This document shows positions 1 to 64,000 of a stretch of DNA of 64,000 bases, one piece after another (the first letter of the stretch is position 1; each line of letters starts with the position of its first letter). Below the pieces are notes generated by a model, which made no database searches, was not told where the DNA came from, and saw only the letters and a list, made by a program, of their open reading frames with translations. The DNA is from Halobaculum sp. CBA1158 (GTDB taxonomy: Archaea > Halobacteriota > Halobacteria > Halobacteriales > Haloferacaceae), in assembly GCF_021431925.1 (NCBI RefSeq), contig NZ_CP090371.1, positions 1,178,001 to 1,242,000 on the forward strand, written 5' to 3'. The position numbers and the translations under genes are program-made.

Positions 1-626
1 GGGAGGAGCGTCGGCCGACGGCCGACGATCGTCACCTCGCTCCCGAACGTCTCGAAGAAGTGGCCGAGTTCGGCCGCGATGTACCCCCCGCCGACGACGA
101 CGAGGTGCTCCGGCGGCGTCTCCAGTCGCAGCGCCTCCGTGCTGGTCAGGTATTCCACGTCGTCGATCCCGTCGATCGGCGGGACCGACGGTCGAGTCCC
201 CGCCGCGATGAGGACCGTGTCCGCTGAGACCCGCGTGCCGTCGTCGTCGCCGCCGACGATCTCGACGGTGCGGTCGTCGACGAACCGACCCTCGCCCTCG
301 TAGAGGTCGTGTCTCGGCGACGACCGGAGTCCGTCCCGGATCGATTCCGAGTCCCCTTCGACCTCCGCGGTGACCTCCTCGACGATCGCCGAGAAGTCCG
401 CGTCGTCGACGGTCGCGTCGATGTGGAACTCGCCGGCGCGCTCGATCGTCTCGAGTATCTCCGCGTGGTACAGCAGCATCTTCGACGGGATACAGCCGCG
501 GTTGAGGCAGGTCCCGCCGAGGGGACCCTTCTCGACCACCGCGACCGACTGGCCCTGGTTCGCGGCGGCGTTCGCGACGTCGAGTCCGGATCCCGACCCG
601 ATGACGAGGAAGTCGACTTCGTCCAT
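1..626 (-). CDS. FAD-dependent pyridine nucleotide-disulfide oxidoreductase (dihydrolipoamide dehydrogenase / mercuric reductase-like), C-terminus cut by window edge
   Basis: A flavoprotein of the disulfide oxidoreductase family, which passes electrons between NAD(P)H, FAD and a redox-active cysteine pair. The protein starts MDEVDFLVIGSGSGLDVANA, a FAD-binding Rossmann glycine motif. The active-site motif GGTCLNRGCIPSK follows with cysteines near residues 40 and 45. A second Rossmann motif, VVVGGGYIAAELG, lies near residue 180 and binds NAD(P)H. Only about 208 residues are inside the window; the interface domain with the catalytic His is missing. The next gene (793) is divergent and also a flavin disulfide reductase. 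Whether the substrate is lipoamide, mercury or another disulfide cannot be decided from this part. Confidence 0.88.
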   Translation of the reverse strand, partial: MDEVDFLVIGSGSGLDVANAAANQGQSVAVVEKGPLGGTCLNRGCIPSKMLLYHAEILETIERAGEFHIDATVDDADFSAIVEEVTAEVEGDSESIRDGLRSSPRHDLYEGEGRFVDDRTVEIVGGDDDGTRVSADTVLIAAGTRPSVPPIDGIDDVEYLTSTEALRLETPPEHLVVVGGGYIAAELGHFFETFGSEVTIVGRRPTLL

Positions 627-792
627 ACCTCCGCAGTCGGCGAGCGGGTACAACAATCACCGGTCGGTGTGTCCGGCGGTCGCCAGGCCGATCCGGTCCG
701 GCGGCTCGGGGCCGCCGACGGACCTCGGAGGGTCGGTCGATCCCGCACACACCCGCGGGGCGTTTATTATCGCCGTCGGAGAGGATCCGCCC

Positions 793-2202
793 GTGTCAAC
801 GTTCGTCATCGTCGGAGGCGACGCCGCCGGGATGTCCGCCGCGAGTAAGGCCAAACGTGACGACCCGGACCTCGACGTGGTCGTCTTCGAGCGGGGTGAG
901 TGGGTCTCCTACGGCGCGTGCGGGCTTCCGTACTACGTCAAAGGCGAGATACAGTCGCTGCAGGACCTCGTGTCGGTGACGCCCGAGGAGTTCCGCGAGG
1001 AACGCGACATCGACCTCCGGACGGGTCACGACGTCGTCGGCATCGACCCCGACGACCGGACGGTCACCGCGCGCCACGAGGGGGGAACGCTCACGCAGTC
1101 GTACGACAGCCTCCTCGTCGCGACGGGGGCGCGGGCGGTCGAACCGCCGATCGACGGGATCGACCGCGAGGGCGTCTACACCCTGGGATCGATGGCTGAC
1201 GGCAAGGAGCTCCGAGAGTACGTCGCACGGGCGCGCTCGGAGGGCGACCTCCAGCAGCCCGACAGCGGCCCCGCCTGCCAGTTCCTCGAGACGTGTCGCG
1301 GGCCGGTCGGGATCGTCGGCGGCGGCTACATCGGCGTCGAGATGGCCGAGGCCCTCGCCGCCAACGACTTCGAGGTCCACCTCTTCCAGCGGGGCGACCG
1401 GATCTTGAAGCAGTTCAGCGAGGCCACGAGCGAGGCGGTTCGCGAGCACCTCGCCAAGCAGGACGTGGCCGTTTACCTCGGCGCGGCGGTCAACGAACTC
1501 GCCGGCGGCGACGCCGTCGAGGCGGTTCTCACCGACGAGGAGCGCGTGCCCGTCGAGATGGTCCTCGTCGGGACGGGCGTCCGTCCGCGGACGGAACTGG
1601 CCGAGGACGCGGGGATCGAACTCGGCGAGACGGGCGCGATAGCGACCGACGCCTACCGGGAGACGAACGTCTCCGACGTGTACGCCGCCGGCGACTGCGC
1701 GGAGGCCGAACACGTCGTCACCGGCGAGCCGGTGTACGTCCCCCTCGCGCTGACGGCGAACCGGCACGGGCGGGCGATCGGGCAGACGGTCGCCGGAACG
1801 CCGACCGAGGGCGGCGGCGTCGCCGGAACGGCCGCGGTCAAGGCCTTCGAGTTGGAGGCCGCCCGGACCGGCGTCCTCGACCACGAGGAGGCGCGCGCTG
1901 CGGGGTTCGATCCGATGACCGAGACCATCTCCGCGAAGTCGCGGGCGGGCTACTACCCCGAGGGCGGAACGGTCAACGTGACGCTGACGGTCGATCGGCC
2001 GTCGGGTCGAATGCTCGGGGGCAGCCTCGTCTCGGAGTACGGTGAGGGAGCGGTCCACCGAAGCCACGCGCTCGTCGGCGCTGTGACCGAGGGGGTCGCC
2101 GTCGGCGACCTCGCGAACTACGACCTCGCGTACGCGCCGCCGTTCAACACGACGTGGGACCCCGTGCTCACGGCCGCGAAGGTGGTCGAGGGAAAGCGCT
2201 GA
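793..2202 (+). CDS. CoA-disulfide reductase / NADH oxidase-like flavoprotein
   Basis: A 469-residue single-cysteine FAD/NAD(P)H oxidoreductase of the CoA-disulfide reductase and NADH oxidase family. It probably keeps a low-molecular-weight thiol reduced in the cytoplasm. The GTG start at 793 places the FAD motif VGGDAAGMSAASKAK at the N-terminus and the catalytic cysteine at residue 43 in SYGACGLPYY, the exact position used by CoA-disulfide reductases. An NAD(P)H Rossmann motif (GIVGGGYIGVEMAE) and the second FAD contact (DVYAAGDCAE) follow, then a dimerisation domain with the AxxxYPPFxx-like segment near the end. An in-frame extension upstream reads through the intergenic region and is not used. 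Substrate specificity is inferred from the family. Confidence 0.88.
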   Translation: MSTFVIVGGDAAGMSAASKAKRDDPDLDVVVFERGEWVSYGACGLPYYVKGEIQSLQDLVSVTPEEFREERDIDLRTGHDVVGIDPDDRTVTARHEGGTLTQSYDSLLVATGARAVEPPIDGIDREGVYTLGSMADGKELREYVARARSEGDLQQPDSGPACQFLETCRGPVGIVGGGYIGVEMAEALAANDFEVHLFQRGDRILKQFSEATSEAVREHLAKQDVAVYLGAAVNELAGGDAVEAVLTDEERVPVEMVLVGTGVRPRTELAEDAGIELGETGAIATDAYRETNVSDVYAAGDCAEAEHVVTGEPVYVPLALTANRHGRAIGQTVAGTPTEGGGVAGTAAVKAFELEAARTGVLDHEEARAAGFDPMTETISAKSRAGYYPEGGTVNVTLTVDRPSGRMLGGSLVSEYGEGAVHRSHALVGAVTEGVAVGDLANYDLAYAPPFNTTWDPVLTAAKVVEGKR

Positions 2203-2303
2203 CGCTCTCGATCGCCTCTCGAACGAACGGGCGACCCGTCTCCGTGGTGTTCGGACGCGACAGGGATGTCCCGAGCCGAGCGACCTCCGTCGTCGCCTCC
2301 CGA

Positions 2304-2705
2304 TCAGTCGCTCACGCGCCGGACCTGCACCGAAATGCCCGCGGCGGCCGCCAGCAACACGGCGAGGTTGAACGCCGCGTGAAACAGCGAGCGGTACTCG
2401 GCGACGACCCACTCGTTGATCGTCCGCGACACCGCGCCGTAGAACTGGATCCCCGCGACGAGCGCGAGGATCACGAGCGCCGCGAGCGCCAGGTAGTTGA
2501 CGTAGCGAGCGAAGTCGCGACCCGTCGAGCCGTCGGCGGCGTCGCTTGCGGCGTCGCCGTCGGTCGTGCCGCCGTCGCCCGCGGGGTCGCCCTCGGCGGA
2601 CTCACCGCCGCCGACGGGCCCCTCCCCCGCGGTCGCTTCGCTCGCGCTCGATGCCTCGTCGCTCGTGGACACGTCGCCGTGTTCGGTGTCGTCGTGTTCG
2701 CTCAT
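2304..2705 (-). CDS. Small acidic membrane protein, function unknown
   Basis: A 133-residue protein that I do not recognise. The first ~65 residues are a low-complexity acidic and Ser/Gly/Asp-rich tail. Two predicted membrane helices follow, the first in YVNYLALAALVILALVAGIQFYG (split here by position, about residues 68-90) and the second near residues 108-127. Its ATG overlaps the stop of the PGF-CTERM protein gene upstream (2702-2705, ATGA), so the two are almost certainly translated together. It may be a membrane partner of that surface protein. Confidence 0.7.
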   Translation of the reverse strand: MSEHDDTEHGDVSTSDEASSASEATAGEGPVGGGESAEGDPAGDGGTTDGDAASDAADGSTGRDFARYVNYLALAALVILALVAGIQFYGAVSRTINEWVVAEYRSLFHAAFNLAVLLAAAAGISVQVRRVSD

Positions 2706-3709
2706 GACTGGATCCGCCTCCGTGCCAGCAGGGCCGCGCCGACGACGGCGACGGCCGCGACGACCGGGCCGAAGCCGGGGTTCGCCGTGGAGGTCCGCGT
2801 CGCCTCGTCGGCGGGCGGGGGGGTGTCGCGACCGTCGTCGCCGCCCTCGAAGTCGCCGACCTCGAACTCCACGTCGCGGGTGGTCTCGTCGGCGTCGATC
2901 GTCTCGGTCGGGTCGAGGTTCGCGACCGACCGCGCGGTGTCGACGAGCCGACCGTCGCGGTAGAGCGCGGCGTCGACGTAGTAGTTGTACGCCGACGGGA
3001 CCGTCAGCTCGGTCGTCGCGTCCGCGGTCTCGCCGGCACCGATACCCGTCACCGTGGTCGACTCCCGGTCGGCGACGAGGTTCGAGTCGGCCTGTCTGAG
3101 GACGACCTCGACGCGGAGGTCGCCGCTCTCGACCGTTCCGTCGTTCGTCAGCGAGGCCGCGACCGCCAGCGTCGTCCGGTTGGCCGCCTCGTCGACGTCC
3201 GCGACCGACACCGACAGCGCCGGCACCGCCTCGCTGCGGGTGAACGTCACGTCCCGGCCCAGCGCGTCGAGCCCCGAGACGGAGCGACGGTCGCCGTCGA
3301 CCGCGCGGCCGTCGCGAAACAGCGTCGTCTCGATGGTGTATCCGCCCTCTCGTGGCACCCGGAGTGTCGCGTTGACGGGGACGCTCCGGTCGCCCGTGAG
3401 TTCCTCCAACTCGACCGTCCGCTCGGTCGCGAGCAGGCCGGACTCCGCGTCGTACGCGCGGACCCGGACGGAGACGTTGTCGGTCGGGTTGCCGCCGTGG
3501 CCGATCCTGGTCGTGAGCCGGAGCTCCGCCGTGCCGCCGTCGACCTCGCCGGCCGCGATCGCCGGCGGTTCGGCGATCGTGACGGGACCGGGGCGGACCG
3601 GGTCGTCCGTCGACGGGTCCGCGAGGACGCCGGGGACGACCGCCACCCCGAGGAGGGCGACGAGCAGGACGGCGACCGCACCGGCGGTCAGCCGTCGTTC
3701 TCGTGACAT
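2702..3709 (-). CDS. Secreted surface protein with signal peptide and PGF-CTERM-type anchor
   Basis: A 335-residue exported protein. It has an N-terminal signal peptide (basic MSRERR, then a hydrophobic run ending near VLADP, about residue 32). Next come roughly 250 residues of acidic beta-rich sequence with two related blocks: each has an 'R-G-xx-D-G-R' style segment and a 'V..V.V.L.V' strand pattern. The C-terminus is a Thr/Pro/Asp linker, the motif NPGFGP, a transmembrane helix and ARRR. That tripartite tail is the archaeosortase A recognition signal, so the protein is probably cleaved and lipid-anchored. It overlaps the downstream small membrane protein gene by 4 nt. The ligand or role is unknown. 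Confidence 0.8.
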   Translation of the reverse strand: MSRERRLTAGAVAVLLVALLGVAVVPGVLADPSTDDPVRPGPVTIAEPPAIAAGEVDGGTAELRLTTRIGHGGNPTDNVSVRVRAYDAESGLLATERTVELEELTGDRSVPVNATLRVPREGGYTIETTLFRDGRAVDGDRRSVSGLDALGRDVTFTRSEAVPALSVSVADVDEAANRTTLAVAASLTNDGTVESGDLRVEVVLRQADSNLVADRESTTVTGIGAGETADATTELTVPSAYNYYVDAALYRDGRLVDTARSVANLDPTETIDADETTRDVEFEVGDFEGGDDGRDTPPPADEATRTSTANPGFGPVVAAVAVVGAALLARRRIQS

Positions 3710-3918
3710 GCTCTCGCAACTGCACAGGGACTCGGTATACGCTTTGTGCCCGCTCGGGGAGCGGTGTTCAGATACGGATCGAAACGCGAGGCGGTGCAGT
3801 TTTAAGATGATCTGTACCCGAAAACGACCGTCTAAGCGGCTGGTTAGAAGAGACTCCTTCCCGCAGATCTCCGCGACGCACGATTCGAACGACGAAGAGC
3901 TGGGACTCTCGGCCTACC

Positions 3919-4189
3919 CCGCGACATCGACGATGCACATTCCACGACTCGCATCCGACCTCGACTGTCCGGAGCGGATCCAACGTCGAGCGCGAACTCT
4001 TGCCGAAGCGGACGGGGAGACCGGCGTGACGACCGGCGTCCATCCCGCCGGCTTCGCTGCCGTCTGTCTCTGCGAGGCCGGACCGGAGGTGGATCGGCGG
4101 GTGACATAGTGGGGGCCGCTGCCGTGGCGAGCGTTACGCTATCGAGTATCCGGGCGCATCACGAGACGGCAGCGGAACTGGTAGCCTGA
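3919..4189 (+). pseudogene. Remnant of a TFB (transcription factor B) C-terminal cyclin-repeat domain
   Basis: Forward-strand translation from about 3919 reads PRLASDLDCPERIQRRARTL, then TGVTTGVHPAGFAAVCL and PEVDRRVT. This is the pattern of the second cyclin repeat of haloarchaeal TFB proteins. The frame stops at 4107-4109. In the next frame DIVGAAAVASVTLSSIR continues the expected TFB ending to a stop at 4187-4189. The N-terminal zinc ribbon, B-reader and first repeat are absent. I read this as a truncated, frameshifted tfb gene. The assignment rests on remembered family sequence, not an alignment. Confidence 0.6.
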
Positions 4190-4222
4190 CACCACACCGG
4201 CACGACAACTGGCATCAGATAA

Positions 4223-4241
4223 TTTTCTCAGAAAACTATTA
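4223..4241 (+). promoter_or_regulatory. Promoter with overlapping palindrome for the HTH/TumE-like pair
   Basis: A perfect 6-1-6 palindrome TTTTCTCAGAAAA occupies 4223-4235 and runs straight into an AT box AACTATTA at 4234-4241. The box is centred about 29 nt before the ATG at 4267, as expected for a leaderless haloarchaeal transcript. A dyad at the BRE/TATA position suits autorepression by the downstream HTH protein. Confidence 0.5.
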
Positions 4242-4266
4242 GTTCCTCATCCGTGTAGCACACAGT

Positions 4267-4779
4267 ATGACCGAGACGGGGGAGGACATCAACGATCAGG
4301 TCAAGGCGGACTGGAAAGCCGATACTACGCCGTTCGAGCGTGTGTACGAAATCGTCGAACAGACACACGACGGGCAGTCGGCCGCTGCAATCGCCGACCG
4401 CGCCCTCGTGAGCGAGCCGACGGCGCGTCGCTACTGCAAGACCCTCGTGAACACCGGCTTCGCCGAGACGGAACAAGACGGCCAAACGACGCTGTACAAG
4501 CGCAACAGCGACCGAGTGTTGATGTCCCGGATCCGCGAGCTGCGTGCGGAAGTCGATCGGGCGGAGTTGCTCGACAGCATCCAGGACATGAAGGCCGACA
4601 TCCGGCGTTACGAGGACTGCTACGACGTGGTGTCACCGGAGGAACTCGCCCAGCAACTCGACGCCGACGAGACGGACGGCTGGGACGATCTCACCGCGTG
4701 GCGGACAACGCGGCAGAATCTCGCGGTTGCCCAGGCCGCGCTCGCCTACGACGAGGCCAGCCACCAGCTCGCGGTATGA
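4267..4779 (+). CDS. Winged-helix HTH regulator (haloarchaeal DUF7342-like), putative antitoxin
   Basis: A 170-residue DNA-binding protein. Residues ~25-75 form a winged helix (FERVYEIVEQTHDGQSAAAI, SEPTARRYCKTLVNTGFAET is the recognition helix and wing region, followed by DGQTTLYKRN). A long charged helical segment (about 85-125) and an acidic C-terminus follow. The family assignment to DUF7342 is from memory. Its stop codon overlaps the ATG of the next gene (4776), so the two are coupled. With the TumE-like partner this looks like an HTH antitoxin/toxin arrangement, and the palindrome at 4223-4235 would be its operator. It could instead be a simple transcriptional regulator. Confidence 0.7.
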   Translation: MTETGEDINDQVKADWKADTTPFERVYEIVEQTHDGQSAAAIADRALVSEPTARRYCKTLVNTGFAETEQDGQTTLYKRNSDRVLMSRIRELRAEVDRAELLDSIQDMKADIRRYEDCYDVVSPEELAQQLDADETDGWDDLTAWRTTRQNLAVAQAALAYDEASHQLAV

Positions 4780-5228
4780 GCGACGACGACCGGGCCGGCG
4801 AGTTCGGGCCGATCTATCTGCCGGCACTCCAGCGGATTCGTGATCTGTGGCTCGAACTCGAGCCCCTCGTCGACGCAACGGGGTACGACGACGTCGTCGC
4901 CCCCACGGAACTGCAGATCAGTCTCACCGACGGACTCGGCGACGCCGAGAGCGCTCGGCTCGATATCCAATGGAGCGAACTAGGGATGTATTCGTTTCAC
5001 TACGCCGATAGCGACGACGTCAATTGGCGATTCGATCGCCATCCGAACACACACTCGCCCGAGATCCATTTCCACCCGCCGCCCGAGGCCACGACGACGG
5101 ACGCCGAGCCGTCCTGTATCGACGTGACCGAGGTCTCGCTTGTGACGCGTGCAGTTCATACAATGTGGCGGGCAGCGTACGAGACTGCTGCAGTCGATCG
5201 GCTGAATACTGCGTCAAACCCACCGTGA
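4776..5228 (+). CDS. TumE/DUF6516-like protein, putative toxin of the HTH pair
   Basis: A 150-residue acidic protein, translationally coupled to the HTH gene (ATGA overlap). The central part has strands around RLDIQWSELGMYSFHY, then the His/Pro-rich run WRFDRHPNTHSPEIHFHPP (about residues 88-106), and ends in a helical segment. A 'R-[FY]-D-x-H...H.H' core like this is what I know from the TumE/DUF6516 toxin family. The identification is by pattern only; an uncharacterised partner of the regulator remains possible. Confidence 0.55.
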   Translation: MSDDDRAGEFGPIYLPALQRIRDLWLELEPLVDATGYDDVVAPTELQISLTDGLGDAESARLDIQWSELGMYSFHYADSDDVNWRFDRHPNTHSPEIHFHPPPEATTTDAEPSCIDVTEVSLVTRAVHTMWRAAYETAAVDRLNTASNPP

Positions 5229-5322
5229 GGATGCCGACCGACCGCGACCACCCCTCCCAAGGTGCTGCGTGTACTCGCCGACTGTTTCACTATTCTCTAC
5301 GAATCCCCTTCTCGCCAGCCAG

Positions 5323-5679
5323 TTACCGTACGTCCGAACTGGATGCCCGGGAAAGCAGGAAGACGGCTATTCCACCCAATACCAGATCGAGGGCGGCCAG
5401 GATAGCCACACCGGGAACCACACCGTCGAGGGGGGCCGCCGACCAGGATACTTCGATGACCGTCATCACGTCCCGGTCGACCATCAGCGAGCGCGCCGCA
5501 TCGACGCCGTACGTGACGGGGTTGACCCGAGCGAACATTTGAATCCACCTGGGGAGTGCCGCAAGCGGGAGAAATGCACTCGACAGGAACAGTAGTGGGA
5601 ACTGCAGCAGGTTCGCACCGATGATCGTCGATTCCTGATCCCGCGTGAGAATTGCCAGCTCGTTCGCTGTCGCATGGAA
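5323..5679 (-). pseudogene. C-terminal remnant of an ABC-2 type (drug/lipid exporter) permease
   Basis: The minus strand has an open frame from 5679 that begins without a start codon, directly after a stop at 5680-5682. It reads ANELAILTRDQESTIIGANL, QFPLLFLSSAFLPL, LPRWIQMFARVNPVTYGVDA and ends with a hydrophobic helix and SSSDVR. This is the characteristic last third of DrrB/ABC-2 permeases, where FLSSAFxPL and NPxTYxVDAxR are conserved. The N-terminal ~150 residues and any ATPase gene are missing, so it is a deletion remnant. Confidence 0.7.
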
Positions 5680-5776
5680 TCAGCTCATCTGGACACTACG
5701 GCCCGGGGAGCGGGGAGCACCCTCTGGGGGCGGATATGCCGGGAGAGTTACCACTCAGGGGGTTCTCATGGGGGTC

Positions 5777-6178
5777 ATGCTGTACGTCCTGGCGACGAAC
5801 TCGGCCGAACGGAGCGAGGTGCTGTGCGACTACCTGGAGCCCCGACTCGACGCGTCCGACGCGGTGCACGCGGTCAACTCCCACCGCGGCGGCGACCGAA
5901 CCACGCAGGGGGAACTCGACCGCGGCGAGGAGGCGCTCGCGGTCGTCGAGACGCGGCTCTCGCGGGTCACCGACGTGGAGACGCACCAACTCGTCCGCGG
6001 TAACTCCCCCGCGGAGGACGTGATCGGCTTCGTCGAGCGTCACGACGCCGACGAGATCGTCATGGGCGTTCGCAAGCGCTCGACCACGGGCAAGGTGCTG
6101 TTCGGCAGCGTCGCGCAGGACATCTTCATGCAGTCGCCGGTGCCGATGCGGGTCGTCCCCGTCGACGACCGCCGGTAG
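5777..6178 (+). CDS. Universal stress protein (UspA family)
   Basis: A 133-residue single-domain USP, a cytoplasmic nucleotide-binding stress protein. It starts MLYVLATNSAERSEVLCDYL, an alpha/beta Rossmann-like first strand. It carries the Walker-like signature near the end: DEIVMGVRKRSTTGKVLFGS, the G-2X-G-9X-G(S/T) pattern slightly modified. It ends VAQDIFMQSPVPMRVVPVDD. An alternative ATG at 5768 would add MGV; a GGGGGT run precedes both. The gene lies between the ABC remnant and the GNAT gene and appears monocistronic. Confidence 0.85.
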   Translation: MLYVLATNSAERSEVLCDYLEPRLDASDAVHAVNSHRGGDRTTQGELDRGEEALAVVETRLSRVTDVETHQLVRGNSPAEDVIGFVERHDADEIVMGVRKRSTTGKVLFGSVAQDIFMQSPVPMRVVPVDDRR

Positions 6179-6288
6179 TCACGCCGGGCCGGGACGCGGG
6201 AGGCGACGCGGTCCCGCGCCCCCGCAGGGGTGTGACTCGGTCCCACGCCGCCGGACCATTGAATACCGTCGTGTGAACAGGATGAACT

Positions 6289-6831
6289 ATGCCTGGCCCC
6301 GTGTTCCGCAGCGGCGAGGCGGTCGAGTTGCGAACGGTCGAGGACGAGGACGCCGGCTTCCTGGCCGAGTTGGTTAACGACCCGCAGGTCCGCGCGGGGA
6401 CCGCGATGGCGACCCCGGTTAGCGAGGCGGACGAACGCGAGTGGATCGACGCCGTCGGCGACGACGGCGGGGTGCACCTGCTCGCGTGCGTCGACGGCGA
6501 CCCGGTCGGGATCGTCGGCCTGAACGCGCCGAACGAGACGTGGGGGGTGGCGGAGCTCGGCTATCAGTTCGCGCCCGACGCCTGGGGGAACGGCTACGCG
6601 ACCGACGCCGCCAGCGAGCTGTGTGCCCACGCGTTCGCGGAGCGACGCCTCCACAAGGTGTCCGCGAAGGTGTACGAGACGAACCCCGCCTCCGCCCGGG
6701 TGCTCGAGAAGGTCGGGTTCGTCGAGGAGGGACGCCACCGCCGGGAGGCGTTCGTCGACGGCGAGCACGTCGACGTCAGGCGGTTCGGCCTGCTCGCCGA
6801 CGAGTGGTCCGGCGGCGCATCGGACGACTGA
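6289..6831 (+). CDS. GNAT family N-acetyltransferase (RimJ/RimL type)
   Basis: A 180-residue acetyl-CoA-dependent N-acetyltransferase. It follows the RimJ/RimL layout: VELRTVEDEDAGFLAELVND at the N-terminus, the central strand VGIVGLNAPNETWGVAELGY, the acetyl-CoA pyrophosphate loop APDAWGNGYATDAASEL (Q/R-x-x-G-x-G/A type), and NPASARVLEKVGFVEEG, the typical 'N-x-x-S-x-x-V-x-E-K-x-G-F' ending. Targets in this family include ribosomal protein termini, small amines and antibiotics; the sequence does not say which. Confidence 0.85.
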   Translation: MPGPVFRSGEAVELRTVEDEDAGFLAELVNDPQVRAGTAMATPVSEADEREWIDAVGDDGGVHLLACVDGDPVGIVGLNAPNETWGVAELGYQFAPDAWGNGYATDAASELCAHAFAERRLHKVSAKVYETNPASARVLEKVGFVEEGRHRREAFVDGEHVDVRRFGLLADEWSGGASDD

Positions 6832-6846
6832 CGCGGTCGCCGCCGG

Positions 6847-8109
6847 CTACTCGAGCAGCTCTTCGGCCAGCAGCGGCACGAACGTCCCCACGTCGGTCAC
6901 CATCCCGACCGCTTGGGCGGAGCCGCGGTCGAGCAGTTGGGTGACGGTGGCGGGGTTGATGTCGACGCAGACTGTGCGCGTCGTCGACGGGAGGCAGTTG
7001 CCCACCGCCACCGAGTGCAGCAGCGACGAGAGCATGAGAACCAGGTCCGCCTCCCTGGCCTGCTCGCGGATGGCGTGTTGCGCCTCCACGGCGTCGGTGA
7101 TGGTGTCCGGAAGCGGACCGTCGTCGCGGATGGACCCCGCGAGCACGAAGTCGCGGTCGTTGCTGACGCACTCGTACATGACGCCCTCGGTGACCAGTCC
7201 CTCCTCGACGGCCGCCTCGATGCCGCCGGCGCGGATCACCTCGCTGATGGTGTAGATGTGGTGTTTGTGTCCCTTTCGGGGGTGCTCCATCGTCTCCACG
7301 TCCATCCCGAGGCTCGTGCCGTACCGCGACCGTTCCATGTCGTGGACGGCGAAGCCGTTGCCCGCGGAGATGGCGTCGACATACCCCTCGCGGACGAGCC
7401 GCGCGAGCCCCGGGCCGCCGCCGGCGTGGATCACCGCCGGCCCGGCGACGCACAGCACGCGCCCGCCCTGCGCTTTCGTCTCGGCGATCGCCTCGGCGAT
7501 GTCGCGGATGAGCGACTTCGAGGGGCGCTCGGCGGAGACCCCGCCCTGCATGAATCCGAACGGCCCCGAGGAGTCGCGGGGTCGCTCCGGGGGTTTCACC
7601 CGGATTCCGGCGTCGCCGGTGACGACGAGGTCGCCCGCCTCGATGCCGTTGAGCACCTTCGTTTCGGCGCGCACGTCCGGCTCGCCGTCGACGACGACCG
7701 TGCCGTCCTCGCCGCGCTCGACCCCCTCGACGACGACGGCGCAGTCCATCTCGATGTCCTCGACGCCGATCCACTCGCCGTCGATCCGCACGTCAGTCGG
7801 GTGGTTCGTCGTCGAGTAGAAGCCGTGGGGGACGACGTTGTCCGCGGGCGCGGGCGTCAGTTCTGCGTCCGCCGGCGACGCGAGCGTCGCGCCCGACTGG
7901 TGGAGTTCGTGGAGGATGGGGTACAGCGTGTCCTCGTCGGGAGCGATGACCCGCATCCGGCAGTACGACTCGGCGGTCTTGGTCGTCCCGACCTCGAACT
8001 CCTCGATGTCGAACTCGCCGCCGAGGTCCATCACGACTGTGAACGCGCGCTCCATCAGGCCGGAGTCGATGATGTGGCCCTCCAGCTCGACCACGTCGCT
8101 GACGGTCAT
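6847..8109 (-). CDS. LOR/SDH bifunctional-domain protein, archaeal ornithine cyclodeaminase family (TIGR00300)
   Basis: A 420-residue protein of the archaeal TIGR00300 family. The start MTVSDVVELEGHIIDSGLME and the block CRMRVIAPDEDTLYPIL belong to the LOR/SDH N-terminal domain. The C-terminal half carries a nucleotide-binding domain with VAGPAVIHAGGGPGLARLV and AVHDMERSRYGTSLG, and ends with NPATVTQLLDRGSAQAVGMV. A methanogen member of this family converts ornithine to proline and ammonia, so that activity is the best prediction. It is convergent with the GNAT gene, 15 nt apart. Confidence 0.8.
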   Translation of the reverse strand: MTVSDVVELEGHIIDSGLMERAFTVVMDLGGEFDIEEFEVGTTKTAESYCRMRVIAPDEDTLYPILHELHQSGATLASPADAELTPAPADNVVPHGFYSTTNHPTDVRIDGEWIGVEDIEMDCAVVVEGVERGEDGTVVVDGEPDVRAETKVLNGIEAGDLVVTGDAGIRVKPPERPRDSSGPFGFMQGGVSAERPSKSLIRDIAEAIAETKAQGGRVLCVAGPAVIHAGGGPGLARLVREGYVDAISAGNGFAVHDMERSRYGTSLGMDVETMEHPRKGHKHHIYTISEVIRAGGIEAAVEEGLVTEGVMYECVSNDRDFVLAGSIRDDGPLPDTITDAVEAQHAIREQAREADLVLMLSSLLHSVAVGNCLPSTTRTVCVDINPATVTQLLDRGSAQAVGMVTDVGTFVPLLAEELLE

Positions 8110-8211
8110 ACCTCCCCTCTACCCCCCGGCGGTGAAAAGCTACTCGTGCGTGCGGTATCGGCCGCGACCGACGCTCGCCCGACTCGACTCTCCGGTCGAC
8201 CGTTCACCCGA

Positions 8212-8706
8212 TCACGACAGCAGGCCCTTGAGCGCGTTCAGAACGCCCCAGGTGATCTGGGCGACCACGTTCCCCCGCTCGCCCTTGGGCACGATGTCGT
8301 CGCTTCTGACCGCGTCGGTAAAGCGATTCGCCGCCTGGTCGCCGCTTTCGGCGGCTGCGATGTGTTCTATCGTCGCGCGGTCGGTCTCCATCCTGAGGGT
8401 CGCGTCGTCATGTGGCGACTCGCGGAGGTCGACGATCGCTCCGTCACCGGTGATCCGGAACGAGTAGACGGCGGTCTCACCGGCGTCGCTCACGTAGAGG
8501 TTCACGCGTTTGTTCTCGATCTGGCCCGCGAGCGGCCCGAGATCGAGTTCGCCGCTGGCGTCGTTGTACAGGCCGAATCCCTCCTCGAGCTGTGTGAACA
8601 CCTCGCCGGACCACGACGGGCGGTCCGACTGCGCGGCGACGGGCGCGACCGCGGCGGACGTGACGAGAAGCGTTGCGACTACGAGCGCGAGCGATCTGTT
8701 GTACAC
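8212..8706 (-). CDS. Secreted protein of unknown function
   Basis: A 164-residue exported protein. A signal peptide covers about residues 1-25 (MYNRSLALVVATLLVTSAAV then APVAAQ-SD). The mature part has a mixed alpha/beta pattern with DAGETAVYSFRITGDGAIVD and DATLRMETDRATIEHIAAAE. The latter faintly recalls SCP2-like lipid-binding domains, but I would not assign it. The C-terminus is a short hydrophobic helix (ITWGVLNALKGLLS). Confidence 0.7.
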   Translation of the reverse strand: MYNRSLALVVATLLVTSAAVAPVAAQSDRPSWSGEVFTQLEEGFGLYNDASGELDLGPLAGQIENKRVNLYVSDAGETAVYSFRITGDGAIVDLRESPHDDATLRMETDRATIEHIAAAESGDQAANRFTDAVRSDDIVPKGERGNVVAQITWGVLNALKGLLS

Positions 8707-8823
8707 GAGAGGTAAAGGATGCCAGAGGAGATAACTACGTACTACGGATCAGATGGCGTCCTGATACGATCGGGCGTCGGTATCTCGTTCGGCATCGCCA
8801 CCCCGTTCGGGGGCGGGCTCCGG

Positions 8824-9768
8824 TCACGTTCGGTCGAGGGCGGCGTCGAGGAACGCCACCTCGTGGGCGAGCACCTCTCCGAAGCGGTCGTCCCACGGAT
8901 CGAAGTGGTCCATCGGCAGCGCCACCAGCGACGACTCCGGAAGCTCCCCGTGCAGGCGTTCGGCGGTCGCGTACGGCACCACGTCGTCCTCGGTGCCGGC
9001 GACGACGAGACTCGGACACCGCACCGACTCGGCGTCCGTGACCGGGCGATACCGCGGCAGCGCCAGCAGCGTCCGCGCGGGGGTCCCGTTTTGCCACGTC
9101 GAGTCACGGGGGATCAGCGCCGCGTAGCCGTCGAGCGCTCCGGGTTCGTTCAGCGCCGCGAACTCCTCGGGGCGGCCGTACACCTTCACCTCGTGTTCTC
9201 TGCCGACGAGTCCGGCGAGGCGGTCGCGCACCCCGGCTCCCGTCGCGCGCAGGAGGTATCGCAGCGACTTGCTCCGCAGCAGCGACCGACCGTCGGAAAA
9301 CGGCGTGCGCGCGACGACGGCGTCCACGTCGTGGCGGTCGGCGGCGACGCGGATCACGTGTCCGCCGGCCAGCGAGACGCCCCACAGCGCGATTCTACCG
9401 CCGAGGTCGTCGACGTCGCGGACGCGGTCGACGGCGGCGTTCCAGTCGGCCACCTGGCGGTCGGGGAGGACGACCGGCGTCCCCGCCGACTCGCCGAAGC
9501 CGCGGTAGTCGAACGCGAACGCGGCGTAGCCCGCGTTCGCGAGGCGCTCTGCGATCCGGTCGAGTCCGAACGCCGCCTCCGCGGCGAAGCCGTGGCCGAG
9601 CACGACGACCGCCGGGTCAGCCGCGTCGCGCGGGCGGTACAGCGTCCCGGCGCAGTCGTCGCCGTCGACCGCGAAGGTGAGCCGTCGCGTCGAGAACGCC
9701 TCCCGAGAGGGTCGACCCGTTCGCACTCGCGCCGCCGGCTCTCGGTCGGGCGTCGTGCCGGGGCTCAC
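8824..9768 (-). CDS. Alpha/beta hydrolase
   Basis: A 314-residue serine hydrolase. The oxyanion-hole motif VVLGHGF is near residue 59, FDYRGFGES near 88-94, and the nucleophile elbow GVSLAGG places Ser at about 132. Asp261/262 lies in AGTEDDVVPY and His288 in PMDHFDPW, completing the triad. The RGFGES plus 'GTEDxxVP' layout is that of the dienelactone hydrolase/acylaminopeptidase-like clan. No signal peptide, so cytoplasmic. Its start overlaps the stop of the 134-residue gene upstream (9765-9768), so they form a two-gene unit. Substrate unknown. Confidence 0.82.
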   Translation of the reverse strand: MSPGTTPDREPAARVRTGRPSREAFSTRRLTFAVDGDDCAGTLYRPRDAADPAVVVLGHGFAAEAAFGLDRIAERLANAGYAAFAFDYRGFGESAGTPVVLPDRQVADWNAAVDRVRDVDDLGGRIALWGVSLAGGHVIRVAADRHDVDAVVARTPFSDGRSLLRSKSLRYLLRATGAGVRDRLAGLVGREHEVKVYGRPEEFAALNEPGALDGYAALIPRDSTWQNGTPARTLLALPRYRPVTDAESVRCPSLVVAGTEDDVVPYATAERLHGELPESSLVALPMDHFDPWDDRFGEVLAHEVAFLDAALDRT

Positions 9769-10169
9769 GCGTCTCCCCCTCCCTCCTCGCCCTCGGCGAC
9801 GGCGGCGTCCGTTCGCTCGGGGTCGGGGTCGGTATCGACGCTGTCGAGCACGCGTGCGGAGAACTCCTCCTCGGTGATGCGGTAGTTCACGATGTCGTCG
9901 AGCCAGTCGGCCTCGATCCGCCAGGTCGCCTGCACGTCCCCGGGGTGTCGCATCGCGGTCGCCTCGACGCGGACGGGGTCGAGGTCGCCCGCCTCGACGA
10001 GGTCGATGAACGTGGTGCAGACGCGGCCCAACTCCCCGTGGTCGGGTTCGCTGCCCGGGAGCGTCGTGGTGTAGACGACGGCGACGCGTCCGTCGGCGAC
10101 GCGTACCTCCTCGACGTCGATGCCGTCGTGTCGCAGTTCCCGCGCGAGCGTCGACTCGTCGGTTGTCAT
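9765..10169 (-). CDS. Conserved hypothetical acidic protein
   Basis: A 134-residue protein that I do not recognise by name. It has an alpha/beta core: VEEVRVADGRVAVVYTTTLP, then LGRVCTTFIDLVEAG, ATWRIEADWLDDIVNYRITE, and a strongly acidic C-terminal tail. There are no membrane helices and no clear catalytic motif. The 4-nt overlap with the hydrolase gene implies co-translation. It resembles small haloarchaeal DUF proteins that accompany enzymes. Confidence 0.7.
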   Translation of the reverse strand: MTTDESTLARELRHDGIDVEEVRVADGRVAVVYTTTLPGSEPDHGELGRVCTTFIDLVEAGDLDPVRVEATAMRHPGDVQATWRIEADWLDDIVNYRITEEEFSARVLDSVDTDPDPERTDAAVAEGEEGGGDA

Positions 10170-10453
10170 GCCGGCGGCTACACTCGCGGGCGACTTACTG
10201 GTTCCGGGGCGGCGTATCGCGGACCCGGTCCGAGAACGGGACGGCTGAGGACGAGGGGATGGGAGTCCATGTCAGAGGCACTATGTTCCCCACGTCCTCA
10301 ACGCAAATGCGTAGACTCCGCACATCGACTTAATTACTTGGTGAAAAACCGTTCATTTCCTGTCTACCCCCCGATAACAGGTGTAGCGTGGTACACTATT
10401 TGTCCGCTCTCTGATCGGAACCCGTATCTGGTTTCGTGTGATCCATCTGGTAG

Positions 10454-11341
10454 ATGACGGACGAGGAGACGTCCCGGCGGACCTTCGAGCTGCTGGCGAA
10501 CGAGACGCGACTGGGCATCATCTCGGCGCTCGGCGAGGCGAGCGGGGAGGGAGGGTACGCAACGCTCGCGTTCTCGGAGATACAGGAGGCCGTGGGTGTC
10601 GAGGACAACGGGCAGTTCAACTACCACCTCAAGCAACTCCTCGACGAGTTCGTCGAGCAGAAGCAGGGCGGGTACGGGCTGACGCTGGCGGGGATCCGGG
10701 CGTATCAGGCGCTCATCGCCCAGCAGTTCAACACCGAAACGACCGTCGAGGCGTTCGCGATCGACGGATCGTGTGAGACGTGCGGCGAACGACGGTACGC
10801 GTGGTACGACGACGGGCGGGCCCACATCGGGTGCCGCGAGTGCGGCGACCTCCTGTACCGCTACCCCGTCGCGCCGTCGACGTTCGATCCCGCGACCCCG
10901 GAGTCGCTGTTGCAGGCGACGAACGATCGCCTCACGCGCGACCGCGTCTCGATGCTGAAGGGGTTGTGCCCCTACTGTGCGGGAGCGGTGACGAACTCGC
11001 TTCAGCCCCCCGACGACTACTGGGAGGAGACGAACATGCTCCCCGACGAGGTGCTCGTTCACTCCGTGTGTGACCGCTGTGCGTGGTTCCTCTACAGTAC
11101 GGTGGGGGGAATGATCGAGTACCTCCCGGTGGTGAGCGGTTTCCTCGCCGACCGCGGCTTCGACCCGTGGAAGCGTCCCCTCTGGGAGATGGGCGTCTCC
11201 TGGGAGCTCGAGGCGTACGATCTCGACGCTCCGACGGTCTGGGGTCGCTTCGAGATCGCCGGCGACCGACTGACGGTTACGGTCGACGGGGAACTTGACG
11301 TGATCGAGGCGGTCGAGCGGGCCGACGACGCGTCCGAGTGA
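10454..11341 (+). CDS. ArsR-like winged-helix regulator with C-terminal zinc-ribbon domains
   Basis: A 295-residue transcriptional regulator. The winged helix spans about residues 5-80: RRTFELLANETRLGIISALG, then FSEIQEAVGVEDNGQFNYHL, KQLLDEFVEQKQGGYGLTLA. It is followed by cysteine pairs CETCGERR, CRECGDLLYRYP, CPYCAG and CDRCAWFLY, enough for two zinc ribbons. A C-terminal beta domain ends the protein. This HTH-plus-zinc-ribbon layout is common in haloarchaea (DUF7351-type from memory). A TATA-like TTAATTA lies at about 10,330, leaving a long leader if used. Confidence 0.8.
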   Translation: MTDEETSRRTFELLANETRLGIISALGEASGEGGYATLAFSEIQEAVGVEDNGQFNYHLKQLLDEFVEQKQGGYGLTLAGIRAYQALIAQQFNTETTVEAFAIDGSCETCGERRYAWYDDGRAHIGCRECGDLLYRYPVAPSTFDPATPESLLQATNDRLTRDRVSMLKGLCPYCAGAVTNSLQPPDDYWEETNMLPDEVLVHSVCDRCAWFLYSTVGGMIEYLPVVSGFLADRGFDPWKRPLWEMGVSWELEAYDLDAPTVWGRFEIAGDRLTVTVDGELDVIEAVERADDASE

Positions 11342-11347
11342 CGGCGC

Positions 11348-13600
11348 TTACTGGGGGATCGTCCGGGCGTCGATCCCCAACCGCTCGAACACGAACCCCC
11401 ACCGCTCGCTGTTCTCGCGCACCCGCATCGACGTGGGCTTGCCGACGCCGTGGCCGGCGTCGTCCTCGACGCGGAGGATCACCGGCTCGTCTCCGGCCTG
11501 GAGGTCCTGCACGAGCGCGGTCATCTTCCGGGCGTGGCTCGGATGGACGCGCGTGTCGCCCAGGGCCGTCGTGAACATCGTCGCCGGGTAGTCGGCCTCG
11601 GGGGCGTTGTGGTACGGCGAGTACTCCCGCAGGTACGCGAACGCCTCGGGGTCGTCGGGGTGGCCGTACTCGCTGGTCCAGGACGCCCCGAGCAGGAAGC
11701 GGTGAAATCGGAGCATGTCGAGCAGCGGCACGTGACACAGCGCGACCCGGAAGCGCTCGGGCCGCCGGGTGATCAGCGCGCCGACGAGCAGCCCGCCGTT
11801 GGAGCCGCCGGTGACGCCGATGCGGTCGGGGTCGGCCCAGCCCGTCTCGGCGAGGCCGTCGGCGACCGCGAGCGCGTCGTCGAACACGCGCTGTTTGTTC
11901 CCCCGGCGTCCGGCCTCGTGCCACGGCTCGCCGTACTCGGTGCCGCCCCGCAGCGTCGCGAGCACGAACACGCCGCCGGCGGCGAGAAACGGCAGGCGGA
12001 AGCGGTCGAACGTCGGCGTGCGGTTCACCCGGAAGCCGCCGTACCCCGTGAGCAACGCGGGGTTGTCGCCGTCGGCGTCGACGCCCTCGCGGCGGACGAC
12101 GAACGCGGGGACCTCTGTGCCGTCGGCCGACTCGAACCGCTCCTGGCTCACCTCTATCTCGAACTCCGGTTCAGTCGACTGCGCACACTGCGTCTCGGTC
12201 GCTCCGTCCGCGAGGTCGACCCGGCGCACGGAGGGCGGCTCCGCGAACGACTGCACAGTCGCGAACGCCTCGGGGGCGTCGCTCGCGCCGTGGACCCCCG
12301 CGACCGTCGGGAACGCCGGAAGCTCGACCGACCGCTCGCGGGTCCCGTCGGCGTCGAACACGACGAGCTCGGAGCTGGCGTCGCGGTGGTAGTGCGCGAG
12401 GAGGCGGTCGCCGGCTGGCTCGACGCCCCGGAGGACGGCCTCGCCCTCGGGGATCACCTCGGTGAGGTCCCCGACGTCGACCGCGTCCGCGGACGCGTCC
12501 ACACCATCGCCCCCGTCCCCGCTCCCGTCCGCGTCTCCGGGCCCGTCGCCGAGGGCGTCCGCCAGGTCGACGGAGAGCACGCGCGAGAAGTCGGCCCCGT
12601 GGTCGGTCGCGAGCAGGAGTCGGTCGCGGTCGCCGTCGACCGTCGGCTCGAAGACGGCATCGCGGCCGGTGAGCACCGGCGAGAGCGTCGCCGTCGCGGG
12701 ATCGCCGCGGTAGCCGTAGAGGTCGGTGCGGTCCCAGCCCTCGGTGTAGCCGGCGACGAGCGCGTCGCCCTCGGCGACGAGCGTCGGCCACGTCGTCTCC
12801 CCGATGTCGTCGGCGACCACGTGGTCCCGTGCGGGCGCACTCCCCGACCCGAACTCGTGAAAGCGGATCGCCTTGTCGAGTTGGCCGTCGGCGGGGTCGT
12901 CGTCGCTGTCTCCGTCGGCGGTCTCGTCGCCCCGCTTGTCGGCCGCATCGTCACCGTCGCCTCCGCCGGCCGCACCGGTGGTCACGTAGTAGAAGCCGCG
13001 GGGGTCGGGCGCATCGCCGCCGGCGTCGCCGGCGACCCAGGCGAACCCGGCCGCCTGCGTCCGGCCGGCGTCGGCGACCGTCTCGACGACCGCCCCGGTC
13101 GCGACCTCCACGACCCGCACGTCGTACTGCTCGTCGCCGCCCTCGGCGACGCCGTACGCGAGGTACTCGCCCTCGGGACCGGGAACGAACCAATCGACCG
13201 AAACCGTGCCGTCGTCGTCCCGGTCGTTGGGGTCGGCGAGCACGGTCCCGTCGTCGGTGCCGACGGCCGCGGCGTCGTCGTAGGCGTACACGACCGGCTG
13301 TTCGTCCTCGGGGGCGGCGACCGCCTGGAACAGTCGGTCGCCGGCGGGCGTGACCGGGCCGTACTCCCCGACGCGACCCAGGTCCTCGAAGCGCTCGGCG
13401 AGCGCCTCGCGGTGGGGGGTGTCGAGCACCGCCTCGGCGTAGTCGTTCTGCGCGTCCGTCCACTCGCGGACCGCCTCGTCGTCGCCGTCCTCCAGCCAGC
13501 GATACGGATCGACGATCGACTCGCCGTGGAGTTCGTCGGTGACGGGGCGTCGGGGCGTCGCCGGCGGCGAGGCGTCGCCCGCGGTGTCGCTGTCGGTCAT
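11348..13600 (-). CDS. Prolyl oligopeptidase family serine peptidase (S9)
   Basis: A 750-residue S9A peptidase that should cleave short peptides after proline in the cytoplasm. The N-terminus has the family signature DPYRWLEDGDDEAVREWTDA, then a beta-propeller with acidic inserts (for example the DGDDAADKRGDE-type loop near residue 220). The catalytic domain has GYGGFRVNRTPTF, Ser600 in GVTGGSNGGLL, Asp682 in ALGDTRVHPSH and His717 in DDAGHGVGKPT. The length matches the family (about 700) with extra halophilic insertions. The ATG at 13598-13600 was chosen because upstream sequence is not homologous. Very long frames on the opposite strand are shadows of its codon bias. Confidence 0.93.
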   Translation of the reverse strand: MTDSDTAGDASPPATPRRPVTDELHGESIVDPYRWLEDGDDEAVREWTDAQNDYAEAVLDTPHREALAERFEDLGRVGEYGPVTPAGDRLFQAVAAPEDEQPVVYAYDDAAAVGTDDGTVLADPNDRDDDGTVSVDWFVPGPEGEYLAYGVAEGGDEQYDVRVVEVATGAVVETVADAGRTQAAGFAWVAGDAGGDAPDPRGFYYVTTGAAGGGDGDDAADKRGDETADGDSDDDPADGQLDKAIRFHEFGSGSAPARDHVVADDIGETTWPTLVAEGDALVAGYTEGWDRTDLYGYRGDPATATLSPVLTGRDAVFEPTVDGDRDRLLLATDHGADFSRVLSVDLADALGDGPGDADGSGDGGDGVDASADAVDVGDLTEVIPEGEAVLRGVEPAGDRLLAHYHRDASSELVVFDADGTRERSVELPAFPTVAGVHGASDAPEAFATVQSFAEPPSVRRVDLADGATETQCAQSTEPEFEIEVSQERFESADGTEVPAFVVRREGVDADGDNPALLTGYGGFRVNRTPTFDRFRLPFLAAGGVFVLATLRGGTEYGEPWHEAGRRGNKQRVFDDALAVADGLAETGWADPDRIGVTGGSNGGLLVGALITRRPERFRVALCHVPLLDMLRFHRFLLGASWTSEYGHPDDPEAFAYLREYSPYHNAPEADYPATMFTTALGDTRVHPSHARKMTALVQDLQAGDEPVILRVEDDAGHGVGKPTSMRVRENSERWGFVFERLGIDARTIPQ

Positions 13601-13737
13601 CGATCCGAACTCCGGGTCGCGTCGGAAGTAGCTGCGGGTCGCCGGCCGCGTTGCCGGGAGTCGCCCGCGAGACCGGCGTCGGCGTCGACCGAGTCCGGCC
13701 CCACGGTCGGGAGTCGCCCCGGCGGGGTCGACGCGAC

Positions 13738-15975
13738 TCAGCCGAACAGTCGGTCGAGCAGCCCGCGGTCGCTCGGCCGCTCGGCCAGCAGCACCGAGCA
13801 GTCCACCTCGTTGACCACGTCGAGCGCGAGCGTCCCGCTCACGAGCCGCGAGAGCATCCCGCGCTCGGTCGCTCCGATGACCACGAGCGAGGCGTCCCGC
13901 GAGTGTCTCTCGATGGCCGCCTCCACGTCGCCGGACTCGACGATCTGCTCTGCGTCGCCGAGGCCGTGTCCGTCGGCCCATCCCGACAGGAACGTCTCGC
14001 CGGCGTCGGCGTCGTCGGCGACGTGAAGCAGCCGGATCTCCGAGCCGAACGCGTCCCGGAGGTAGCCCGCCACCTCCGCCGAGAGGTCCGAGTCGGGGCC
14101 GCCCGCAGTCGGGACGAGCACGCGCTCGGGGTCGAGCCCGCCGCGGTCGTTGAGCACGAGGAAGTCACACGGGAGGTTCTGGGTGAGCTCGTCGATGCGG
14201 CCCTCGATGCGGGCCGAGGAGCCGTGGCCCTCCGGGCTCCAGCCCATCACCACGAGGTCGGCCTCGTGGGTTCTGGCGGCGTCGAACACCTCCTCGAACG
14301 ACCGGTGAGAGACGATCGTACTGGTCTCGACGGGGACGCCCAACTCCTCGGCGTCGAGGCGGGCGCGGTCGAGCAGCTCGTCGGAGGTGTCGTCGAACTC
14401 GGGCACGTGCTCCGCGGCGTACTCGAGGGAGGTCTGGTCGGGCACGGAGACGATGTGGACGGCGTCGACCGTGCCGCCGCGCTGGCGGGCGATGTTCGCC
14501 GCCAGCCTGATCAGTTCGGACTCGGTGGCCGGGTTCGCCAGCGGCACCATCACCGTGAAGTCGCCGCCGTCCGGCGCGACCGCGTCGGCGGCGTCGACGA
14601 CCTCGTCGGGCATCGCGTCCGAGCGCGACCGAACGTACGTCGAGAGCGCGCCCTCGCTCGTCGTCCGCGAGCGGGCGTACCCGAAGTACCACAGAATCGC
14701 GAAGCCGACGAAGCCGCCGCCGACGGCGACGACTCGCCAGTCGATGAACACGATGAGCGCGACCGAGACGATCGCTCCGAGCACCGGCACGACCGGGTAC
14801 AGCGGCACCGTGTAGTCGGGGTCGTAGTCCGCGACGTCGGCCTCCCGCATCACGATCAGCGCGACGTTGAGCAGCGCGTAGATGACCAGGTGCAACACCG
14901 AGCTGAGCGTCGACAGGGTGTTCACGTCCGCGACGACGATGAACAGGAGGATGAGCGCGCCCGTGATCGCGATGGCGCGATACGGCGTCCCGAACCGCGG
15001 GTGCACCTCGTTTATCTCCGGGGAGACGATCCGGTCGCGTCCCATCGCGAAGTTGATCCGCGAGGACGCGAGGATGGAGGCGTTGGCCGACGACGCCGTC
15101 GCCAACAGCCCGCCGACCAGCATCGCCACGGCCCCGGCGGGGCCCAGAACCACCCGGGCGACCTCGACGACGGCGATCTGGTCTTCCGGGAGTCCTGCAA
15201 TGAACCCCTGCTCGACGGCGGCGCTCATCACGATCAACACCAGCGCGTAGATGACCGTCACGATGACGACCGACCCGATGACCGCCCGCGGGAGGTTCTT
15301 GCCCGGCTCTTTGATCTCCTCTGCGACCGAGGTGATCTGGACGAACCCGAGATACGAGACGAAGATCAGCCCCGTCGTCGTGACCATCGGCCCGAACCCG
15401 GTCGCTTCCGCGAGGTTCACCGGGTCCGAGCGCAGTCCCCCGACGAACGTGAACACCGCGAGGATCGCCACGAGCACGACGACGATGACGTTCTGGATCT
15501 TCCCGGTCTCCTTCGCGCCGACGTAGTTGATGAGCACGAACAGCGCCGCGCCCGCCACCGCGACGACTTTCACGCCCACGGGGACGGCCACGCTCGTCAG
15601 CGGGATCCCGATCGACCCGCCGGTGATGGTGACGATGTACTCGCCGAACCCGACCATGTAGAACGCCGAGGCGAACGCAAGCCCCATCCAGTTGGCCCAC
15701 CCGGCGACGGAGCCGAACAGCGGCCCGAGCGCCCGATTCACGTAGAAGTACGCTCCACCGGACTTGGGCATCGCGGTCCCCAACTCCGAGGCCGAAAACG
15801 CCGTGAGGATCGCGATCGCGCCGCCGAGCACGAACGAGAGCACGGCGAACGACCCCGCCTCCGAGATGGCGATCCCGGGCAGCACGAAGATCCCCGCGCC
15901 GATCATCGTCCCGACGCCGATCGTCAGCGCCGCCAGCGGCCCCAGGTCCTTCGCGAGCTCCTCGTCGTCGCTCAT
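13738..15975 (-). CDS. APC-family amino acid permease fused to two universal stress domains
   Basis: A 745-residue membrane transporter. Residues ~1-440 hold about twelve membrane helices. The substrate-binding unwound helix reads GVGTMIGAGIFVLPGIAISE, with SKSGGAYFYVNRALG-type helix 3 following. The C-terminal half is cytoplasmic and has two USP domains, the first around VMVPLANPATESELIRLAAN, the second with VVIGATERGMLSRLVSGTLA carrying the G-2X-G-9X-G(S/T) nucleotide motif. Such fusions suggest uptake gated by ATP or stress state. Its start overlaps the stop of a stand-alone USP gene (15972-15975), so the two proteins are made together. Confidence 0.92.
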   Translation of the reverse strand: MSDDEELAKDLGPLAALTIGVGTMIGAGIFVLPGIAISEAGSFAVLSFVLGGAIAILTAFSASELGTAMPKSGGAYFYVNRALGPLFGSVAGWANWMGLAFASAFYMVGFGEYIVTITGGSIGIPLTSVAVPVGVKVVAVAGAALFVLINYVGAKETGKIQNVIVVVLVAILAVFTFVGGLRSDPVNLAEATGFGPMVTTTGLIFVSYLGFVQITSVAEEIKEPGKNLPRAVIGSVVIVTVIYALVLIVMSAAVEQGFIAGLPEDQIAVVEVARVVLGPAGAVAMLVGGLLATASSANASILASSRINFAMGRDRIVSPEINEVHPRFGTPYRAIAITGALILLFIVVADVNTLSTLSSVLHLVIYALLNVALIVMREADVADYDPDYTVPLYPVVPVLGAIVSVALIVFIDWRVVAVGGGFVGFAILWYFGYARSRTTSEGALSTYVRSRSDAMPDEVVDAADAVAPDGGDFTVMVPLANPATESELIRLAANIARQRGGTVDAVHIVSVPDQTSLEYAAEHVPEFDDTSDELLDRARLDAEELGVPVETSTIVSHRSFEEVFDAARTHEADLVVMGWSPEGHGSSARIEGRIDELTQNLPCDFLVLNDRGGLDPERVLVPTAGGPDSDLSAEVAGYLRDAFGSEIRLLHVADDADAGETFLSGWADGHGLGDAEQIVESGDVEAAIERHSRDASLVVIGATERGMLSRLVSGTLALDVVNEVDCSVLLAERPSDRGLLDRLFG

Positions 15976-16451
15976 TCGTCCTCGTCCCCGTCGACCGCGC
16001 CGCTTTCCCCGTCCTCGTCGCCGGCGTCGTCGCCCCCGCGACGCGGCAGGCTCACCACGGGAACGTCCGCGCCCGTGACCAGTCGCAACGAGATGTCGCC
16101 CGTGAGCAGCCGGACGAACCGCCCGCCCTCGCGGGGCGTGAACGCGATCGCCGTCGCGTCGGTCTCGTCGACGACGCCGAGGATCCCATCGACGATATCT
16201 GTGTCGTAGGCTATCCGGTGGTCGGCCGTCACGGCGGGCAGCACCTCCGCGAAGGCGTCGAACGCCTCCCGTGCGGCCTCCTCGCGCTGCTCGACGCCCG
16301 CCTTGTCGGGCGCGCCGCCGGCCTTCTCGACGACGTACGTCAGGGTCACGTCGCCCAGCTCGGCCTCGTGTGGTGTGAGCGCCCGCGCCGTCTCGATGGC
16401 GTCGGCCTCGGAGGCCACGGGGACGACGACCCGCTCGAGCAGGCGCGTCAC
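15972..16451 (-). CDS. Universal stress protein, co-translated with the APC-USP permease
   Basis: A 159-residue USP-fold protein, MTRLLERVVVPVASEADAIE at the start and SLRLVTGADVPVVSLPRRGG near the end, with a very acidic tail of about 20 residues. The nucleotide loop reads AIAFTPREGGRFVRLLTGDI, a GG...TG variant lacking the classical GxxG, so ATP binding is uncertain. It precedes and overlaps the permease gene by 4 nt, which suggests that it regulates that transporter. Confidence 0.85.
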   Translation of the reverse strand: MTRLLERVVVPVASEADAIETARALTPHEAELGDVTLTYVVEKAGGAPDKAGVEQREEAAREAFDAFAEVLPAVTADHRIAYDTDIVDGILGVVDETDATAIAFTPREGGRFVRLLTGDISLRLVTGADVPVVSLPRRGGDDAGDEDGESGAVDGDEDE

Positions 16452-16613
16452 CGGCGTCCACCTCGGGCGGGGTCGATCCGACGGCCGAGCCGCGTCGAGG
16501 CCGCGTCGCTGTCGCGTCGTTCGTTCATATCCCGCCGGTCGGACCGGACGGGATTAAACGCTCCCCCTCGCGGGCGTCGGGCGGCTCGGGCGGATCGCGC
16601 CGTCGCGGTCGCG

Positions 16614-16805
16614 TCAGCGGACCTCCTCAAGCGACACCGTCGCCGACGCGTCGACGGTGAGCCACGTCGTCTCCAGCGACTCGGGCGCGTAGACGGTCAC
16701 CTCCGTCGGCCGCTCGCCGTCGTCGAGGAGGTATCGGAGCTCGAACTCCGGCAGGTCGGTCAGGCGCTCTCCCTCCAGGGCCGGGCGTTCGTCGCTCGCG
16801 GACAT
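16614..16805 (-). CDS. Small conserved haloarchaeal protein (DUF7511-like)
   Basis: A 63-residue acidic protein. It reads FELRYLLDDGERPTEVTVYA and ESLETTWLTVDASATVSLEE, a compact beta pattern. I associate the 'TTWLTxDxxAxVSLxxxR' ending with the haloarchaeal DUF7511 group, from memory. It stands alone between two intergenic gaps. Function unknown. Confidence 0.65.
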   Translation of the reverse strand: MSASDERPALEGERLTDLPEFELRYLLDDGERPTEVTVYAPESLETTWLTVDASATVSLEEVR

Positions 16806-17168
16806 ACCCGCGTCTGTGCGGGTCGAGGATATGAGTGTGATCGTCCGATTATCAGGTGTGATTAGGTAAAATCGTTCACCGATCTCGGATCACTAATCAG
16901 TTCGAACGGCCCGACTCGAGCGACTCTCGGGCGAGCGATGACGGTGTTCATACCAATACATCGGTCTCGACGGCAGCGAGGTCTCCCGTCCGGGTTGGCC
17001 GGCGTCGAACGGGAGGAGCACGTCGTTCGGGGAGTCGGCCGATGTCGCATGCAACGAGACGGCTTCCGACCGTGACGTCGTTTTCACCCACGACGTGGCT
17101 GGCGTCGCTGTCCCCGGCGACCGGAACACCGGGGAAACCGTGCCGAAGCGGAGCGTCCGTTCCCGCCG
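16806..17168. other. Intergenic region, no gene recognised
   Basis: About 360 nt between two minus-strand genes. Short frames exist on both strands, but none has a recognisable motif, codon pattern or start context. The part nearest 16,806 is AT-richer (ATTATCAGGTGTGATTAGG) and could hold the promoter of the small gene at 16,805. Confidence 0.5.
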
Positions 17169-18059
17169 TTACGACCCGTCCCCGTTCGGGGTGTCGGTCG
17201 CGGTGCTGTTCGATGACCCGCTCTCGCCGTCGTCCCCCTCGCTCCCATCACCGTTCTCGCCGTGCCCGTCTTCTGCACCGTCGCCCTCGTCGCCCTCTTC
17301 ACCCTCACCCTCGTCGTCCGACTCGTCGACGATGAGCGGGCCGACCGCCGAGAGGACGTCCGACTGGGCCGCCGGCTCGTCGACCGCGTCCGGGTACGGG
17401 TCGTCGCCGCCGGCGGCCGTCACGACGGCCGCGTGGCGGGCCTCGACGCTGTGGACGCCCAGCGCCGTCCGCAGGAGGTCCGGGCTCTCGATCGCGGGCG
17501 CGGCACCCGCGTACGCGGCGACGCCCGTGTTCTCGAGCGTCGACGCGAGCGACATGAACCCGGCCACGTCCTCGATGCCGAAGTCGTACTCCGCCTCCTC
17601 GACGGGCGTCCCGCCGAGCAGCTCGACAACCTGCGTGAGCAGGTCGACGTGGGCCGCCTCGTGGTCGCCGATCGTCTGCAGGTTCTCGTACAGCACCTCC
17701 GCGTCCTCCTCGGTGGAGACGATCGTCGCGTCCGACTCGAGGAAATCCGCTGCGTCGAACATCTCGATCCCCGTCCGGTAGAACGCGTTCTCGAGGTGCT
17801 CGAGCGTGAGCGCGTAGTTCAACACGTCCACGTCGGTCCCCTCCTCGTCGTCGAACAGCGGGCCCTCTTCCTCCTCGGTGTCCTCGCCGTCTTCCTGTGC
17901 AAGCGAGAGGCCGGCACCGCTTCCGAGGGCCAACAGCGCGCCGCCGGCGATCGCCGAGCGACTGAGGAACCGCCGTCGGGACCCTCCGCCGTCGCCACCG
18001 TTCTCCGCCGCGTCGATACCCGCAACTCGGTCGTCTATGTCGTAGTCGTTTGCTGTCAT
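17169..18059 (-). CDS. Tat-exported ferritin-like domain protein
   Basis: A 296-residue protein with a twin-arginine leader (SRRRFLSRSAIAGGALLALG, about residues 27-46). An acidic linker follows. The ferritin-like four-helix domain covers about residues 75-240: DVLNYALTLEHLENAFYRTG, then TIGDHEAAHVDLLTQVVELL and LGVHSVEARHAAVVTAAGGD supply Glu/His metal-ligand candidates. The C-terminus is a long Asp/Glu/Gly tail. It matches the PF13668-type ferritin-like family found outside the membrane in archaea and bacteria. The role (metal storage, oxidative defence or structure) is unknown. Confidence 0.85.
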   Translation of the reverse strand: MTANDYDIDDRVAGIDAAENGGDGGGSRRRFLSRSAIAGGALLALGSGAGLSLAQEDGEDTEEEEGPLFDDEEGTDVDVLNYALTLEHLENAFYRTGIEMFDAADFLESDATIVSTEEDAEVLYENLQTIGDHEAAHVDLLTQVVELLGGTPVEEAEYDFGIEDVAGFMSLASTLENTGVAAYAGAAPAIESPDLLRTALGVHSVEARHAAVVTAAGGDDPYPDAVDEPAAQSDVLSAVGPLIVDESDDEGEGEEGDEGDGAEDGHGENGDGSEGDDGESGSSNSTATDTPNGDGS

Positions 18060-18498
18060 CGTAGTGCGTGTCGGACGAACCGACGAGTGAGACTTTCGCC
18101 CCCCGACGGTTTGTTACGCGCAGGGGTGGTTCACGTAGTGCGACCGTACGGATTGGTCTCGATGGCCCTCGATTGGAACGCCGACCATACACCGAGTACA
18201 GTAGGCCTACGTCGGGGGGCGATCCGGGGACAGTCGACACGACCGCCGGACGCCCGAGAGATCCGTTGCGCTCTCCGTGCATGCCACCGCAGCTCGAGTG
18301 ACATCATCGATATCGACGAATCCGAGCACGTAGGCTCCGACGAGTTCGGGGGGCTGGACAGCCACCGGACAGCTCGTGGCGGGTCTCGATGAGAACGACG
18401 ACTAGACACAGCGCCTTCCGTCTGTGAATCGTCAACACGGAAGTTCGCGTCTTGAACTGATGTTTGTAGTACCGTACCCTGGAAACCACTCGCCGTGG
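18060..18498. other. Intergenic region, no gene recognised
   Basis: About 440 nt between the ferritin-like and DoxX genes, both on the minus strand. I found no conserved motif, tRNA or repeat. It probably holds the promoter of the ferritin-like gene and the terminator of doxX. Confidence 0.5.
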
Positions 18499-19059
18499 TT
18501 ATCCGAGGACGTATTCGAGGGCGGGGTAGCGCTCGACGAGCGCCACGCCGTCGACCTCGTACTCCTCGATGTACTTGTCGAGTCCGAGGATGCGGCCCCC
18601 GGCGAACGCGGCGACCGCGAGGAACACGAGCATGTACGCGAAGTCCCCGTTGATGAAGCCGTGTGCCATGTCCCAGTTCCCGAAGTAGAACATGAGCATC
18701 ATCAGCGCGCCGAAGAACGCCGCGAGGCGGACGAACGCACCGACGAGCAGGCCGAGTCCGATGAACAGTTCGCCCCACGGGACGGCGACGTTCGCGAACT
18801 CGACGAACCACGGCGTCGACCCCATCCACGCGAACATCCCCGCCAATGGGTTGCCGTTCGTCGCGGCGACGTTCGACAGATACCCGCCGGCGGCGAACTC
18901 GCCGGTGATCTTCGCGAACCCGGAGTACGCGAACGCGTACCCCATCATGAGGCGGAGCGCGAGCACGAACCACGCGCTGAGGCTGTGGACTTTCCCGCCG
19001 ACGGTCAGACCGCCGACTCTGCTCTCGAGGTGGTTCATACCGGAGTCGAGTGTGGACAT
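18499..19059 (-). CDS. DoxX family integral membrane protein
   Basis: A 186-residue protein with four membrane helices: SAWFVLALRLMMGYAFAYSG, then helices around WGELFIGLGLLVGAFVRLAA, FGALMMLMFYFGN and MLVFLAVAAFAGGRIL. The R-x-x-x-G-x-x-F-xx-SG-x-x-K start (RLMMGYAFAYSGFAKI) is the DoxX signature. Family members include a thiosulfate:quinone oxidoreductase subunit and many uncharacterised proteins, so electron transfer is possible but not shown. It is divergent from the HTH gene at 19,174, sharing a ~110-nt promoter region. Confidence 0.85.
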   Translation of the reverse strand: MSTLDSGMNHLESRVGGLTVGGKVHSLSAWFVLALRLMMGYAFAYSGFAKITGEFAAGGYLSNVAATNGNPLAGMFAWMGSTPWFVEFANVAVPWGELFIGLGLLVGAFVRLAAFFGALMMLMFYFGNWDMAHGFINGDFAYMLVFLAVAAFAGGRILGLDKYIEEYEVDGVALVERYPALEYVLG

Positions 19060-19141
19060 AGTTAGTTCACCTTCAGTTATCAGTAGGCGGGGCGAGACGA
19101 TATACCGGCGAGTCGGCGTTCTGGGTCGGAAAACCGGCGGG

Positions 19142-19149
19142 CTATATTA
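19142..19149 (+). promoter_or_regulatory. TATA box of the HTH / small membrane protein operon
   Basis: CTATATTA lies about 28 nt before the GTG at 19,174, the distance of a leaderless haloarchaeal promoter. This favours 19,174 over the in-frame GTG at 19,168. Confidence 0.5.
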
Positions 19150-19173
19150 CCCCGCTTTGGCGAGTGGGTGAGT

Positions 19174-19524
19174 GTGACCGAGGAGCCCGATCCGCCGGCG
19201 GTCTTCGCCACACTCGACGACGAGTACGCCCGAGCCATCCTCGTGGCGACGAAGACCGAGCGACTGTCCGCGAAGGAACTCAGCGAGGAGTGCGACATGT
19301 CGCGTCCGACCGTCTCGCGCCGTGTTACGCGCCTCCTCGAGCAGGGGCTCCTCGAGGAGTACACGCACGTCGACCCGGGAGGACGCCACTACAGCGAGTA
19401 CGAGGCGCGACTCGAACGCGTCGAAATCCTCCTGCAGGCCGAGGGCTTCGACGTCACAATCGACGTCCGGCCGGACCCCGCCGACCGGATCGCGACCATC
19501 TTCGAGGAGATGCGGGGAGGCTGA
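19174..19524 (+). CDS. Winged-helix transcriptional regulator (ArsR/MarR-like)
   Basis: A DNA-binding protein of about 116 residues. The winged helix runs FATLDDEYARAILVATKTER, SAKELSEECDMSRPTVSRRV (recognition helix), LLEQGLLEEYTHVDPGGRHY (wing). A C-terminal helix probably dimerises. The family is the haloarchaeal ArsR-like group that usually sits next to a DUF7521 membrane protein. The downstream gene starts 4 nt after its stop, so they form an operon. The GTG start at 19,174 is chosen for its spacing to the TATA box. Confidence 0.8.
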   Translation: MTEEPDPPAVFATLDDEYARAILVATKTERLSAKELSEECDMSRPTVSRRVTRLLEQGLLEEYTHVDPGGRHYSEYEARLERVEILLQAEGFDVTIDVRPDPADRIATIFEEMRGG

Positions 19525-19527
19525 CTC

Positions 19528-19803
19528 ATGGAACACACCCTATTCGTCATTGCCAAACTGCTCACGACCGCGCTGGCGCTGGTCATCGCGTACCAGGCGT
19601 ATCGCGGGTACCAACGGCATCACACGCAGTTACTGCTGTACGTCGCGGCCGGCTTCGCGCTGATCGGGCTCGGTGGCCTCCTCGAGGGCGTCCTCTTCGA
19701 ACTCCTTCAGGTGTCGATTTTCGAGGCGGGACTCGTCGCCGCACTCGTCACCGCAGCCGGGATGGTGTCGATCCTCTACGCGCTGTATGCACCGAATCCC
19801 TGA
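19528..19803 (+). CDS. Small membrane protein (DUF7521-like)
   Basis: A 91-residue protein with three membrane helices: FVIAKLLTTALALVIAYQAY, LLLYVAAGFALIGLGGLLEG, and AGLVAALVTAAGMVSILYAL. The conserved YxxYRGYQRH segment links helices 1 and 2. The family name is from memory. It is co-transcribed with the HTH regulator; a membrane-linked signalling role is possible but not shown. Confidence 0.75.
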   Translation: MEHTLFVIAKLLTTALALVIAYQAYRGYQRHHTQLLLYVAAGFALIGLGGLLEGVLFELLQVSIFEAGLVAALVTAAGMVSILYALYAPNP

Positions 19804-19871
19804 CCCGTCCTGGATTTCGAATTCTGTCGTGCCCCCGTTGCAATAGCCAAAATTAGCGATATGGATGGCGC

Positions 19872-20474
19872 TCACGCGTCGTCGCCGGTGATGTCCCGAT
19901 CAACACCCTCGATATCCGCGATCGACGCGCCTGCCTCCTCGATATCGAAGTGCTCGTGGACGACGGGGCGGAGCGTCTGCAGGATGATCTCGGCGGCGAG
20001 CGGCGAGATGTCAAGTTCTCGGGCCATCAGCCGGTGGGTGACCTCGCCACGTTCCCGGTCGACGGTGTAGGTGAGTGCAGTTGCGAGTCCGGCGATGCCG
20101 TGGCGGTCGATGTAGGTATCAATGTCGTCGTCGGTCGTGCGACGGGCGACTGCGTCGATGAGCACGGGCGTGATCGTGTACTCGCGAACGCCATCACCTG
20201 CCGTGACGGTCAAATCGATGTCGCGAGCGACGTACGCACGGGGTTGCTCGTCGGTGGTTGCCTCGATGACGCCGGCGTCGACCAGCCGGTTCACGTAGGT
20301 GTAGGCCGTGCCCTGCGCGAGGTCGAGCTCGCTCATGAGCTCTTGGACGGTTGCTTCCGCCTCTCGGACGAGATACGCATACAGTCGGGCGAGCTGTGGC
20401 TCCTCAAGGAGGTCCGCGACCGAGAGGAAGTCCTGGATGACGTCGCCGTTGGCTCGGTTTGATGTCCGTGACAT
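19872..20474 (-). CDS. HTH transcriptional regulator (TrmB-like, DUF7437-type)
   Basis: A 200-residue regulator. The N-terminal winged helix reads LLEEPQLARLYAYLVREAEA, TVQELMSELDLAQGTAYTYV, NRLVDAGVIEATTDEQPRAY. A C-terminal domain follows with RHGIAGLATALTYTVDRERG and SPLAAEIILQTLRPVVHEHF. I know this architecture from haloarchaeal DUF7437 proteins. The ATG at 20,472-20,474 is used, not the TTG two codons upstream. Two tandem 7-mers on its strand (CTGTAAA CTGTAAG, 20,488-20,501) lie just upstream and could be an operator. Confidence 0.78.
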   Translation of the reverse strand: MSRTSNRANGDVIQDFLSVADLLEEPQLARLYAYLVREAEATVQELMSELDLAQGTAYTYVNRLVDAGVIEATTDEQPRAYVARDIDLTVTAGDGVREYTITPVLIDAVARRTTDDDIDTYIDRHGIAGLATALTYTVDRERGEVTHRLMARELDISPLAAEIILQTLRPVVHEHFDIEEAGASIADIEGVDRDITGDDA

Positions 20475-21687
20475 GGGCAATTGAGTACTTACAGTTTACA
20501 GCAAATCGGCAAAAACTATTGCGGTCACTCTCTCGATTAGACGCGAGCGACGCGGAGGACGGAAGCGGTGAGCGGGCGAGCCATATCAAGAAACCCCGAG
20601 CGACACGAGCTGCCGACCAACTTAGTAGCGGCCATTCGACGGCTATCCAATCGCGACGAACAGGCCGACATCGGCGACATAACGCGCACTCACGCGTCCC
20701 CAGCCGGGCCACTGACACGCTACTCGTCGAACGCTGCCCCTGCGGTCTCGATCTCACCGCGAGTGAGGCGTGATCGACTGGAGTCGAAGCGGAGGTCGTT
20801 GCTCGCGGTGTATATGTGTGGCCCGTGAGGTCGTCTGTATAACCGAGAAAGCGGTTTGTGGCCGTTGTGACGGCGGTTCGGCCGGGATGCTGGCCTGATA
20901 GCACGGCTACATCCCCGCGAACACCCGGTAGAGTGTGGTGACTGTGGAAGTGTAGGCTCTCGGAGCGGGTAGTGGTGGTGGATGTTGTCTCGCTTGCCGA
21001 CGCCGTACTCAAATCGAAGGTGTGAGGGGTGCTACGTGTGGTTCTCAATCGCATCCGGCATGGGTAGCATCGGCGTATCTCTCGATTTCGGGTGTGTACT
21101 GGGGGTGAAAGTCCGGACTCGCGATCACGCGTATGTCGGTCCCGGTTGAACCCAATACGTCTCCAACAGATGTATTAGCCGAAATCGAGTGAACCAATGG
21201 CCCTACTGCCCGATCCACGATCGATCGAGACGGGTTGAGTTGAATTCCGCTGACCGTCTTTCGAGGCCTGATATCCACGAATTCCGGCAATGTACGTAAT
21301 CGTCGCCAGTCGCAGCGACGTGACGGCGGCCGGTACCCGCCGGCCGTGGTTTCCGAATCAGCCGATATACGGCGTCTCATCGACGACATCCGGTGGTTCG
21401 GGGGAACTGCATCTCACTATCCGGTCCACGGACGCTGGGATTCGCTGGTATCGCCCTCAGAGAGCCGTATTAACCGGGTTTTCCGGTCGTGATAGGACAG
21501 TTTATTCCCAGACAGACCTCCCGAAGTCACGATATCGACCGTAATAGCGACTCTCTAACAGGTGTAGGACGTTTCATGGACGAAGACCGTGTTCGAGGGT
21601 CGTTCAAACAACCCTCATTTCACGTGGAGTGGCGCGCGACCGCCAGCATCCAAGCCGGGGTGTAGTCGGCGGGTCCAACGAAACGCA
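20475..21687. other. Long intergenic stretch with decayed fragments only
   Basis: About 1.2 kb without an intact gene. At 20,810-20,980 two forward frames each carry a cysteine pair (VCGRCDGG, then VECGDCGS in a shifted frame), which may be a frameshifted zinc-ribbon protein. At 21,045-21,389 the minus strand has an open frame ending IRVIASPDFHPQYTPEIE that looks protein-like but matches nothing I know. Neither deserves a gene call. Confidence 0.4.
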
Positions 21688-21867
21688 TCACTCACCGCGA
21701 GCACGTCGGACCGTCGCGAGGCTTCCACCACCAACAAAGAGCAGTCCGAGGCCGACGACCACCGACGGGGATGACGAGGTTCGACTCTGCCCGAACGCAG
21801 TCTCTGAGGAGGCGGAATCGACGGAGGCGGATACCGCGTCACCAGCGTCGTTCCCGGACGGCACTAC
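21688..21867 (-). pseudogene. C-terminal membrane-anchor remnant of a surface protein
   Basis: On the minus strand a ~59-codon frame, bounded upstream by a stop, reads NDAGDAVSASVDSASSETAF, then SPSVVVGLGLLFVGGGSLAT and VRRARGE before its stop. A polar Ser/Asp linker, one membrane helix and a terminal basic cluster is the usual ending of haloarchaeal secreted anchored proteins. The rest of the gene is gone. Confidence 0.4.
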
Positions 21868-21891
21868 TCAGTCGATGTGCGCCAGACGACG

Positions 21892-22770
21892 CTACCCGTT
21901 CGACGACGAGCCGACGACTTCGGCGACGCGTCGGGCGACGGCGCTTTCGAGCACGTCGATATCAAGGGTCGTTTCGCCGTGTGTGAACCGCGGGTAGTCA
22001 CTCCGAACCGCCCGATCCACGACGCGATCGGCGAGCGTCGACACGGTCGGCGACCGTCCCTCCGATTCGAGCGCGCTCGTTAGTGACGCGATCGCATCTG
22101 CCGCGGCGATCTCCGCGGCGTACGCCTCTGCCGACGCGGTGATCGGCTCCGGTTCCGGTGGGGCGGTCCGATACGTCGGTGCGCGTGTCGTCGCCATGCC
22201 GCCGCCTTTCTTCCGATAGAGGACACCGAGGGCGGTCCCGTCGCCCCAGAGTGTCTCCGGCGACGCGACGCCGTCGGCAGAGAGCTCTCGAACGTGTACC
22301 TCCGTGTCGAGGGTCGGGAGCGTCGGGAGGCCGAGCTCGTCGAACGCCCGCTCGAGTTCGTGCGGGAGCATCGTCGTCTCGGGGTGCTCGATGTCGAGGC
22401 CGACCACCGGCGGCGCGAGGTCCCACTCGTATCCTCGGTGTCGGCGATGGACCGCGATCCCCCAGATGGTCACGGTCGTCGGGTCGTCGACGGCGGCGTG
22501 TAACGCGCCCCGATCCAGGCGACGTTCGAGGTTTCGTACGGCGAATCGGTACCGCGGCGGCACCGACTCCATTCGGGTCCACGTGGCTTCGGCTTGGCTG
22601 TCGTCCGACGTGTCCGGAAACGCTACCCGTAGACGGCTATCGTCCCCGAGTCTGATCCCGATGACCGTTCCGTCGGGGAGCTCCTCAAGCCGAACGTGGC
22701 CCTCGGCCAGGAATCGGTCACCGACCGTCGCAAGAGAGGGAAGAGATGGTGGCGAGGATCTCGGGGACAT
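21892..22770 (-). CDS. RNA-ligase-like nucleotidyltransferase-fold protein lacking the catalytic lysine
   Basis: A 292-residue protein. Its order of motifs parallels the haloarchaeal 'RNA ligase family' proteins: EGHVRLEELPDGTVIGIRLG at the position of motif I, YRFAVRNLERRLDRGALHAA, VTIWGIAVHRRHRGYEWDLA, VVGLDIEHPETTMLPHELER, and ALGVLYRKKGGG near motifs IV/V. The motif-I lysine of true ligases (KxDG) is replaced, reading E-L-P-D-G. A C-terminal helical domain follows. The assignment is from remembered relatives, without alignment. The first ~45 codons and upstream sequence are duplicated, diverged, at 26,315-26,550. Confidence 0.6.
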   Translation of the reverse strand: MSPRSSPPSLPSLATVGDRFLAEGHVRLEELPDGTVIGIRLGDDSRLRVAFPDTSDDSQAEATWTRMESVPPRYRFAVRNLERRLDRGALHAAVDDPTTVTIWGIAVHRRHRGYEWDLAPPVVGLDIEHPETTMLPHELERAFDELGLPTLPTLDTEVHVRELSADGVASPETLWGDGTALGVLYRKKGGGMATTRAPTYRTAPPEPEPITASAEAYAAEIAAADAIASLTSALESEGRSPTVSTLADRVVDRAVRSDYPRFTHGETTLDIDVLESAVARRVAEVVGSSSNG

Positions 22771-22880
22771 GTCTCAGTCGAGCCGACGTGGGTACTTGAG
22801 TGTGTGACCTGCTCTCGTCGACGGGTACCGTACAAGCACGAAAGCGACGCCTATCGCGACGACGAGTCTTACCACGCTCC
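22646..22880. repeat. Direct repeat copy A (5' end and upstream flank of the RNA-ligase-like gene)
   Basis: This stretch and 26,315-26,550 are the same sequence in the same orientation with scattered substitutions. Shared runs include CGACGTGGGTACTTGAGTGT, GTGTGACCTGCTC and CTTACCACGCTCCACG. Each copy contains the start of the RNA-ligase-like gene and a ~35-codon hydrophobic upstream tail. The 3.7 kb between them holds IS, toxin-antitoxin and gene fragments. Confidence 0.8.
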
Positions 22881-22957
22881 ACGGAGTCGGTCACCGACTC
22901 GGTGAGGTACAGGAACAGAACTCCGTGAGGGACTCCGCCCTGCCGACATGGCGTCGC

Positions 22958-23066
22958 CTGTGAACCACCTAGGGGTCAAGCCTCGAGGCACTCAACCAGT
23001 TCCGCCTGTAGACAAAGTTGGTTACAGAGATGCAAGGAGAAAGCTCACGGCTTCAGCCGTGGGATA
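22958..23066 (+). mobile_element. Solitary right end of an IS200/IS605-family element (remnant)
   Basis: A hairpin CACGGCT-TC-AGCCGTG (23,047-23,062) is preceded by sequence that looks like the 3' untranslated end of a haloarchaeal tnpB element (GTTACAGAGATGCAAGGAGA and upstream). No transposase frame precedes it. It ends 1 nt before the stop of the PIN gene, so it may also terminate that transcript on the minus strand. Confidence 0.45.
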
Positions 23067-23579
23067 TCACTCCGAGAATTCTTCGAGCTTCTGTACGATT
23101 CTCGTGTAGACAGCAGGCGCACAATACCACCCGTCGTCGATCATCGCATCGATGACCGTCCGTGCCTCGTCAACACTGATCGCATCCTGCTTTGCGAGTG
23201 TCAAGACGAGATACGCTGTCCCTCGGGTTGTGATCCCCTCAGCTGCGGCAACGTCACGGCCATACGTCTCGTCCATGAGAGCAACACCGTCGTGTGTCTC
23301 GGCACAGGCAAGGACGGCAACATCAGCGTCGCTGAGATTGTCGTTGGTTTGGAGTCGTGACCGGAGTGGGGACGTCTCAACTGCAATGATATCGAACCAG
23401 CCCTCCTCAACGCTGCGCTCGATACGTCGGGCGTCCGGATATCCCGCTTCGATACCGGTGGTGACGACTTCCTCGTAGACTAATTCAGGGATACCACACG
23501 ACGTCTCAAGCTGCTGGACGAGTGTGAGTCGGTCGACCTTCGCGAGGTAGATGAGTGGCGTCGCGTCGAAAACCCACAT
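23067..23579 (-). CDS. PIN-domain ribonuclease toxin (DUF3368-type)
   Basis: A 170-residue PIN-fold nuclease, expected to cut RNA when released from its antitoxin. The acidic active-site residues appear in MWVFDATPLIYLAKVDRL (Asp5), IPELVYEEVVTTGIE (Glu), NLSDADVAVLACAETHDGVA (Asp) and LMDETYGRDVAAAEGI (Asp). The LIYLAK start and ALMDE..GR..A pattern are those of the DUF3368 branch. Its ATG abuts the antitoxin stop codon (23,579/23,580), so the pair is co-translated. Confidence 0.87.
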   Translation of the reverse strand: MWVFDATPLIYLAKVDRLTLVQQLETSCGIPELVYEEVVTTGIEAGYPDARRIERSVEEGWFDIIAVETSPLRSRLQTNDNLSDADVAVLACAETHDGVALMDETYGRDVAAAEGITTRGTAYLVLTLAKQDAISVDEARTVIDAMIDDGWYCAPAVYTRIVQKLEEFSE

Positions 23580-23870
23580 TCACAGCGCCTCGAGGTCCGC
23601 GTCGAGATGATCCTCGGCCACCCAGGTGATATCGTGTTCGTTGGCGAGCTGTGCAAAGTCCCAGACAGACATTCCCGCCAGCTCAGCCGCTTTACTGAAC
23701 GTGATGGTCCCAGCCGCAAGTCGGTCGAGTGCTCGTTGGCGCTGCCACTCATCAAGACTTTCTGAGAGAAGCTTTCGAACAGCCGTACTTCGGTCGAGGT
23801 TTTCGTCTTCGAGGTATGCGTCGAGTTCTGCTTCCAACTCATCGGGCACGCGTGCCGAGATCGTTCCCAT
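23580..23870 (-). CDS. UPF0175 family antitoxin
   Basis: A 96-residue antitoxin. The N-terminal half is a ribbon-helix-helix-like DNA-binding segment (MGTISARVPDELEAELDAYL). The C-terminal half is the UPF0175 HTH: DRLAAGTITFSKAAELAGMS, VWDFAQLANEHDITWVAEDH. It precedes the PIN toxin directly, the usual order. The ATG at 23,868-23,870 lies 12 nt from a 17-bp palindrome that probably binds the complex. Confidence 0.85.
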   Translation of the reverse strand: MGTISARVPDELEAELDAYLEDENLDRSTAVRKLLSESLDEWQRQRALDRLAAGTITFSKAAELAGMSVWDFAQLANEHDITWVAEDHLDADLEAL

Positions 23871-23881
23871 ATAGTTTACAA

Positions 23882-23898
23882 TGTATGCATTGCATACA
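23882..23898. promoter_or_regulatory. 17-bp palindromic operator of the PIN/UPF0175 pair
   Basis: TGTATGCA-T-TGCATACA is a perfect 8-1-8 dyad. It sits 12 to 28 nt upstream of the antitoxin ATG, over the expected TATA/start-site region, where bound antitoxin would block transcription. Confidence 0.65.
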
Positions 23899-23940
23899 AA
23901 GATTCCGGCGACCCGTCTCTGTTCCGCATCACCCCCACGT

Positions 23941-24174
23941 CTACCGACCATCGAGCACATACCCGAAGAGTCCGCTGACCACGATTGCAACTGCGTTGGC
24001 CACCAAATACGGGATCTGCTGCCAGTCAACGAGCAGATACAGCACCACGAGTTGGATTGGAATTGCTGTCCCACGAACGAGATTCGTCTTGAGCAGCCCC
24101 ACCACATCGCTTGAGTTCACCACAAACGAACGGAACGTGGCTGGGATAGCCTGTTCGTGAGAGGGAAGATACGC
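23941..24174 (-). pseudogene. C-terminal fragment of a GtrA-like membrane protein
   Basis: The minus frame, open from a stop at 24,175-24,177, reads SSDVVGLLKTNLVRGTAIPI, QLVVLYLLVDWQQIPYLVAN and AVAIVVSGLFGYVLDGR, then stops. Hydrophobic helices with 'YLxAN..AI..S......D.RW'-like spacing fit the last part of GtrA/flippase domains often fused to archaeal dolichol-phosphate glycosyltransferases. The upstream part is cut by the IS element. Confidence 0.45.
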
Positions 24175-24319
24175 TCTCTTCTTTCAAGGCGAGAAACCTG
24201 CCCTTTAGGACGGGAGTGAAGCCGACAACCCCTACACGTTCCTCCGTCGGTTGCAGACCGAATACCCCACGACTGTAAATTTTTATTAGAATTGGGTATA
24301 TAGAAATCTGCACGGCCAA

Positions 24320-24712
24320 ATGAAGTACAACCTCGAAACCGGGTCGCACACGGTCTACGCGCTCCAATATCACTTCGTGACCGTCACGAAGTACCGCGCA
24401 GACCTCCTCACCGACGAAATCGCAGAACGCGTCGGGGAGATTGCCAGCGACATCTCCGAGGACTTCGGCGTGAACATCCAGAACGTCAACGGCGGAAGCG
24501 ACCACGTTCACATCCTGTTCACGGCGAAGCCAACGACCGACCTCACCAAGTTCATCAACTCACTCAAGGGCGTCACGTCCCGCAAAATCCGTGACGGGAA
24601 CCCCGAGGTTCGGCAGGCGCTCGACAAAGCGTTCTGGCAACCGGGGTACTTCCCCGCCACCACCGGCCAAGTGAGCATCGACGTACTCATGAAGTACGTC
24701 GAGGAGCAGTAG
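24320..24712 (+). CDS. tnpA: TnpA, IS200/IS605 Y1 HUH transposase
   Basis: A 130-residue single-strand transposase. The HUH motif is at His62/His64 (GGSDHVHILFTAKPT) and the catalytic tyrosine is Tyr126 (DVLMKYVEEQ). The N-terminal HxVYALQYHFVTVTKYR pattern is typical. It acts on the subterminal hairpins as a dimer. A GTATATAG box lies about 20 nt upstream. The length is normal for the family and nothing is missing. Confidence 0.93.
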   Translation: MKYNLETGSHTVYALQYHFVTVTKYRADLLTDEIAERVGEIASDISEDFGVNIQNVNGGSDHVHILFTAKPTTDLTKFINSLKGVTSRKIRDGNPEVRQALDKAFWQPGYFPATTGQVSIDVLMKYVEEQ

Positions 24713-24713
24713 C

Positions 24714-25973
24714 GTGTCTCCGACCGTCACGAAGACGTTGCAGGCGACGTTCGCGCCACCCACCGCGCACAAGCAGTCGAAACTCACCGACCTGCTCGAA
24801 ACCTACCGTGACGGTCTGCAAGAGGCGTTCGACGCCGGGGCGAGTACCATGTCGGCGGTGAGTGACATCGTGACGCCCTACGACCTGCCGTATCAAGCTA
24901 AAGCCGCGCTCTGCAACTACGTCCCGAAACTCCGCAAGACGTACAACGCCAAGGAGTTGGACGACGGCCACCCGATACGGCTCACGAATCAGGCTGCAAA
25001 GTTCGACCACTCCGAAGAACGCGAGTACGAGTTCACGTGGTGGGTTCCGCGTCCCGGTCGGGGAACGAACTTCTGGATACCGCTCCGCATCAATCCCGAA
25101 CAGGAAGACCTCTGGCACGACCTCGTATCGGAGGACGCGAAGGCGGGGGAGATACGGCTTCAACAGCACCGGCAGAACTGGGTACTGCACGTCACCGTCG
25201 AGTACCCGGTTGAAGAACCAGCGACGGACGGTGACGCCACGCACATCGGCTTAGACATCGGAGAAACCGCTCTCATCACGGGCTGTGCCCTCAAGGACGG
25301 TTCTCCGACTGACCCGTTCGTGTGTAGCGGAAGTAGAGCGAAGCATCTCCGCAAAGAGATGCACACGACCCTGAAACGACTCCAAGAGCGTGACGCATCC
25401 GAGTGGCGGATTGAAGACCGCTTCTCGCACTACCAGAACGCGCTCACCGACATCGTGGAGAAAGCGTCTCGGCAGGCCGTCGAGTACGCCACACAGTTTG
25501 AGAATCCGGTGTTGGTGATGGAGGACTTGACGTACATCCGTGAGCGTCTCGACTACGGGAAGTACATGAATCGTCGGCTTCACTCGTGGGCGTTCGCCCG
25601 ACTGCAAGGGCGCATCGAGGACAAGGCGACGGAAGCAGGCATCCCAGTCGAGTACGTGAATCCGGCGTACACCTCGAAGACGTGCCACTCGTGCCACCGT
25701 ATCGGTCGGCGGGACTCTCAAGCCGAGTTCCGGTGTCCGAACGACGACTGCCACGTTTCGACGTTTCAGGCCGACATCAACGCTTCCGCGAATATCGCAC
25801 GACGGATTGACCCGTGGGGAGAGAGCGTCCCGTTTGACAAGGCGGAACGCGATGACTCGCCACGGGATGGGAGCGGTTGTGACACCGCCACGACTCACCG
25901 TGAGAAGAGCGTACCAGCGCAGATGACGCTCACGGCCTACGAAGAGTCGAAACCCTCTGCCAGCGACGACTGA
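24714..25973 (+). CDS. tnpB: TnpB, RNA-guided endonuclease of the IS605 element
   Basis: A 419-residue RuvC-type nuclease. The triad is complete: Asp181 in HIGLDIGETALITG, Glu270 in VLVMEDLTYIRERL, Asp354 in STFQADINASANIA. A zinc finger is formed by Cys324, Cys327, Cys341 and Cys346. The GTG start at 24,714 leaves one base after the tnpA stop. TnpB proteins of this family use an omega-RNA from the 3' end of their gene and the right end, and cut DNA next to a short motif to promote element retention. Confidence 0.92.
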   Translation: MSPTVTKTLQATFAPPTAHKQSKLTDLLETYRDGLQEAFDAGASTMSAVSDIVTPYDLPYQAKAALCNYVPKLRKTYNAKELDDGHPIRLTNQAAKFDHSEEREYEFTWWVPRPGRGTNFWIPLRINPEQEDLWHDLVSEDAKAGEIRLQQHRQNWVLHVTVEYPVEEPATDGDATHIGLDIGETALITGCALKDGSPTDPFVCSGSRAKHLRKEMHTTLKRLQERDASEWRIEDRFSHYQNALTDIVEKASRQAVEYATQFENPVLVMEDLTYIRERLDYGKYMNRRLHSWAFARLQGRIEDKATEAGIPVEYVNPAYTSKTCHSCHRIGRRDSQAEFRCPNDDCHVSTFQADINASANIARRIDPWGESVPFDKAERDDSPRDGSGCDTATTHREKSVPAQMTLTAYEESKPSASDD

Positions 25974-26028
25974 CTGGTATTCCCCATGCGTGGGAAGCCT
26001 CGCCGTTTACGGCGAGGAGGATGTCACC
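25900..26028 (+). ncRNA. Candidate omega-RNA (TnpB guide scaffold)
   Basis: The 3' end of tnpB and the element's right end contain two stacked hairpins, CCCATGCGTGGG and CCTCGCCGT-TT-ACGGCGAGG. Known TnpB guides come from this position, with the spacer being flanking DNA after the right end (here from about 26,029). The boundaries are guessed from structure only. Confidence 0.4.
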
Positions 26029-26327
26029 AGGGTGGAGAATGTTGTTCAGCATATCGCCATCGCGAACATCGTGATCGATGGCGCGACGATCACCCGCGTC
26101 GCGCTCGTCGACGTTGATATCGACGGCGGTGACAACACCGGTGGACTCGTCGGATTTGGGGACGGGGTGATCGCCGAGGGCTCCGTGTCCGGTGATGTGA
26201 CTGGGGCAAACAAAACGGGCGGGCTCGTCGGGAGAAACTACGCCGACATATCGAACTCGTCCGTGACTGCGAACGTCACCAGCCAGTTCAACACGGGCGG
26301 GATTGTCGGCTATTGTCCCCAAGCTTG
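26029..26327 (+). pseudogene. Fragment of a GLUG-repeat surface protein
   Basis: The forward frame following the IS right end reads ITRVALVDVDIDGGDNTGGL, then VSGDVTGANKTGGLVGRNYA and NVTSQFNTGGIVGYC. The repeated NTGGLVG / KTGGLVG / NTGGIVG units with N-[SG]-x-V-[ST]-x-[DN]-V spacers are GLUG motifs of large adhesin-like surface proteins. It has no start of its own and stops as it enters repeat copy B, so only about 2.5 repeats survive. Confidence 0.65.
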
Positions 26328-26550
26328 ATCCCGATGACTGTCCCGTCGGGAAACTCCGCAAGCCGAACTTTGCCCTCGGCCAGGAGTCGGTCACCGACCG
26401 CCGCAAGGGAGGGAAGCGGCGGTGGCGAGGATGAGGGGGACATGTCTCCGTCGAACCGACGTGGGTACTTGAGTGTGTGACCTGCTCCCGTCGACGGGCG
26501 CGGTACAAGCACAGAGCCGACGCCTAACGCGACGACGAGGCTTACCACGC
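26315..26550. repeat. Direct repeat copy B (truncated 5' end of an RNA-ligase-like gene)
   Basis: A diverged duplicate of 22,646-22,880 in the same orientation. On the minus strand it encodes MSPSSSPPPLPSLAAVGDRL and AEFPDGTVIGIKLGDNS, then the homology ends abruptly at about 26,315 where the GLUG fragment begins. In this copy the hydrophobic upstream tail (SVVSLVVALGVGSVLV) reads in frame into the ATG region without a stop. Confidence 0.8.
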
Positions 26551-26666
26551 TCCACGTACTCGAGTACCGACTCCGTGTTCCGTTCGATCGATTCGTGATA
26601 CCACAGTTCGCTACTGCGTTCGTGGTCCCCATCCACCTCGTCGAGTTCCTCCCGTGGCGTCGCTAC

Positions 26667-27968
26667 TCACCACGTCAGCCCGTCGTAGTTCAGTCCCTCC
26701 CGCGGTTCGACCACGCGACGACCGTCGACAACTATGGGTTCTGCCATCGCGTCGAACTCCGAATTGAGCGCGGCGAATTCGTCCCAATCGGTGACGATAG
26801 CGGCACCATCGGCACCGGCGAGCGCGTCCGCAGCTGAGTCCGCGTACTCCAGGTCCAGGAACCGCTCGCGCATGTTTTCAATTGCGACTGGGTCGTAGGC
26901 GACGACGGTCGCACCCCGCTCTCGCAACGCTTCGATCACGGGGATCGAACGGGAGTTGCGAACGTCGTCGGTTCCCGGCTTGAACGCCAGGCCCAGAACT
27001 GCGATCTGCGCTCCATCGAGATCCACCTTCGCCTCCAACAGGTCGACGAGCCGCGCAGGCTGGCGGTCGTTCACATCGGCGGCCGCATGCAACATCGCCG
27101 GGGAATAGCCTTCACGCTCAGCGGCGGCGATGAGCGCGTTCGTGTCCTTCGGGAAACAGCTTCCGCCCCACCCGAGGCCGCTCCGGAGGAAGCGTTCGCC
27201 GATACGGTCATCGAGACCGATGGCCTCGGCGACCTCGTAGGTGTCAATGTCGAACGCCTTGCAGACGTTGCCGAGGTCGTTGATCAGGCTCACTTTCGCA
27301 GCGAGGAAGGCATTGTTGGCGTACTTGATCATCATCGCAGTTGCCGGGTCGGTGCGGACGACCGGTGCGTCGTGCTCGGCCAGCAGCGGCGCATAGACGC
27401 CGTCGAGTAACTCGTCGGCCCAGTCAACGGTAGTCCCGAACACGAGCTTGTCCGGCTCGCGGAAGTCCGACACGGCCGTTCCCTCCCGGAGGAACTCCGG
27501 GTTCGCGCCGAAGGCGACGCGGTCGCCCCCGTCACCGGCGAGCGGTTCGCCCAGCCCAGTCGCGAGAGCATCGGAAACCTCGGGGAGTGACGGCGGCGTG
27601 ACCGTGCTCTTGACCACGACCAGATGGCGATCGGTGCCGCCGGCGAGCACCTCGCCGGTCATCTCGGCGGCCGCACACAGCGCGTCCGTGTCGATACTGC
27701 CGTCTTCGTGTGAAGGGGTCTGGATCGCGAGGAACGTCAGGTCCGCTTCGGGAACGTCGGCATAGGATGTCGTGGCTCGCAATCGATCGCCAGCATGTTC
27801 TGCGACGAGGTCGCCGAGTCCCGGTTCGTGAATGGGGGCGCGGCCGTCGTTGAGCGCCGCGGCGACCCCGTCGTCGATGTCGATCGCGGTCACCTCGTGG
27901 CGCAAATCAGCAAGGGAGGCCGCAAGCGTCGTACCGACGTAGCCGGAGCCGACGACGTTAATTCGCAT
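26667..27968 (-). CDS. aglM: UDP-glucose 6-dehydrogenase (AglM-like), first copy
   Basis: A 433-residue NAD-dependent nucleotide-sugar dehydrogenase, predicted to oxidise UDP-glucose to UDP-glucuronate in the cytoplasm. The N-terminal Rossmann motif is [20 protein letters not shown]. The catalytic cysteine is Cys261 in [17 protein letters not shown]. The C-terminal UDP-binding domain has [20 protein letters not shown]. In Haloferax volcanii AglM supplies UDP-glucuronate for S-layer N-glycans. The gene is divergent from an AglF-like gene 114 nt away. A related enzyme (UDP-ManNAc dehydrogenase) cannot be excluded. Confidence 0.88.
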
Positions 27969-28050
27969 ATCGACGGGAACCGGGCCGACTCACATGAGCG
28001 TTCCCGTCCGGTCTCGAATTGCAGGTGACTGAGCGGGGAGGCAGACAAGA

Positions 28051-28059
28051 AATATATAC
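28051..28059 (+). promoter_or_regulatory. TATA box of the first nucleotidyltransferase gene
   Basis: AATATATAC is centred 28 nt before the ATG at 28,083, which predicts a leaderless transcript. Confidence 0.6.
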
Positions 28060-28082
28060 GGTGTCGCTCGGAACGCTGTTCC

Positions 28083-28817
28083 ATGCAAGCAGTCGTTCTC
28101 GCCGCAGGCGAGGGGACACGGCTTCGACCGTTAACCGAGGAGAAACCAAAGGGGATGGTCGAGGTCGACGGTGACCCGATTCTCACGCATTGTTTCGATA
28201 CCCTCGTTGACCTCGGCGCGAGTGAGCTCATCGTCGTTGTTGGATATATGAAAGAGACGATCATCCAGCATTACGGCGACGAGTACGAGGGCGTTCCCAT
28301 CACGTACGCGCACCAGCGCGAACAGAAGGGACTCGCCCACGCGCTCCTTACTGTCGAAGATCACATTGACGACGACTTCATGCTCATTCTCGGTGACAAC
28401 GTCTTCGAGGCGAACCTTCAGGACGTGGTCCGCCGGCAGGCCGAGGACCGCGCGGATGCGGCGTTCCTCGTTGAAGAGGTCCCAATGGAGGAAGCATCAC
28501 GCTACGGCGTCTGTGACACCAACAAGTACGGCGAGATCGTCGACGTGATCGAGAAGCCGGATAATCCGCCCTCGAATCTCGTGATGACCGGCTTCTACAC
28601 CTTCACACCGGCGATATTTCACGCCTGCCACCTCGTGCAGCCGAGCGACCGCGGCGAGTACGAGATCAGCGACGCGGTCGGGTTGCTCTTAGAGAGTGGT
28701 CGGACTATCGATGCCATCCCGCTTGATGGCTGGCGGATGGACATCGGTTATCCCGAAGATCGCGACGAGGCGGAGCGACGCCTGCGTGAGGGAGCCGAGA
28801 CGAAAGCGAATGCGTGA
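28083..28817 (+). CDS. aglF: Sugar-1-phosphate nucleotidyltransferase (AglF-like), intact copy
   Basis: A 244-residue nucleotidyltransferase of the GlmU/RmlA fold, predicted to make UDP-glucose from UTP and glucose-1-phosphate, as AglF does in Haloferax. It has the nucleotide signature MQAVVLAAGEGTRLRPLTEE with KPKGMVEVDGDPIL, the metal-binding FMLILGDNVFEANLQDV, EKPDNPPSNLVMTGFYTFTP, and GWRMDIGYPEDRDEAERRL at the end. It is divergent from the UDP-glucose dehydrogenase gene, which would use its product. Confidence 0.87.
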   Translation: MQAVVLAAGEGTRLRPLTEEKPKGMVEVDGDPILTHCFDTLVDLGASELIVVVGYMKETIIQHYGDEYEGVPITYAHQREQKGLAHALLTVEDHIDDDFMLILGDNVFEANLQDVVRRQAEDRADAAFLVEEVPMEEASRYGVCDTNKYGEIVDVIEKPDNPPSNLVMTGFYTFTPAIFHACHLVQPSDRGEYEISDAVGLLLESGRTIDAIPLDGWRMDIGYPEDRDEAERRLREGAETKANA

Positions 28818-29076
28818 GGGGTCTGATCTCGGCGTTTCACGTGTCTCCCACTCTGGTCACGATAGCGTACTACCGCAGACGTGTCTTCTAGAGGATACGA
28901 GAAGGTCTTGTGAGTCGCTTGAATCAAAAGTGATCGAGTCGACGTGGTACGGTGTCGTGCTATTTACCGAACATCTGGCGCGACATCAGAACTACGGGGT
29001 ACCCATCGGGTGAGCTATTTTGCAGGAGGGGCTTTCGTGAGCACAGTCCTCGGTAGTCCCCGTCCGATATCAGTGA

Positions 29077-30381
29077 CTACCAAGTCAGCCCTTCGTAGAC
29101 GATGCCGTCACGTCGGTCGATAGCACGCCGACCGTCGATCACTACAGGCGTCGCCATCGTATCGAATTCCTCTTCAATTTCGGTAATTTCCTCCCAGTCA
29201 GTCACGACGAGCGCGGCAACAGCGCTGCCGAGAGCGGCTGATGCGCTTGAAGCGTAGTTAATGCCTGGGAAGTGCTCCTGCATATTCTCGGCCGCAACCG
29301 GATCGTAGGCGACGACGTTAGCGCCGCGTTCCTGTAGTCCCTCGATGACGGGAATCGCACGAGAGTCCCGGACATCGTCGGTGCCTGGTTTGAACGCGAG
29401 CCCGAGCACGGCGACTCGCTCTCCCGAAACATCGACGTGGGCGTCCATGAACGAGAGGAGCCGATTCGGTTGCCGGTCGTTCACCTCGACCGTAGCGCGA
29501 AGCATAGCAGGGTTGTACTCACGCTCCTGCGCAGCAGCTGTGATCGCAGCAACGTCCTTTCCGAAGCAGGACCCGCCCCAGCCGAGACCACTACGAAGGA
29601 ATCGTTCACTGATGCGGTCATCGAGACCAATTGCGTCGGCAACCTCGTAGGCGTCGATACCGTGTTCCTTACAGATGTTTCCGATATCGTTGATGAGTGA
29701 GACCTTCGCAGCGAGGAAACTGTTATTCGCGTACTTGATCATCTCTGCAGTCCGCGTGTCCGTTTCCACGACTGGTGCCTTCGTCTTCGAGATGAGCGGT
29801 TGGAAGACATCGTGCATATCGGCGAGCGCTCGGTCGTCGTCTGCACCGAGGACGATTTTATCCGGGTTCAGGAAATCCTGTACGGCAGTACCCTCTCGGA
29901 GGAACTCCGGATTCATTCCGACGCCAAAGTCATCTCCAGCTGTCTTCCTGCTTTCCTCTTCCAGAATCGGTGTGATTACGTCTTCAGTGGAACCGGGAAC
30001 GACCGTACTCTTCACGACGATAGTGTGCCAGTCATCTGCCGCTTCGAGCGTCTTCCCCAGTTGGACTGCGCCGGCTTCCATGCTCGAGAGGTCGATGCTG
30101 CCGTCATCGTTCTGTGGTGTCGGCAGACTGAGAAACGTAGCATCGGTATCGAGGATTGCGTCGTACTCCGTGGTCGCCCGCAGTCGTCCGGTACCGCCTT
30201 GGCCTGCGTGTTCCGCGACAAGTTCAGGAAGTCCGTCCTCGTGGATCGTTGGGGCTCCGCTATTAATCGTCTCGACGATATCTTCGTCGATGTCGATGTT
30301 GATGACTTCGTGACCGAGATCCGCGAAACACGCTGCGATAGTCGTTCCCACGTACCCGCTGCCGACAATACTGACGCGCAT
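29077..30381 (-). CDS. aglM: UDP-glucose 6-dehydrogenase (AglM-like), second copy
   Basis: A 434-residue paralogue of the enzyme at 26,667. It has [20 protein letters not shown], the catalytic cysteine in [20 protein letters not shown] (FPKD is FGKD here) and [20 protein letters not shown]. The two proteins are clearly related but diverged over their whole length, so the duplication is not recent or one copy was acquired. Its divergent partner gene (30,470) is broken. The ATG at 30,379-30,381 fits the Rossmann motif; an upstream in-frame extension lies in the partner's 5' region. Confidence 0.87.
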   Translation of the reverse strand: MRVSIVGSGYVGTTIAACFADLGHEVINIDIDEDIVETINSGAPTIHEDGLPELVAEHAGQGGTGRLRATTEYDAILDTDATFLSLPTPQNDDGSIDLSSMEAGAVQLGKTLEAADDWHTIVVKSTVVPGSTEDVITPILEEESRKTAGDDFGVGMNPEFLREGTAVQDFLNPDKIVLGADDDRALADMHDVFQPLISKTKAPVVETDTRTAEMIKYANNSFLAAKVSLINDIGNICKEHGIDAYEVADAIGLDDRISERFLRSGLGWGGSCFGKDVAAITAAAQEREYNPAMLRATVEVNDRQPNRLLSFMDAHVDVSGERVAVLGLAFKPGTDDVRDSRAIPVIEGLQERGANVVAYDPVAAENMQEHFPGINYASSASAALGSAVAALVVTDWEEITEIEEEFDTMATPVVIDGRRAIDRRDGIVYEGLTW

Positions 30382-30469
30382 TATCTGAAAATTCGGCGGT
30401 CGGCTACCCAAGGTTTGGTTACGAGAGTGGAAAGACGTATCACGGTATTCTGCCACCGTTCGGATAGTT

Positions 30470-31203
30470 ATGAAAGCTGTCGTTTTAGCGGCTGGTGAGG
30501 GGACACGACTGCGTCCACTCACGGAAGATAAACCCAAAGGGATGGTTGAACTCAAGGGGAAACCAATTCTCACGCACTATTTCGAACAGCTCGCCGAGTT
30601 AGGTGCAGACGAACTCGTCGTCGTGGTGGGATACCTCAAGCAGAATATCATCGAACACTATGGCGATGAGTTCGAGGGCATCCCGATTACGTATGCACCC
30701 CAACGTGAATAGAAAGGGTTGGCTCACGCGCTATTGACTGTCGAGGAATACATCGACGACGACTTCATGCTGATGCTCGGCGACAACATCTTTCAGGCGA
30801 AACTGGAGGACGTCGTTCGGCGGCAGCAAGAAGATCGGACCGATGCCGCGTTCCTTATCGAGGAAGTAGACTGGGAGGACGCGAGTCGGTATGGAGTGTG
30901 TGATACGAACAAGTACGGAGAGATTACCGATGTCGTGGAAAAGCCCGATGATCCGCCTTCTAATTTGGTGATGACGGATTCTACACGTTCAGTCCGGCTA
31001 TCTTCCACGCATGTCATCTCGTGCAACCATCGAATCGTGGCGAATACGAGATCAGCGAGGCTATCGATTTATTGATTCAGAGCGGACGAATCATCGATGC
31101 TATCGGGCTCGAGGGATGGAGGATTGACGTTGGGTATCCCGAAGACCGGGACGAGGCCGAGGAAAGACTGCAAAATTCAGAACCGATACCCGCAGAGAAT
31201 TGA
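30470..31203 (+). pseudogene. Broken AglF-like nucleotidyltransferase (nonsense and frameshift), second copy
   Basis: This is the paralogue of the gene at 28,083. It begins MKAVVLAAGEGTRLRPLTED normally. At 30,710-30,712 a TAG replaces the CAG found in the intact copy (APQRE-stop-KGLAHALLTV). The frame goes on until about 30,978, where one base is missing relative to the intact copy (GTGATGACGGATTC against GTGATGACCGGCTTC), then continues one frame over as NRGEYEISEAIDLLIQSGRI to 31,203. The rest is well preserved, so inactivation looks recent, or a sequencing error affects two sites. Confidence 0.88.
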
Positions 31204-31362
31204 ATGAGGTACTTGAACGAATAGACCGAAACTACCTTACTGTAACCATCCATTTAGTACTCTTTGACAAATAATCAAGTATTGCTTGATGATTATTCGA
31301 CTACACTGATCCCGATGAGCGAAACAATGTTCTTTACTTGGTTTCGATCTCAGTAGGCTTTG

Positions 31363-32010
31363 ATGCCAACTAGGCGAAGGCGTATACTCCAAATTATCCC
31401 ACTATTCAGCTTCGTCTTTGTTATCGGTATTCACTGGTTGTATTCGCCAGCGGCTATGTTTGAAGGGCTTGACGAACGTGGATGGCTGCTTATTGCTGTT
31501 GGCGTGACTATCTTTTATCTGATTCGTCCCTTCGTGCTCTGGCCACTGAGTCTCGCATCTCTGTTTCTGGGGTACCTCGTTGGATTCCCAAGCGGCGTGC
31601 CGCTCGTCTTGACTGGAACCCTGGTTACGTGTTTCCTGCCGTTCCTTCTCGCAGGCTACTTCCAGGATGTGAATGGCTACACCTCACGGATCTCCGCGAC
31701 TGGTGAGTCAATTGTGACCACCACGGGCGAACTTCGGGGAATGGTTGCTGCTCGACTGTCACCCGCGCCCGCAGATAGTGTCTCTATTGGCGCTGGCTTG
31801 GCCGGTGTCTCCATTTGGAACTTTGCGCTCGGGACGCTCATCGGTGAACTACCCTGGGCTATCTTCTACGTCACTTTTGGACAATCACTCCGGAGCTTCT
31901 CATCGGACTCCGTTCAAACGGTTAATATTGAGTTTCTGCTAGTTGTCAGTAGCGTTGCGGTGCTTCTGTTAGCACGACCTATCTATCTATTTATTTTCCA
32001 AACTGAATAG
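31363..32010 (+). CDS. TVP38/DedA-like (VTT domain) membrane protein
   Basis: A 215-residue integral membrane protein. Helices occur around IIPLFSFVFVIGIHWLY, GWLLIAVGVTIFYLIRPFVL, LASLFLGYLVGFPSGVPLVL and VEFLLVVSSVAVLLLA. The central SxFLGYxxGxxxGxPLxLxG block, and IWNFALGTLIGELPWAIFYV before the last helix, are typical of VTT/SNARE-associated domains. Such proteins are implicated in lipid scrambling or undecaprenyl-phosphate recycling, which would fit a lipid-linked glycan locus. The ATG at 31,363 is preferred over the TTG three bases before it. Confidence 0.8.
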   Translation: MPTRRRRILQIIPLFSFVFVIGIHWLYSPAAMFEGLDERGWLLIAVGVTIFYLIRPFVLWPLSLASLFLGYLVGFPSGVPLVLTGTLVTCFLPFLLAGYFQDVNGYTSRISATGESIVTTTGELRGMVAARLSPAPADSVSIGAGLAGVSIWNFALGTLIGELPWAIFYVTFGQSLRSFSSDSVQTVNIEFLLVVSSVAVLLLARPIYLFIFQTE

Positions 32011-32024
32011 CGAACCACCGTGAA

Positions 32025-33005
32025 TCAGTTGCTTGGGTTTGTGACCTGAGCCTGGTCTCTCACAAACCGGTAGACAACAAACACACAGGTTCCTAGGATC
32101 GCTCCGTACCAGAGCGTGCCAACCCGGATAATTACCGTCGCACTCACCGCAATAGTCTGGGTGTATCCTAAGATGACGAGCATCCCGACCATACTGGCTT
32201 CCGCGGCCGCTAATCCCCCCGGGAGGAGGCTGGCCGCACCCACGACCGACCCCAACCCGAACACGAACAATGCGGCCAGGAGGGTCGCTTCTGAACTGAA
32301 TCCACTCAGCACCACCCACAGCGCAACTCCCTCTAAGCCCCACGCCACGAGGCTAATGAGAAACGCGATACTGAGCGGTCGCACCTGGAACAGCGTGTAC
32401 GTATTCTCATAGAATTTCTCTAACTCAGTAGCATACGATCCAACAATTGGAAGCGTCTCCAACCATCTCAAAACACGTAGACAAAAATTCCGCCACTGAA
32501 GCAAACTGATACCAAAGAGGAACAGGAGAATCACGCCGATCAACACGACGGATGACCGCTGATAGATAAGTATTCCCAGAAACGCGAACACCGACAGCGC
32601 GATCAAATCAGTCACCCGCTCAGCACCGACCACGGACGCTGTCCGACTAACTGGTACATCGCGGAGGTCACGGAGGAACCATGCCTTCCAGACTTCACCT
32701 GCTTTCCCAGGAGTCACGACCATCATCAAACCGCTGAAAAACACAATCAGACTCGTCTTGAGGGGGATATCAATATCCAAGTGCCGGAGATAGTACTCCC
32801 ACTTGAGAAACCGCACACCGTAGCTAATCGTAGCGAGGAGGAACACGACGCCAATCCGCCAGAGATCAACCGCAAGGAGTGCCGAAACGACTTGCGAGGC
32901 ATCACCGACGACGAACATCCCAAAGAACACAGCAACTGTCAGGAGTGCTGTAACCCAGAGCCCGTGTTGGCGGATCGCTCGTTGGACTGTCGAGAGGACG
33001 CGCAT
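32025..33005 (-). CDS. Lysylphosphatidylglycerol synthase TM region / UPF0104 family membrane protein
   Basis: A 326-residue polytopic protein with about eight helices. It matches the LPG_synthase_TM family: LWRIGVVFLLATISYGVRFL near the start, FFSGLMMVVTPGKAGEVWKA (the conserved T-P-G-x-x-G-E motif), VSRTASVVGAERVTDLIALS and AASLLPGGLAAAEASMVGML. Proteins of this fold flip or move polyprenyl-linked substrates or aminoacylate lipids; no catalytic synthase domain is attached here. It is the last gene of a tightly overlapping operon (UbiA, PHP, this). Confidence 0.88.
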   Translation of the reverse strand: MRVLSTVQRAIRQHGLWVTALLTVAVFFGMFVVGDASQVVSALLAVDLWRIGVVFLLATISYGVRFLKWEYYLRHLDIDIPLKTSLIVFFSGLMMVVTPGKAGEVWKAWFLRDLRDVPVSRTASVVGAERVTDLIALSVFAFLGILIYQRSSVVLIGVILLFLFGISLLQWRNFCLRVLRWLETLPIVGSYATELEKFYENTYTLFQVRPLSIAFLISLVAWGLEGVALWVVLSGFSSEATLLAALFVFGLGSVVGAASLLPGGLAAAEASMVGMLVILGYTQTIAVSATVIIRVGTLWYGAILGTCVFVVYRFVRDQAQVTNPSN

Positions 33006-33643
33006 CAGAGATTCACCATTCTGAGTGCGTCATTCAGTTTCGTCGCAGTATGGCCCGAGAGATAGCCCCCTCGTCCTGCTGTCTGGGTTGCTGTAGATTC
33101 GATAGCCTCACGCAGTGGCGGCTCACAAACGGTCGTAGACCGTCCCACCTCCATTGGAAAGTGGGCATCGCTTCCGCCCGTGATCGCTAAGTCGTGCTGA
33201 GTAGCGAACTCTCGGGCGTGACGGTTGAATCGAGAGAGTAGACAACGTGAATTTTGCACTTCAACGGCGTCAACGCGTGAGGCTATTGCGTCGAGATCTG
33301 TGTCGTAATACTCTCGAAATCTGTCAAACGGATGTGAGAGGATCGCAATCCCATCTTGCTCGTGGACGTGTTCAATTACGGTTACTGGGTCGGTTTGCGG
33401 TGGTTCATCATTAACGTACAACGCGAGAAGATGGCCCTGTGTCGTCGTTACTTCTACCCCAGGAATCACGTTTAGGTCAGCAGGCGCGAGATCGGCGACC
33501 TCATCGTATCCCGCTAACGTATCGTGGTTTGTGATAGCAATCCCCTCTAATCCCGCATCAATGGCCGCATCGACAACGTCAGCTGGAGAGGCTCGTGAGC
33601 ACGGCGATGCGTCGGTATGCACTTGGAGGTCGTACTGCTTCAC
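33005..33643 (-). CDS. PHP-domain phosphoesterase
   Basis: A 212-residue metal-dependent phosphoesterase. Metal-ligand motifs in order: DLQVHTDASPCS (residue 5-16), GIAITNHDTLAG, VIPGVEVTTTQGH, AILSHPFDRF, VEVQNSR and ITGGSDAHFPMEVG. The usual HxH at the first motif reads QxH here, so one ligand is altered. The family hydrolyses phosphomonoesters including nucleotide and sugar phosphates. Overlaps with UbiA upstream and LPG-TM downstream are 4 and 1 nt, so the substrate is probably a product of the UbiA step (inference). Confidence 0.85.
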   Translation of the reverse strand: MKQYDLQVHTDASPCSRASPADVVDAAIDAGLEGIAITNHDTLAGYDEVADLAPADLNVIPGVEVTTTQGHLLALYVNDEPPQTDPVTVIEHVHEQDGIAILSHPFDRFREYYDTDLDAIASRVDAVEVQNSRCLLSRFNRHAREFATQHDLAITGGSDAHFPMEVGRSTTVCEPPLREAIESTATQTAGRGGYLSGHTATKLNDALRMVNL

Positions 33644-34551
33644 TGAATCACCTCAACAGCTATTTCTGGTACGTTGTAGAGGACAGCAATAGCGACGATA
33701 CCCCAGAGGATAAGATTCACTACTGAGGGTCGATCCGTGAGGAGATATTCGGGTTGACCTGCGATGTTCGTTGTATGGACGAGATGATGATAGCGAAACA
33801 CACCAAAGAACGCGAACGGGAGCGTTGCCATCATCGTCGGATCCGTTCGTGAGAACGTATAGAGTGAGTACGACATCAGCAGGGTGGCCATCACCATCAC
33901 AAGGAGTTGATCAATATTGCTCTCTGAATACTCGCCTAAGACACCCCGTGTTTCCTGTGGGTTGGCGGCTACCTCCAGTTCGTTGCGACGCTTTCCAAAC
34001 GCGAGTACCAACGCAAGGAGGAACGTACTCACGATCAACCACGGACTCAAGAACACGTCAATAGCGATGACTCCCGCGATAGCGCGGAGAACGAACCCGA
34101 TGGCGACGATAAGCACATCGACAAAGACGAATTGCTTCAGTACGAGCGAATACAGGGCGTTCTGTGCGAGATAGGCCAGTAGAATTGCGAGAAAGAGTGG
34201 ACCGAGGCTGTAAGCTGCTCCGAGCCCAATACAAGCTAAGATGAGACCGAAGACCGTGGCAATTGGGACGGACACCTGTCCGCTTGCAATCGGACGATTC
34301 TGTTTTTCCGGATGATTGCTGTCTTCTTCAAGATCGCTAATATCGTTGAAAACGTATGTCGCGCTGGCGACGGTTGTAAACGCCACCATCCCGATCAAGA
34401 GGCTCAGCCAGGCATCCCAATTTAGAAGATTTTGGGAAAAGACGATTCCAAGGAGCATTACGCCCTGCTTGTACCATTGCCACGGGCGAATCTCTCGAAT
34501 CAGTCCAGTGAGTGTGTTTACTGGACTAATGGTCTGCGATGACCTGGCCAT
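33640..34551 (-). CDS. UbiA-family prenyltransferase, decaprenyl-phosphate phosphoribosyltransferase-like
   Basis: A 303-residue membrane enzyme with about nine helices. The first Asp-rich motif is NDISDLEEDSNHPEKQNRPI and the second active-site region is LALVLAFGKRRNELEVAANP. The RPxxWxKQ start (IREIRPWQWYKQGVMLLGIV) and the FGKRRxEL motif are what I know from the DPPR-synthase branch, which transfers phosphoribose to a polyprenyl phosphate. Ubiquinone- or heme-type UbiA enzymes lack the FGKRR signature. Substrate is inferred. It opens the UbiA-PHP-LPG-TM operon. Confidence 0.85.
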   Translation of the reverse strand: MARSSQTISPVNTLTGLIREIRPWQWYKQGVMLLGIVFSQNLLNWDAWLSLLIGMVAFTTVASATYVFNDISDLEEDSNHPEKQNRPIASGQVSVPIATVFGLILACIGLGAAYSLGPLFLAILLAYLAQNALYSLVLKQFVFVDVLIVAIGFVLRAIAGVIAIDVFLSPWLIVSTFLLALVLAFGKRRNELEVAANPQETRGVLGEYSESNIDQLLVMVMATLLMSYSLYTFSRTDPTMMATLPFAFFGVFRYHHLVHTTNIAGQPEYLLTDRPSVVNLILWGIVAIAVLYNVPEIAVEVIQ

Positions 34552-34624
34552 TCAGTATCTAATCGAGCGACCAACAGGAAATAAAGATACTGCTAACCTG
34601 TGAAATTGCAGCGCACGGAGCTAC

Positions 34625-35041
34625 TCACTTTGGCGGAGATAGGCGTCTCTGGTTCGTATATCCGAGTAGAACCGAAAGGACGTGCGTATAGATGGTAATG
34701 GCTGTGACGAAGGCTAAATACTCGCTAACAAACCAGATAAATACGATGAAAACGCCGCCAATAACAAGGTGGCTAAACAACCGTTGATCCCGCGATATAT
34801 CACCCCGCTCGAATATCGATGCTTGATCGACGAATACCCGCGACGGACTTCGAAAACAACGGATGAGGTTAGACCAATCACCGCGATTGATCCGTCCAAT
34901 CACGAAATGATCCAAGTCGATTCCCACTCCTAGAACGATCACAAATGCCAATATGTAGATTGGTTGGTGAAACTCTGGCGCAGTAACGGCGAGGTGGATA
35001 CCTACTACAGCAGAAATGATCTCATGTCTCCGCGAGTACAT
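34625..35041 (-). CDS. Small membrane-bound metal-dependent hydrolase-like protein (YdjM/DUF457-like)
   Basis: A 138-residue membrane protein. Helices lie at YILAFVIVLGVGIDLDHFVI, SHLVIGGVFIVFIWFVSEYL and AFVTAITIYTHVLSVLL. Motifs GIDLDHFV, RLFSHLVIGG and YTHVLS carry the Asp/His residues seen in the YdjM/DUF457 family of membrane-bound hydrolases. It is shorter than most members. It lies 74 nt upstream of the UbiA operon on the same strand and could belong to it. Confidence 0.65.
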   Translation of the reverse strand: MYSRRHEIISAVVGIHLAVTAPEFHQPIYILAFVIVLGVGIDLDHFVIGRINRGDWSNLIRCFRSPSRVFVDQASIFERGDISRDQRLFSHLVIGGVFIVFIWFVSEYLAFVTAITIYTHVLSVLLGYTNQRRLSPPK

Positions 35042-35190
35042 CGTACGGTCATATTGCTCATACTATACTCGTAGTTTTACCATTCTTCTGGTCTCCGCAG
35101 GATTGAGTTAGATCTGTCCGATTACTCAGCTGCTGAATTGATCAGTAGGAACTGAGTCAGCTCTCGGGGCTCACCAGTATGGCGAAATAG

Positions 35191-35200
35191 GTAATATAAA
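35191..35200 (+). promoter_or_regulatory. TATA box of the epimerase gene
   Basis: GTAATATAAA lies about 31 nt before the ATG at 35,227, on the intergenic side facing the minus-strand hydrolase gene. A short leader of 3-5 nt is predicted. Confidence 0.5.
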
Positions 35201-35226
35201 GACAGTACGTTAACTTCCCCAGAATA

Positions 35227-36318
35227 ATGAGTACGACTGAGCACATGGACTCCGAGGATCGCCAGTATGATTCTGTCGTTGTCACTGGCGGAACTGGCTT
35301 TCTGGGACTCCACACGTGCCAGTACTTTGCTGAGCAGGGATGGGACGTAACTGCGCTCGACCTCAAACCGTTCAGCGAGGAAGACGATACAGAGGACCTG
35401 GAATACATAGAGGGAGACGTACGTAACGAGGAGAGCGTGTCTGAGGCAATCGAGGAAGCCGACGCGGATGTAATCGTCCACAGTGCGGCAGCACTCCCTC
35501 TGTGGGACGATGACGAGATCTGGGAGGTGACAGTCGAGGGGACTCGGTCGGTGTTGTGGGCCGCGAAAGAACACGACGTTGAACGAGTGGTCTATATTTC
35601 GTCCACAGCCGTCTATGGGACTCACGATACCCATCCAATCACCGAGGAATCTCCGTTAGACGGTGTCGGTCCATACGGAGACGCGAAAATTGAAGCCGAA
35701 AATGTGTGTCGAGACTTCCGTCGGATGGGGATGTGTGTCCCTATTATTCGCCCAAAAACATTCATCGGACCACAGCGGCTTGGCGTGTTTCAGGTCTTGT
35801 TCGACTGGATTGAGGATGGGGCAAACATACCGATGGTCGGGTGGGGGAACAACAAGTATCAATTACTCCACGTGCACGATCTCGTTCGAGCAATCAAGAT
35901 GATGTTCACCTTGGACAAGAATGAGGTGAATGACGCGTTCAACGTAGGTGCGACTGAATACAGGACGATGAAAGAAGACTTCCAAGCCTCAATTGATGAG
36001 GCGGGAACAGGAAAGCGAGTTGTCGGAACACCAGCGACACTAACCCGATTTACACTCCGAGTGTTGAACAAGCTCAATCTGTCACCGCTCTATCCATGGG
36101 TGTATGAAACCGCTCACGAGGACTCGTACGTCTCTGTTGAGAAGTTATGCGATCTCGGATGGGAAGCAAAATACTCGAATCAAGAGGCGTTGGTTGACAC
36201 GTATCGGTGGTATTTAAAGAACTATGAAGAAAGTGAAGGTTCAACTGGGAAAGACCATCGCGTTGCGTGGGATCAAGGTGCACTTCAAATTGTAAAGTGG
36301 TTATTTATGAAATTCTGA
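35227..36318 (+). CDS. Extended SDR NAD(P)-dependent sugar epimerase/dehydratase
   Basis: A 363-residue nucleotide- or lipid-linked-sugar oxidoreductase. The NAD motif is VVVTGGTGFLGLHTCQYFAE; the catalytic set is Ser/Thr in VYISSTAVYG and Tyr-x-x-x-Lys in GPYGDAKIEAENV. The C-terminal extension (about residues 270-363) is longer than in simple epimerases and Trp/Lys rich. It opens an AT-rich segment, 4 nt before the GT-C-like gene. Possible roles: 4-epimerase, or the second step of a lipid-linked pentose epimerisation. Confidence 0.85.
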   Translation: MSTTEHMDSEDRQYDSVVVTGGTGFLGLHTCQYFAEQGWDVTALDLKPFSEEDDTEDLEYIEGDVRNEESVSEAIEEADADVIVHSAAALPLWDDDEIWEVTVEGTRSVLWAAKEHDVERVVYISSTAVYGTHDTHPITEESPLDGVGPYGDAKIEAENVCRDFRRMGMCVPIIRPKTFIGPQRLGVFQVLFDWIEDGANIPMVGWGNNKYQLLHVHDLVRAIKMMFTLDKNEVNDAFNVGATEYRTMKEDFQASIDEAGTGKRVVGTPATLTRFTLRVLNKLNLSPLYPWVYETAHEDSYVSVEKLCDLGWEAKYSNQEALVDTYRWYLKNYEESEGSTGKDHRVAWDQGALQIVKWLFMKF

Positions 36319-36322
36319 AATT

Positions 36323-37591
36323 ATGGACGAAAACACCACTATTTTAGGTTCAATCTGGAACCGGGGCAAGATATATTACAAAATGCCCAAAATAACATTA
36401 TTTGCAACTTCATTTGTCTGGAGTCTCATAGCAATTGGAGTACGTGGCAATTTCTATAATGTATCAACTTGGGAAAATGGTATGATTGCAAGTAATATAA
36501 TCCGGGGTCTGGGTTTTAGTGGTACATATCTAGTCGGCCCCCCTGTGGAGCCCACCTCAGTAATGGCACCCTTCTACCCTTACTTTTTAGCTACTGTATA
36601 TACAGTTTTCGGGCTCACACCACTCGCTTTTATAACTATCCAGGTTATTCAAGCAATTATTCAGGCGTTTTCAGTTGTTTTATTATTTCTAATTGGGCGA
36701 CAAATTTTCAATATGCAAGTGGGTCTGTTCGCTGGAGTAGGTCTCGCTCTGTACCCAGATTATGCTTATGGAGTGACGGTAATACACCAATTGACCTTTT
36801 CGACATTCATAACATTATTGCTAATATATAGCTTAGTACAGCTAGAGGATGGATATTCAATCAAGAATATAGTCGTCTCTGGCACTATTTTGGGAGTAGC
36901 AACCCTTATAATTCCTGCTGTGCTATATTTTGCGCCTATAATCCCGCTTTGGTTGATAGGACAGACCTATCTTAAACGGTGGAGTTTTAGTGAGGCGTTA
37001 AAGATGAGCTGTTTAATCACAATAGTTCCCCTATTAATCGTCGCTCCCTGGACCATTCGTAACTATATTGTACATGATCAGTTTGTTCTTGTTAAACAAG
37101 TGGGGTGGAATTTTTGGCGAGGGAACGTCCCACCGGCAATACACACGGGTGTTCCAAATGAACTGAGTGACGCGCCATCAATTGTCCAAAAAAAGGTAGA
37201 ACAAATGCCAGAAGCAGAAGCTAATAAATACCTTCTCAACAGGGCGCTTGAATATATAATCTATCATCCAAGGAATTTCTTAATCCATTTCTTCAAAAAT
37301 ATATGGTATTTCTGGTGGTTCCCTCCTATGGAACAAAAACCCGCACAATCCAACATTATTCGTAAATTGTTTTATGTTCCAGTATTATCAATGGGAGTTA
37401 TCGGTATTATTAAATCCAGACGAAGATGGAAAAAGTATACGCTATTCTATGGGATTTTCTTTTCCTTTTCTATTGGTTATAGCATATTCTTCATTCAACC
37501 CAGATATAGAACGCCAACGATACAGCCATTTCTAATCCTTTTTGCGGCATTCTTCGCTTATAGAATAATCCGGAAATTCAAAATGGTTTAA
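36323..37591 (+). CDS. GT-C/GT39-like membrane glycosyltransferase
   Basis: A 422-residue integral membrane protein with about ten helices. Early in the protein lies GFSGTYLVGPPVEPTSVMAP, then FYPYFLATVYTVFGLTPLAF, the ArnT/PMT-like P-x-Y-P pattern after the first lumenal loop. The mid segment APWTIRNYIVHDQFVLVKQV and the closing FIQPRYRTPTIQPFLILFAA are GT39-family landmarks. It would transfer a sugar from a polyprenyl phosphate on the outer face of the membrane. The gene is strikingly AT-rich against the flanks, suggesting transfer. It probably forms an operon with the SDR gene. Confidence 0.75.
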   Translation: MDENTTILGSIWNRGKIYYKMPKITLFATSFVWSLIAIGVRGNFYNVSTWENGMIASNIIRGLGFSGTYLVGPPVEPTSVMAPFYPYFLATVYTVFGLTPLAFITIQVIQAIIQAFSVVLLFLIGRQIFNMQVGLFAGVGLALYPDYAYGVTVIHQLTFSTFITLLLIYSLVQLEDGYSIKNIVVSGTILGVATLIIPAVLYFAPIIPLWLIGQTYLKRWSFSEALKMSCLITIVPLLIVAPWTIRNYIVHDQFVLVKQVGWNFWRGNVPPAIHTGVPNELSDAPSIVQKKVEQMPEAEANKYLLNRALEYIIYHPRNFLIHFFKNIWYFWWFPPMEQKPAQSNIIRKLFYVPVLSMGVIGIIKSRRRWKKYTLFYGIFFSFSIGYSIFFIQPRYRTPTIQPFLILFAAFFAYRIIRKFKMV

Positions 37592-37639
37592 GAAATTATC
37601 ATTACCTCGCAGAAAATTTCCGCTGCCGACCTGCCGGCC

Positions 37640-37873
37640 GCCGTCCTGATGGACAAAGCCGTCATCAAACAGCGTGGCGAGGAGTTCACGTTATTCGCGG
37701 CGGTCGATCCCGTGCGGCGGCATCTGTTGTACGCTGTGGTTGCGCCGTCGAGAACGTATCTGACGACACGGCAGTTTCTCCCCGATTTGAACGGGGACTG
37801 CGGCGCGATAACAGGGCGGTATCGGGCAATCTGCTCGGCTTCCCCGACCGACGTTGTGGGTTCGCGGAGATGA
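37640..37873 (+). pseudogene. Fragment of an IS6-like (ISH) DDE transposase
   Basis: Forward frame reads LPAAVLMDKAVIKQRGEEFT, then LFAAVDPVRRHLLYAVVAPS and RTYLTTRQFLPDLN before running out of homology and stopping. The 'D-E/K-x-x-I-K-x-x-G-E-E' and 'LFAAVDP...TR' pattern is the first catalytic Asp region of IS6-type haloarchaeal transposases. Both ends of the gene are missing. Confidence 0.65.
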
Positions 37874-37879
37874 CAACTG

Positions 37880-38394
37880 ATGACTCAAGATCTCGAACCC
37901 ATCGCACCACAGAAAGCAGTAGACCTCTACCTCGCACAACGGGAAGACGACGCTTCTGAGAGGACCGTACAGGCTCACAGATACCGTCTCAAGCACTTCA
38001 TCCGATGGTGCGAGCAGGAGACATCACCAACCTCAACGACTTCACCGGTCACAGGCTGTACGAGTACCGGCTCTGGCGGAAGGACGACGGCGACCTCAAT
38101 CCCTGTCTCACTCCGAACCCAACTCTCGACTCTCCTCGCCTTCGTGCGATTCTGTGAGAACATCGACACCGTCGAGTCAGGCACGCACGAGGAAATCCTA
38201 CCCCCGACCCTTGATGCCAACGACGACGTGAATGACGAGATGCTGGACGGAGAGCGGGCAGAGATGATTCGGGAGTACCTCAAATGGTTCGAGTATGCCT
38301 CTAGAAAGCACGTCCTCTTCGAGATGTTCTGCGCGAGGTACTCCGCCTGTGGCGAGGGAGCGACGAGGGGCGACCGTCTGCATTGGAGGTAGAT
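37880..38394 (+). pseudogene. Tyrosine recombinase (XerC-like integrase), N-terminal part with frameshifts
   Basis: The start MTQDLEPIAPQKAVDLYLAQ and ASERTVQAHRYRLKHFIRWC is the SAM-like core-binding domain of haloarchaeal integrases. From about 38,008 homology moves to another frame (GDITNLNDFTGHRLYEYRLW), then returns (SLRTQLSTLLAFVRFCENID) and runs to YASRKHVLFEMF. The catalytic R-H-R-Y domain is lost. It ends in sequence unrelated to integrases. Confidence 0.7.
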
Positions 38395-38601
38395 ATTGCC
38401 TTCGTGAAGCACCTCTATTACTGGTGCAAGGGCGATCAGCAATTGATGGACGGGTGTTTCCGAGTCTCTGGTCGATACGGGATGCGTCCTCAACCGACTC
38501 CGAAGTGGGACGAACAACGTGGTGGCCAGACCTACGGGGAGATGACTATACAGAAGGTCTGTCGAACGAATAGCGACAGCTTCGGAGCGAGATACGCGTA
38601 G
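38383..38601 (+). pseudogene. C-terminal fragment of a virus/plasmid primase-like protein
   Basis: Forward frame with MEVDIAFVKHLYYWCKGDQQ, LMDGCFRVSGRYGMRP, PKWDEQRGGQTYGEMTIQKV. The 'D-x-x-L-xx-L-x-x-W-xx-GD-xx-x-MD-xx-FR-x-SG....KWD.....TYGE.TI' pattern ends many haloarchaeal plasmid and provirus primase/helicase proteins. It is only about 70 residues and overlaps the integrase remnant by a few bases in another frame. Confidence 0.6.
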
Positions 38602-38853
38602 TGAGTGGTGTTCGAGAGCATTAGTCTCTTCCAATCCCACCTGCGTTATCTCGCCGGTAATCAACCGAGGTACACGGAACTGGCTTCGGCAATTCGCCTG
38701 GGGGCTCGAATGTCTGCCTAAGTTATGCCAGCGGAATTCTCATAGATCTCTCTGGCTCAAGAGGAAGTTACCTCTTAGTTCTGTGGTATACCTGAACATC
38801 GATGCCTTATTAACCTAACTGGGCAATAACAGCAAACAGGGCGTTCCCAAGGT

Positions 38854-40527
38854 ATGAAGAGATCATCCAAATTTCTTCTTGTTATTTTTTTCTGGGGAGT
38901 CTTCCTAAGTTGGTATTTGCGGGTGTTTCCAGTTATTGAGGAGCCTGGGATTACCGGTGGGTTTGGTGCCATACACGACTGGCCTCGATTCCATCTTGTA
39001 AGGACTGGAACACGGAGCAACATTCCAAGTGGTTTGACTGAGACATCAGCTAAAATGGATATGCCCATAGATTTGACGACATACTTTTTGGCCATGTATA
39101 CAATTATTTCAGGAAACATTAAACTATCCTCAGGACTAACGATGTTGAAATCTCTACCAAATTTATTGTATTTCATACCTGCGTTCTTAGGTGTGAGTTT
39201 CTATAAACGAATCAATGCTGGAAGTAATAGTAAATATGAGATAGGGTTATTATTTGTTTTAGGACTATTTATTTCCCCAGTATTTATCAGTTACACGGAT
39301 ATGTCTATAAATCAAGCCGGTTATGGGATTTGCATCTATAGTATATTATTATATATAATTTATAGCATTTTAGAACAGGGTAGTTCTCCTCGGTGGGTGG
39401 GGTTATTCTCGATATTTTCTGGAATTATGGCGGCGATTTATCACACTTATGGTTTAATCTCTATTTTCATAGTACCGTCATACTATATTCTTGAACATTC
39501 TTCATTCCGATTCGCTCTAACCCAAAATAAATTTTGTGTTAATAATTCATCTCGAAAATCTATGCTACTCTTTATTTCAGTAACCGCTATGACTACTGTC
39601 GGCCTTTATTATTCTACAGTCGTTCCCGAGATCGGTTGGAATCTCACTCAAATGTTTTTAGTCGCTTCAGAAAGTGCTCAATCATATAAGTCAGCTCAAG
39701 TAGGGGTTTTTCGGTCAGTCTTAGTCGCCAACTTATCGCTAGAATTCGCTAGCAGGATCAGCAAATTCTTTATTTATATTATATATTCTATATTCATCAT
39801 GTATTTTTTACGCATATTATTTAATAAGAGTTTCCAATTTAACAAAAGTAGTGGTGTATTTTTACTCCTTCTCTTGACTCTTTATCCTATTGTATTCGTT
39901 ATGTTCTTTTCGTATGGTGGGATTGGTGTTGCAGTACAAAGAACGGCGGCAGCAGGATCTCCGGTAATAATTTTCATCGTGGGATACATATTGAGCGAGA
40001 AAGTCAGTCTGGAGAGAAAAAGGATAATACAATCCGTAATAGCATTTATTATAATTCTTGCAATAGTTACCCAGCTGCCGATGCTCCAAGAGCCACCGCA
40101 ATATACTGAAGAAGAAAAGGTAGGGATACAATTTACTGGGGAGTATGTCGAAACATCTCAAATGGTGTTTTCGGACTCGAGACTGGGTGGTTCATTACTT
40201 TATTATAACCATCGAGGGATAGTATATGTACGTGTTATTCGGGCAGACTGGGAGCAGAGGCTTCGCAACATATATTTTGCGGAAAATCCACAACAGACTC
40301 GTAAAGCAATCATAAAAACAATAAAATACCATTCAAAATCAGAAGTGGATAAAAAAAGCATACGAGACCATTATATCTTGATTTCTAAGCGAATGACTGA
40401 AACAGGTATACGTATAGAAACACATTCCTATCGGAAAAAACCCACTGATAAATATCATACTACCTTTGATTCTAGATACAACCGAATCTATCATTCTGGA
40501 GACGGCCTTATTTATTTAAACCCATAA
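38854..40527 (+). CDS. Large polytopic membrane protein, probable GT-C-type glycosyltransferase or related
   Basis: A 557-residue membrane protein with about eleven helices over residues 1-400 and a ~150-residue hydrophilic C-terminal domain. The N-terminal helix is followed by an external loop (GAIHDWPRFHLVRTGTRSNI). The C-terminal domain has FSDSRLGGSLLYYNHRGIVY and ends FDSRYNRIYHSGDGLIYLNP. This layout is common for uncharacterised proteins in archaeal glycan loci, related in shape to GT-C enzymes. No definite catalytic motif is visible. The gene is very AT-rich, likely acquired. Confidence 0.6.
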   Translation: MKRSSKFLLVIFFWGVFLSWYLRVFPVIEEPGITGGFGAIHDWPRFHLVRTGTRSNIPSGLTETSAKMDMPIDLTTYFLAMYTIISGNIKLSSGLTMLKSLPNLLYFIPAFLGVSFYKRINAGSNSKYEIGLLFVLGLFISPVFISYTDMSINQAGYGICIYSILLYIIYSILEQGSSPRWVGLFSIFSGIMAAIYHTYGLISIFIVPSYYILEHSSFRFALTQNKFCVNNSSRKSMLLFISVTAMTTVGLYYSTVVPEIGWNLTQMFLVASESAQSYKSAQVGVFRSVLVANLSLEFASRISKFFIYIIYSIFIMYFLRILFNKSFQFNKSSGVFLLLLLTLYPIVFVMFFSYGGIGVAVQRTAAAGSPVIIFIVGYILSEKVSLERKRIIQSVIAFIIILAIVTQLPMLQEPPQYTEEEKVGIQFTGEYVETSQMVFSDSRLGGSLLYYNHRGIVYVRVIRADWEQRLRNIYFAENPQQTRKAIIKTIKYHSKSEVDKKSIRDHYILISKRMTETGIRIETHSYRKKPTDKYHTTFDSRYNRIYHSGDGLIYLNP

Positions 40528-40860
40528 TAACATAGGTTAAACAACTCTTTCTGCTATAGTAGTCGATCAAACTTTCAACTAGAAGAATAGCTGAGTCATC
40601 ATTTCAAAGCCGCGCTGAAGCGGCTCAGTCTCCAATTCGAGTGACTTTTCATGAAATTCAGCAGGCCATTGAACATATTGAGAGCAACGATGAATAGCTT
40701 GTCACTGTAGTTTCGTTAGGCGAGAGTGCCGCGATTGCGTTATTGTCGTAGAAAGCGAAGGGACAGATTGGTTTGACATCCGAAATCCATCTCTTCACCC
40801 GTGTTACGGTCGCTAAGTCTAAATCAGTTGCTGCAAATCCAGATGAACCCGCCACCCCCT

Positions 40861-41580
40861 TCGGGTCGGCGGGTTCGCCGAATGGGCGATGGTGACGCTT
40901 CATACGCTCCGCATCGAGCTGGCAAAATCCCACCGCGTCACACTTGATTTGCTGGGCGAAATGCCCGGTGTGTTAGAGGAAATTGGTCTTGCACGACTTC
41001 CTCATTATACGGTTCTCCGAAATTGGTTCGATCGAATTCCGACCGAGACATGGCGTGCGTTTCTCGGCGCGTCGGCCGAGAAACGCACTGGCCACGGTTC
41101 GATCGATGCAACTGGCTTAGATCGTGACCAGCCAAGGCGACACTACGCTAACCGTACAGACTACCGCGTTTGAGCGCTGAAAGTCATCGTTCTAGTGGAT
41201 GTCGAAACGCTGTATATCACCGACATCCACTTGACTACCTCGAAAAACAGGACCCCAAGATCGACCCGCAGATCGCCCGTCGGAACGTGGACGACCTGCG
41301 AAGCCTCGCTGCTGACAAGACATACGATGCGAAAGCATTCCGCGACGAACTCCATCAAAACGGTATCCGCCCGCTGATCAAACATCGTTTGTTCAACTCG
41401 CTCGATCACGCCCACAACGTCCGCATGGATAGTGATCGGTAACACCAACGATCCATGTCTAAAACGTCTTCTCAAGCATCAAGGGTACGCACGGCACCGC
41501 CGAGCGTGCGCGAAGTTGGTGGCTCGAATTCCGTGAAATCATCCTCAAAGCTACCGTCCACAATTTGATCGACTTGGATA
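40861..41580 (+). pseudogene. Degenerate IS5-family (ISH) transposase
   Basis: Homology runs from about GGFAEWAMVTLHTLRIELAK through ARLPHYTVLRNWFDRIPTET, GHGSIDATGLDRDQPRRHYA to a stop at 41,171 (YRV-stop-ALKV). It then moves frame for KIDPQIARRNVDDLRSLAAD and ENGIRP-like HQNGIRPLIKHRLFNSLDHA, and shifts again for RARSWWLEFREIILKATVHN. At least one nonsense codon and two or three frameshifts separate the pieces, so it is dead. It separates the membrane protein gene from the FkbM gene. Confidence 0.8.
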
Positions 41581-41605
41581 GTCTTATGTCAAGTGAAAGG
41601 GACAG

Positions 41606-42385
41606 ATGACCATGGAACGCTTCATCAGCCGGTTGGCGAACGTTGCACTCTCGCTTAACCGTCGACGAAAGCGTGGTGACGCTTTCCCGTTTGACTTTCT
41701 TGCGCTTGGCGTTATCTATCGTCTCCTCGCTATTCTCCCGTTCCCGATTCGGATCACCGTCAACGGGGCCACCATCTCCTACCGCTTTCCAACAGCGAAC
41801 GCCGCTGCTGCCGGAATTCATATTCTCGCTACCGAACGCCCCCTACTTCGGGACGTAATGATTGCTGTGGAGTCAAGCGACGTGTTTTATGACATAGGTG
41901 CAAACGTCGGTATATTCGCGGCAGCGGTTCAGGGCAAAACGTACGCATTTGAACCCATCCCGGCAAACATCATGGCGTTGTTGCAAAATCTGTACTCCTC
42001 AGATAGTCGCCTTATCGGTGTTGCACTTTCCAATCAACCAGGCCTGATGTGGGTGAACGAAACAGACGTACGAGAAGGGTCACCGACTGCAGCACTACGG
42101 AAAGAAGATGGGGGTATTGGGTTGGCACGAATGGAATTAGATGGTATTGATCTTCCGCCCCCCTCGGTGGTCAAGATCGACGTTGAAGGAGCAGAACTGG
42201 CCGTCCTCCGCGGCGCTACAGAAACATTCTCCAAGGAATCGTGCCGGCGGCTCTACGTGGAGGTTCACGAAGGGGAGGGTGTAGCCTATGACAAGGTTGA
42301 ATCGATCCTCTCAGACTGTGGATTCTCCAGCTTTGAGGTGATAGATAAACGCGGAGACGAACGGTTTGTTCGTGCAATGAAGTGA
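41606..42385 (+). CDS. FkbM family methyltransferase, first copy
   Basis: A 259-residue SAM-dependent methyltransferase, likely O-methylating a glycan sugar. The SAM-binding motif is DVFYDIGANVGIFAAAVQGK; the acidic loop TYAFEPIPANIMALLQNLYS follows, then SVVKIDVEGAELAVLRGATE, the hallmark KIDVEGxE of FkbM. The ATG at 41,606 or 41,612 would both work. The gene begins right after the IS5 remnant. An archaeal relative methylates hexuronic acid in Haloferax S-layer glycans, but that is a different family (AglP). Confidence 0.82.
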   Translation: MTMERFISRLANVALSLNRRRKRGDAFPFDFLALGVIYRLLAILPFPIRITVNGATISYRFPTANAAAAGIHILATERPLLRDVMIAVESSDVFYDIGANVGIFAAAVQGKTYAFEPIPANIMALLQNLYSSDSRLIGVALSNQPGLMWVNETDVREGSPTAALRKEDGGIGLARMELDGIDLPPPSVVKIDVEGAELAVLRGATETFSKESCRRLYVEVHEGEGVAYDKVESILSDCGFSSFEVIDKRGDERFVRAMK

Positions 42386-42392
42386 GGTAACC

Positions 42393-42542
42393 ATAACGGA
42401 ATCAGACCGCGTCCGATCCCACGAACACGAAGCTGAAGCAGAGTGTGACTGCGGCGAAACCGTCACAGTCTATCAGTCCGACCCTGGCGACCACATCTGG
42501 ATCGACAGTCCGAACTGCGGTAAGTTAGTCGAGATCGACTGA
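42393..42542 (+). pseudogene. Small zinc-ribbon protein with ATA in place of a start codon
   Basis: A 49-codon frame reads TESDRVRSHEHEAEAECDCG, ETVTVYQSDPGDHIWIDSPN, CGKLVEID, then stop. The C-D-C ... N-C-G pattern and sharp domain shape look like a real small haloarchaeal protein. No ATG, GTG or TTG opens it: the first codon position reads ATA (42,393-42,395), as if ATG had mutated. It begins 8 nt after the FkbM stop and ends where an IS110 remnant starts. Confidence 0.5.
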
Positions 42543-42729
42543 CAACATCTGATAGTTGCTTCCCGCTTCCAGTGCAGCGTTGCTACTAGTGTACTTTTCT
42601 GCGAGGTCGTCGAGATTCGCGTTGGACACGGGTCTCTTCGACAATTTCGTCTTCATCGTCAAGGATAGCAACTTACACTTTCCGTTTGTGAACGTCAATA
42701 CCCATGTAGTGATCAGAGGGTCCAGTCAT
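42543..42729 (-). pseudogene. N-terminal remnant of an IS110-family transposase
   Basis: The minus strand reads MTGPSDHYMGIDVHKRKV, a TAA where CAA is expected, then VAILDDEDEIVEETRV, and after a frameshift NANLDDLAEKYTSSNAALEA. 'GIDVHK...A.LD..G/DEI' is the DEDD-type start of IS110 transposases. One nonsense codon, one frameshift and loss of the remaining ~250 residues make it inactive. Confidence 0.72.
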
Positions 42730-42735
42730 GGTGTC

Positions 42736-43101
42736 CTCTGGAGTCCTAAATACGTGAAGCGGAACGAAATTGCTCCGGACTTGCAGCCACGGCCAACCCT
42801 GGTCGGCCGGGCTGCGCCCCCACTTCTTCTGTTCCTTCGTATCCAAAGTCTATCACGCTCCCGTACTCGGAGGTACATGTCATAGATCGACCTTCGGAAC
42901 TCCATAACGTACTTCACGCTCCAGGTATCTCAGCAGGATTCTCATGGGGTCACGCTCTCTATACAAACAAAGTGGAATCACCGGTGGTAGGAACGTACTC
43001 CAGATTTATGTCATCTGATGGGGACAAGGATAAATCCAACACGCAGGGAGGCTGACGTTGGATATAAAGATAGAAATCTATTGGGCGAGTATTAGACCAT
43101 A
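42736..43101. other. Intergenic region with a promoter for the GT4 gene
   Basis: No gene recognised. GC content falls along this stretch. A TATA-like GATATAAAGA at 43,061-43,070 lies about 36 nt before the ATG at 43,102 and is the likely promoter of the glycosyltransferase gene. Confidence 0.4.
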
Positions 43102-44274
43102 ATGTCTCAAAGAGTATGTATATCGACACTAGATGTGAGAAACACAGCAGGTACTTCTACAGTTACAGAATTTGCGTATGAAATGTTGACCCATAGCGGA
43201 TACGACCCGTATATTATTTTCAATGCTATCCCCTGGGATGAATGTGTTACGATGTTAAATTTTTACAAACGGAAACCCTGGCCGACATCAGAAACGGGAG
43301 TTTTTTGCGGGATGGAAGGGGTGAAAGTTGAACGATTTCTACCGGAATTTGCTATTTTCAACTACATCTTGAACTTTCGGAACTGGTTACGAGGTCTTGA
43401 GCAGGCTTCAAAACATCTCGTGGTTGGGGGGACGTGTATCCAAGGACTCCCACTTGCTATCAAAAATATCCCTTTTGCGTGTTGGATTGGTACCACGTTT
43501 AGAGACCAGCACAAATTACAGATTGATGAATTCTCGTTCCACCGCAAGTACAGAAATAAATTAGCATTTCCAATCCAACAACGGTACGAACATTTTGTAC
43601 TCGAGTCCGCAGATGTGATTCTGGTACAAAGTAACCACACGAAGCAACAGGTGACCAAAACCATCGGGGTCCCCGAGTCTAGAGTGGAAGTCCTGCCATT
43701 CCCGATCGACACTGACGAATACGTTCCAGGAGGCCCTAATAATAAAAATGAAATACTGTTTGTGGGACGGATCAATGCACAGCGAAAAAATACCGCTCTT
43801 CTTCTCAAGGCTTTTGCACATGTTCTGGAAGAAGTCCCCGAAGCTGAACTCACATTAGTCGGGGATGAACCCAATCAAGAGTTATTGGCACTTATAAATG
43901 ACTTAGAAATTAAATCATCAATAAATGTTGAGGGACGGGTTCCCGATGTTGTACCCTACTATCAACGAGCAGCTGTGTTTGCGCTCCCCTCAAATCAGGA
44001 AGGTCTAGGCATTGTGGGCCTAGAGGCACAGAGTTGTGGTACACCGGTCGTTTCAACGAGGTGTGGTGGCCCATCCGATTATATTATTGATGGCGAAAAC
44101 GGGTTTATGGTGCCAATCGGGGATGAAGACGCATTTGCAGAAGCGCTTAAACGGCTGTTAACTAATAGACAGATACGAAATACGTTTGGAGAAAGATCTC
44201 GAGATATGGTGGTTAAAAACTATGCAATGACTGAAATTAAGTCCAAACTTCATAGCTATATTGCCCAGTTGTAA
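43102..44274 (+). CDS. Glycosyltransferase family 4 (GT-B fold)
   Basis: A 390-residue cytoplasmic glycosyltransferase. The N-terminal acceptor domain is divergent; a linker with QSNHTKQQVTKTIGVPESRV is followed by the C-terminal Rossmann domain: EILFVGRINAQRKNTALLLK, AELTLVGDEPNQELLALI, and the donor-binding EGLGIVGLEAQSCGTPVVST, matching the E-x7-E motif of GT4 enzymes. It probably adds a hexose to a lipid-linked oligosaccharide. AT-rich like its glycan neighbours, flanked by IS110 and IS630 remnants. Confidence 0.88.
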   Translation: MSQRVCISTLDVRNTAGTSTVTEFAYEMLTHSGYDPYIIFNAIPWDECVTMLNFYKRKPWPTSETGVFCGMEGVKVERFLPEFAIFNYILNFRNWLRGLEQASKHLVVGGTCIQGLPLAIKNIPFACWIGTTFRDQHKLQIDEFSFHRKYRNKLAFPIQQRYEHFVLESADVILVQSNHTKQQVTKTIGVPESRVEVLPFPIDTDEYVPGGPNNKNEILFVGRINAQRKNTALLLKAFAHVLEEVPEAELTLVGDEPNQELLALINDLEIKSSINVEGRVPDVVPYYQRAAVFALPSNQEGLGIVGLEAQSCGTPVVSTRCGGPSDYIIDGENGFMVPIGDEDAFAEALKRLLTNRQIRNTFGERSRDMVVKNYAMTEIKSKLHSYIAQL

Positions 44275-44319
44275 TCGTCTACCCCTGCTTATACCAAAAT
44301 AGTCGCCAAGTATTCCACA

Positions 44320-44448
44320 TTATTCAATACTATTTATATTTAAAGTCGTACTAGGTGAAATATTTGGCGGTTCGGTGTCATCGAGCGCAGTAAGTGCAGC
44401 CTCACGAAGTTCATCTAATGTGTCGAAGAGGCGATTGCCAAGAACCTG
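44320..44448 (-). pseudogene. C-terminal tail of a third IS630-family transposase
   Basis: Minus strand reads QVLGNRLFDTLDELREAALT then ALDDTEPPNISPSTTLNI before a stop at 44,320. It parallels SLGNRYFGTLDEIRSAIGTH of the neighbouring IS630 remnant but is a different element, since the remainder differs. Only the last ~42 codons survive. Confidence 0.55.
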
Positions 44449-44472
44449 ACTGAGGCGTCATCAACACTCTTT

Positions 44473-44501
44473 CGCGGGGTTCAGCTCCGGTGAACCCCGC
44501 G
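44473..44501. repeat. Perfect inverted repeat at an IS630 end
   Basis: CGCGGGGTTCA (44,473-44,483) and TGAACCCCGCG (44,491-44,501) are exact complements with a 7-nt spacer. It lies over the last codons of the IS630 transposase remnant, between it and the tail fragment of another IS630. It could be a terminator or a recombination product of two IS ends. Confidence 0.6.
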
Positions 44502-45533
44502 GAAGGTATACTCACGGACAGAGGTATTGATAAATTCCCGGTAGACTGATTGTTTCGAGTGCGTCCCAATGGCTGATCTGATCTCATCAAGCGTCCCGAA
44601 GTAGCGGTTTCCAAGTGATTTCTTGAGCTGTTGCCAGTACTCTTCGATTGGGTTCAACTCGAGCGATCCGGTCTGGAAATACACCAGCTCGATGGGTTCG
44701 TCGGCTGCGAAGTTCTTCACCGCCGTGGCGGTGAAGTACGTCGCTTGATCCAATAGCACGACCAACTTCTCACCGAACTTCGCTTGGAGTTGCTCCAGAA
44801 AGCGGATCGTCACCATACCGGTGAACCATCCTCCACACTCCAGCACGGTCGTCTCGCCATTGTCGGTGACAGCACCCAGCAGATTCACGCCATCCCCATA
44901 GGCCGACACGCCAACTGTCGGCCTCTGACCGACGGGAAACCACGCCCTGTAGAGGTCTGAACCAACCGCCTTCCGGGTTTGATCAATGGTGACATCGGTT
45001 GCATCCTCGTCACGTCGGGCTACTTTTTTCGAACCGTCTCTTCGAATTCTTCATGTTCCTCTTCATCGGCGGAGGCTGGTTCTGGCCGGGGTCTCTTCGG
45101 CGAGGCCCCGGCCTCGTGCATGAGCCGACGGACTTGACGCTGGGAGTACGAGACATCGAATGCTTCGATGAGGTACTGTTGTGCGAGAGCGGAACTCCAT
45201 GCTGGGGCGTCATAGCTGACTTCTACGGGAGGATCGTGAAGGACAGCGACGAATAGGTCGAACTGATCGTCTATGAGTTCAGGCGAACTTCCAGGGTGAG
45301 GATCATCGTAGAGCGCGGCCTCCAAGCCGCGCTCTCCGAACCGATCCAGCTAGTTGTAGACCATCTGGTGATGCCATCCGTACTTGTCTTCGATCTCGAC
45401 TAGTGAGAGCTCTTCAAGGGACTTGCGTGAGGCGGTAAGACGTTTGTTCGCCTTTGATCAGTCTCGTCCGCGAGTTGCTCGCGGACTCGACGTTTCGTGA
45501 GATTGGGGATCTTGCTCCCTTCCTCGGTCATGT
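44481..45533 (-). pseudogene. Degenerate IS630-family transposase, copy 1
   Basis: Pieces in order on the minus strand: MTEEGSKIPNLTKRRVREQL, a helix-turn-helix zone with a nonsense codon (HHQMVYN-stop-LDRFGER), LEAALYDDPHPGSSPELIDD, FDVSYSQRQVRRLMHEAGAS, then DATDVTIDQTRKAVGSDLYR in a shifted frame, VSAYGDGVNLLGAVTDNGE, KLVVLLDQATYFTATAVKNF and LNPIEEYWQQLKKSLGNRYF, the last with the DDE-type Asp and Glu. At least three lesions disrupt it. Confidence 0.82.
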
Positions 45534-45559
45534 CCTCGCTTGAGCCGAATATTATCAAA

Positions 45560-46428
45560 ATCCCTGTCCGTTATATAGCACACTTCGATCGGTGTGTCTT
45601 CGACGAATTCCTGTACTGCGTTGGCCGTGAAATACGAGACGTTGTCCAAGACGACACAGATTTTCTCGCCGAATTCAGTCTGGAGAGCGTCTAACAAGCG
45701 AATCGTCGCGTCACTATTGAAGTTCTCGGCACAGAGCAGAAAGAACGTCTCGCCGCTGTCGCTGATTGCACCGAGCAGCTTGATGCTATCTCACGCGCCC
45801 GACACCGGTAGTGACGGGCGCTCCCCTTCTAGAAACCCTGCATAGATCAGCGTCGAGAGAAACCTGACGCGTCTGATCGATGGTCAGGACCGTGTATTCG
45901 TCGTCCAGGCCGTCGAGCTTTTTTGAAGCATTCTTGCCAAGCTTCCTGTGCGCGTTCGTCGGATTTGTAGTACTCCGGCCGGGCTGTCTTCCAGGACAGC
46001 CCGGCCTCGGACATCAATCGCCGGACGTGCCGTTCACAGTACTCAACGTTGAACTCCTCGGAGAGGTAGTGACGTGCTAAGGGAACAGACAACCCGGGCG
46101 CGTCATATTTGACTTCTCCCGGTGGCTCGTGGAGAGCTTCAGCGAGCTGCTCGTGCTCTTCGTCGGAGAGTTCGGCTGGTCTACCCTCTCGTGGTTTGTC
46201 GTAGACGACCTTCTCGAACAGGCTCGTCGGCGGGCCGTTCGAGTCGGTTGAACCATTTAGAGGCCCAACTGCTAGAAATCCGTAGAGTTCGGCAGCTTCC
46301 GATTGCGTGAGGTCGTCCATCTTCTTGTAAGTGATCGCAGCCATGAGCCGCTTTTTCGCGTCGGCATCATTGACCTCTGCCAAGATCTGGCGGAGGTCTT
46401 CGACAGAGACGTCCTCCAACCTCGCCAT
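45560..46428 (-). pseudogene. Degenerate IS630-family transposase, copy 2 (3' truncated)
   Basis: A second IS630 of a different subtype. MARLEDVSVEDLRQILAEVN and TYKKMDDLTQSEAAELYGFL open it, then AELSDEEHEQLAEALHEPPG and RHVRRLMSEAGLSWKTARPE, then a frameshift (EYTVLTIDQTR in the next frame), and MLDALQTEFGEKICVVLDN, ANAVQEFVEDTPIEVCYIT. Its final ~60 codons with the last catalytic Glu are missing where copy 1 begins (45,533), so copy 1 or a deletion removed them. Confidence 0.8.
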
Positions 46429-46495
46429 ACCTATCCTCGTGGCCGGAATTCCATGAAGTTTTAGCCCCCAGTATTAGTGATATTGGGGGATTTTC

Positions 46496-47353
46496 TTAAC
46501 CATCCGATTCCCAATATAAACAGACATCATTCCTGGAATGGATGATATCCTTCTTTGAGATAGGCTGCCCAGAAAGAGATTCGATTTGTCCTTCTTTATC
46601 AAGCCTCTCAAAAACCTTCTTTGTCTGAACAGGAGTTAGGAAAGAGGTAGGATGGATCTCAATTACCATCTTTCCTATTGTGTTCAAAATGGCATTATTC
46701 CCGACAATCAATTCAAATTCGCCACCTTGGATGTCAACTTTAGCGAAGTCAATAGATGACAGGCCTGCTGATTCAAACTCTTCATCTGCATCAAGGATGT
46801 TAACCTCTACAATGGAATGATTTTTTTTAGTGTTGGTATGGAGCGACGACGATCCGGTATTTGCCTCATCAACTTCTAGATTTCCAACACCGTGGGTATC
46901 AGACAACGCTCCCTCAATTACAGAAACATTCTGGAACTCATTTCTCTTGATAGTATCTCGAATATATTGTGCATTCCTTGGGTGTGGTTCATATGCTGAT
47001 ATTGTTCCGGTTTCTCCAGCGGCGGCTCGCATTGATAAAGTATGATGACCAATATGAGCACCAATATCAACGACTGTTTCTCCGGTATTCACCTTCTTGT
47101 GAATTAGATCTGCGATTGTTCCCTCATAGGCGCCAGATTTTAATAATCGCTCGCTTACATGGTCGCCTGAGGCGATTTTCAATTGATGTCCTTCGTAGTT
47201 GATCCAAGTAAATTCGCCATCAATAGTTGGAGAGATCAAATCTGATAAATAGTCATTTACGAAGTTGGCACCTGGAATTTTCGAACAGCCGGCTTTTCCA
47301 GCAAAATTTGATAGGGCATGAAATGCGAGACTGGCTTTTCTTTTCATGTTCAT
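46496..47353 (-). CDS. FkbM family methyltransferase, second copy
   Basis: A 285-residue SAM-dependent methyltransferase. Motif I is ETVVDIGAHIGHHTLSMRAA, motif II TISAYEPHPRNAQYIRDTIK, and the FkbM signature is FAKVDIQGGEFELIVGNNAI (KVDIQGxE in place of KIDVEGxE). Related to the gene at 41,606 but longer and AT-rich. It follows the flippase gene on the same strand with a 35-nt gap, so it is probably the last gene of that operon. Confidence 0.83.
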   Translation of the reverse strand: MNMKRKASLAFHALSNFAGKAGCSKIPGANFVNDYLSDLISPTIDGEFTWINYEGHQLKIASGDHVSERLLKSGAYEGTIADLIHKKVNTGETVVDIGAHIGHHTLSMRAAAGETGTISAYEPHPRNAQYIRDTIKRNEFQNVSVIEGALSDTHGVGNLEVDEANTGSSSLHTNTKKNHSIVEVNILDADEEFESAGLSSIDFAKVDIQGGEFELIVGNNAILNTIGKMVIEIHPTSFLTPVQTKKVFERLDKEGQIESLSGQPISKKDIIHSRNDVCLYWESDG

Positions 47354-47388
47354 AGATCCCTCTCCTTGGTCAATAAAAATAACTCCAC

Positions 47389-48852
47389 CTATTCAACGAT
47401 AAGCTTACGCAGATCCCTCCAGGAGATAGTATTCGTAATTAGAAGTCCGCCCGCATAGAGTAAACAAAATAACACCACGAAACCACCATAAATCGGTAAC
47501 GTGGTCACGTTATCACTAATGAGACTAAGAAAGAGTGCAACTACTCCAGCGATTACTATAACGCGACCGATATTTTGAACAGGAAGAGACAGATTCAATT
47601 CAGTTTTTACACGACGAAAGTGAAAAATATCGGATATTATCGATGCAGTGCCTGAACCAACAGCTGCACCGAGCAACCCGATCCGGGGGATCAATAGTAG
47701 GTTAAGAGCTATATTGACTAGAAATGCAACTAGAAATGTTGTTAAAATATACCGAGAGTAACCCATAGTTTTGAGTGTATTCGTAGCAGGACCAAGAACT
47801 GCACTAACAAAATAGGTAGCAACTATTGTCACTAACACCCATCGGCCTGCCCTAAACTCAGCCCCAAAGAGTAATGTCAGCGACTGCTCGGGAAATGTAA
47901 TTAGATAGGCGGTAGGTGCTACCGCAAGGATACTAAGCCAACGGGAGGCTTTTCTGTACCGATTACTAATAACATCGTGTTTATTCTGGGCCAACAGAGA
48001 TCCGAAGTTAGGGTAAAGGGTATTTGCGACAGCTCCAATGAATAGAGAAATAGAGGTGCCAAGTAAATATGCTGATTGATAGATGCCGACATCTACGCTC
48101 GTCAAGAAAAATCCGACGAATATCGTATCCGTCCAGTTTAAAAAAAAACCAATAAAACCAGATAAAAATAATGGTGACGAAAATGTTAATAATTCTCTGG
48201 TGTTTGTACTAATCTCTTTTATTGATTCCCCCTTAAGTAATAGTGTTGTGAGGCTGAGACCGAGAATAGCAGTAAGCCACAGCACTACTACATACCAAGT
48301 GACAACCAGTTGAATTCCACCACCTGCAACGATAATAATGGCCGCTGTTGTGAGTTGACCGATCTTGGGCACGAGGCGGCGAATAGTTGTTTGGAGGGCA
48401 GCCTGCTCGTAACTGAGACAGATAGCACCTGTTAATGCGATAATCGATTTCGCTGGCATACCCAGCACAAAGACTCTCAAGAGTGGTGTCAGAGCCTTCG
48501 TATCAAAGAGTGTGGTCGCTAATAGTGGAGCCAGCGTCCAGATAACGGCTATCAAGACTATATTTGTAATGACGACTATCCCCACACTGACAAGCACGAC
48601 CCCAGCAATCTTGTCCGGTTGATCATTTGACCTGAAGCGACTGACGTAGGTGACAATCCCATCTGGGAGCCCGAGTAAAGTAATCGAGGTTCCAACGCTC
48701 ACGGTCATTAGCGCAAGAGAAAACAGGCCAAACACCGATGGACCGAGTTTATTGGCGATCAGGACTCGGAAGAGGAACGCACTTGCGTCGGCGATAGCGG
48801 CACCGATGAAAAGATACGACGCATTCTTAAGTATGCGTTTGAGATCGCTCAT
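47389..48852 (-). CDS. Oligosaccharide flippase family protein (Wzx/RfbX-type)
   Basis: A 487-residue protein with about 14 membrane helices of the MATE/MOP superfamily. The start ILKNASYLFIGAAIADASAF, then LIANKLGPSVFGLFSLALMT is the polysaccharide-transporter signature (R-x-L-G-xx-xFGxxxL). It should flip the lipid-linked glycan across the membrane, like AglR in Haloferax. It sits between the GT2 gene and the FkbM gene, all on the minus strand. Confidence 0.88.
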   Translation of the reverse strand: MSDLKRILKNASYLFIGAAIADASAFLFRVLIANKLGPSVFGLFSLALMTVSVGTSITLLGLPDGIVTYVSRFRSNDQPDKIAGVVLVSVGIVVITNIVLIAVIWTLAPLLATTLFDTKALTPLLRVFVLGMPAKSIIALTGAICLSYEQAALQTTIRRLVPKIGQLTTAAIIIVAGGGIQLVVTWYVVVLWLTAILGLSLTTLLLKGESIKEISTNTRELLTFSSPLFLSGFIGFFLNWTDTIFVGFFLTSVDVGIYQSAYLLGTSISLFIGAVANTLYPNFGSLLAQNKHDVISNRYRKASRWLSILAVAPTAYLITFPEQSLTLLFGAEFRAGRWVLVTIVATYFVSAVLGPATNTLKTMGYSRYILTTFLVAFLVNIALNLLLIPRIGLLGAAVGSGTASIISDIFHFRRVKTELNLSLPVQNIGRVIVIAGVVALFLSLISDNVTTLPIYGGFVVLFCLLYAGGLLITNTISWRDLRKLIVE

Positions 48853-48880
48853 TGATATAGTGAATTCCAGACCATATGTG

Positions 48881-49684
48881 TCACTTAATTCGGTAATATA
48901 ATAACAAGGCTCGTTTGATCACGGCGGTTACGCCGGTGAGCAACAAAAATCCAGGCATAAACTCTGGTCTCTTTCTGAGTTCACTCAGCAAAACACCGAG
49001 GATATCAACTTCCTTTTCACGATTGAATTTTTCCTTGTGCACTCTAGACCGTTCCTCAAAGTTCTTAAGTGATCGAATATATCGCAGTCGTTTCCGTAGG
49101 ATATCAAGTAATCCCATTCCATCAAGATGATGAGTGATAGTCTCGGACGTGTGTCCAATCGATGCCCCTGTTTGTTTCACTAACTCGTGGAATTCTCTAT
49201 CCTCTCTATTAAGAAGCTCGGGATTATGGCCATCAACCTCGAAATAAAGTTCTCGGGATAGGAATCGGAGATTCCCAACGCAGTTATACCGGGAGATGTG
49301 TTTGTCGACATCCGTACAACGAGCCCAGTAGGTCTTTCCTGTATTTACCTCTGGAACAATGAGTGCATCGTACTGCTGGGCTGCCGTAACGCATTCCTCA
49401 ATTACTCCCTCTGATAGTTCCATATCAGAATCAACGTGGAACAGCCACGTTCCGTTTGACTGTTTAGCTCCTCGGCGCCGTGCAGCTGCCCTTCCCAAGT
49501 CGGTTTCAAGTACGGTTACCTCATATCTATTGCAGATGTTGACTGTACGATCCGTACTGCCGCCATCAACTACGATTATTTCGATATTATCGTACGTTTG
49601 TTTATAAATAGATTCGAGACAGACGGCTATCATACTCTGATTATTATATGTCGGAATAACAACTGAAACGAGCGGTCGTACCAT
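48881..49684 (-). CDS. Glycosyltransferase family 2
   Basis: A 267-residue GT-A glycosyltransferase. It starts MVRPLVSVVIPTYNNQSMIA, has IEIIVVDGGSTDRTVNICNR, and the metal-binding DxD in WLFHVDSDMELSEGVIEECV. A C-terminal hydrophobic helix (MPGFLLLTGVTAVIKRALLL) may attach it to the membrane. The ATG at 49,682-49,684 is used, 4 nt after the sulfatase-like gene; a longer in-frame form would overlap that gene. Likely acts early in the lipid-linked glycan. Confidence 0.87.
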   Translation of the reverse strand: MVRPLVSVVIPTYNNQSMIAVCLESIYKQTYDNIEIIVVDGGSTDRTVNICNRYEVTVLETDLGRAAARRRGAKQSNGTWLFHVDSDMELSEGVIEECVTAAQQYDALIVPEVNTGKTYWARCTDVDKHISRYNCVGNLRFLSRELYFEVDGHNPELLNREDREFHELVKQTGASIGHTSETITHHLDGMGLLDILRKRLRYIRSLKNFEERSRVHKEKFNREKEVDILGVLLSELRKRPEFMPGFLLLTGVTAVIKRALLLYYRIK

Positions 49685-49688
49685 AGTA

Positions 49689-50957
49689 TCACTCAAGATA
49701 GCCCAGTTCACGGAGTCGTTGTTCTGGAACATCTACCTCGGTAGTAGACTCATGTATTTTCATTGATGATATCTGCCCCAGATATTCTTGTGCTTCGTTC
49801 ATCGGAAACTGTGGCGTACCCACAGTTTGGGTCCCGTCGAGAAATCCGGAAAGAACATCCAGCGCATGGTTGCGGCGGAAGGCTGATTTTGGTCCGGTTA
49901 ACAAGGAATAAATAGCGGCACTCACCCGCGTTGGCAGATTTGATTTGGGAAAAATAAAACCTCCTGTTGGACCAAACACCGCGTCGTAGGATAGTGACAG
50001 TGTCGGAAAAATAGTACTCTGTTCAAATGCGTGTTTCCGATAGAAACTAGCACCCAATGAAGCAGGTCTCTCTATGGTTAACGCACACCCTGGCAGTTCT
50101 TCGGGTATATTCAAGTTGACATCAGCCGCATCTACAATTGTTGGTAATATATCAATTTGTCTAACGATTTCATCGGCTACTGATCGACTTGGTAACGACG
50201 GGTGGATGAAGACACAAGGGGTTTCGACAAGTCGTCGGTGAATTGGTCCATTATGGCCGACTGTTCCCATCTCGCCGAGAAGTTCACCGTGGTCACTAGT
50301 GTATATGATTAGGGTTTCCTCGGCCAATCCACGGTCTCTCAGGGTGGCTACTTGCGATAAAAAATGGTCGGCATCCTTCCGAACCGCGGTCGCATACTCA
50401 CTAGCAAGGACATCTCGGGTGGCGTTCTTCCGGTCACGAAAATATTCTGAGGCATCCCCTTTGAACTCTCCGTAGGGCGCATGCCCACCCGGCCCACGTT
50501 CCAACACAATAAACGGTGAGGTGATTGTCTCGAGCAGATCCGACGGCGAATCATCAGTATTGAGTGTCGTCGCTAGGATGCTGTCTGTTGCGGGATTCGT
50601 ATTGAAAGGTGGGTGGTTAATAGTGTTACAAAACGCAGTATCATGAGATGTGGCCGAAAATAGATGTGGGAGTTCGATACTAATCTGGTCGGTGAAATCT
50701 GCAACCTTGTGTTGGGGATACAAAACTCCCGAGATGATTGTGGAAAATGCCGTAGGTGAATGGATGCTTCCAGCGATACATTTAGTGCTGACACCCATAT
50801 TTGCGATTCGGTCTGGGAGATAATCGTACCGAACGCCGTCACCGACATAGAGGAAAACGTTTCGTATTGAAGAGGTATCCAGCTTCTCTAACAGCATATT
50901 AGCCCCATCCGTTGATGCCCGATTAATAGTTTCGATAATACGAGTTGATAGGTACAA
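49689..50957 (-). CDS. Sulfatase/phosphoglycerol-transferase-like hydrolase (alkaline phosphatase superfamily)
   Basis: A 422-residue metalloenzyme. Metal ligands: FLYVGDGVRYDYLPDRI near the N-terminus (Asp), SIHSPTAFSTIISGVLYPQH at the nucleophile position, YTSDHGELLGEMGTVGHNGP (Asp-His and His). The nucleophile site reads HSPTAFST, with Ser/Thr and no Cys-x-Pro-x-Arg, so a formylglycine sulfatase is unlikely; a phosphodiesterase or phospho-sugar transferase acting on the glycan is more plausible. No signal peptide. Heads the minus-strand group GT2-flippase-FkbM. Confidence 0.8.
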   Translation of the reverse strand: MYLSTRIIETINRASTDGANMLLEKLDTSSIRNVFLYVGDGVRYDYLPDRIANMGVSTKCIAGSIHSPTAFSTIISGVLYPQHKVADFTDQISIELPHLFSATSHDTAFCNTINHPPFNTNPATDSILATTLNTDDSPSDLLETITSPFIVLERGPGGHAPYGEFKGDASEYFRDRKNATRDVLASEYATAVRKDADHFLSQVATLRDRGLAEETLIIYTSDHGELLGEMGTVGHNGPIHRRLVETPCVFIHPSLPSRSVADEIVRQIDILPTIVDAADVNLNIPEELPGCALTIERPASLGASFYRKHAFEQSTIFPTLSLSYDAVFGPTGGFIFPKSNLPTRVSAAIYSLLTGPKSAFRRNHALDVLSGFLDGTQTVGTPQFPMNEAQEYLGQISSMKIHESTTEVDVPEQRLRELGYLE

Positions 50958-51069
50958 CCCTCGATGTCTAAGATGACGTACTGTTGTAGAGCTAATGACT
51001 AGTACTCCCCAACTGGGCTGGGAACTATCATTTTGATAATATAAACAGGGGGTAAGAGGGCCCGCATTA

Positions 51070-52227
51070 TTAATAAATTTCCCGATACAATTTCATATAT
51101 TGGTCAATAATAGATTCCCACTGGTAGTCAGCCATCGCTTTTTTTCGTGCTTTTTTCCCCATTTTTGATGTGGTTTCTCTCTCACTAACGAATTGCCGAA
51201 GTAAGTCTGCCAACTGTGTATAATTCTCGAAAAATTCGCCTGTTTCACCTTCCTCAACAAGGTCAAGAGCAACTCCTGTTTTTGTTGAGAAAATGGGTAA
51301 CTCAGCAAATGCTGCTTCCAACGTAGCTTGACCAAAGTTCTCATAGTGAGTCGGATTCACGAAGATATCTGCCTTTCTAAATTCTCTTATCAAATCATCG
51401 CCGTATTTTGGTCCAGTAAATGTGACGATATCAGAGATCCCTAACTTCTCCACCTTTTCCTGTAATTCCGAAAGATAATCACCACGTGAAGCACCAGATA
51501 AAGTACTATCACCACCGACGATACGAACTTCAAGTTGTATATTTGAATATTCGTTTGCAGCTTCAAGTAGCAATTCAATATTTCTACGAGGGGCAAGTCG
51601 TCCTACAAATAAGGCCGTGAAATCACTTCTGGTAGTTTTTTCGAATTTCGCGTATTTCTCAGGATCTTTCCCAACAGGGATTGTGAATATTTTGCCTTTT
51701 TTTATACCAAATTCTGTCACTTCATTATATTCCTGATTAGACGAAACAACTACGGCATCCGCGTTTTTAAGGGTATGTTTGAAAACCCCATCATATAATC
51801 TATATTGGACATCTCTTTCAACCGTTGGGTCACGAAACATGCTTCCCAGCGAGCCATGCATATGAATGACGAGCGGCTTATTGAAGAGCAACTTAGCGAT
51901 GGGATAGGCTAAGTCTTTTAGGAAATTGTGGTAGGTATGTGCATGTATAATATCATACTCTTTCTGGAAGAGATCGGTGACTACTCCTGGAGCTATCCAA
52001 TACTGATCTACCGAAAAGACTGTTTTCCGGCGCGTAATATTAAAAGGAAAATCAGAATCCTCACTAATTCCGGGAGGATACCCCGGTGCTTCATCAGGTA
52101 CTCGATCACTACAGAGGATTGGAGAGTTCCAGCCCCGATTAACTAATCCTTCAGATATCCGATATGCTTGATACGCCGGCCCAGTTACGTGTGGATAGAA
52201 TGAAGGGATTAACCTAAGGACATCCAT
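51070..52227 (-). CDS. Glycosyltransferase family 4
   Basis: A 385-residue GT-B glycosyltransferase. The N-terminus VLRLIPSFYPHVTGPAYQAY and IIHAHTYHNFLKDLAYPIAK (acceptor side) precede FTALFVGRLAPRRNIELLLE and ENFGQATLEAAFAELPIFST, the E-x7-E donor site. The ATG at 52,225-52,227 is preferred to the TTG before it. AT-rich. It is the first gene of the minus-strand glycan block ending at 46,496, though an ~110-nt gap separates it from the sulfatase-like gene. Confidence 0.87.
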   Translation of the reverse strand: MDVLRLIPSFYPHVTGPAYQAYRISEGLVNRGWNSPILCSDRVPDEAPGYPPGISEDSDFPFNITRRKTVFSVDQYWIAPGVVTDLFQKEYDIIHAHTYHNFLKDLAYPIAKLLFNKPLVIHMHGSLGSMFRDPTVERDVQYRLYDGVFKHTLKNADAVVVSSNQEYNEVTEFGIKKGKIFTIPVGKDPEKYAKFEKTTRSDFTALFVGRLAPRRNIELLLEAANEYSNIQLEVRIVGGDSTLSGASRGDYLSELQEKVEKLGISDIVTFTGPKYGDDLIREFRKADIFVNPTHYENFGQATLEAAFAELPIFSTKTGVALDLVEEGETGEFFENYTQLADLLRQFVSERETTSKMGKKARKKAMADYQWESIIDQYMKLYREIY

Positions 52228-52286
52228 CAACCTGAGTTTAAATACGATAACGTATATTCGTTTTGCGTCAGTAGTTCAGAGGTCTT

Positions 52287-52413
52287 CGTAAAGAAGGCCT
52301 ATTGAGAACGACGTATTCGCCCGTCTCGACGAATTGAACATCGAAGCCAAGTGTTTGCAGGGCGACATAGAAACAGACGTAGAAGAGCGTATTGGAGACC
52401 TATGGTATCTGTA
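52287..52413 (+). pseudogene. Unidentified C-terminal gene fragment
   Basis: Forward frame ending in LDELNIEAKCLQGDIETDVE, ERIGDLWYL, stop. The C-x-Q-x-D-[IV]-x-T-x-V-x-x-R ending looks like a conserved haloarchaeal protein tail, but I cannot name the family. No start codon is near. Confidence 0.3.
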
Positions 52414-52464
52414 GTTGGCCTATAAGATAGCAAGATTGTTAATAGTGACCGCTCACTCAAACAT

Positions 52465-53469
52465 ATGGTTGATTGGAACGACCGGCGTGTTTTAGTAACG
52501 GGAGGAGCCGGTTTCATTGGCTCATTCCTGACTGAGGACCTCCTTGATCGGGGCGCCGATGTCGTTGTCGCTGACAACTTCTCGCGGGGTGATTTTGAGA
52601 AAATTGCTCACCTCCAAGATGAGATTGAACTCAGACCTGTTGACCTCACAACTCACAAGGGTTGTATCGAAGCAACAGAGAGCGTTGACGATGTCTTCCA
52701 CTTAGCAGCTACAGTAGGCGGGATTCATTACATTCAGCGTGAGAACGTTCACGGGCTCACCCCGAGCGTCCTCATGAACCAGCACATGCTGGAAGCCGCT
52801 CGAGTCAACGACGTAGAACGCTTTATTTTTGCCTCTAGTGCGTGTATCTACCGCCAGCAACACGACGACCTCAATCGTTTCTCTGAAGATCAGGCTATTC
52901 CGGCGAACCCTCATTCGACGTACGGCTGGGCCAAAATCCTCGGCGAAGTCGCGTGTGACGCCTACCACACCGACACAGAGACCGACACGGGCGCCGTCCG
53001 TATTTTCAACTGCTATGGTCCCCGCGAAAGCCTCGATCCGGACAGCAGTCACGTCATCCCCTCGTTGTGTAGAAAGGCCATCGAGGCAGAAGACGGTGAT
53101 TCGATAGAACTCTTCGGCGACGGAACACAGGAACGTGGATTCATCTACGTTACCGACTTGGCCGAGGGCATGATTCGAGCGATGGAGGAGAAGACTGACG
53201 GGGAACCCGTCAACCTCGGAAATGGCGATGAGGTCGTCACGATCAATGAACTCGCCGAGACAATCATCGACATTAGCGGCAAGGACCTCGAAATCAAACA
53301 CGACTTATCGAAGCCGACGGGGACCGACAAGTACGCCATCGACGATACGAACATGAAGGCTGAGCTCGACTGGGAACCGAGTGTCTCGCTAGAGGAAGGG
53401 CTCCGCGAGGTCTACGACTGGGCAGAGGGGGAACTCGAAGGGCCTAAGCGGGAAGCGGTCAGCAGTTGA
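52465..53469 (+). CDS. NAD-dependent sugar epimerase (extended SDR), first of a pair
   Basis: A 334-residue nucleotide-sugar epimerase or dehydratase. NAD motif VLVTGGAGFIGSFLTEDLLD; catalytic Ser in FASSACIYRQQ and Tyr-x-x-x-Lys in STYGWAKILGEVACDAY; substrate-binding NCYGPRESLD and GDGTQERGFIYVTDLAEGMI. The SACIY..STYGWAK pattern resembles GDP-mannose 3,5-epimerase and UDP-glucose 4-epimerase-like enzymes. GC-rich again, unlike the block to the left. The next epimerase follows after 8 nt and a GT4 after that, so this is a three-gene operon. Confidence 0.88.
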   Translation: MVDWNDRRVLVTGGAGFIGSFLTEDLLDRGADVVVADNFSRGDFEKIAHLQDEIELRPVDLTTHKGCIEATESVDDVFHLAATVGGIHYIQRENVHGLTPSVLMNQHMLEAARVNDVERFIFASSACIYRQQHDDLNRFSEDQAIPANPHSTYGWAKILGEVACDAYHTDTETDTGAVRIFNCYGPRESLDPDSSHVIPSLCRKAIEAEDGDSIELFGDGTQERGFIYVTDLAEGMIRAMEEKTDGEPVNLGNGDEVVTINELAETIIDISGKDLEIKHDLSKPTGTDKYAIDDTNMKAELDWEPSVSLEEGLREVYDWAEGELEGPKREAVSS

Positions 53470-53477
53470 GGTACTGA

Positions 53478-54494
53478 ATGAGTTGGGACGGCAAACGCGT
53501 ACTCGTTACTGGCGGCGCATCGTTCATTGGGTCACACCTCGTCGAGGATCTTGTGGCTGAAGGGGCGAATGTCCGTGTTGCTGACGACTTCTCCAGCGGA
53601 GAATACGAAAATCTGGAGCCCGTCAAGGACGAAATCCAAATTCTCACCGGGAACCTCAAGCACCGAGATTTCGCTAACGAGGCGACTGAGGAAATAGATA
53701 CGGTCTTCCACCTCGCGGCGGACCACGGCGGCAGAGGGTACATCTCGCAGTATCCCGCGAACTGCGCCACGAACATGGCGCTGGACAATATTGTTTACGA
53801 GGCTGCCGCCAAGAACGGAGTTGAGCGTATCTGTTTTGCCTCTAGTGCTTGTACCTATCCTACGGACATCCAGCAGGAGCGACAGCGACTCCGTGAGGAT
53901 ATGGTTAGTTTCGAAGAGCGCGGTGGGGCGTACGCTGACGAAGTGTACGGCTGGGCGAAGCTCATGGGCGAACGCTCGCTCCAGGCGTACAACGAACAGT
54001 ACGATGTCGACACGAGCGTTGTCCGGATCTTCACGGCATACGGACCGCGCGAAAACGAGACGCACGCGATCGTCGCGTTCATGGCGAAAGCCTACGCCGG
54101 ACAGGATCCCTTCCGGATCTGGGGCGACGGCGAACAGACGCGGAACTTCACCTACGTAAAAGACATCACACGCGCACTTCGCCTCGCTGCGGAGAATATT
54201 ACTGATGGTACCCCAGTCAATGCCGGTATCAGTCGGTATGTGACGATGAACGAGGCCGTCGAGATCATCTTCGACTATCTCGGTTGGGAGCCAGACGAGA
54301 TCAACTACATGACCGACAAGCCGGTCGGCGTTCGCCACCGTGCGGCCGACACGAGCCGTGCTGAGGAACTCCTAGGGTGGGAACCCGAGTACACCGTCGA
54401 GGAAGGGATCAAGAATACACTCGATTGGTATATGCAGAACCGCGACAGAGAGTACGTCAAGGAGAACCTCGAAACGCTGCTCCACGAGCGTTAA
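53478..54494 (+). CDS. NAD-dependent sugar epimerase (GDP-mannose 3,5-epimerase-like), second of a pair
   Basis: A 338-residue extended SDR. NAD motif VLVTGGASFIGSHLVEDLVA (Ser replacing the third Gly region residue); catalytic residues in FASSACTYPTDIQQE and EVYGWAKLMGERSLQAY; HGGRGYISQYPANCATNMAL resembles the GDP-mannose epimerase substrate loop. RIFTAYGPRENETH and GDGEQTRNFTYVKDITRAL bind the nucleotide sugar. It is a paralogue of the preceding gene and would act in the same pathway, possibly the next step. Confidence 0.88.
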   Translation: MSWDGKRVLVTGGASFIGSHLVEDLVAEGANVRVADDFSSGEYENLEPVKDEIQILTGNLKHRDFANEATEEIDTVFHLAADHGGRGYISQYPANCATNMALDNIVYEAAAKNGVERICFASSACTYPTDIQQERQRLREDMVSFEERGGAYADEVYGWAKLMGERSLQAYNEQYDVDTSVVRIFTAYGPRENETHAIVAFMAKAYAGQDPFRIWGDGEQTRNFTYVKDITRALRLAAENITDGTPVNAGISRYVTMNEAVEIIFDYLGWEPDEINYMTDKPVGVRHRAADTSRAEELLGWEPEYTVEEGIKNTLDWYMQNRDREYVKENLETLLHER

Positions 54495-54514
54495 CGCGGG
54501 ACGCAGATTTTCTC

Positions 54515-55753
54515 ATGGCTGACGCAAACAAAGAATACGTACTCGTCACGGAGTATTTCTACCCGGACACGGCCTCGACTGGGCAACTCATGACTGACCT
54601 CGCGGTTGGTCTCCAAAAGCGAGGTCTAGATATGACTATCCTCACCGGCCAGCCGAACTATCACAGCGGCGAGAACGAGAAGCAGCCCCACGTGTCCACG
54701 CATGAAGGGGTATGTGTGAAGCGTATTCGGGCACCCCAGGTTCGGCAGTCCTCGATTCCTCGACGCCTGTTCAACTGGGGGGTCTTTACCGTCTGGATGT
54801 TCGTTGTGATGCTCCTGAGTCGTACCGAGAAGGAGCGCGAGGTGATATTCGTCTCTAACCCGCCCTTCCTTCCTGTCGCGATGTGGCTCGCCTGTCGAAT
54901 TCGAGGGTGGGACTACACTTACATCGTCTATGACCTGTATCCTGACCAGCCGGTCGAACTTAATTATATCCCCGAGGGGAGTATCCCCCATCGTATCTGG
55001 GATTTCTTCAATCGGCGTGCCTTCCTCGCGGCGAACCACGTTGTCGCACTCGGTCCGGTCATGAAAGACCGCATCAGCCGGAACGCCGGTCCGAAGTTCG
55101 ACGAGAGCAAGGTCGAAATCATCCACAATTGGGAAGACGAAGACTTCATTCGACCCAAAGAGAAATCGGAGAACTGGTTTAGCGAGGAACATGACCTCGT
55201 CGACCAATTCACCATCCTTTATTCGGGAAACATTGGGGATTTCCACGACCTCGAAACCCTGGTTGAAGCTGCGGTGAAGTTCGAAGACGAGAACGTGGGT
55301 TTTCTCATCATCGGAGAGGGCGACAACAAATCCAACATCGTCTCGCTGGCAGAGGAGTTCGACATCAGAGGTGAGACGGTCGAGTTTCTGCCGTACCAGC
55401 CGTGGGACGACCTCCCCTACAGCCTAACATCAGCAGACGTCTCCGTCGTCACGGTCAAGGAAGGATTCGAGGGGATCTGTGTTTCTAGCAAGCTCTACAC
55501 CGCGATGGCCGCAGGTACCCCCGTGCTTACCATCGCCCAACCAGATGACGACGAGTCCCGAATCATCGATCAGTTCAATGCTGGTATTCATGTCTCGCAA
55601 GGCGACGTGGAGGGCATCGTAGAAGCCATTGAGCGTTGGCGATCAAATCTGGAGTTCGTTGAACAGCAAGGTGCGAATGCTCGGGAGGCATTCGAGACCA
55701 ACTTCACCGCCGACGAATCGATCGATCGCTACTATCGGATGCTGGTAAAGTAA
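54515..55753 (+). CDS. Glycosyltransferase family 4 (WbuB-like)
   Basis: A 412-residue GT-B enzyme. The start YVLVTEYFYPDTASTGQLMT and LTGQPNYHSGE are characteristic of WbuB/WcaI-like transferases of L-fucosamine and related sugars. A hydrophobic stretch (RRLFNWGVFTVWMFVVMLLS) suggests membrane association. The donor domain reads FTILYSGNIGDFHDLETLVE and EGICVSSKLYTAMAAGTPVL. The ATG at 54,515 follows the epimerase stop by 20 nt. It probably transfers the sugar made by the two epimerases. Confidence 0.88.
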   Translation: MADANKEYVLVTEYFYPDTASTGQLMTDLAVGLQKRGLDMTILTGQPNYHSGENEKQPHVSTHEGVCVKRIRAPQVRQSSIPRRLFNWGVFTVWMFVVMLLSRTEKEREVIFVSNPPFLPVAMWLACRIRGWDYTYIVYDLYPDQPVELNYIPEGSIPHRIWDFFNRRAFLAANHVVALGPVMKDRISRNAGPKFDESKVEIIHNWEDEDFIRPKEKSENWFSEEHDLVDQFTILYSGNIGDFHDLETLVEAAVKFEDENVGFLIIGEGDNKSNIVSLAEEFDIRGETVEFLPYQPWDDLPYSLTSADVSVVTVKEGFEGICVSSKLYTAMAAGTPVLTIAQPDDDESRIIDQFNAGIHVSQGDVEGIVEAIERWRSNLEFVEQQGANAREAFETNFTADESIDRYYRMLVK

Positions 55754-56364
55754 CACTTGGAACGTTGGAGACAGTCCAAATGTCTCCTCGTTACACGATT
55801 CAATTGTTCGACTTGTATCTCTTGGGTGATCATCCCCCAGAAGTACGTAGCACCTGGCACCATTCGGCCAATGATCACACTTCGATCATCATGTCGTGGA
55901 TGACCCTTCCGTCATTTTCGTTGTTAGGCGAATCAGAGACGACGAACATCAGATCGAGCCGAGCTATCTGTGTCTGTCCGGGGTCGATTTTATACGCAAG
56001 GCAACTGGCTGGGCGGATTTTCTCTTCGAGATTTTCCGCCGTCAGCAGCGCGGTTTGTAAGTTCAGCACCGCATTGCTACCTGCGTCACATAGGAACCTA
56101 TCTGAATCTCCGGTGCCTCGTGGAGTGACGGGACAGCGTTGGCGTTGACCCTGTCTATCTCGTCGATGTATGCAACAACACAGACCGCGCTTGATCCGAT
56201 AGCCAATAGGGTGAACTAGAATAGATTGGTTACATTACTTCGATAGCAACGTGGTCTACTGCCGATTCTACCGCCATACGAACACACCCTCTCCATATCA
56301 ATCCACCAAAGGCTACCAGGAAGGCAGTCAAACCGTCGTGTGTCGACGTGATCAAGTAGTGCGA
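55754..56364. other. Spacer with decayed coding fragments
   Basis: No intact gene. On the minus strand 55,872-56,113 is open and reads NLQTALLTAENLEEKIRPAS, then KIDPGQTQIARLDLMF and GRVIHDMMIEV; it looks protein-like but lacks a start and I cannot place it. Close to 56,240-56,350 other minus-strand frames resemble scrambled PIN-domain sequence. Confidence 0.4.
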
Positions 56365-56436
56365 TTACTTTTCAGACCGAACGGTATTCTGAGTTACTGC
56401 TGCGACGAGAACGTTGGTGTCGAGGAGTACTCTCAT
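56365..56436 (-). pseudogene. Truncated PIN-domain toxin
   Basis: Directly overlapping the antitoxin stop (ATGA), the minus strand starts MRVLLDTNVLVAAVTQNTVR, SEK, then a stop. This is the first strand and helix of a PIN nuclease with its first catalytic Asp. Downstream a shifted frame keeps ...DHVDTHDGLTAFLV, so a frameshift plus later scrambling killed it. Confidence 0.65.
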
Positions 56437-56585
56437 ATCCGTTCACGGACGTCACGAACGGCTTCGACGGAGTCACCCTCGACATCAAGTCCCAGTTCTG
56501 AGAGTGCCTGTCCGAGCGGGATCGTCTCGTCATCATCGGGATCCGAGGAAACGAATTCCTCGAAATCGTCCGAAGTGAGACTCAT
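56433..56585 (-). CDS. Small antitoxin-like protein paired with the broken PIN toxin
   Basis: A 50-residue acidic protein, MSLTSDDFEEFVSSDPDDDE, TIPLGQALSELGLDVEGDSV, EAVRDVRERI. Short acidic proteins of this shape precede PIN toxins in haloarchaeal VapBC modules, and the 4-nt overlap with a PIN start supports it. It is intact while the toxin is not, which is the expected survivor of such decay. Confidence 0.6.
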   Translation of the reverse strand: MSLTSDDFEEFVSSDPDDDETIPLGQALSELGLDVEGDSVEAVRDVRERI

Positions 56586-57052
56586 ACATGACCTTGCCAA
56601 CCAACTCGCAAAAAGACTAATGATGGTCTCGTAGTTCGTGATGAAGCGATTATCTTCAGACCCCAGGTCAGGTACACATCTCGCCACAGTATCGACGCGG
56701 TGATTCTATTTAACACGTCGTACCTGCCCTTGAGACCCGTCGTAGCGGTGCTGTTTGAATGTCCATCGGCAGAGCCGAAATCAAGCTACGGAGGCGCGAA
56801 CAAGCTCGTCGCTGTACTTCCGTAGACGTATCCGAGTCGACTATCGTGCCCACACTCGTCCGAAGGGTAGCAGCCCCTGTTGCGTAACTGACGACCGGTT
56901 GTTCAACGTGATTATGGGTGACTGGGTCGAGCTCGTCGAGTTGGCGAACAGTCGTCCGAGTTGATCACTACGGTCACCCCCAACTGAGCGACGACTGAGT
57001 ATGGAGCGGCCTCTCGGAGTCGAAAAAGAATGTAAGGCAGTAAAGAAGTTCG
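56586..57052. other. Intergenic region downstream of secY, no gene recognised
   Basis: About 470 nt without a convincing gene. On the minus strand an ATTCTTTTTCG tract (57,021-57,031) just beyond secY is a likely oligo-T terminator of the spc operon. Confidence 0.4.
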
Positions 57053-58516
57053 TTAATCGTCACCGAACATCTGCCGCATCATCGGATGCATCTCCATCAG
57101 CTGCTCTTCTGCGATCTCCTCGTACAGCTTGTAGGTAATAGACACCGTCAGCAGCAGCCCCGTGCCCGACACGCCCCCGAGCGTCCCCAGCATGTTCGCA
57201 AGCACCGCAAGCAGGCCGACGAGCGCGCCACCGATGACGGTCACTTGCGGGATGTACCGCTCCATTACCTTCTCGATGACCTGCGGGTTCTTCCGGAAGC
57301 CGGGGATCTGCATCCCGGAGTTTTGTATCTGCTGAGCGGTCGACTCCGGCCCCATGCCGGTCGTCTCCACCCAGAACACCGCGAAGATCGCGCCGCCGAT
57401 GATCATGAACGTGAGGTCGACCAGAACGCGGAGGACGATCTGCCAGGGCTCGGCGGCGACGGTGAACGCCCCCGAGAACCACATCCAGTCCTGACGCGAC
57501 TGGATCGGCGCGAGGTAGTAGAACAGCCCGCTCACGGGCTGGCCCTGCGAGTAGACGCCGACGATCGCGGGGAGGCTCACGTAGTTGTTGAGGATCTGCC
57601 CGAGGAACTGGATGTTCGCCTGCAGCGCGCGAACGAGGATCATCGGCAGGACGGACGCGTAGATGAGCTTCACGGGGAAGCGGCCGCGAGCGCCCTTCAC
57701 CCGCGCGTGACTCAGCGGGATCTCAACGCGGACCGACTCGGTGTAGACGACGACCGCGAAGATCAGGACGGTCGTGAATAACGCGAGGATGTTCCCCGGA
57801 TCGAACAGCAGCGACTGGATGAACGGGTCAAGCTGGACGCTGCCGGTGATGATGCCGTACCACGCGGGGAAGAAGCCGGTGACGCCCGTGCCGAGCGCGG
57901 GGATGGCGAACAGCCCGGCGACGAGCTGCTGGCTCACGCCCGCGATGATGAACAGGCCGATCCCGGAGCCGACGCCCCACTTGGAGATGACCTCGTCCAT
58001 CAGCAGGATGAGGACGCCGCCGACGAAGATCTGCGCGAACAGCAGCGTCCGCATGCCGCCCTCGCCGATCCCCAGTTGCGCGGTGAGCTGCGGGTCGATC
58101 GGGAGGTAGTTGCCCGCGAACACCATCGGCAGGCCGGTCAGACAGATCATCACGACCACCAGCAGCTTCTGGAGGCCCTGGTACAGCACCTGGTCGCGGG
58201 GGTCGTCCGTGTCCAAGCCGAGCAGGTCCGCGCCGCCGAGCAGTTGGAGGACGATCGACGCCGTGACGATCGGACCGATGCCGAGCTGTAGGATCGACCC
58301 CTGTGACCCGGCGAGGATCGACCGGAACCGGCCGTAGAAGTCGCCGCCGGCTCCGTCGGTCGCGAGGCCGAATATCGTGATGTTCGTGAGGAAGAAGTAC
58401 ATCACGAGGATGCCGGCCGTCCAGGCGAGCTTCCGCTTGAAGGGGACGTGCCCCTCCGGTCGCTCGACCGTGGGCATCCGCGTGAGTACGGGCTCCGCGG
58501 TCTCTTTCCAACCCAT
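57053..58516 (-). CDS. secY: Preprotein translocase subunit SecY
   Basis: The 487-residue core channel of the Sec translocon in the cytoplasmic membrane, with ten membrane helices. Recognisable segments: LAWTAGILVMYFFLTNITIF (TM1), ILQLGIGPIVTASIVLQLLG (TM2, after the plug), MDEVISKWGVGSGIGLFIIA, and the last cytoplasmic loops SGMQIPGFRKNPQVIEKVME. The start MGWKETAEPVLTRMPTVERP is typical of archaeal SecY; an upstream frame extension is not used. It is the last gene of the spc operon. Confidence 0.96.
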   Translation of the reverse strand: MGWKETAEPVLTRMPTVERPEGHVPFKRKLAWTAGILVMYFFLTNITIFGLATDGAGGDFYGRFRSILAGSQGSILQLGIGPIVTASIVLQLLGGADLLGLDTDDPRDQVLYQGLQKLLVVVMICLTGLPMVFAGNYLPIDPQLTAQLGIGEGGMRTLLFAQIFVGGVLILLMDEVISKWGVGSGIGLFIIAGVSQQLVAGLFAIPALGTGVTGFFPAWYGIITGSVQLDPFIQSLLFDPGNILALFTTVLIFAVVVYTESVRVEIPLSHARVKGARGRFPVKLIYASVLPMILVRALQANIQFLGQILNNYVSLPAIVGVYSQGQPVSGLFYYLAPIQSRQDWMWFSGAFTVAAEPWQIVLRVLVDLTFMIIGGAIFAVFWVETTGMGPESTAQQIQNSGMQIPGFRKNPQVIEKVMERYIPQVTVIGGALVGLLAVLANMLGTLGGVSGTGLLLTVSITYKLYEEIAEEQLMEMHPMMRQMFGDD

Positions 58517-58726
58517 GTTGCGTGCACGTGGTCGGTGGGCACACCTTAACGCTTCGATTGGGAACTCCGTCCGAGCCGTCTCGACACGCCGACAGCGACC
58601 CGATCGGCCGCACCGCAAGCGCGACTGCGACCGACGAGTCGCTCGCGTCGCTATCGGTGCGACGGTCCGAAGAAACGGAACGAAACGGAAACCGCGGCCG
58701 CGATCCGCCGTGACGTGGCGGCGACG

Positions 58727-59230
58727 TTACTCGTCGCTGTCGGCGTCGGACTGCTCCTCGGAGGCCTCGGCGTCCTCCTGCGCCTGCTCGGCGCGGTCGG
58801 TCAGCTCCGTGGAGCCGCCGGCCGCTTCGATGAGGCGGCGCGCCTCGGCGGTGAACGCGTCGGCGACGACGTGCAGTTCCCCGCGGACCTGCCCGCCGCC
58901 GAGCACCTTCACCACGTCGACCTCGTGGCCGTCCTCGGCCACGTCGCGGGCGTCGAGGGCGTAGCCGTCGCCCTCTTCCTCGGCGACCCCGTCGGCCGCC
59001 AACAGCGCCGCGTCCTCGTCGAGCTTCTGGACGGAGACCTCGACGACCTCGTCCTGTACGCCCTGCGGGCGCTTGAAGCCGTATTTGCCGAGCGGACCGT
59101 ACAGCTGCCGTTCGTGCTTCTTGCGACCCGCGTTGCCGCGGCCGCCCCGGTGACCGGCACCGCGCCGGTTTTTGTGGGAGCCGCCGCCGTGCGTGCGCGA
59201 GCCGCGCTGGCGTCGATTCTTGTTGGTCAT
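58727..59230 (-). CDS. rpl15: 50S ribosomal protein L15 (uL15)
   Basis: 167 residues. The N-terminus is the Gly/Arg-rich RNA-binding extension (RGSRTHGGGSHKNRRGAGHR, GGRGNAGRKK) and the C-terminal half the globular domain with VDVVKVLGGGQVRGELHVVA. A 25-residue acidic tail is a halophilic addition. Lies between L30 (1-nt overlap) and secY, which starts 210 nt downstream in transcription order, the only sizeable gap in this operon. Confidence 0.96.
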   Translation of the reverse strand: MTNKNRRQRGSRTHGGGSHKNRRGAGHRGGRGNAGRKKHERQLYGPLGKYGFKRPQGVQDEVVEVSVQKLDEDAALLAADGVAEEEGDGYALDARDVAEDGHEVDVVKVLGGGQVRGELHVVADAFTAEARRLIEAAGGSTELTDRAEQAQEDAEASEEQSDADSDE

Positions 59231-59688
59231 TATCGCATCGCCTCCAGGAGCGTGTCGATGTCGTCGTGACGACCGAGTGCGCCGCCGTTCTTCACGGCGT
59301 GCTTGATGCCGTCGTGACCGCCGCGCGGGGCGTGCAGCCGGAGGACGGGCGACAGTCCCTGCTCGCGCAGGGTCGTCTCCTCCTCGACCAGCGCCGCCGC
59401 GAGCGACTCAACGCCGTCGTAGTCGGTGGTGTCGGCGACCCAGTCGTCGTCGATGTCGGCGTTGCCCTCGAGGGGCTCGCCGCGCCGCTCGATGAGCATC
59501 GCGACCGTCTCGACGTCGGGTTCGCCGAACGCCACGTAGTCGTTCACCTTCGCGATCATCCCGCGGTAGGTGTCCTCCTCGGGCACCAGCGCGCAGTGGT
59601 TGATCGCGTGGATATTGAGCATCTGCAGGGTGTCGCGCTGGGCGGCGGACATGTCGATCTCGCCGCGCAGTTGGACGACCGCCTGCAT
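59230..59688 (-). CDS. rpl30: 50S ribosomal protein L30 (uL30)
   Basis: 152 residues, the long archaeal/eukaryal-like L30. [40 protein letters not shown], and VNDYVAFGEPDVETVAMLIE are diagnostic; RLHAPRGGHDGIKHAVKNGG near the C-terminus binds rRNA. It shares single-base junctions with S5 (59,688) and L15 (59,230). Confidence 0.96.
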   Translation of the reverse strand: MQAVVQLRGEIDMSAAQRDTLQMLNIHAINHCALVPEEDTYRGMIAKVNDYVAFGEPDVETVAMLIERRGEPLEGNADIDDDWVADTTDYDGVESLAAALVEEETTLREQGLSPVLRLHAPRGGHDGIKHAVKNGGALGRHDDIDTLLEAMR

Positions 59689-60335
59689 CAGTTACCACCC
59701 TCGGCTTCGCGCTGGACGCGTCGCGCCCGATCGGGCGTGCGCGCCTGCGAGGCGTTCTTCAGGGCGTTGAACGTCGCCTTCGCGAGGTTGACTGTCGTCC
59801 GCGTGTTCCCGGTCGAGGACGTCCAGGCGTCCTGGATGCCCGCGAGTTCGAGGATGTTGCGGACGGTCGGCGCGGCCGCCAGGCCCAGCCCCTGGGGGGC
59901 GGGCTTGATCTCGACTTCGACGGAGCCGGCCTTGCCGGTGGCCGTCCGGGTGAGGGAGTTGACTCCGCCGGCGGAGTCCTCCCACGACCCCGAGCCGCGG
60001 TCGACTTTGATCATGTTCAGCTTGGCGACCTCGATGGCCTTCTGGATCGCGCCGCCGACCTGGTCGTCGCGCCCCTCGGCGTAGCCGAGGTAGCCGTCGC
60101 GGTTGCCGATGGCGACGACGCACCGGAACTTCACCCGGCGACCCGAGTCGGTCATGCGCTGGACCATGTTGATGTCCAGCACCTCGTCTTCCATGTCGGG
60201 GATGAGCTGGTCGACCAGCTCCGGCTCCTTCAGCGGGAGCCCCGAGTTGAGCGCCTGCTCCATCGAGGTGATGTCGCCCTCCTGTACCTTCCGGCCGAGC
60301 CGCGTGCGCGGCTCCCATCCGCCGTTTCTACTCAT
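59688..60335 (-). CDS. rps5: 30S ribosomal protein S5 (uS5)
   Basis: 215 residues. The double-stranded RNA-binding domain has [20 protein letters not shown], followed by [20 protein letters not shown], the S5 C-terminal signature. S5 is needed for decoding accuracy. The N-terminal extension ([19 protein letters not shown]) is archaeal. It overlaps L18 by 8 nt. Confidence 0.96.
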
Positions 60336-60891
60336 TGTCGAATTCCTCCGTCAGGGTCGCCCGAAGCTCGTCGAAGTGGTCGGGCAGGTCCGCCGCGTCG
60401 AACTCCCCGCTGTACAGCGGCTCCTCGAGCTGCTCGGCGTACTCGGCGATGTGCTCGCCGCGGTTGCGCGACCAGTCCGCGAGGACGCTGTCGTTGTGGG
60501 GGATCTCGAGCCCGGCGTCGATCGCTCCTTCCTGCACAGCGAACGCCTTGTTGCCGGGCGTCGCTGTGTGCAGGCCGATGTCGAGGACGGCCTCTTCGAG
60601 GCCCGCCTCGACCGCCCGCAGTCCCGCGAGGTAGCCCGTCAGGTACGCGCTGGGGAGATTGCCCGTGGGGGCCTCCCAGCCGTACTCCGCGAGATCCTCG
60701 CTGGATGCGGCCGCATGTGTCTCGTCGCCGTTCGGTCCGGGGGTGATCAGCTGCGCCCTGACGTGCTTGTTCGACACGCGCGCCACGAGGCGCGGCTTGC
60801 CGGATTTCAGCAGGCGCAACCTCTGGTGGTAGTCCGTCCGAACCTCTCGGCGGCGACGCATCGGTACCTTGTAGCGTGGTCCGGTCGCCAT
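60328..60891 (-). CDS. rpl18: 50S ribosomal protein L18 (uL18)
   Basis: 187 residues, the 5S rRNA-binding protein. [60 protein letters not shown] is the conserved core; the acidic C-terminus ([20 protein letters not shown]) is haloarchaeal. The ATG at 60,889-60,891 overlaps the L19e stop by one base. Confidence 0.96.
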
Positions 60892-61352
60892 CAGTCGTCC
60901 TCCAGTGTTACGTCGTAGTTGTTCACGATGTACGAGTCGAGTCGCCGCACGTCCTCGAACGCTCCGCCCGAGGCCTTGTTGTACAGCTCGCGGTACTGCG
61001 AGCTGTCGAGGGGCCCGTCGTCGCGGAGCTCCTTGAGTCGTGCGCGCTGGGCGCGGATCCGCGAGATCCACTCGTCTTTCGACGACTGGCGGCCGCCGGA
61101 CTTCCCCTTGCGGGAACCGGCTCCGGTTCTGTGGCCGTACGAGCGCTTCGCGTCGCGCTCGCGGGCCCGGCCGCGGGAGTTGCCCTTGGCCTCCTCTGCG
61201 CGGATGTTGCCCTGTTCGATCTGCTCGCGGATGTCCTCTCGGGTGATCGCGTCCGCGAGTTCGTCCTGTGCCTCCGGGTTGAGCCACACGCGGCTCTTGC
61301 CGACGTCGAGTTCGTCGGCCGCGAGCCGGCGCTGTGCTGCCAGGTCGCTCAT
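60891..61352 (-). CDS. rpl19e: 50S ribosomal protein L19e (eL19)
   Basis: 153 residues. [40 protein letters not shown] and the basic middle [20 protein letters not shown] identify archaeal/eukaryal L19e, absent from bacteria. It overlaps the L32e stop (61,349-61,352). Confidence 0.96.
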
Positions 61353-62059
61353 TGGTCAACCTCCACTTCGACGTAGGTCGGATTGAGGACGCGAATCTCG
61401 CGGTCCTCGCACTCGTCCTCGATGGCCTCGCGCTTGCGCCCGCCGACCGACGACGCGATCCGCACGGCCTGCGTCGCGGGGTCGACGCCCTCGAGGTCGT
61501 CGGTGTTGTGCACGCGGACCTCCTCGAAGCCGCTCGGGTGCAGGCCGCGGGCGGCCGTCGGCGAGCGGTAGCCCGCCTCGACGGTCGGGCCCTTGCCCTT
61601 CATCCCGCGGCGCTGCTTCGACAGCTGGCCGCGCGGCCGACGCCACGAGGTCGGGATGCGCTTCTTCTTGTGGTAGTCCTGTCGGTTGAACTGGGGTTTC
61701 CCCTCGCGGAGCTTCTTCGCGAGCGCGCGAGCGCGCTCGTCGTCCAGTTCGGGCGTCTTGTCGGCGTGCCCGCGCGGACGAAGCTCCGTCTCGACGTCCT
61801 CCTCCTCGGCCTCGTCGGCCTCGGGTTCGGACTCCTCCTCTTCGATCTCGGCTTCGGCCTCCTCGTCGACCTCGAGTCCGCCCACGTCCGCCTTGATGCG
61901 GGCCGCGAGGGCGTTCCCGACGCCGTCGACCTCCGCCAGTTCCGACTGCGAGGCCGCCTTCACGTCCTCGACGGTCTCGTAGCCGGCCTCCCGGAGCGCG
62001 TCGGCCTTCGACGGGCCGACGCCGGAGATGTCCTCGAGGCTCTCGATGTCGTCGCTCAT
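61349..62059 (-). CDS. rpl32e: 50S ribosomal protein L32e (eL32) with N-terminal helix-hairpin-helix extension
   Basis: 236 residues. Residues ~1-60 are a helix-hairpin-helix segment ([40 protein letters not shown]) followed by a Glu-rich linker to about residue 105, and then the L32e core: [20 protein letters not shown] and [20 protein letters not shown]. The HhH extension is a haloarchaeal feature not found in most L32e proteins and may add an rRNA or DNA contact. Confidence 0.95.
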
Positions 62060-62060
62060 C

Positions 62061-62597
62061 TCAGATCGCCCCCGACGGGGTGCGCGTGATGTACACGCCG
62101 TCCTGGAAGACGCGCGTGTCCTTGTCGGTCACGCGGGTGAGCTGTTCGACGCTCGCGGCCGTCTGGCCCACGTCCTCCTTGGACGGGCCCGACAGCGTGA
62201 GTTCCTCGCCGTCGATCTGTACGTCGGTGTCGCCGCGGATCTCCGCGCGACGGGGTGCCGTCTCCCCGAGGAAGTTCGTGATGACGACCTCGTCGCCCTC
62301 GACGGTCACGTCCATCGGGAAGTGAGCGTAGAAGACCTCCATGCCGTACTCCCAGCCCTCGGTGACCCCGTGGATCATGTTGTCCACGTGGCTCTCGAAG
62401 GTGCCGACGGTCGCGTTCGTCTGTCGGTCCGCGTCGTCCGGGTACTCGAGGACGACGGCGTCGTCCGCCACGGAGACGCTCACGTCCGGGTACCACAGCC
62501 GACGCGTCACCGAGCCGTTCGGCCCCTCGATCGTGAGATCGAGGTGGTCGAGGTCGGCGGAGACGTCCTCGGGTAGTTCGATTGTTCGTTCTGTCAT
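62061..62597 (-). CDS. rpl6: 50S ribosomal protein L6 (uL6)
   Basis: 178 residues, two tandem L6 folds. [40 protein letters not shown], and [20 protein letters not shown] in the first fold and linker; [20 protein letters not shown], then [15 protein letters not shown] close the second. The ATG at 62,595-62,597 lies 2 nt after the S8 stop. Confidence 0.96.
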
Positions 62598-62599
62598 TG

Positions 62600-62992
62600 T
62601 CAGTAGACGTATGCGATCACCTGGCCACCGATGCCCGCCTCGCGGGCCTCGTAGTGGCTCATGACGCCGTGACTCGTGGTCACGATGAGTGCGCCGTAGT
62701 CGCGGGCGGGGAGCAGCCGCTTCTCCCAGCGCTCGTAGCCGTCGGCGGCCACGGAGTATCGCGGCTTCACCGCGCCGCACTCGTTGATCGCGCCCTTCAG
62801 TTCGACCTCGAACGTTCCCGCTCGGCCGTCGTCCACGAACTCGAAGCCGTCGACGTATCCGTTGTCGTACAGCACTTCCAGCGTGGAGCCGATGATGTTC
62901 GAGGCGGGCTGGACCGTGTATTCCAGATGGCCGACGTCCTCTGCGTTGTCGAGGCCGGCGAGGGCGTCGGCGAGTGGGTCGTTACCTGCCAT
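62600..62992 (-). CDS. rps8: 30S ribosomal protein S8 (uS8)
   Basis: 130 residues. MAGNDPLADALAGLDNAEDV opens it; the C-terminal signature is ALIVTTSHGVMSHYEAREAG, IGGQVIAYVY. S8 binds helix 21 of 16S rRNA early in assembly. The start at 62,992 was chosen because sequence upstream belongs to S14 in another frame. Confidence 0.96.
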   Translation of the reverse strand: MAGNDPLADALAGLDNAEDVGHLEYTVQPASNIIGSTLEVLYDNGYVDGFEFVDDGRAGTFEVELKGAINECGAVKPRYSVAADGYERWEKRLLPARDYGALIVTTSHGVMSHYEAREAGIGGQVIAYVY

Positions 62993-62994
62993 TG

Positions 62995-63186
62995 TTATCG
63001 GTACTTCCGGAATCCCATGTCGCGGGCGACCTCGCGGAAGCACTGGCGACAGAGGTTGATATCGTACTTGCCGACCAGGCCCTGCTTTCGCTCGCAACGA
63101 CGGCACTCGACCTCCTGGCCGGTGCGCTTTGCGGCGTGCTCGCCCGTCTCCTCGGGTCCGGTCGTCTCTGTGTCTGCGTCGCTCAT
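62995..63186 (-). CDS. rps14: 30S ribosomal protein S14 (uS14), zinc-binding type
   Basis: 63 residues with a C-x2-C ... C-x2-C zinc site: [38 protein letters not shown]. The 20-residue acidic N-terminal extension ([20 protein letters not shown]) is longer than the ~56-residue form of most archaea. Start overlaps the L5 stop by 4 nt. Confidence 0.95.
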
Positions 63187-63716
63187 TCGTTGACCTCCAC
63201 GTCGAACTCGCGTTCGAGGAACGCGATGGCGTCCTCGACGGTCATCCGGTGACCGCTCGGGATGGACCGGGTGACGGCGTCCCGCTTGGAGACGCGGTAG
63301 CCCGGTCGCGTGAGCGTCACGGTGACGTCGAGCCCGTAGATGCCGATCTGCGGGTCGTACTCCTGACTCGGGAACTCGGTGTGTTCGGCGACGCCGAAGC
63401 TCACGTTCCCGGTGTCGTCGAACTGCGAGGCCGAGAGGTCGGTGAACTCCAGGGCCGTGGCCAGGAACTCGTCGGCGTCGTCGTCGCGCAGCGTAACCTT
63501 CGCGCCGATCGGGTCGCCCGGCCGGATGCCGAACTCGCCGATGGCCCGGTCGGCCGTCGTGCGGACGGTGTCCTGTCCGGTGATCTCCTCGAGGATCTCC
63601 TCGCCGTTCGCGAGCTCTCGACCGCCCTCGCCGACGCCCATGTGGACGACGACCTTCTCGATGCGCGGTTCGCGCATCTCGTGGAACTCGGCGTCCGACT
63701 CGGACTCCGAGCTCAT
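63183..63716 (-). CDS. rpl5: 50S ribosomal protein L5 (uL5)
   Basis: 177 residues. [56 protein letters not shown], and [20 protein letters not shown] are archaeal L5 landmarks. It binds 5S rRNA together with L18. Its ATG overlaps the S4e stop by 4 nt. Confidence 0.96.
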
Positions 63717-64000
63717 TCGTCGTCACCTCCGTCGGTGAAGTTCTCGTCGATCACGACGACGTACTCCTCGATCGTCTCGAAGCCGCCGTCGTCCCCGTCC
63801 TGACTGACGGAGACCGCGTTGTCGCCGGAGCCGGCGGAGACGGTGATCTCCTCGACCGTGCCGATCTCGCCGGAGTGACTCCCGGCGACGGCGGTGACGA
63901 GCGCGCCCTCCTCGTACGGGAAGTGCGCGACGACCTCCTTCGTCTCGTTGTCGACGACCAGCGAGTCGCCGCCGGCGTAGCTCCCGTCCTCGCTCACGAG
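63713..64000 (-). CDS. rps4e: 30S ribosomal protein S4e (eS4), C-terminal part, cut by window edge
   Basis: At least 95 residues in the window, with the C-terminal KOW-type domain of S4e: [40 protein letters not shown], and an acidic tail. The S4 RNA-binding domain and central domain lie beyond the right edge. It begins the minus-strand operon seen here; L24 and L14 would be expected upstream. Confidence 0.93.

Follow-up and report, generated by a model that had tools for sequence, protein, structure and literature searches.

A candidate module for synthesis, export and transfer of lipid-linked pentose in the archaeon Halobaculum sp. CBA1158

The decaprenyl-phospho-arabinose (DPA) pathway of mycobacteria comprises Rv3806c, Rv3807c, the DprE1/DprE2 pair, Rv3789 and the Emb/Aft proteins. 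The three-component pentofuranose systems of Citrobacter youngae O1/O2 provide a bacterial precedent for every core step considered here, including a single SDR epimerase in O2 (Kelly et al. 2024, PMC11127046). Archaeal arCOG00899/MprF-like flippases have been predicted to have a role in glycosylation (Makarova et al. 2015, PMC5898192). We analysed a window of Halobaculum sp. CBA1158 DNA, meaning the whole stretch of 64,000 nucleotides, and describe within it a group of genes that probably forms a donor-and-transfer set for lipid-linked pentose, with enzyme activities that we infer.

The module shares with the DPA pathway a first enzyme homologous to Rv3806c, with which it has 10 of 12 substrate-binding residues in common, but differs from it in that a search of the genome revealed no DprE1, the SDR is of an extended rather than a DprE2-like type, and the phosphatase and flippase candidates belong to other families. 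It resembles the Citrobacter O1/O2 systems in its UbiA-type polyprenyl phosphoribose synthase and in its candidates for a dedicated phosphatase, a flippase and a GT-C protein, and O2 in having a single candidate SDR epimerase with TGxxGxxG and YxxxK (PMC11127046). The host is an archaeon rather than a bacterium, the Citrobacter phosphatase is a HAD domain whereas the haloarchaeal modules have a PHP protein, and a MATE family flippase in Citrobacter contrasts with a candidate MprF-like LPG-TM protein here; the Citrobacter GT-C belongs to family GT136 (PMC11127046), and the GT-C candidate here has a PMT_2 match. The LPG-TM protein is of the same general type as the arCOG00899/MprF-like flippases; the main text describing these however makes no mention of UbiA, PHP or phosphoribosyl, and the specific lipid-linked pentose cargo is proposed here (PMC5898192).

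Three genes lie head to tail on the reverse strand, encoding UbiA (33640-34551, 303 aa), a soluble PHP-family phosphoesterase with a GTG start (33005-33643, 212 aa) and an LPG_synthase_TM/MprF-type flippase-domain protein, LPG-TM (32025-33005, 326 aa), and the overlaps of 4 nt (UbiA/PHP) and 1 nt (PHP/LPG-TM) read from the sequence in the original prediction are exact in the gene calls. Gene calls and Pfam matches also agree with its placement of a VTT/DedA-type membrane protein downstream (31360-32010, forward strand, 216 aa) and, divergently on the forward strand, of an extended SDR (35227-36318, 363 aa) and a multipass GT-C glycosyltransferase candidate (36323-37591, 422 aa). The remaining reverse-strand gene, a small membrane ORF (34625-35041, 138 aa), had been labelled a DUF457-like membrane hydrolase, a label that we drop, as it gave no DUF457/YdjM or other relevant Pfam match even at E<=1; it is an accessory gene present in the closest modules only, and its homolog in the second module of this genome has a broken frame. 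By simple hydropathy only, PHP and the SDR are without membrane segments and the other module proteins are multipass. A MatE/Polysacc_synt protein (47389-48852) lies within the island and outside the module.

The arrangement is not due to chance, since it is repeated at a second site in the same genome, as a complete copy whose GT-C slot is filled by an unrelated protein of that class, and at every intact haloarchaeal UbiA locus examined, one of which (L137) is without LPG-TM. This neighbourhood check bears out the conserved linkage on which the original prediction depended, and none of the outcomes open to computation that it had named as telling against it was found. Across a sample of 195 related genomes from the order, UbiA orthologs were present in 22, and the PHP ortholog in the same 22 (E<1e-70; next match 3e-34). 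LPG-TM (E<=1e-40) was found in 21 of these and in no genome outside them, so that the three orthologs occur together and not apart. The SDR ortholog was likewise restricted to UbiA-containing genomes (19/22); it is present but unlinked from the UbiA cluster in three genomes, and a close ortholog is absent altogether from G124.

Homology, residue conservation and profile scores together give strong support for identifying UbiA as a DPPR-synthase-type phosphoribosyltransferase. The protein matches Pfam UbiA (98.5 bits) and scores 233.3 bits against NCBIfam NF008977, 0.7 below the cut-off of 234, while the best model of any type other than DPPRS/PPPRS reaches 61.2; two archaeal relatives exceed the cut-off (L167, 261.2; L171, 252.4). 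Its nearest solved relative is Rv3806c (8j8j, E 5.1e-30; next best UbiA 1.8e-3). The residues of Rv3806c that bind PRPP, Mg and lipid-phosphate, with roles as described in PMC10994848, are identical at ten positions (UbiA/Rv3806c R22/R22, K28/K28, Y66/Y70, N69/N73, D73/D77, K83/K87, R86/R90, Y134/Y138, K139/K143 and K187/K191), the two others being N131 for Q135 and F153 for Y157, a Phe also found in some mycobacteria; K208 is not conserved. This ten-residue set is kept in all 26 haloarchaeal UbiA sequences and in all 13 from other archaea, and is complete in none of the six other UbiA paralogs of the genome. The FGKRRNEL motif from which this enzyme type had originally been proposed occupies residues 185-192. 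Automatic annotation in haloarchaea already uses the name UbiA-DPPRS and the gene label itself is therefore not new.

PHP matches PF02811 and PF13263 (PHP plus PHP_C), and its AlphaFold model (pLDDT 92.9) is closest in fold to PHP phosphoesterases (Z 18-21). Seven ligand positions (H9, H40, E64, H71, H104, D159 and H161) are kept in all haloarchaeal copies, while at position 7, usually a metal-ligand His, 26 of 27 haloarchaeal copies carry Q and other archaea have H. LPG-TM matches PF03706 (138.9 bits) and the flippase-like TIGR00374. At L171, a locus from another archaeon, UbiA is accompanied by a HAD-GtrA fusion, the same SDR (51-53%) and a GT-C, and a Lactococcus plasmid locus combines UbiA with a HAD-IB phosphatase and GtrA. 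Because the L171 fusion replaces both PHP and LPG-TM beside the same SDR, and given their co-occurrence with UbiA, PHP is likely to be the 5'-phosphatase of the phosphoribosyl lipid, as first suggested, and LPG-TM probably flips the lipid-linked pentose. The flippase had been proposed as either LPG-TM or VTT; the evidence favours the former, VTT being confined to the closest modules and thus accessory. VTT (PF09335, 59.9 bits) has a weak match to UptA (35.4 bits, cut-off 250) and may perhaps have a role in carrier recycling. GT-C matches PF13231 (PMT_2) at 32.1 bits against a cut-off of 26.1, and its position is held in other modules by unrelated GT-C types; it is the probable user of the pentose donor, in line with the original prediction.

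We propose that UbiA transfers 5-phosphoribose from PRPP onto the archaeal polyprenyl (dolichyl) phosphate at the cytoplasmic face, a step with strong support, after which soluble PHP would strip the 5'-phosphate to give polyprenyl-P-ribofuranose. The extended SDR, needing no DprE1 partner, would then epimerise the lipid-borne pentose, turning ribose into xylose or a different pentofuranose, a step suggested by co-occurrence, fold and precedent. LPG-TM, as the co-occurrence and HAD-GtrA stand-in suggest, would flip the lipid-sugar, and a GT-C exchangeable between modules would, on the same grounds as the SDR, pass the pentose on to a glycan or glycoprotein outside the cell; VTT might conceivably return the carrier. 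Among the papers searched, none directly described an archaeal glycan with a matching pentofuranose. We counted against this explanation that literature result, the UbiA score just under the NCBIfam cut-off, the Q at position 7 of PHP and the NDP-sugar-type fold of the SDR.

The SDR (PF01370, Epimerase, 151.1 bits) has a GalE-type fold (Z 30-33) as in nucleotide-sugar epimerases, and carries TGxxGxxG (TGGTGFLG) and YxxxK (YGDAK) motifs whose residues are near-invariant across 30 homologs. PHROGs profiles gave generic matches only on the module, the best being that of the SDR to a family of nucleotide-sugar epimerases. Given this fold, an NDP-sugar could be its substrate instead, and the donor could be unmodified polyprenyl-P-ribofuranose with the SDR providing or altering a nucleotide sugar destined for the same glycan. 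The genomes in which the SDR is unlinked or lacking are consistent with such a division, as are other archaeal loci (L161-L170, L172 and L173) at which no close SDR homolog was found beside UbiA. However the SDR ortholog never occurs outside the UbiA genome set, its homologs adjoin UbiA in cyanobacteria and L171, and there is a bacterial precedent for a lipid-acting SDR epimerase (PMC11127046), so that we consider an unmodified ribofuranose donor unlikely.

The SDR had originally been proposed as one half of a DprE1/DprE2-type epimerase pair, and a full DPA-type pathway would require it to be a DprE2-like reductase with DprE1 elsewhere in the genome and arabinofuranose as product. The first enzyme type is common to both, and our scan placed a DprE1-like motif gene near some bacterial UbiA loci, but none of the haloarchaeal modules had such a gene nearby, and the best of the five FAD_binding_4 proteins of the genome reaches 59.7 bits against a DprE1 cut-off of 500, in the FAD domain only, with GlcD, YdiJ or BagK-type models matching far better. 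With an extended GalE-type SDR and no detected DprE1 in the genome, a role as DprE2 partner was rejected, and the pathway as a whole is very improbable; a single-SDR epimerase of the Citrobacter ORF13 kind (PMC11127046) is the better model. Hardly credible at all is a UbiA whose prenyl acceptor is a small molecule, as in quinone, haem or ether-lipid synthesis, next to unrelated PHP and LPG-TM genes, which the general UbiA family match would allow but which is opposed by the profile scores, the PRPP and lipid-phosphate residues absent as a set from the paralogs, the strict co-occurrence, and a quick tree setting the paralogs to one side of a branch (long paralog branches make exact placement unsafe and the tree supportive only).

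The module is carried on megaplasmids, and in Halanaeroarchaeum sulfurireducens the genes HLASA_2007-2013 follow a matching order and fall within what has been described as prophage 2. No Baseplate_J was found in the Halobaculum sp. CBA1158 genome, which therefore gives no hint of a tailed-provirus setting like that reported in Halanaeroarchaeum; among viral contigs no UbiA relative was confirmed, and phage records gave a single match (33.7%, unannotated). We tentatively raise the idea, which we rate as rather doubtful, of a mobile archaeal counterpart of bacterial seroconversion cassettes in which a GT-C swap alters the surface glycan.

Decoration of the cell surface with an exported lipid-borne pentose is the most likely purpose of the module, by chemistry of the tuberculosis arabinan pathway with different proteins for dephosphorylation and flipping. 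If true, lipid-linked pentofuranose donors, known from bacteria, would extend to archaea, with unrelated protein families filling the phosphatase and flippase steps. This would provide a functional assignment for PHP and LPG-TM subfamilies found, among the 195 genomes, only with UbiA of this type, and predicts furanose pentoses in the surface glycans of haloarchaea and other archaea.

The UbiA gene (33640-34551, minus strand) overlaps PHP (33005-33643, minus strand) by 4 nt, and PHP overlaps LPG-TM (32025-33005, minus strand) by 1 nt; these genes and overlaps, as originally noted, were borne out by the gene coordinates. VTT (31360-32010) is convergent to LPG-TM, while the extended SDR (35227-36318) and the adjacent GT-C gene (36323-37591) are divergent from the three. 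The small gene at 34625-35041, previously called DUF457-like, had no Pfam support for that label. Just past the module, at 37880-38392, lies a fragment that weakly matches (19.2 bits, below cut-off) the tyrosine recombinase N-terminal SAM-like domain.

UbiA scored 233.3 bits against the NCBIfam decaprenyl-phosphate phosphoribosyltransferase (DPPRS) model (cut-off 234) and 61.2 bits against the best model outside the DPPRS/PPPRS (polyprenyl-phosphate) type. Among solved structures only DPPRS was close (8j8j, 5.1e-30), the next UbiA matching at 1.8e-3. Placing the residues of the mycobacterial enzyme Rv3806c (PMC10994848) on an alignment of 112 sequences showed 10 of 12 substrate residues to be identical across all 26 haloarchaeal UbiA sequences, the exceptions being N131 in place of Q135 and F153 in place of Y157 (Rv3806c numbering second); Phe at the latter position also occurs in some mycobacteria. 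None of the six other UbiA paralogs of this genome carries the residue set. The proposed relationship to DPPR synthases was also recovered in a quick tree with very long paralog branches, where the haloarchaeal clade (support 100) adjoins other archaea inside DPPRS-type sequences. We filed UbiA as DPPRS/PPPRS type, its activity being predicted from sequence.

The predicted linkage of UbiA, PHP and LPG-TM recurs across 27 haloarchaeal loci, with intact UbiA in 26, PHP in 27, LPG-TM in 26 and a linked SDR in 21. Within 195 genomes of the order, UbiA is present in 22 (once as a fragment with stops) and PHP in the same 22 at E<1e-70, the next match following a gap at 3e-34. LPG-TM (1e-40; 21 genomes) and SDR (1e-60; 19 genomes) fall entirely within the UbiA set, the SDR lying on another contig than UbiA in three genomes (G099, G111, G121). 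At genus level SDR occurs in 7 of 66 genera, all among the 9 with UbiA; hypergeometric co-occurrence values are indicative only, since related genomes are not independent. A decaying module (L138:7513-9869, genome G168) retains intact VTT, LPG-TM and PHP beside a UbiA fragment with stops. An arylsulfotransferase-like gene adjoins LPG-TM at L041:11701-13194 and recurs in 8 haloarchaeal loci; on a Natronococcus plasmid, a sulfotransferase and an adenylyl-sulfate kinase are encoded close to the copy.

The PHP model (pLDDT 92.9) matched PHP phosphoesterases, including RNase AM, at Z 18-21, with 2yb1 just below. All but one of the 27 haloarchaeal copies carry Q at position 7, and R110, E128, N131 and R133, invariant in all copies, may make up a subfamily-specific pocket. 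The SDR model (pLDDT 80.1) matched extended SDRs at Z 30-33, mostly nucleotide-sugar epimerases and dehydratases. Its suggested role as half of a DprE1/DprE2 epimerase is unlikely, because a search of the genome turned up no DprE1; in Citrobacter a lone SDR, ORF13, can set the pentose (PMC11127046).

Elsewhere in the phylum, archaeal UbiA genes are accompanied by PHP and in many cases by LPG-TM (29-40% identity), and a DUF362 gene is a frequent further neighbour; DUF362-type genes adjoin the three in archaeal loci L164, L166, L167, L169, L170 and L173 and in L051 of Thermotalea, whose LPG-TM is 34% identical. At L171 no PHP or LPG-TM was seen near UbiA; its neighbour, in the place of these two, is a HAD-GtrA fusion, after which come the same SDR (51% identity over the full alignment, 53% in blastp) and a PMT_2 GT-C. 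On a Lactococcus plasmid UbiA, a HAD-IB phosphatase and GtrA are consecutive genes. The bacterial literature assigns the phosphoribose phosphatase step to HAD and proposes GtrA as a flippase (PMC11127046). In the cyanobacteria Oscillatoria and Planktothrix an SDR 34-38% identical lies next to UbiA.

The genome has a second copy at about G000:C1:1291394-1297828 (L011 6395-12829), identical to the first at 51% (VTT), 68% (LPG), 70% (PHP), 80% (UbiA) and 82% (SDR); the GT-C genes of the two copies, however, are not related along their length. Its small membrane gene (L011:9749-10084) appears frame-broken. The hydrophobic genes following SDR form five groups among 13 haloarchaeal loci, with no blastp link between groups at 1e-5. 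Several are PMT_2 or Mannosyl_trans4 by Pfam; two groups (L011; L131/L132) lack a significant Pfam hit and count as GT-C by hydropathy and position only.

GC content at 28001-56000 is 44-58%, below the roughly 60-74% of its left flank and the 67-69% of its right flank. This region has the look of a glycosylation island: it encodes GT1/GT2 enzymes, FkbM methyltransferases and SDRs as well as a Wzx-like flippase and a sulfatase-like protein, and SecY (57053-58618) flanks it. It contains intact AglF (28083-28817) and a second AglF-like nucleotidyltransferase (30470-31075) that looks decayed, with an in-frame stop after 80 aa. A TnpB/Cas12f-like protein (PF07282) at 24714-25973 suggests an IS200/IS605-type element. 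Related modules lie on plasmids of Natronococcus, Haloterrigena and Halostagnicola, and the congeneric genome G158 has none of the set. A Haloarcula amylolytica contig likewise has a SecY-like gene (L177:9533-10996, recognised by eye only) upstream of its module, and a tyrosine recombinase separates the two. Halanaeroarchaeum sulfurireducens HLASA_2007-2013, inside 'prophage 2', matches the module in order, annotations and gene lengths, compared by annotation rather than sequence (PMC4866403); no Baseplate_J was found in the window's genome.

The LPG-TM class has been predicted to act as a glycosylation flippase in archaea, without a link to a UbiA-type pentose module (PMC5898192), and the literature searched, in which few subscription journals are represented, yielded no account of a polyprenyl-phospho-pentose pathway in archaea. 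The module, as predicted from its genes, operates in the same way as bacterial pentofuranose systems; it departs from them on their HAD and MATE criteria and was for that reason not filed among them. In these haloarchaea it would make a lipid-linked pentose donor, flip it and use it for a surface glycan.
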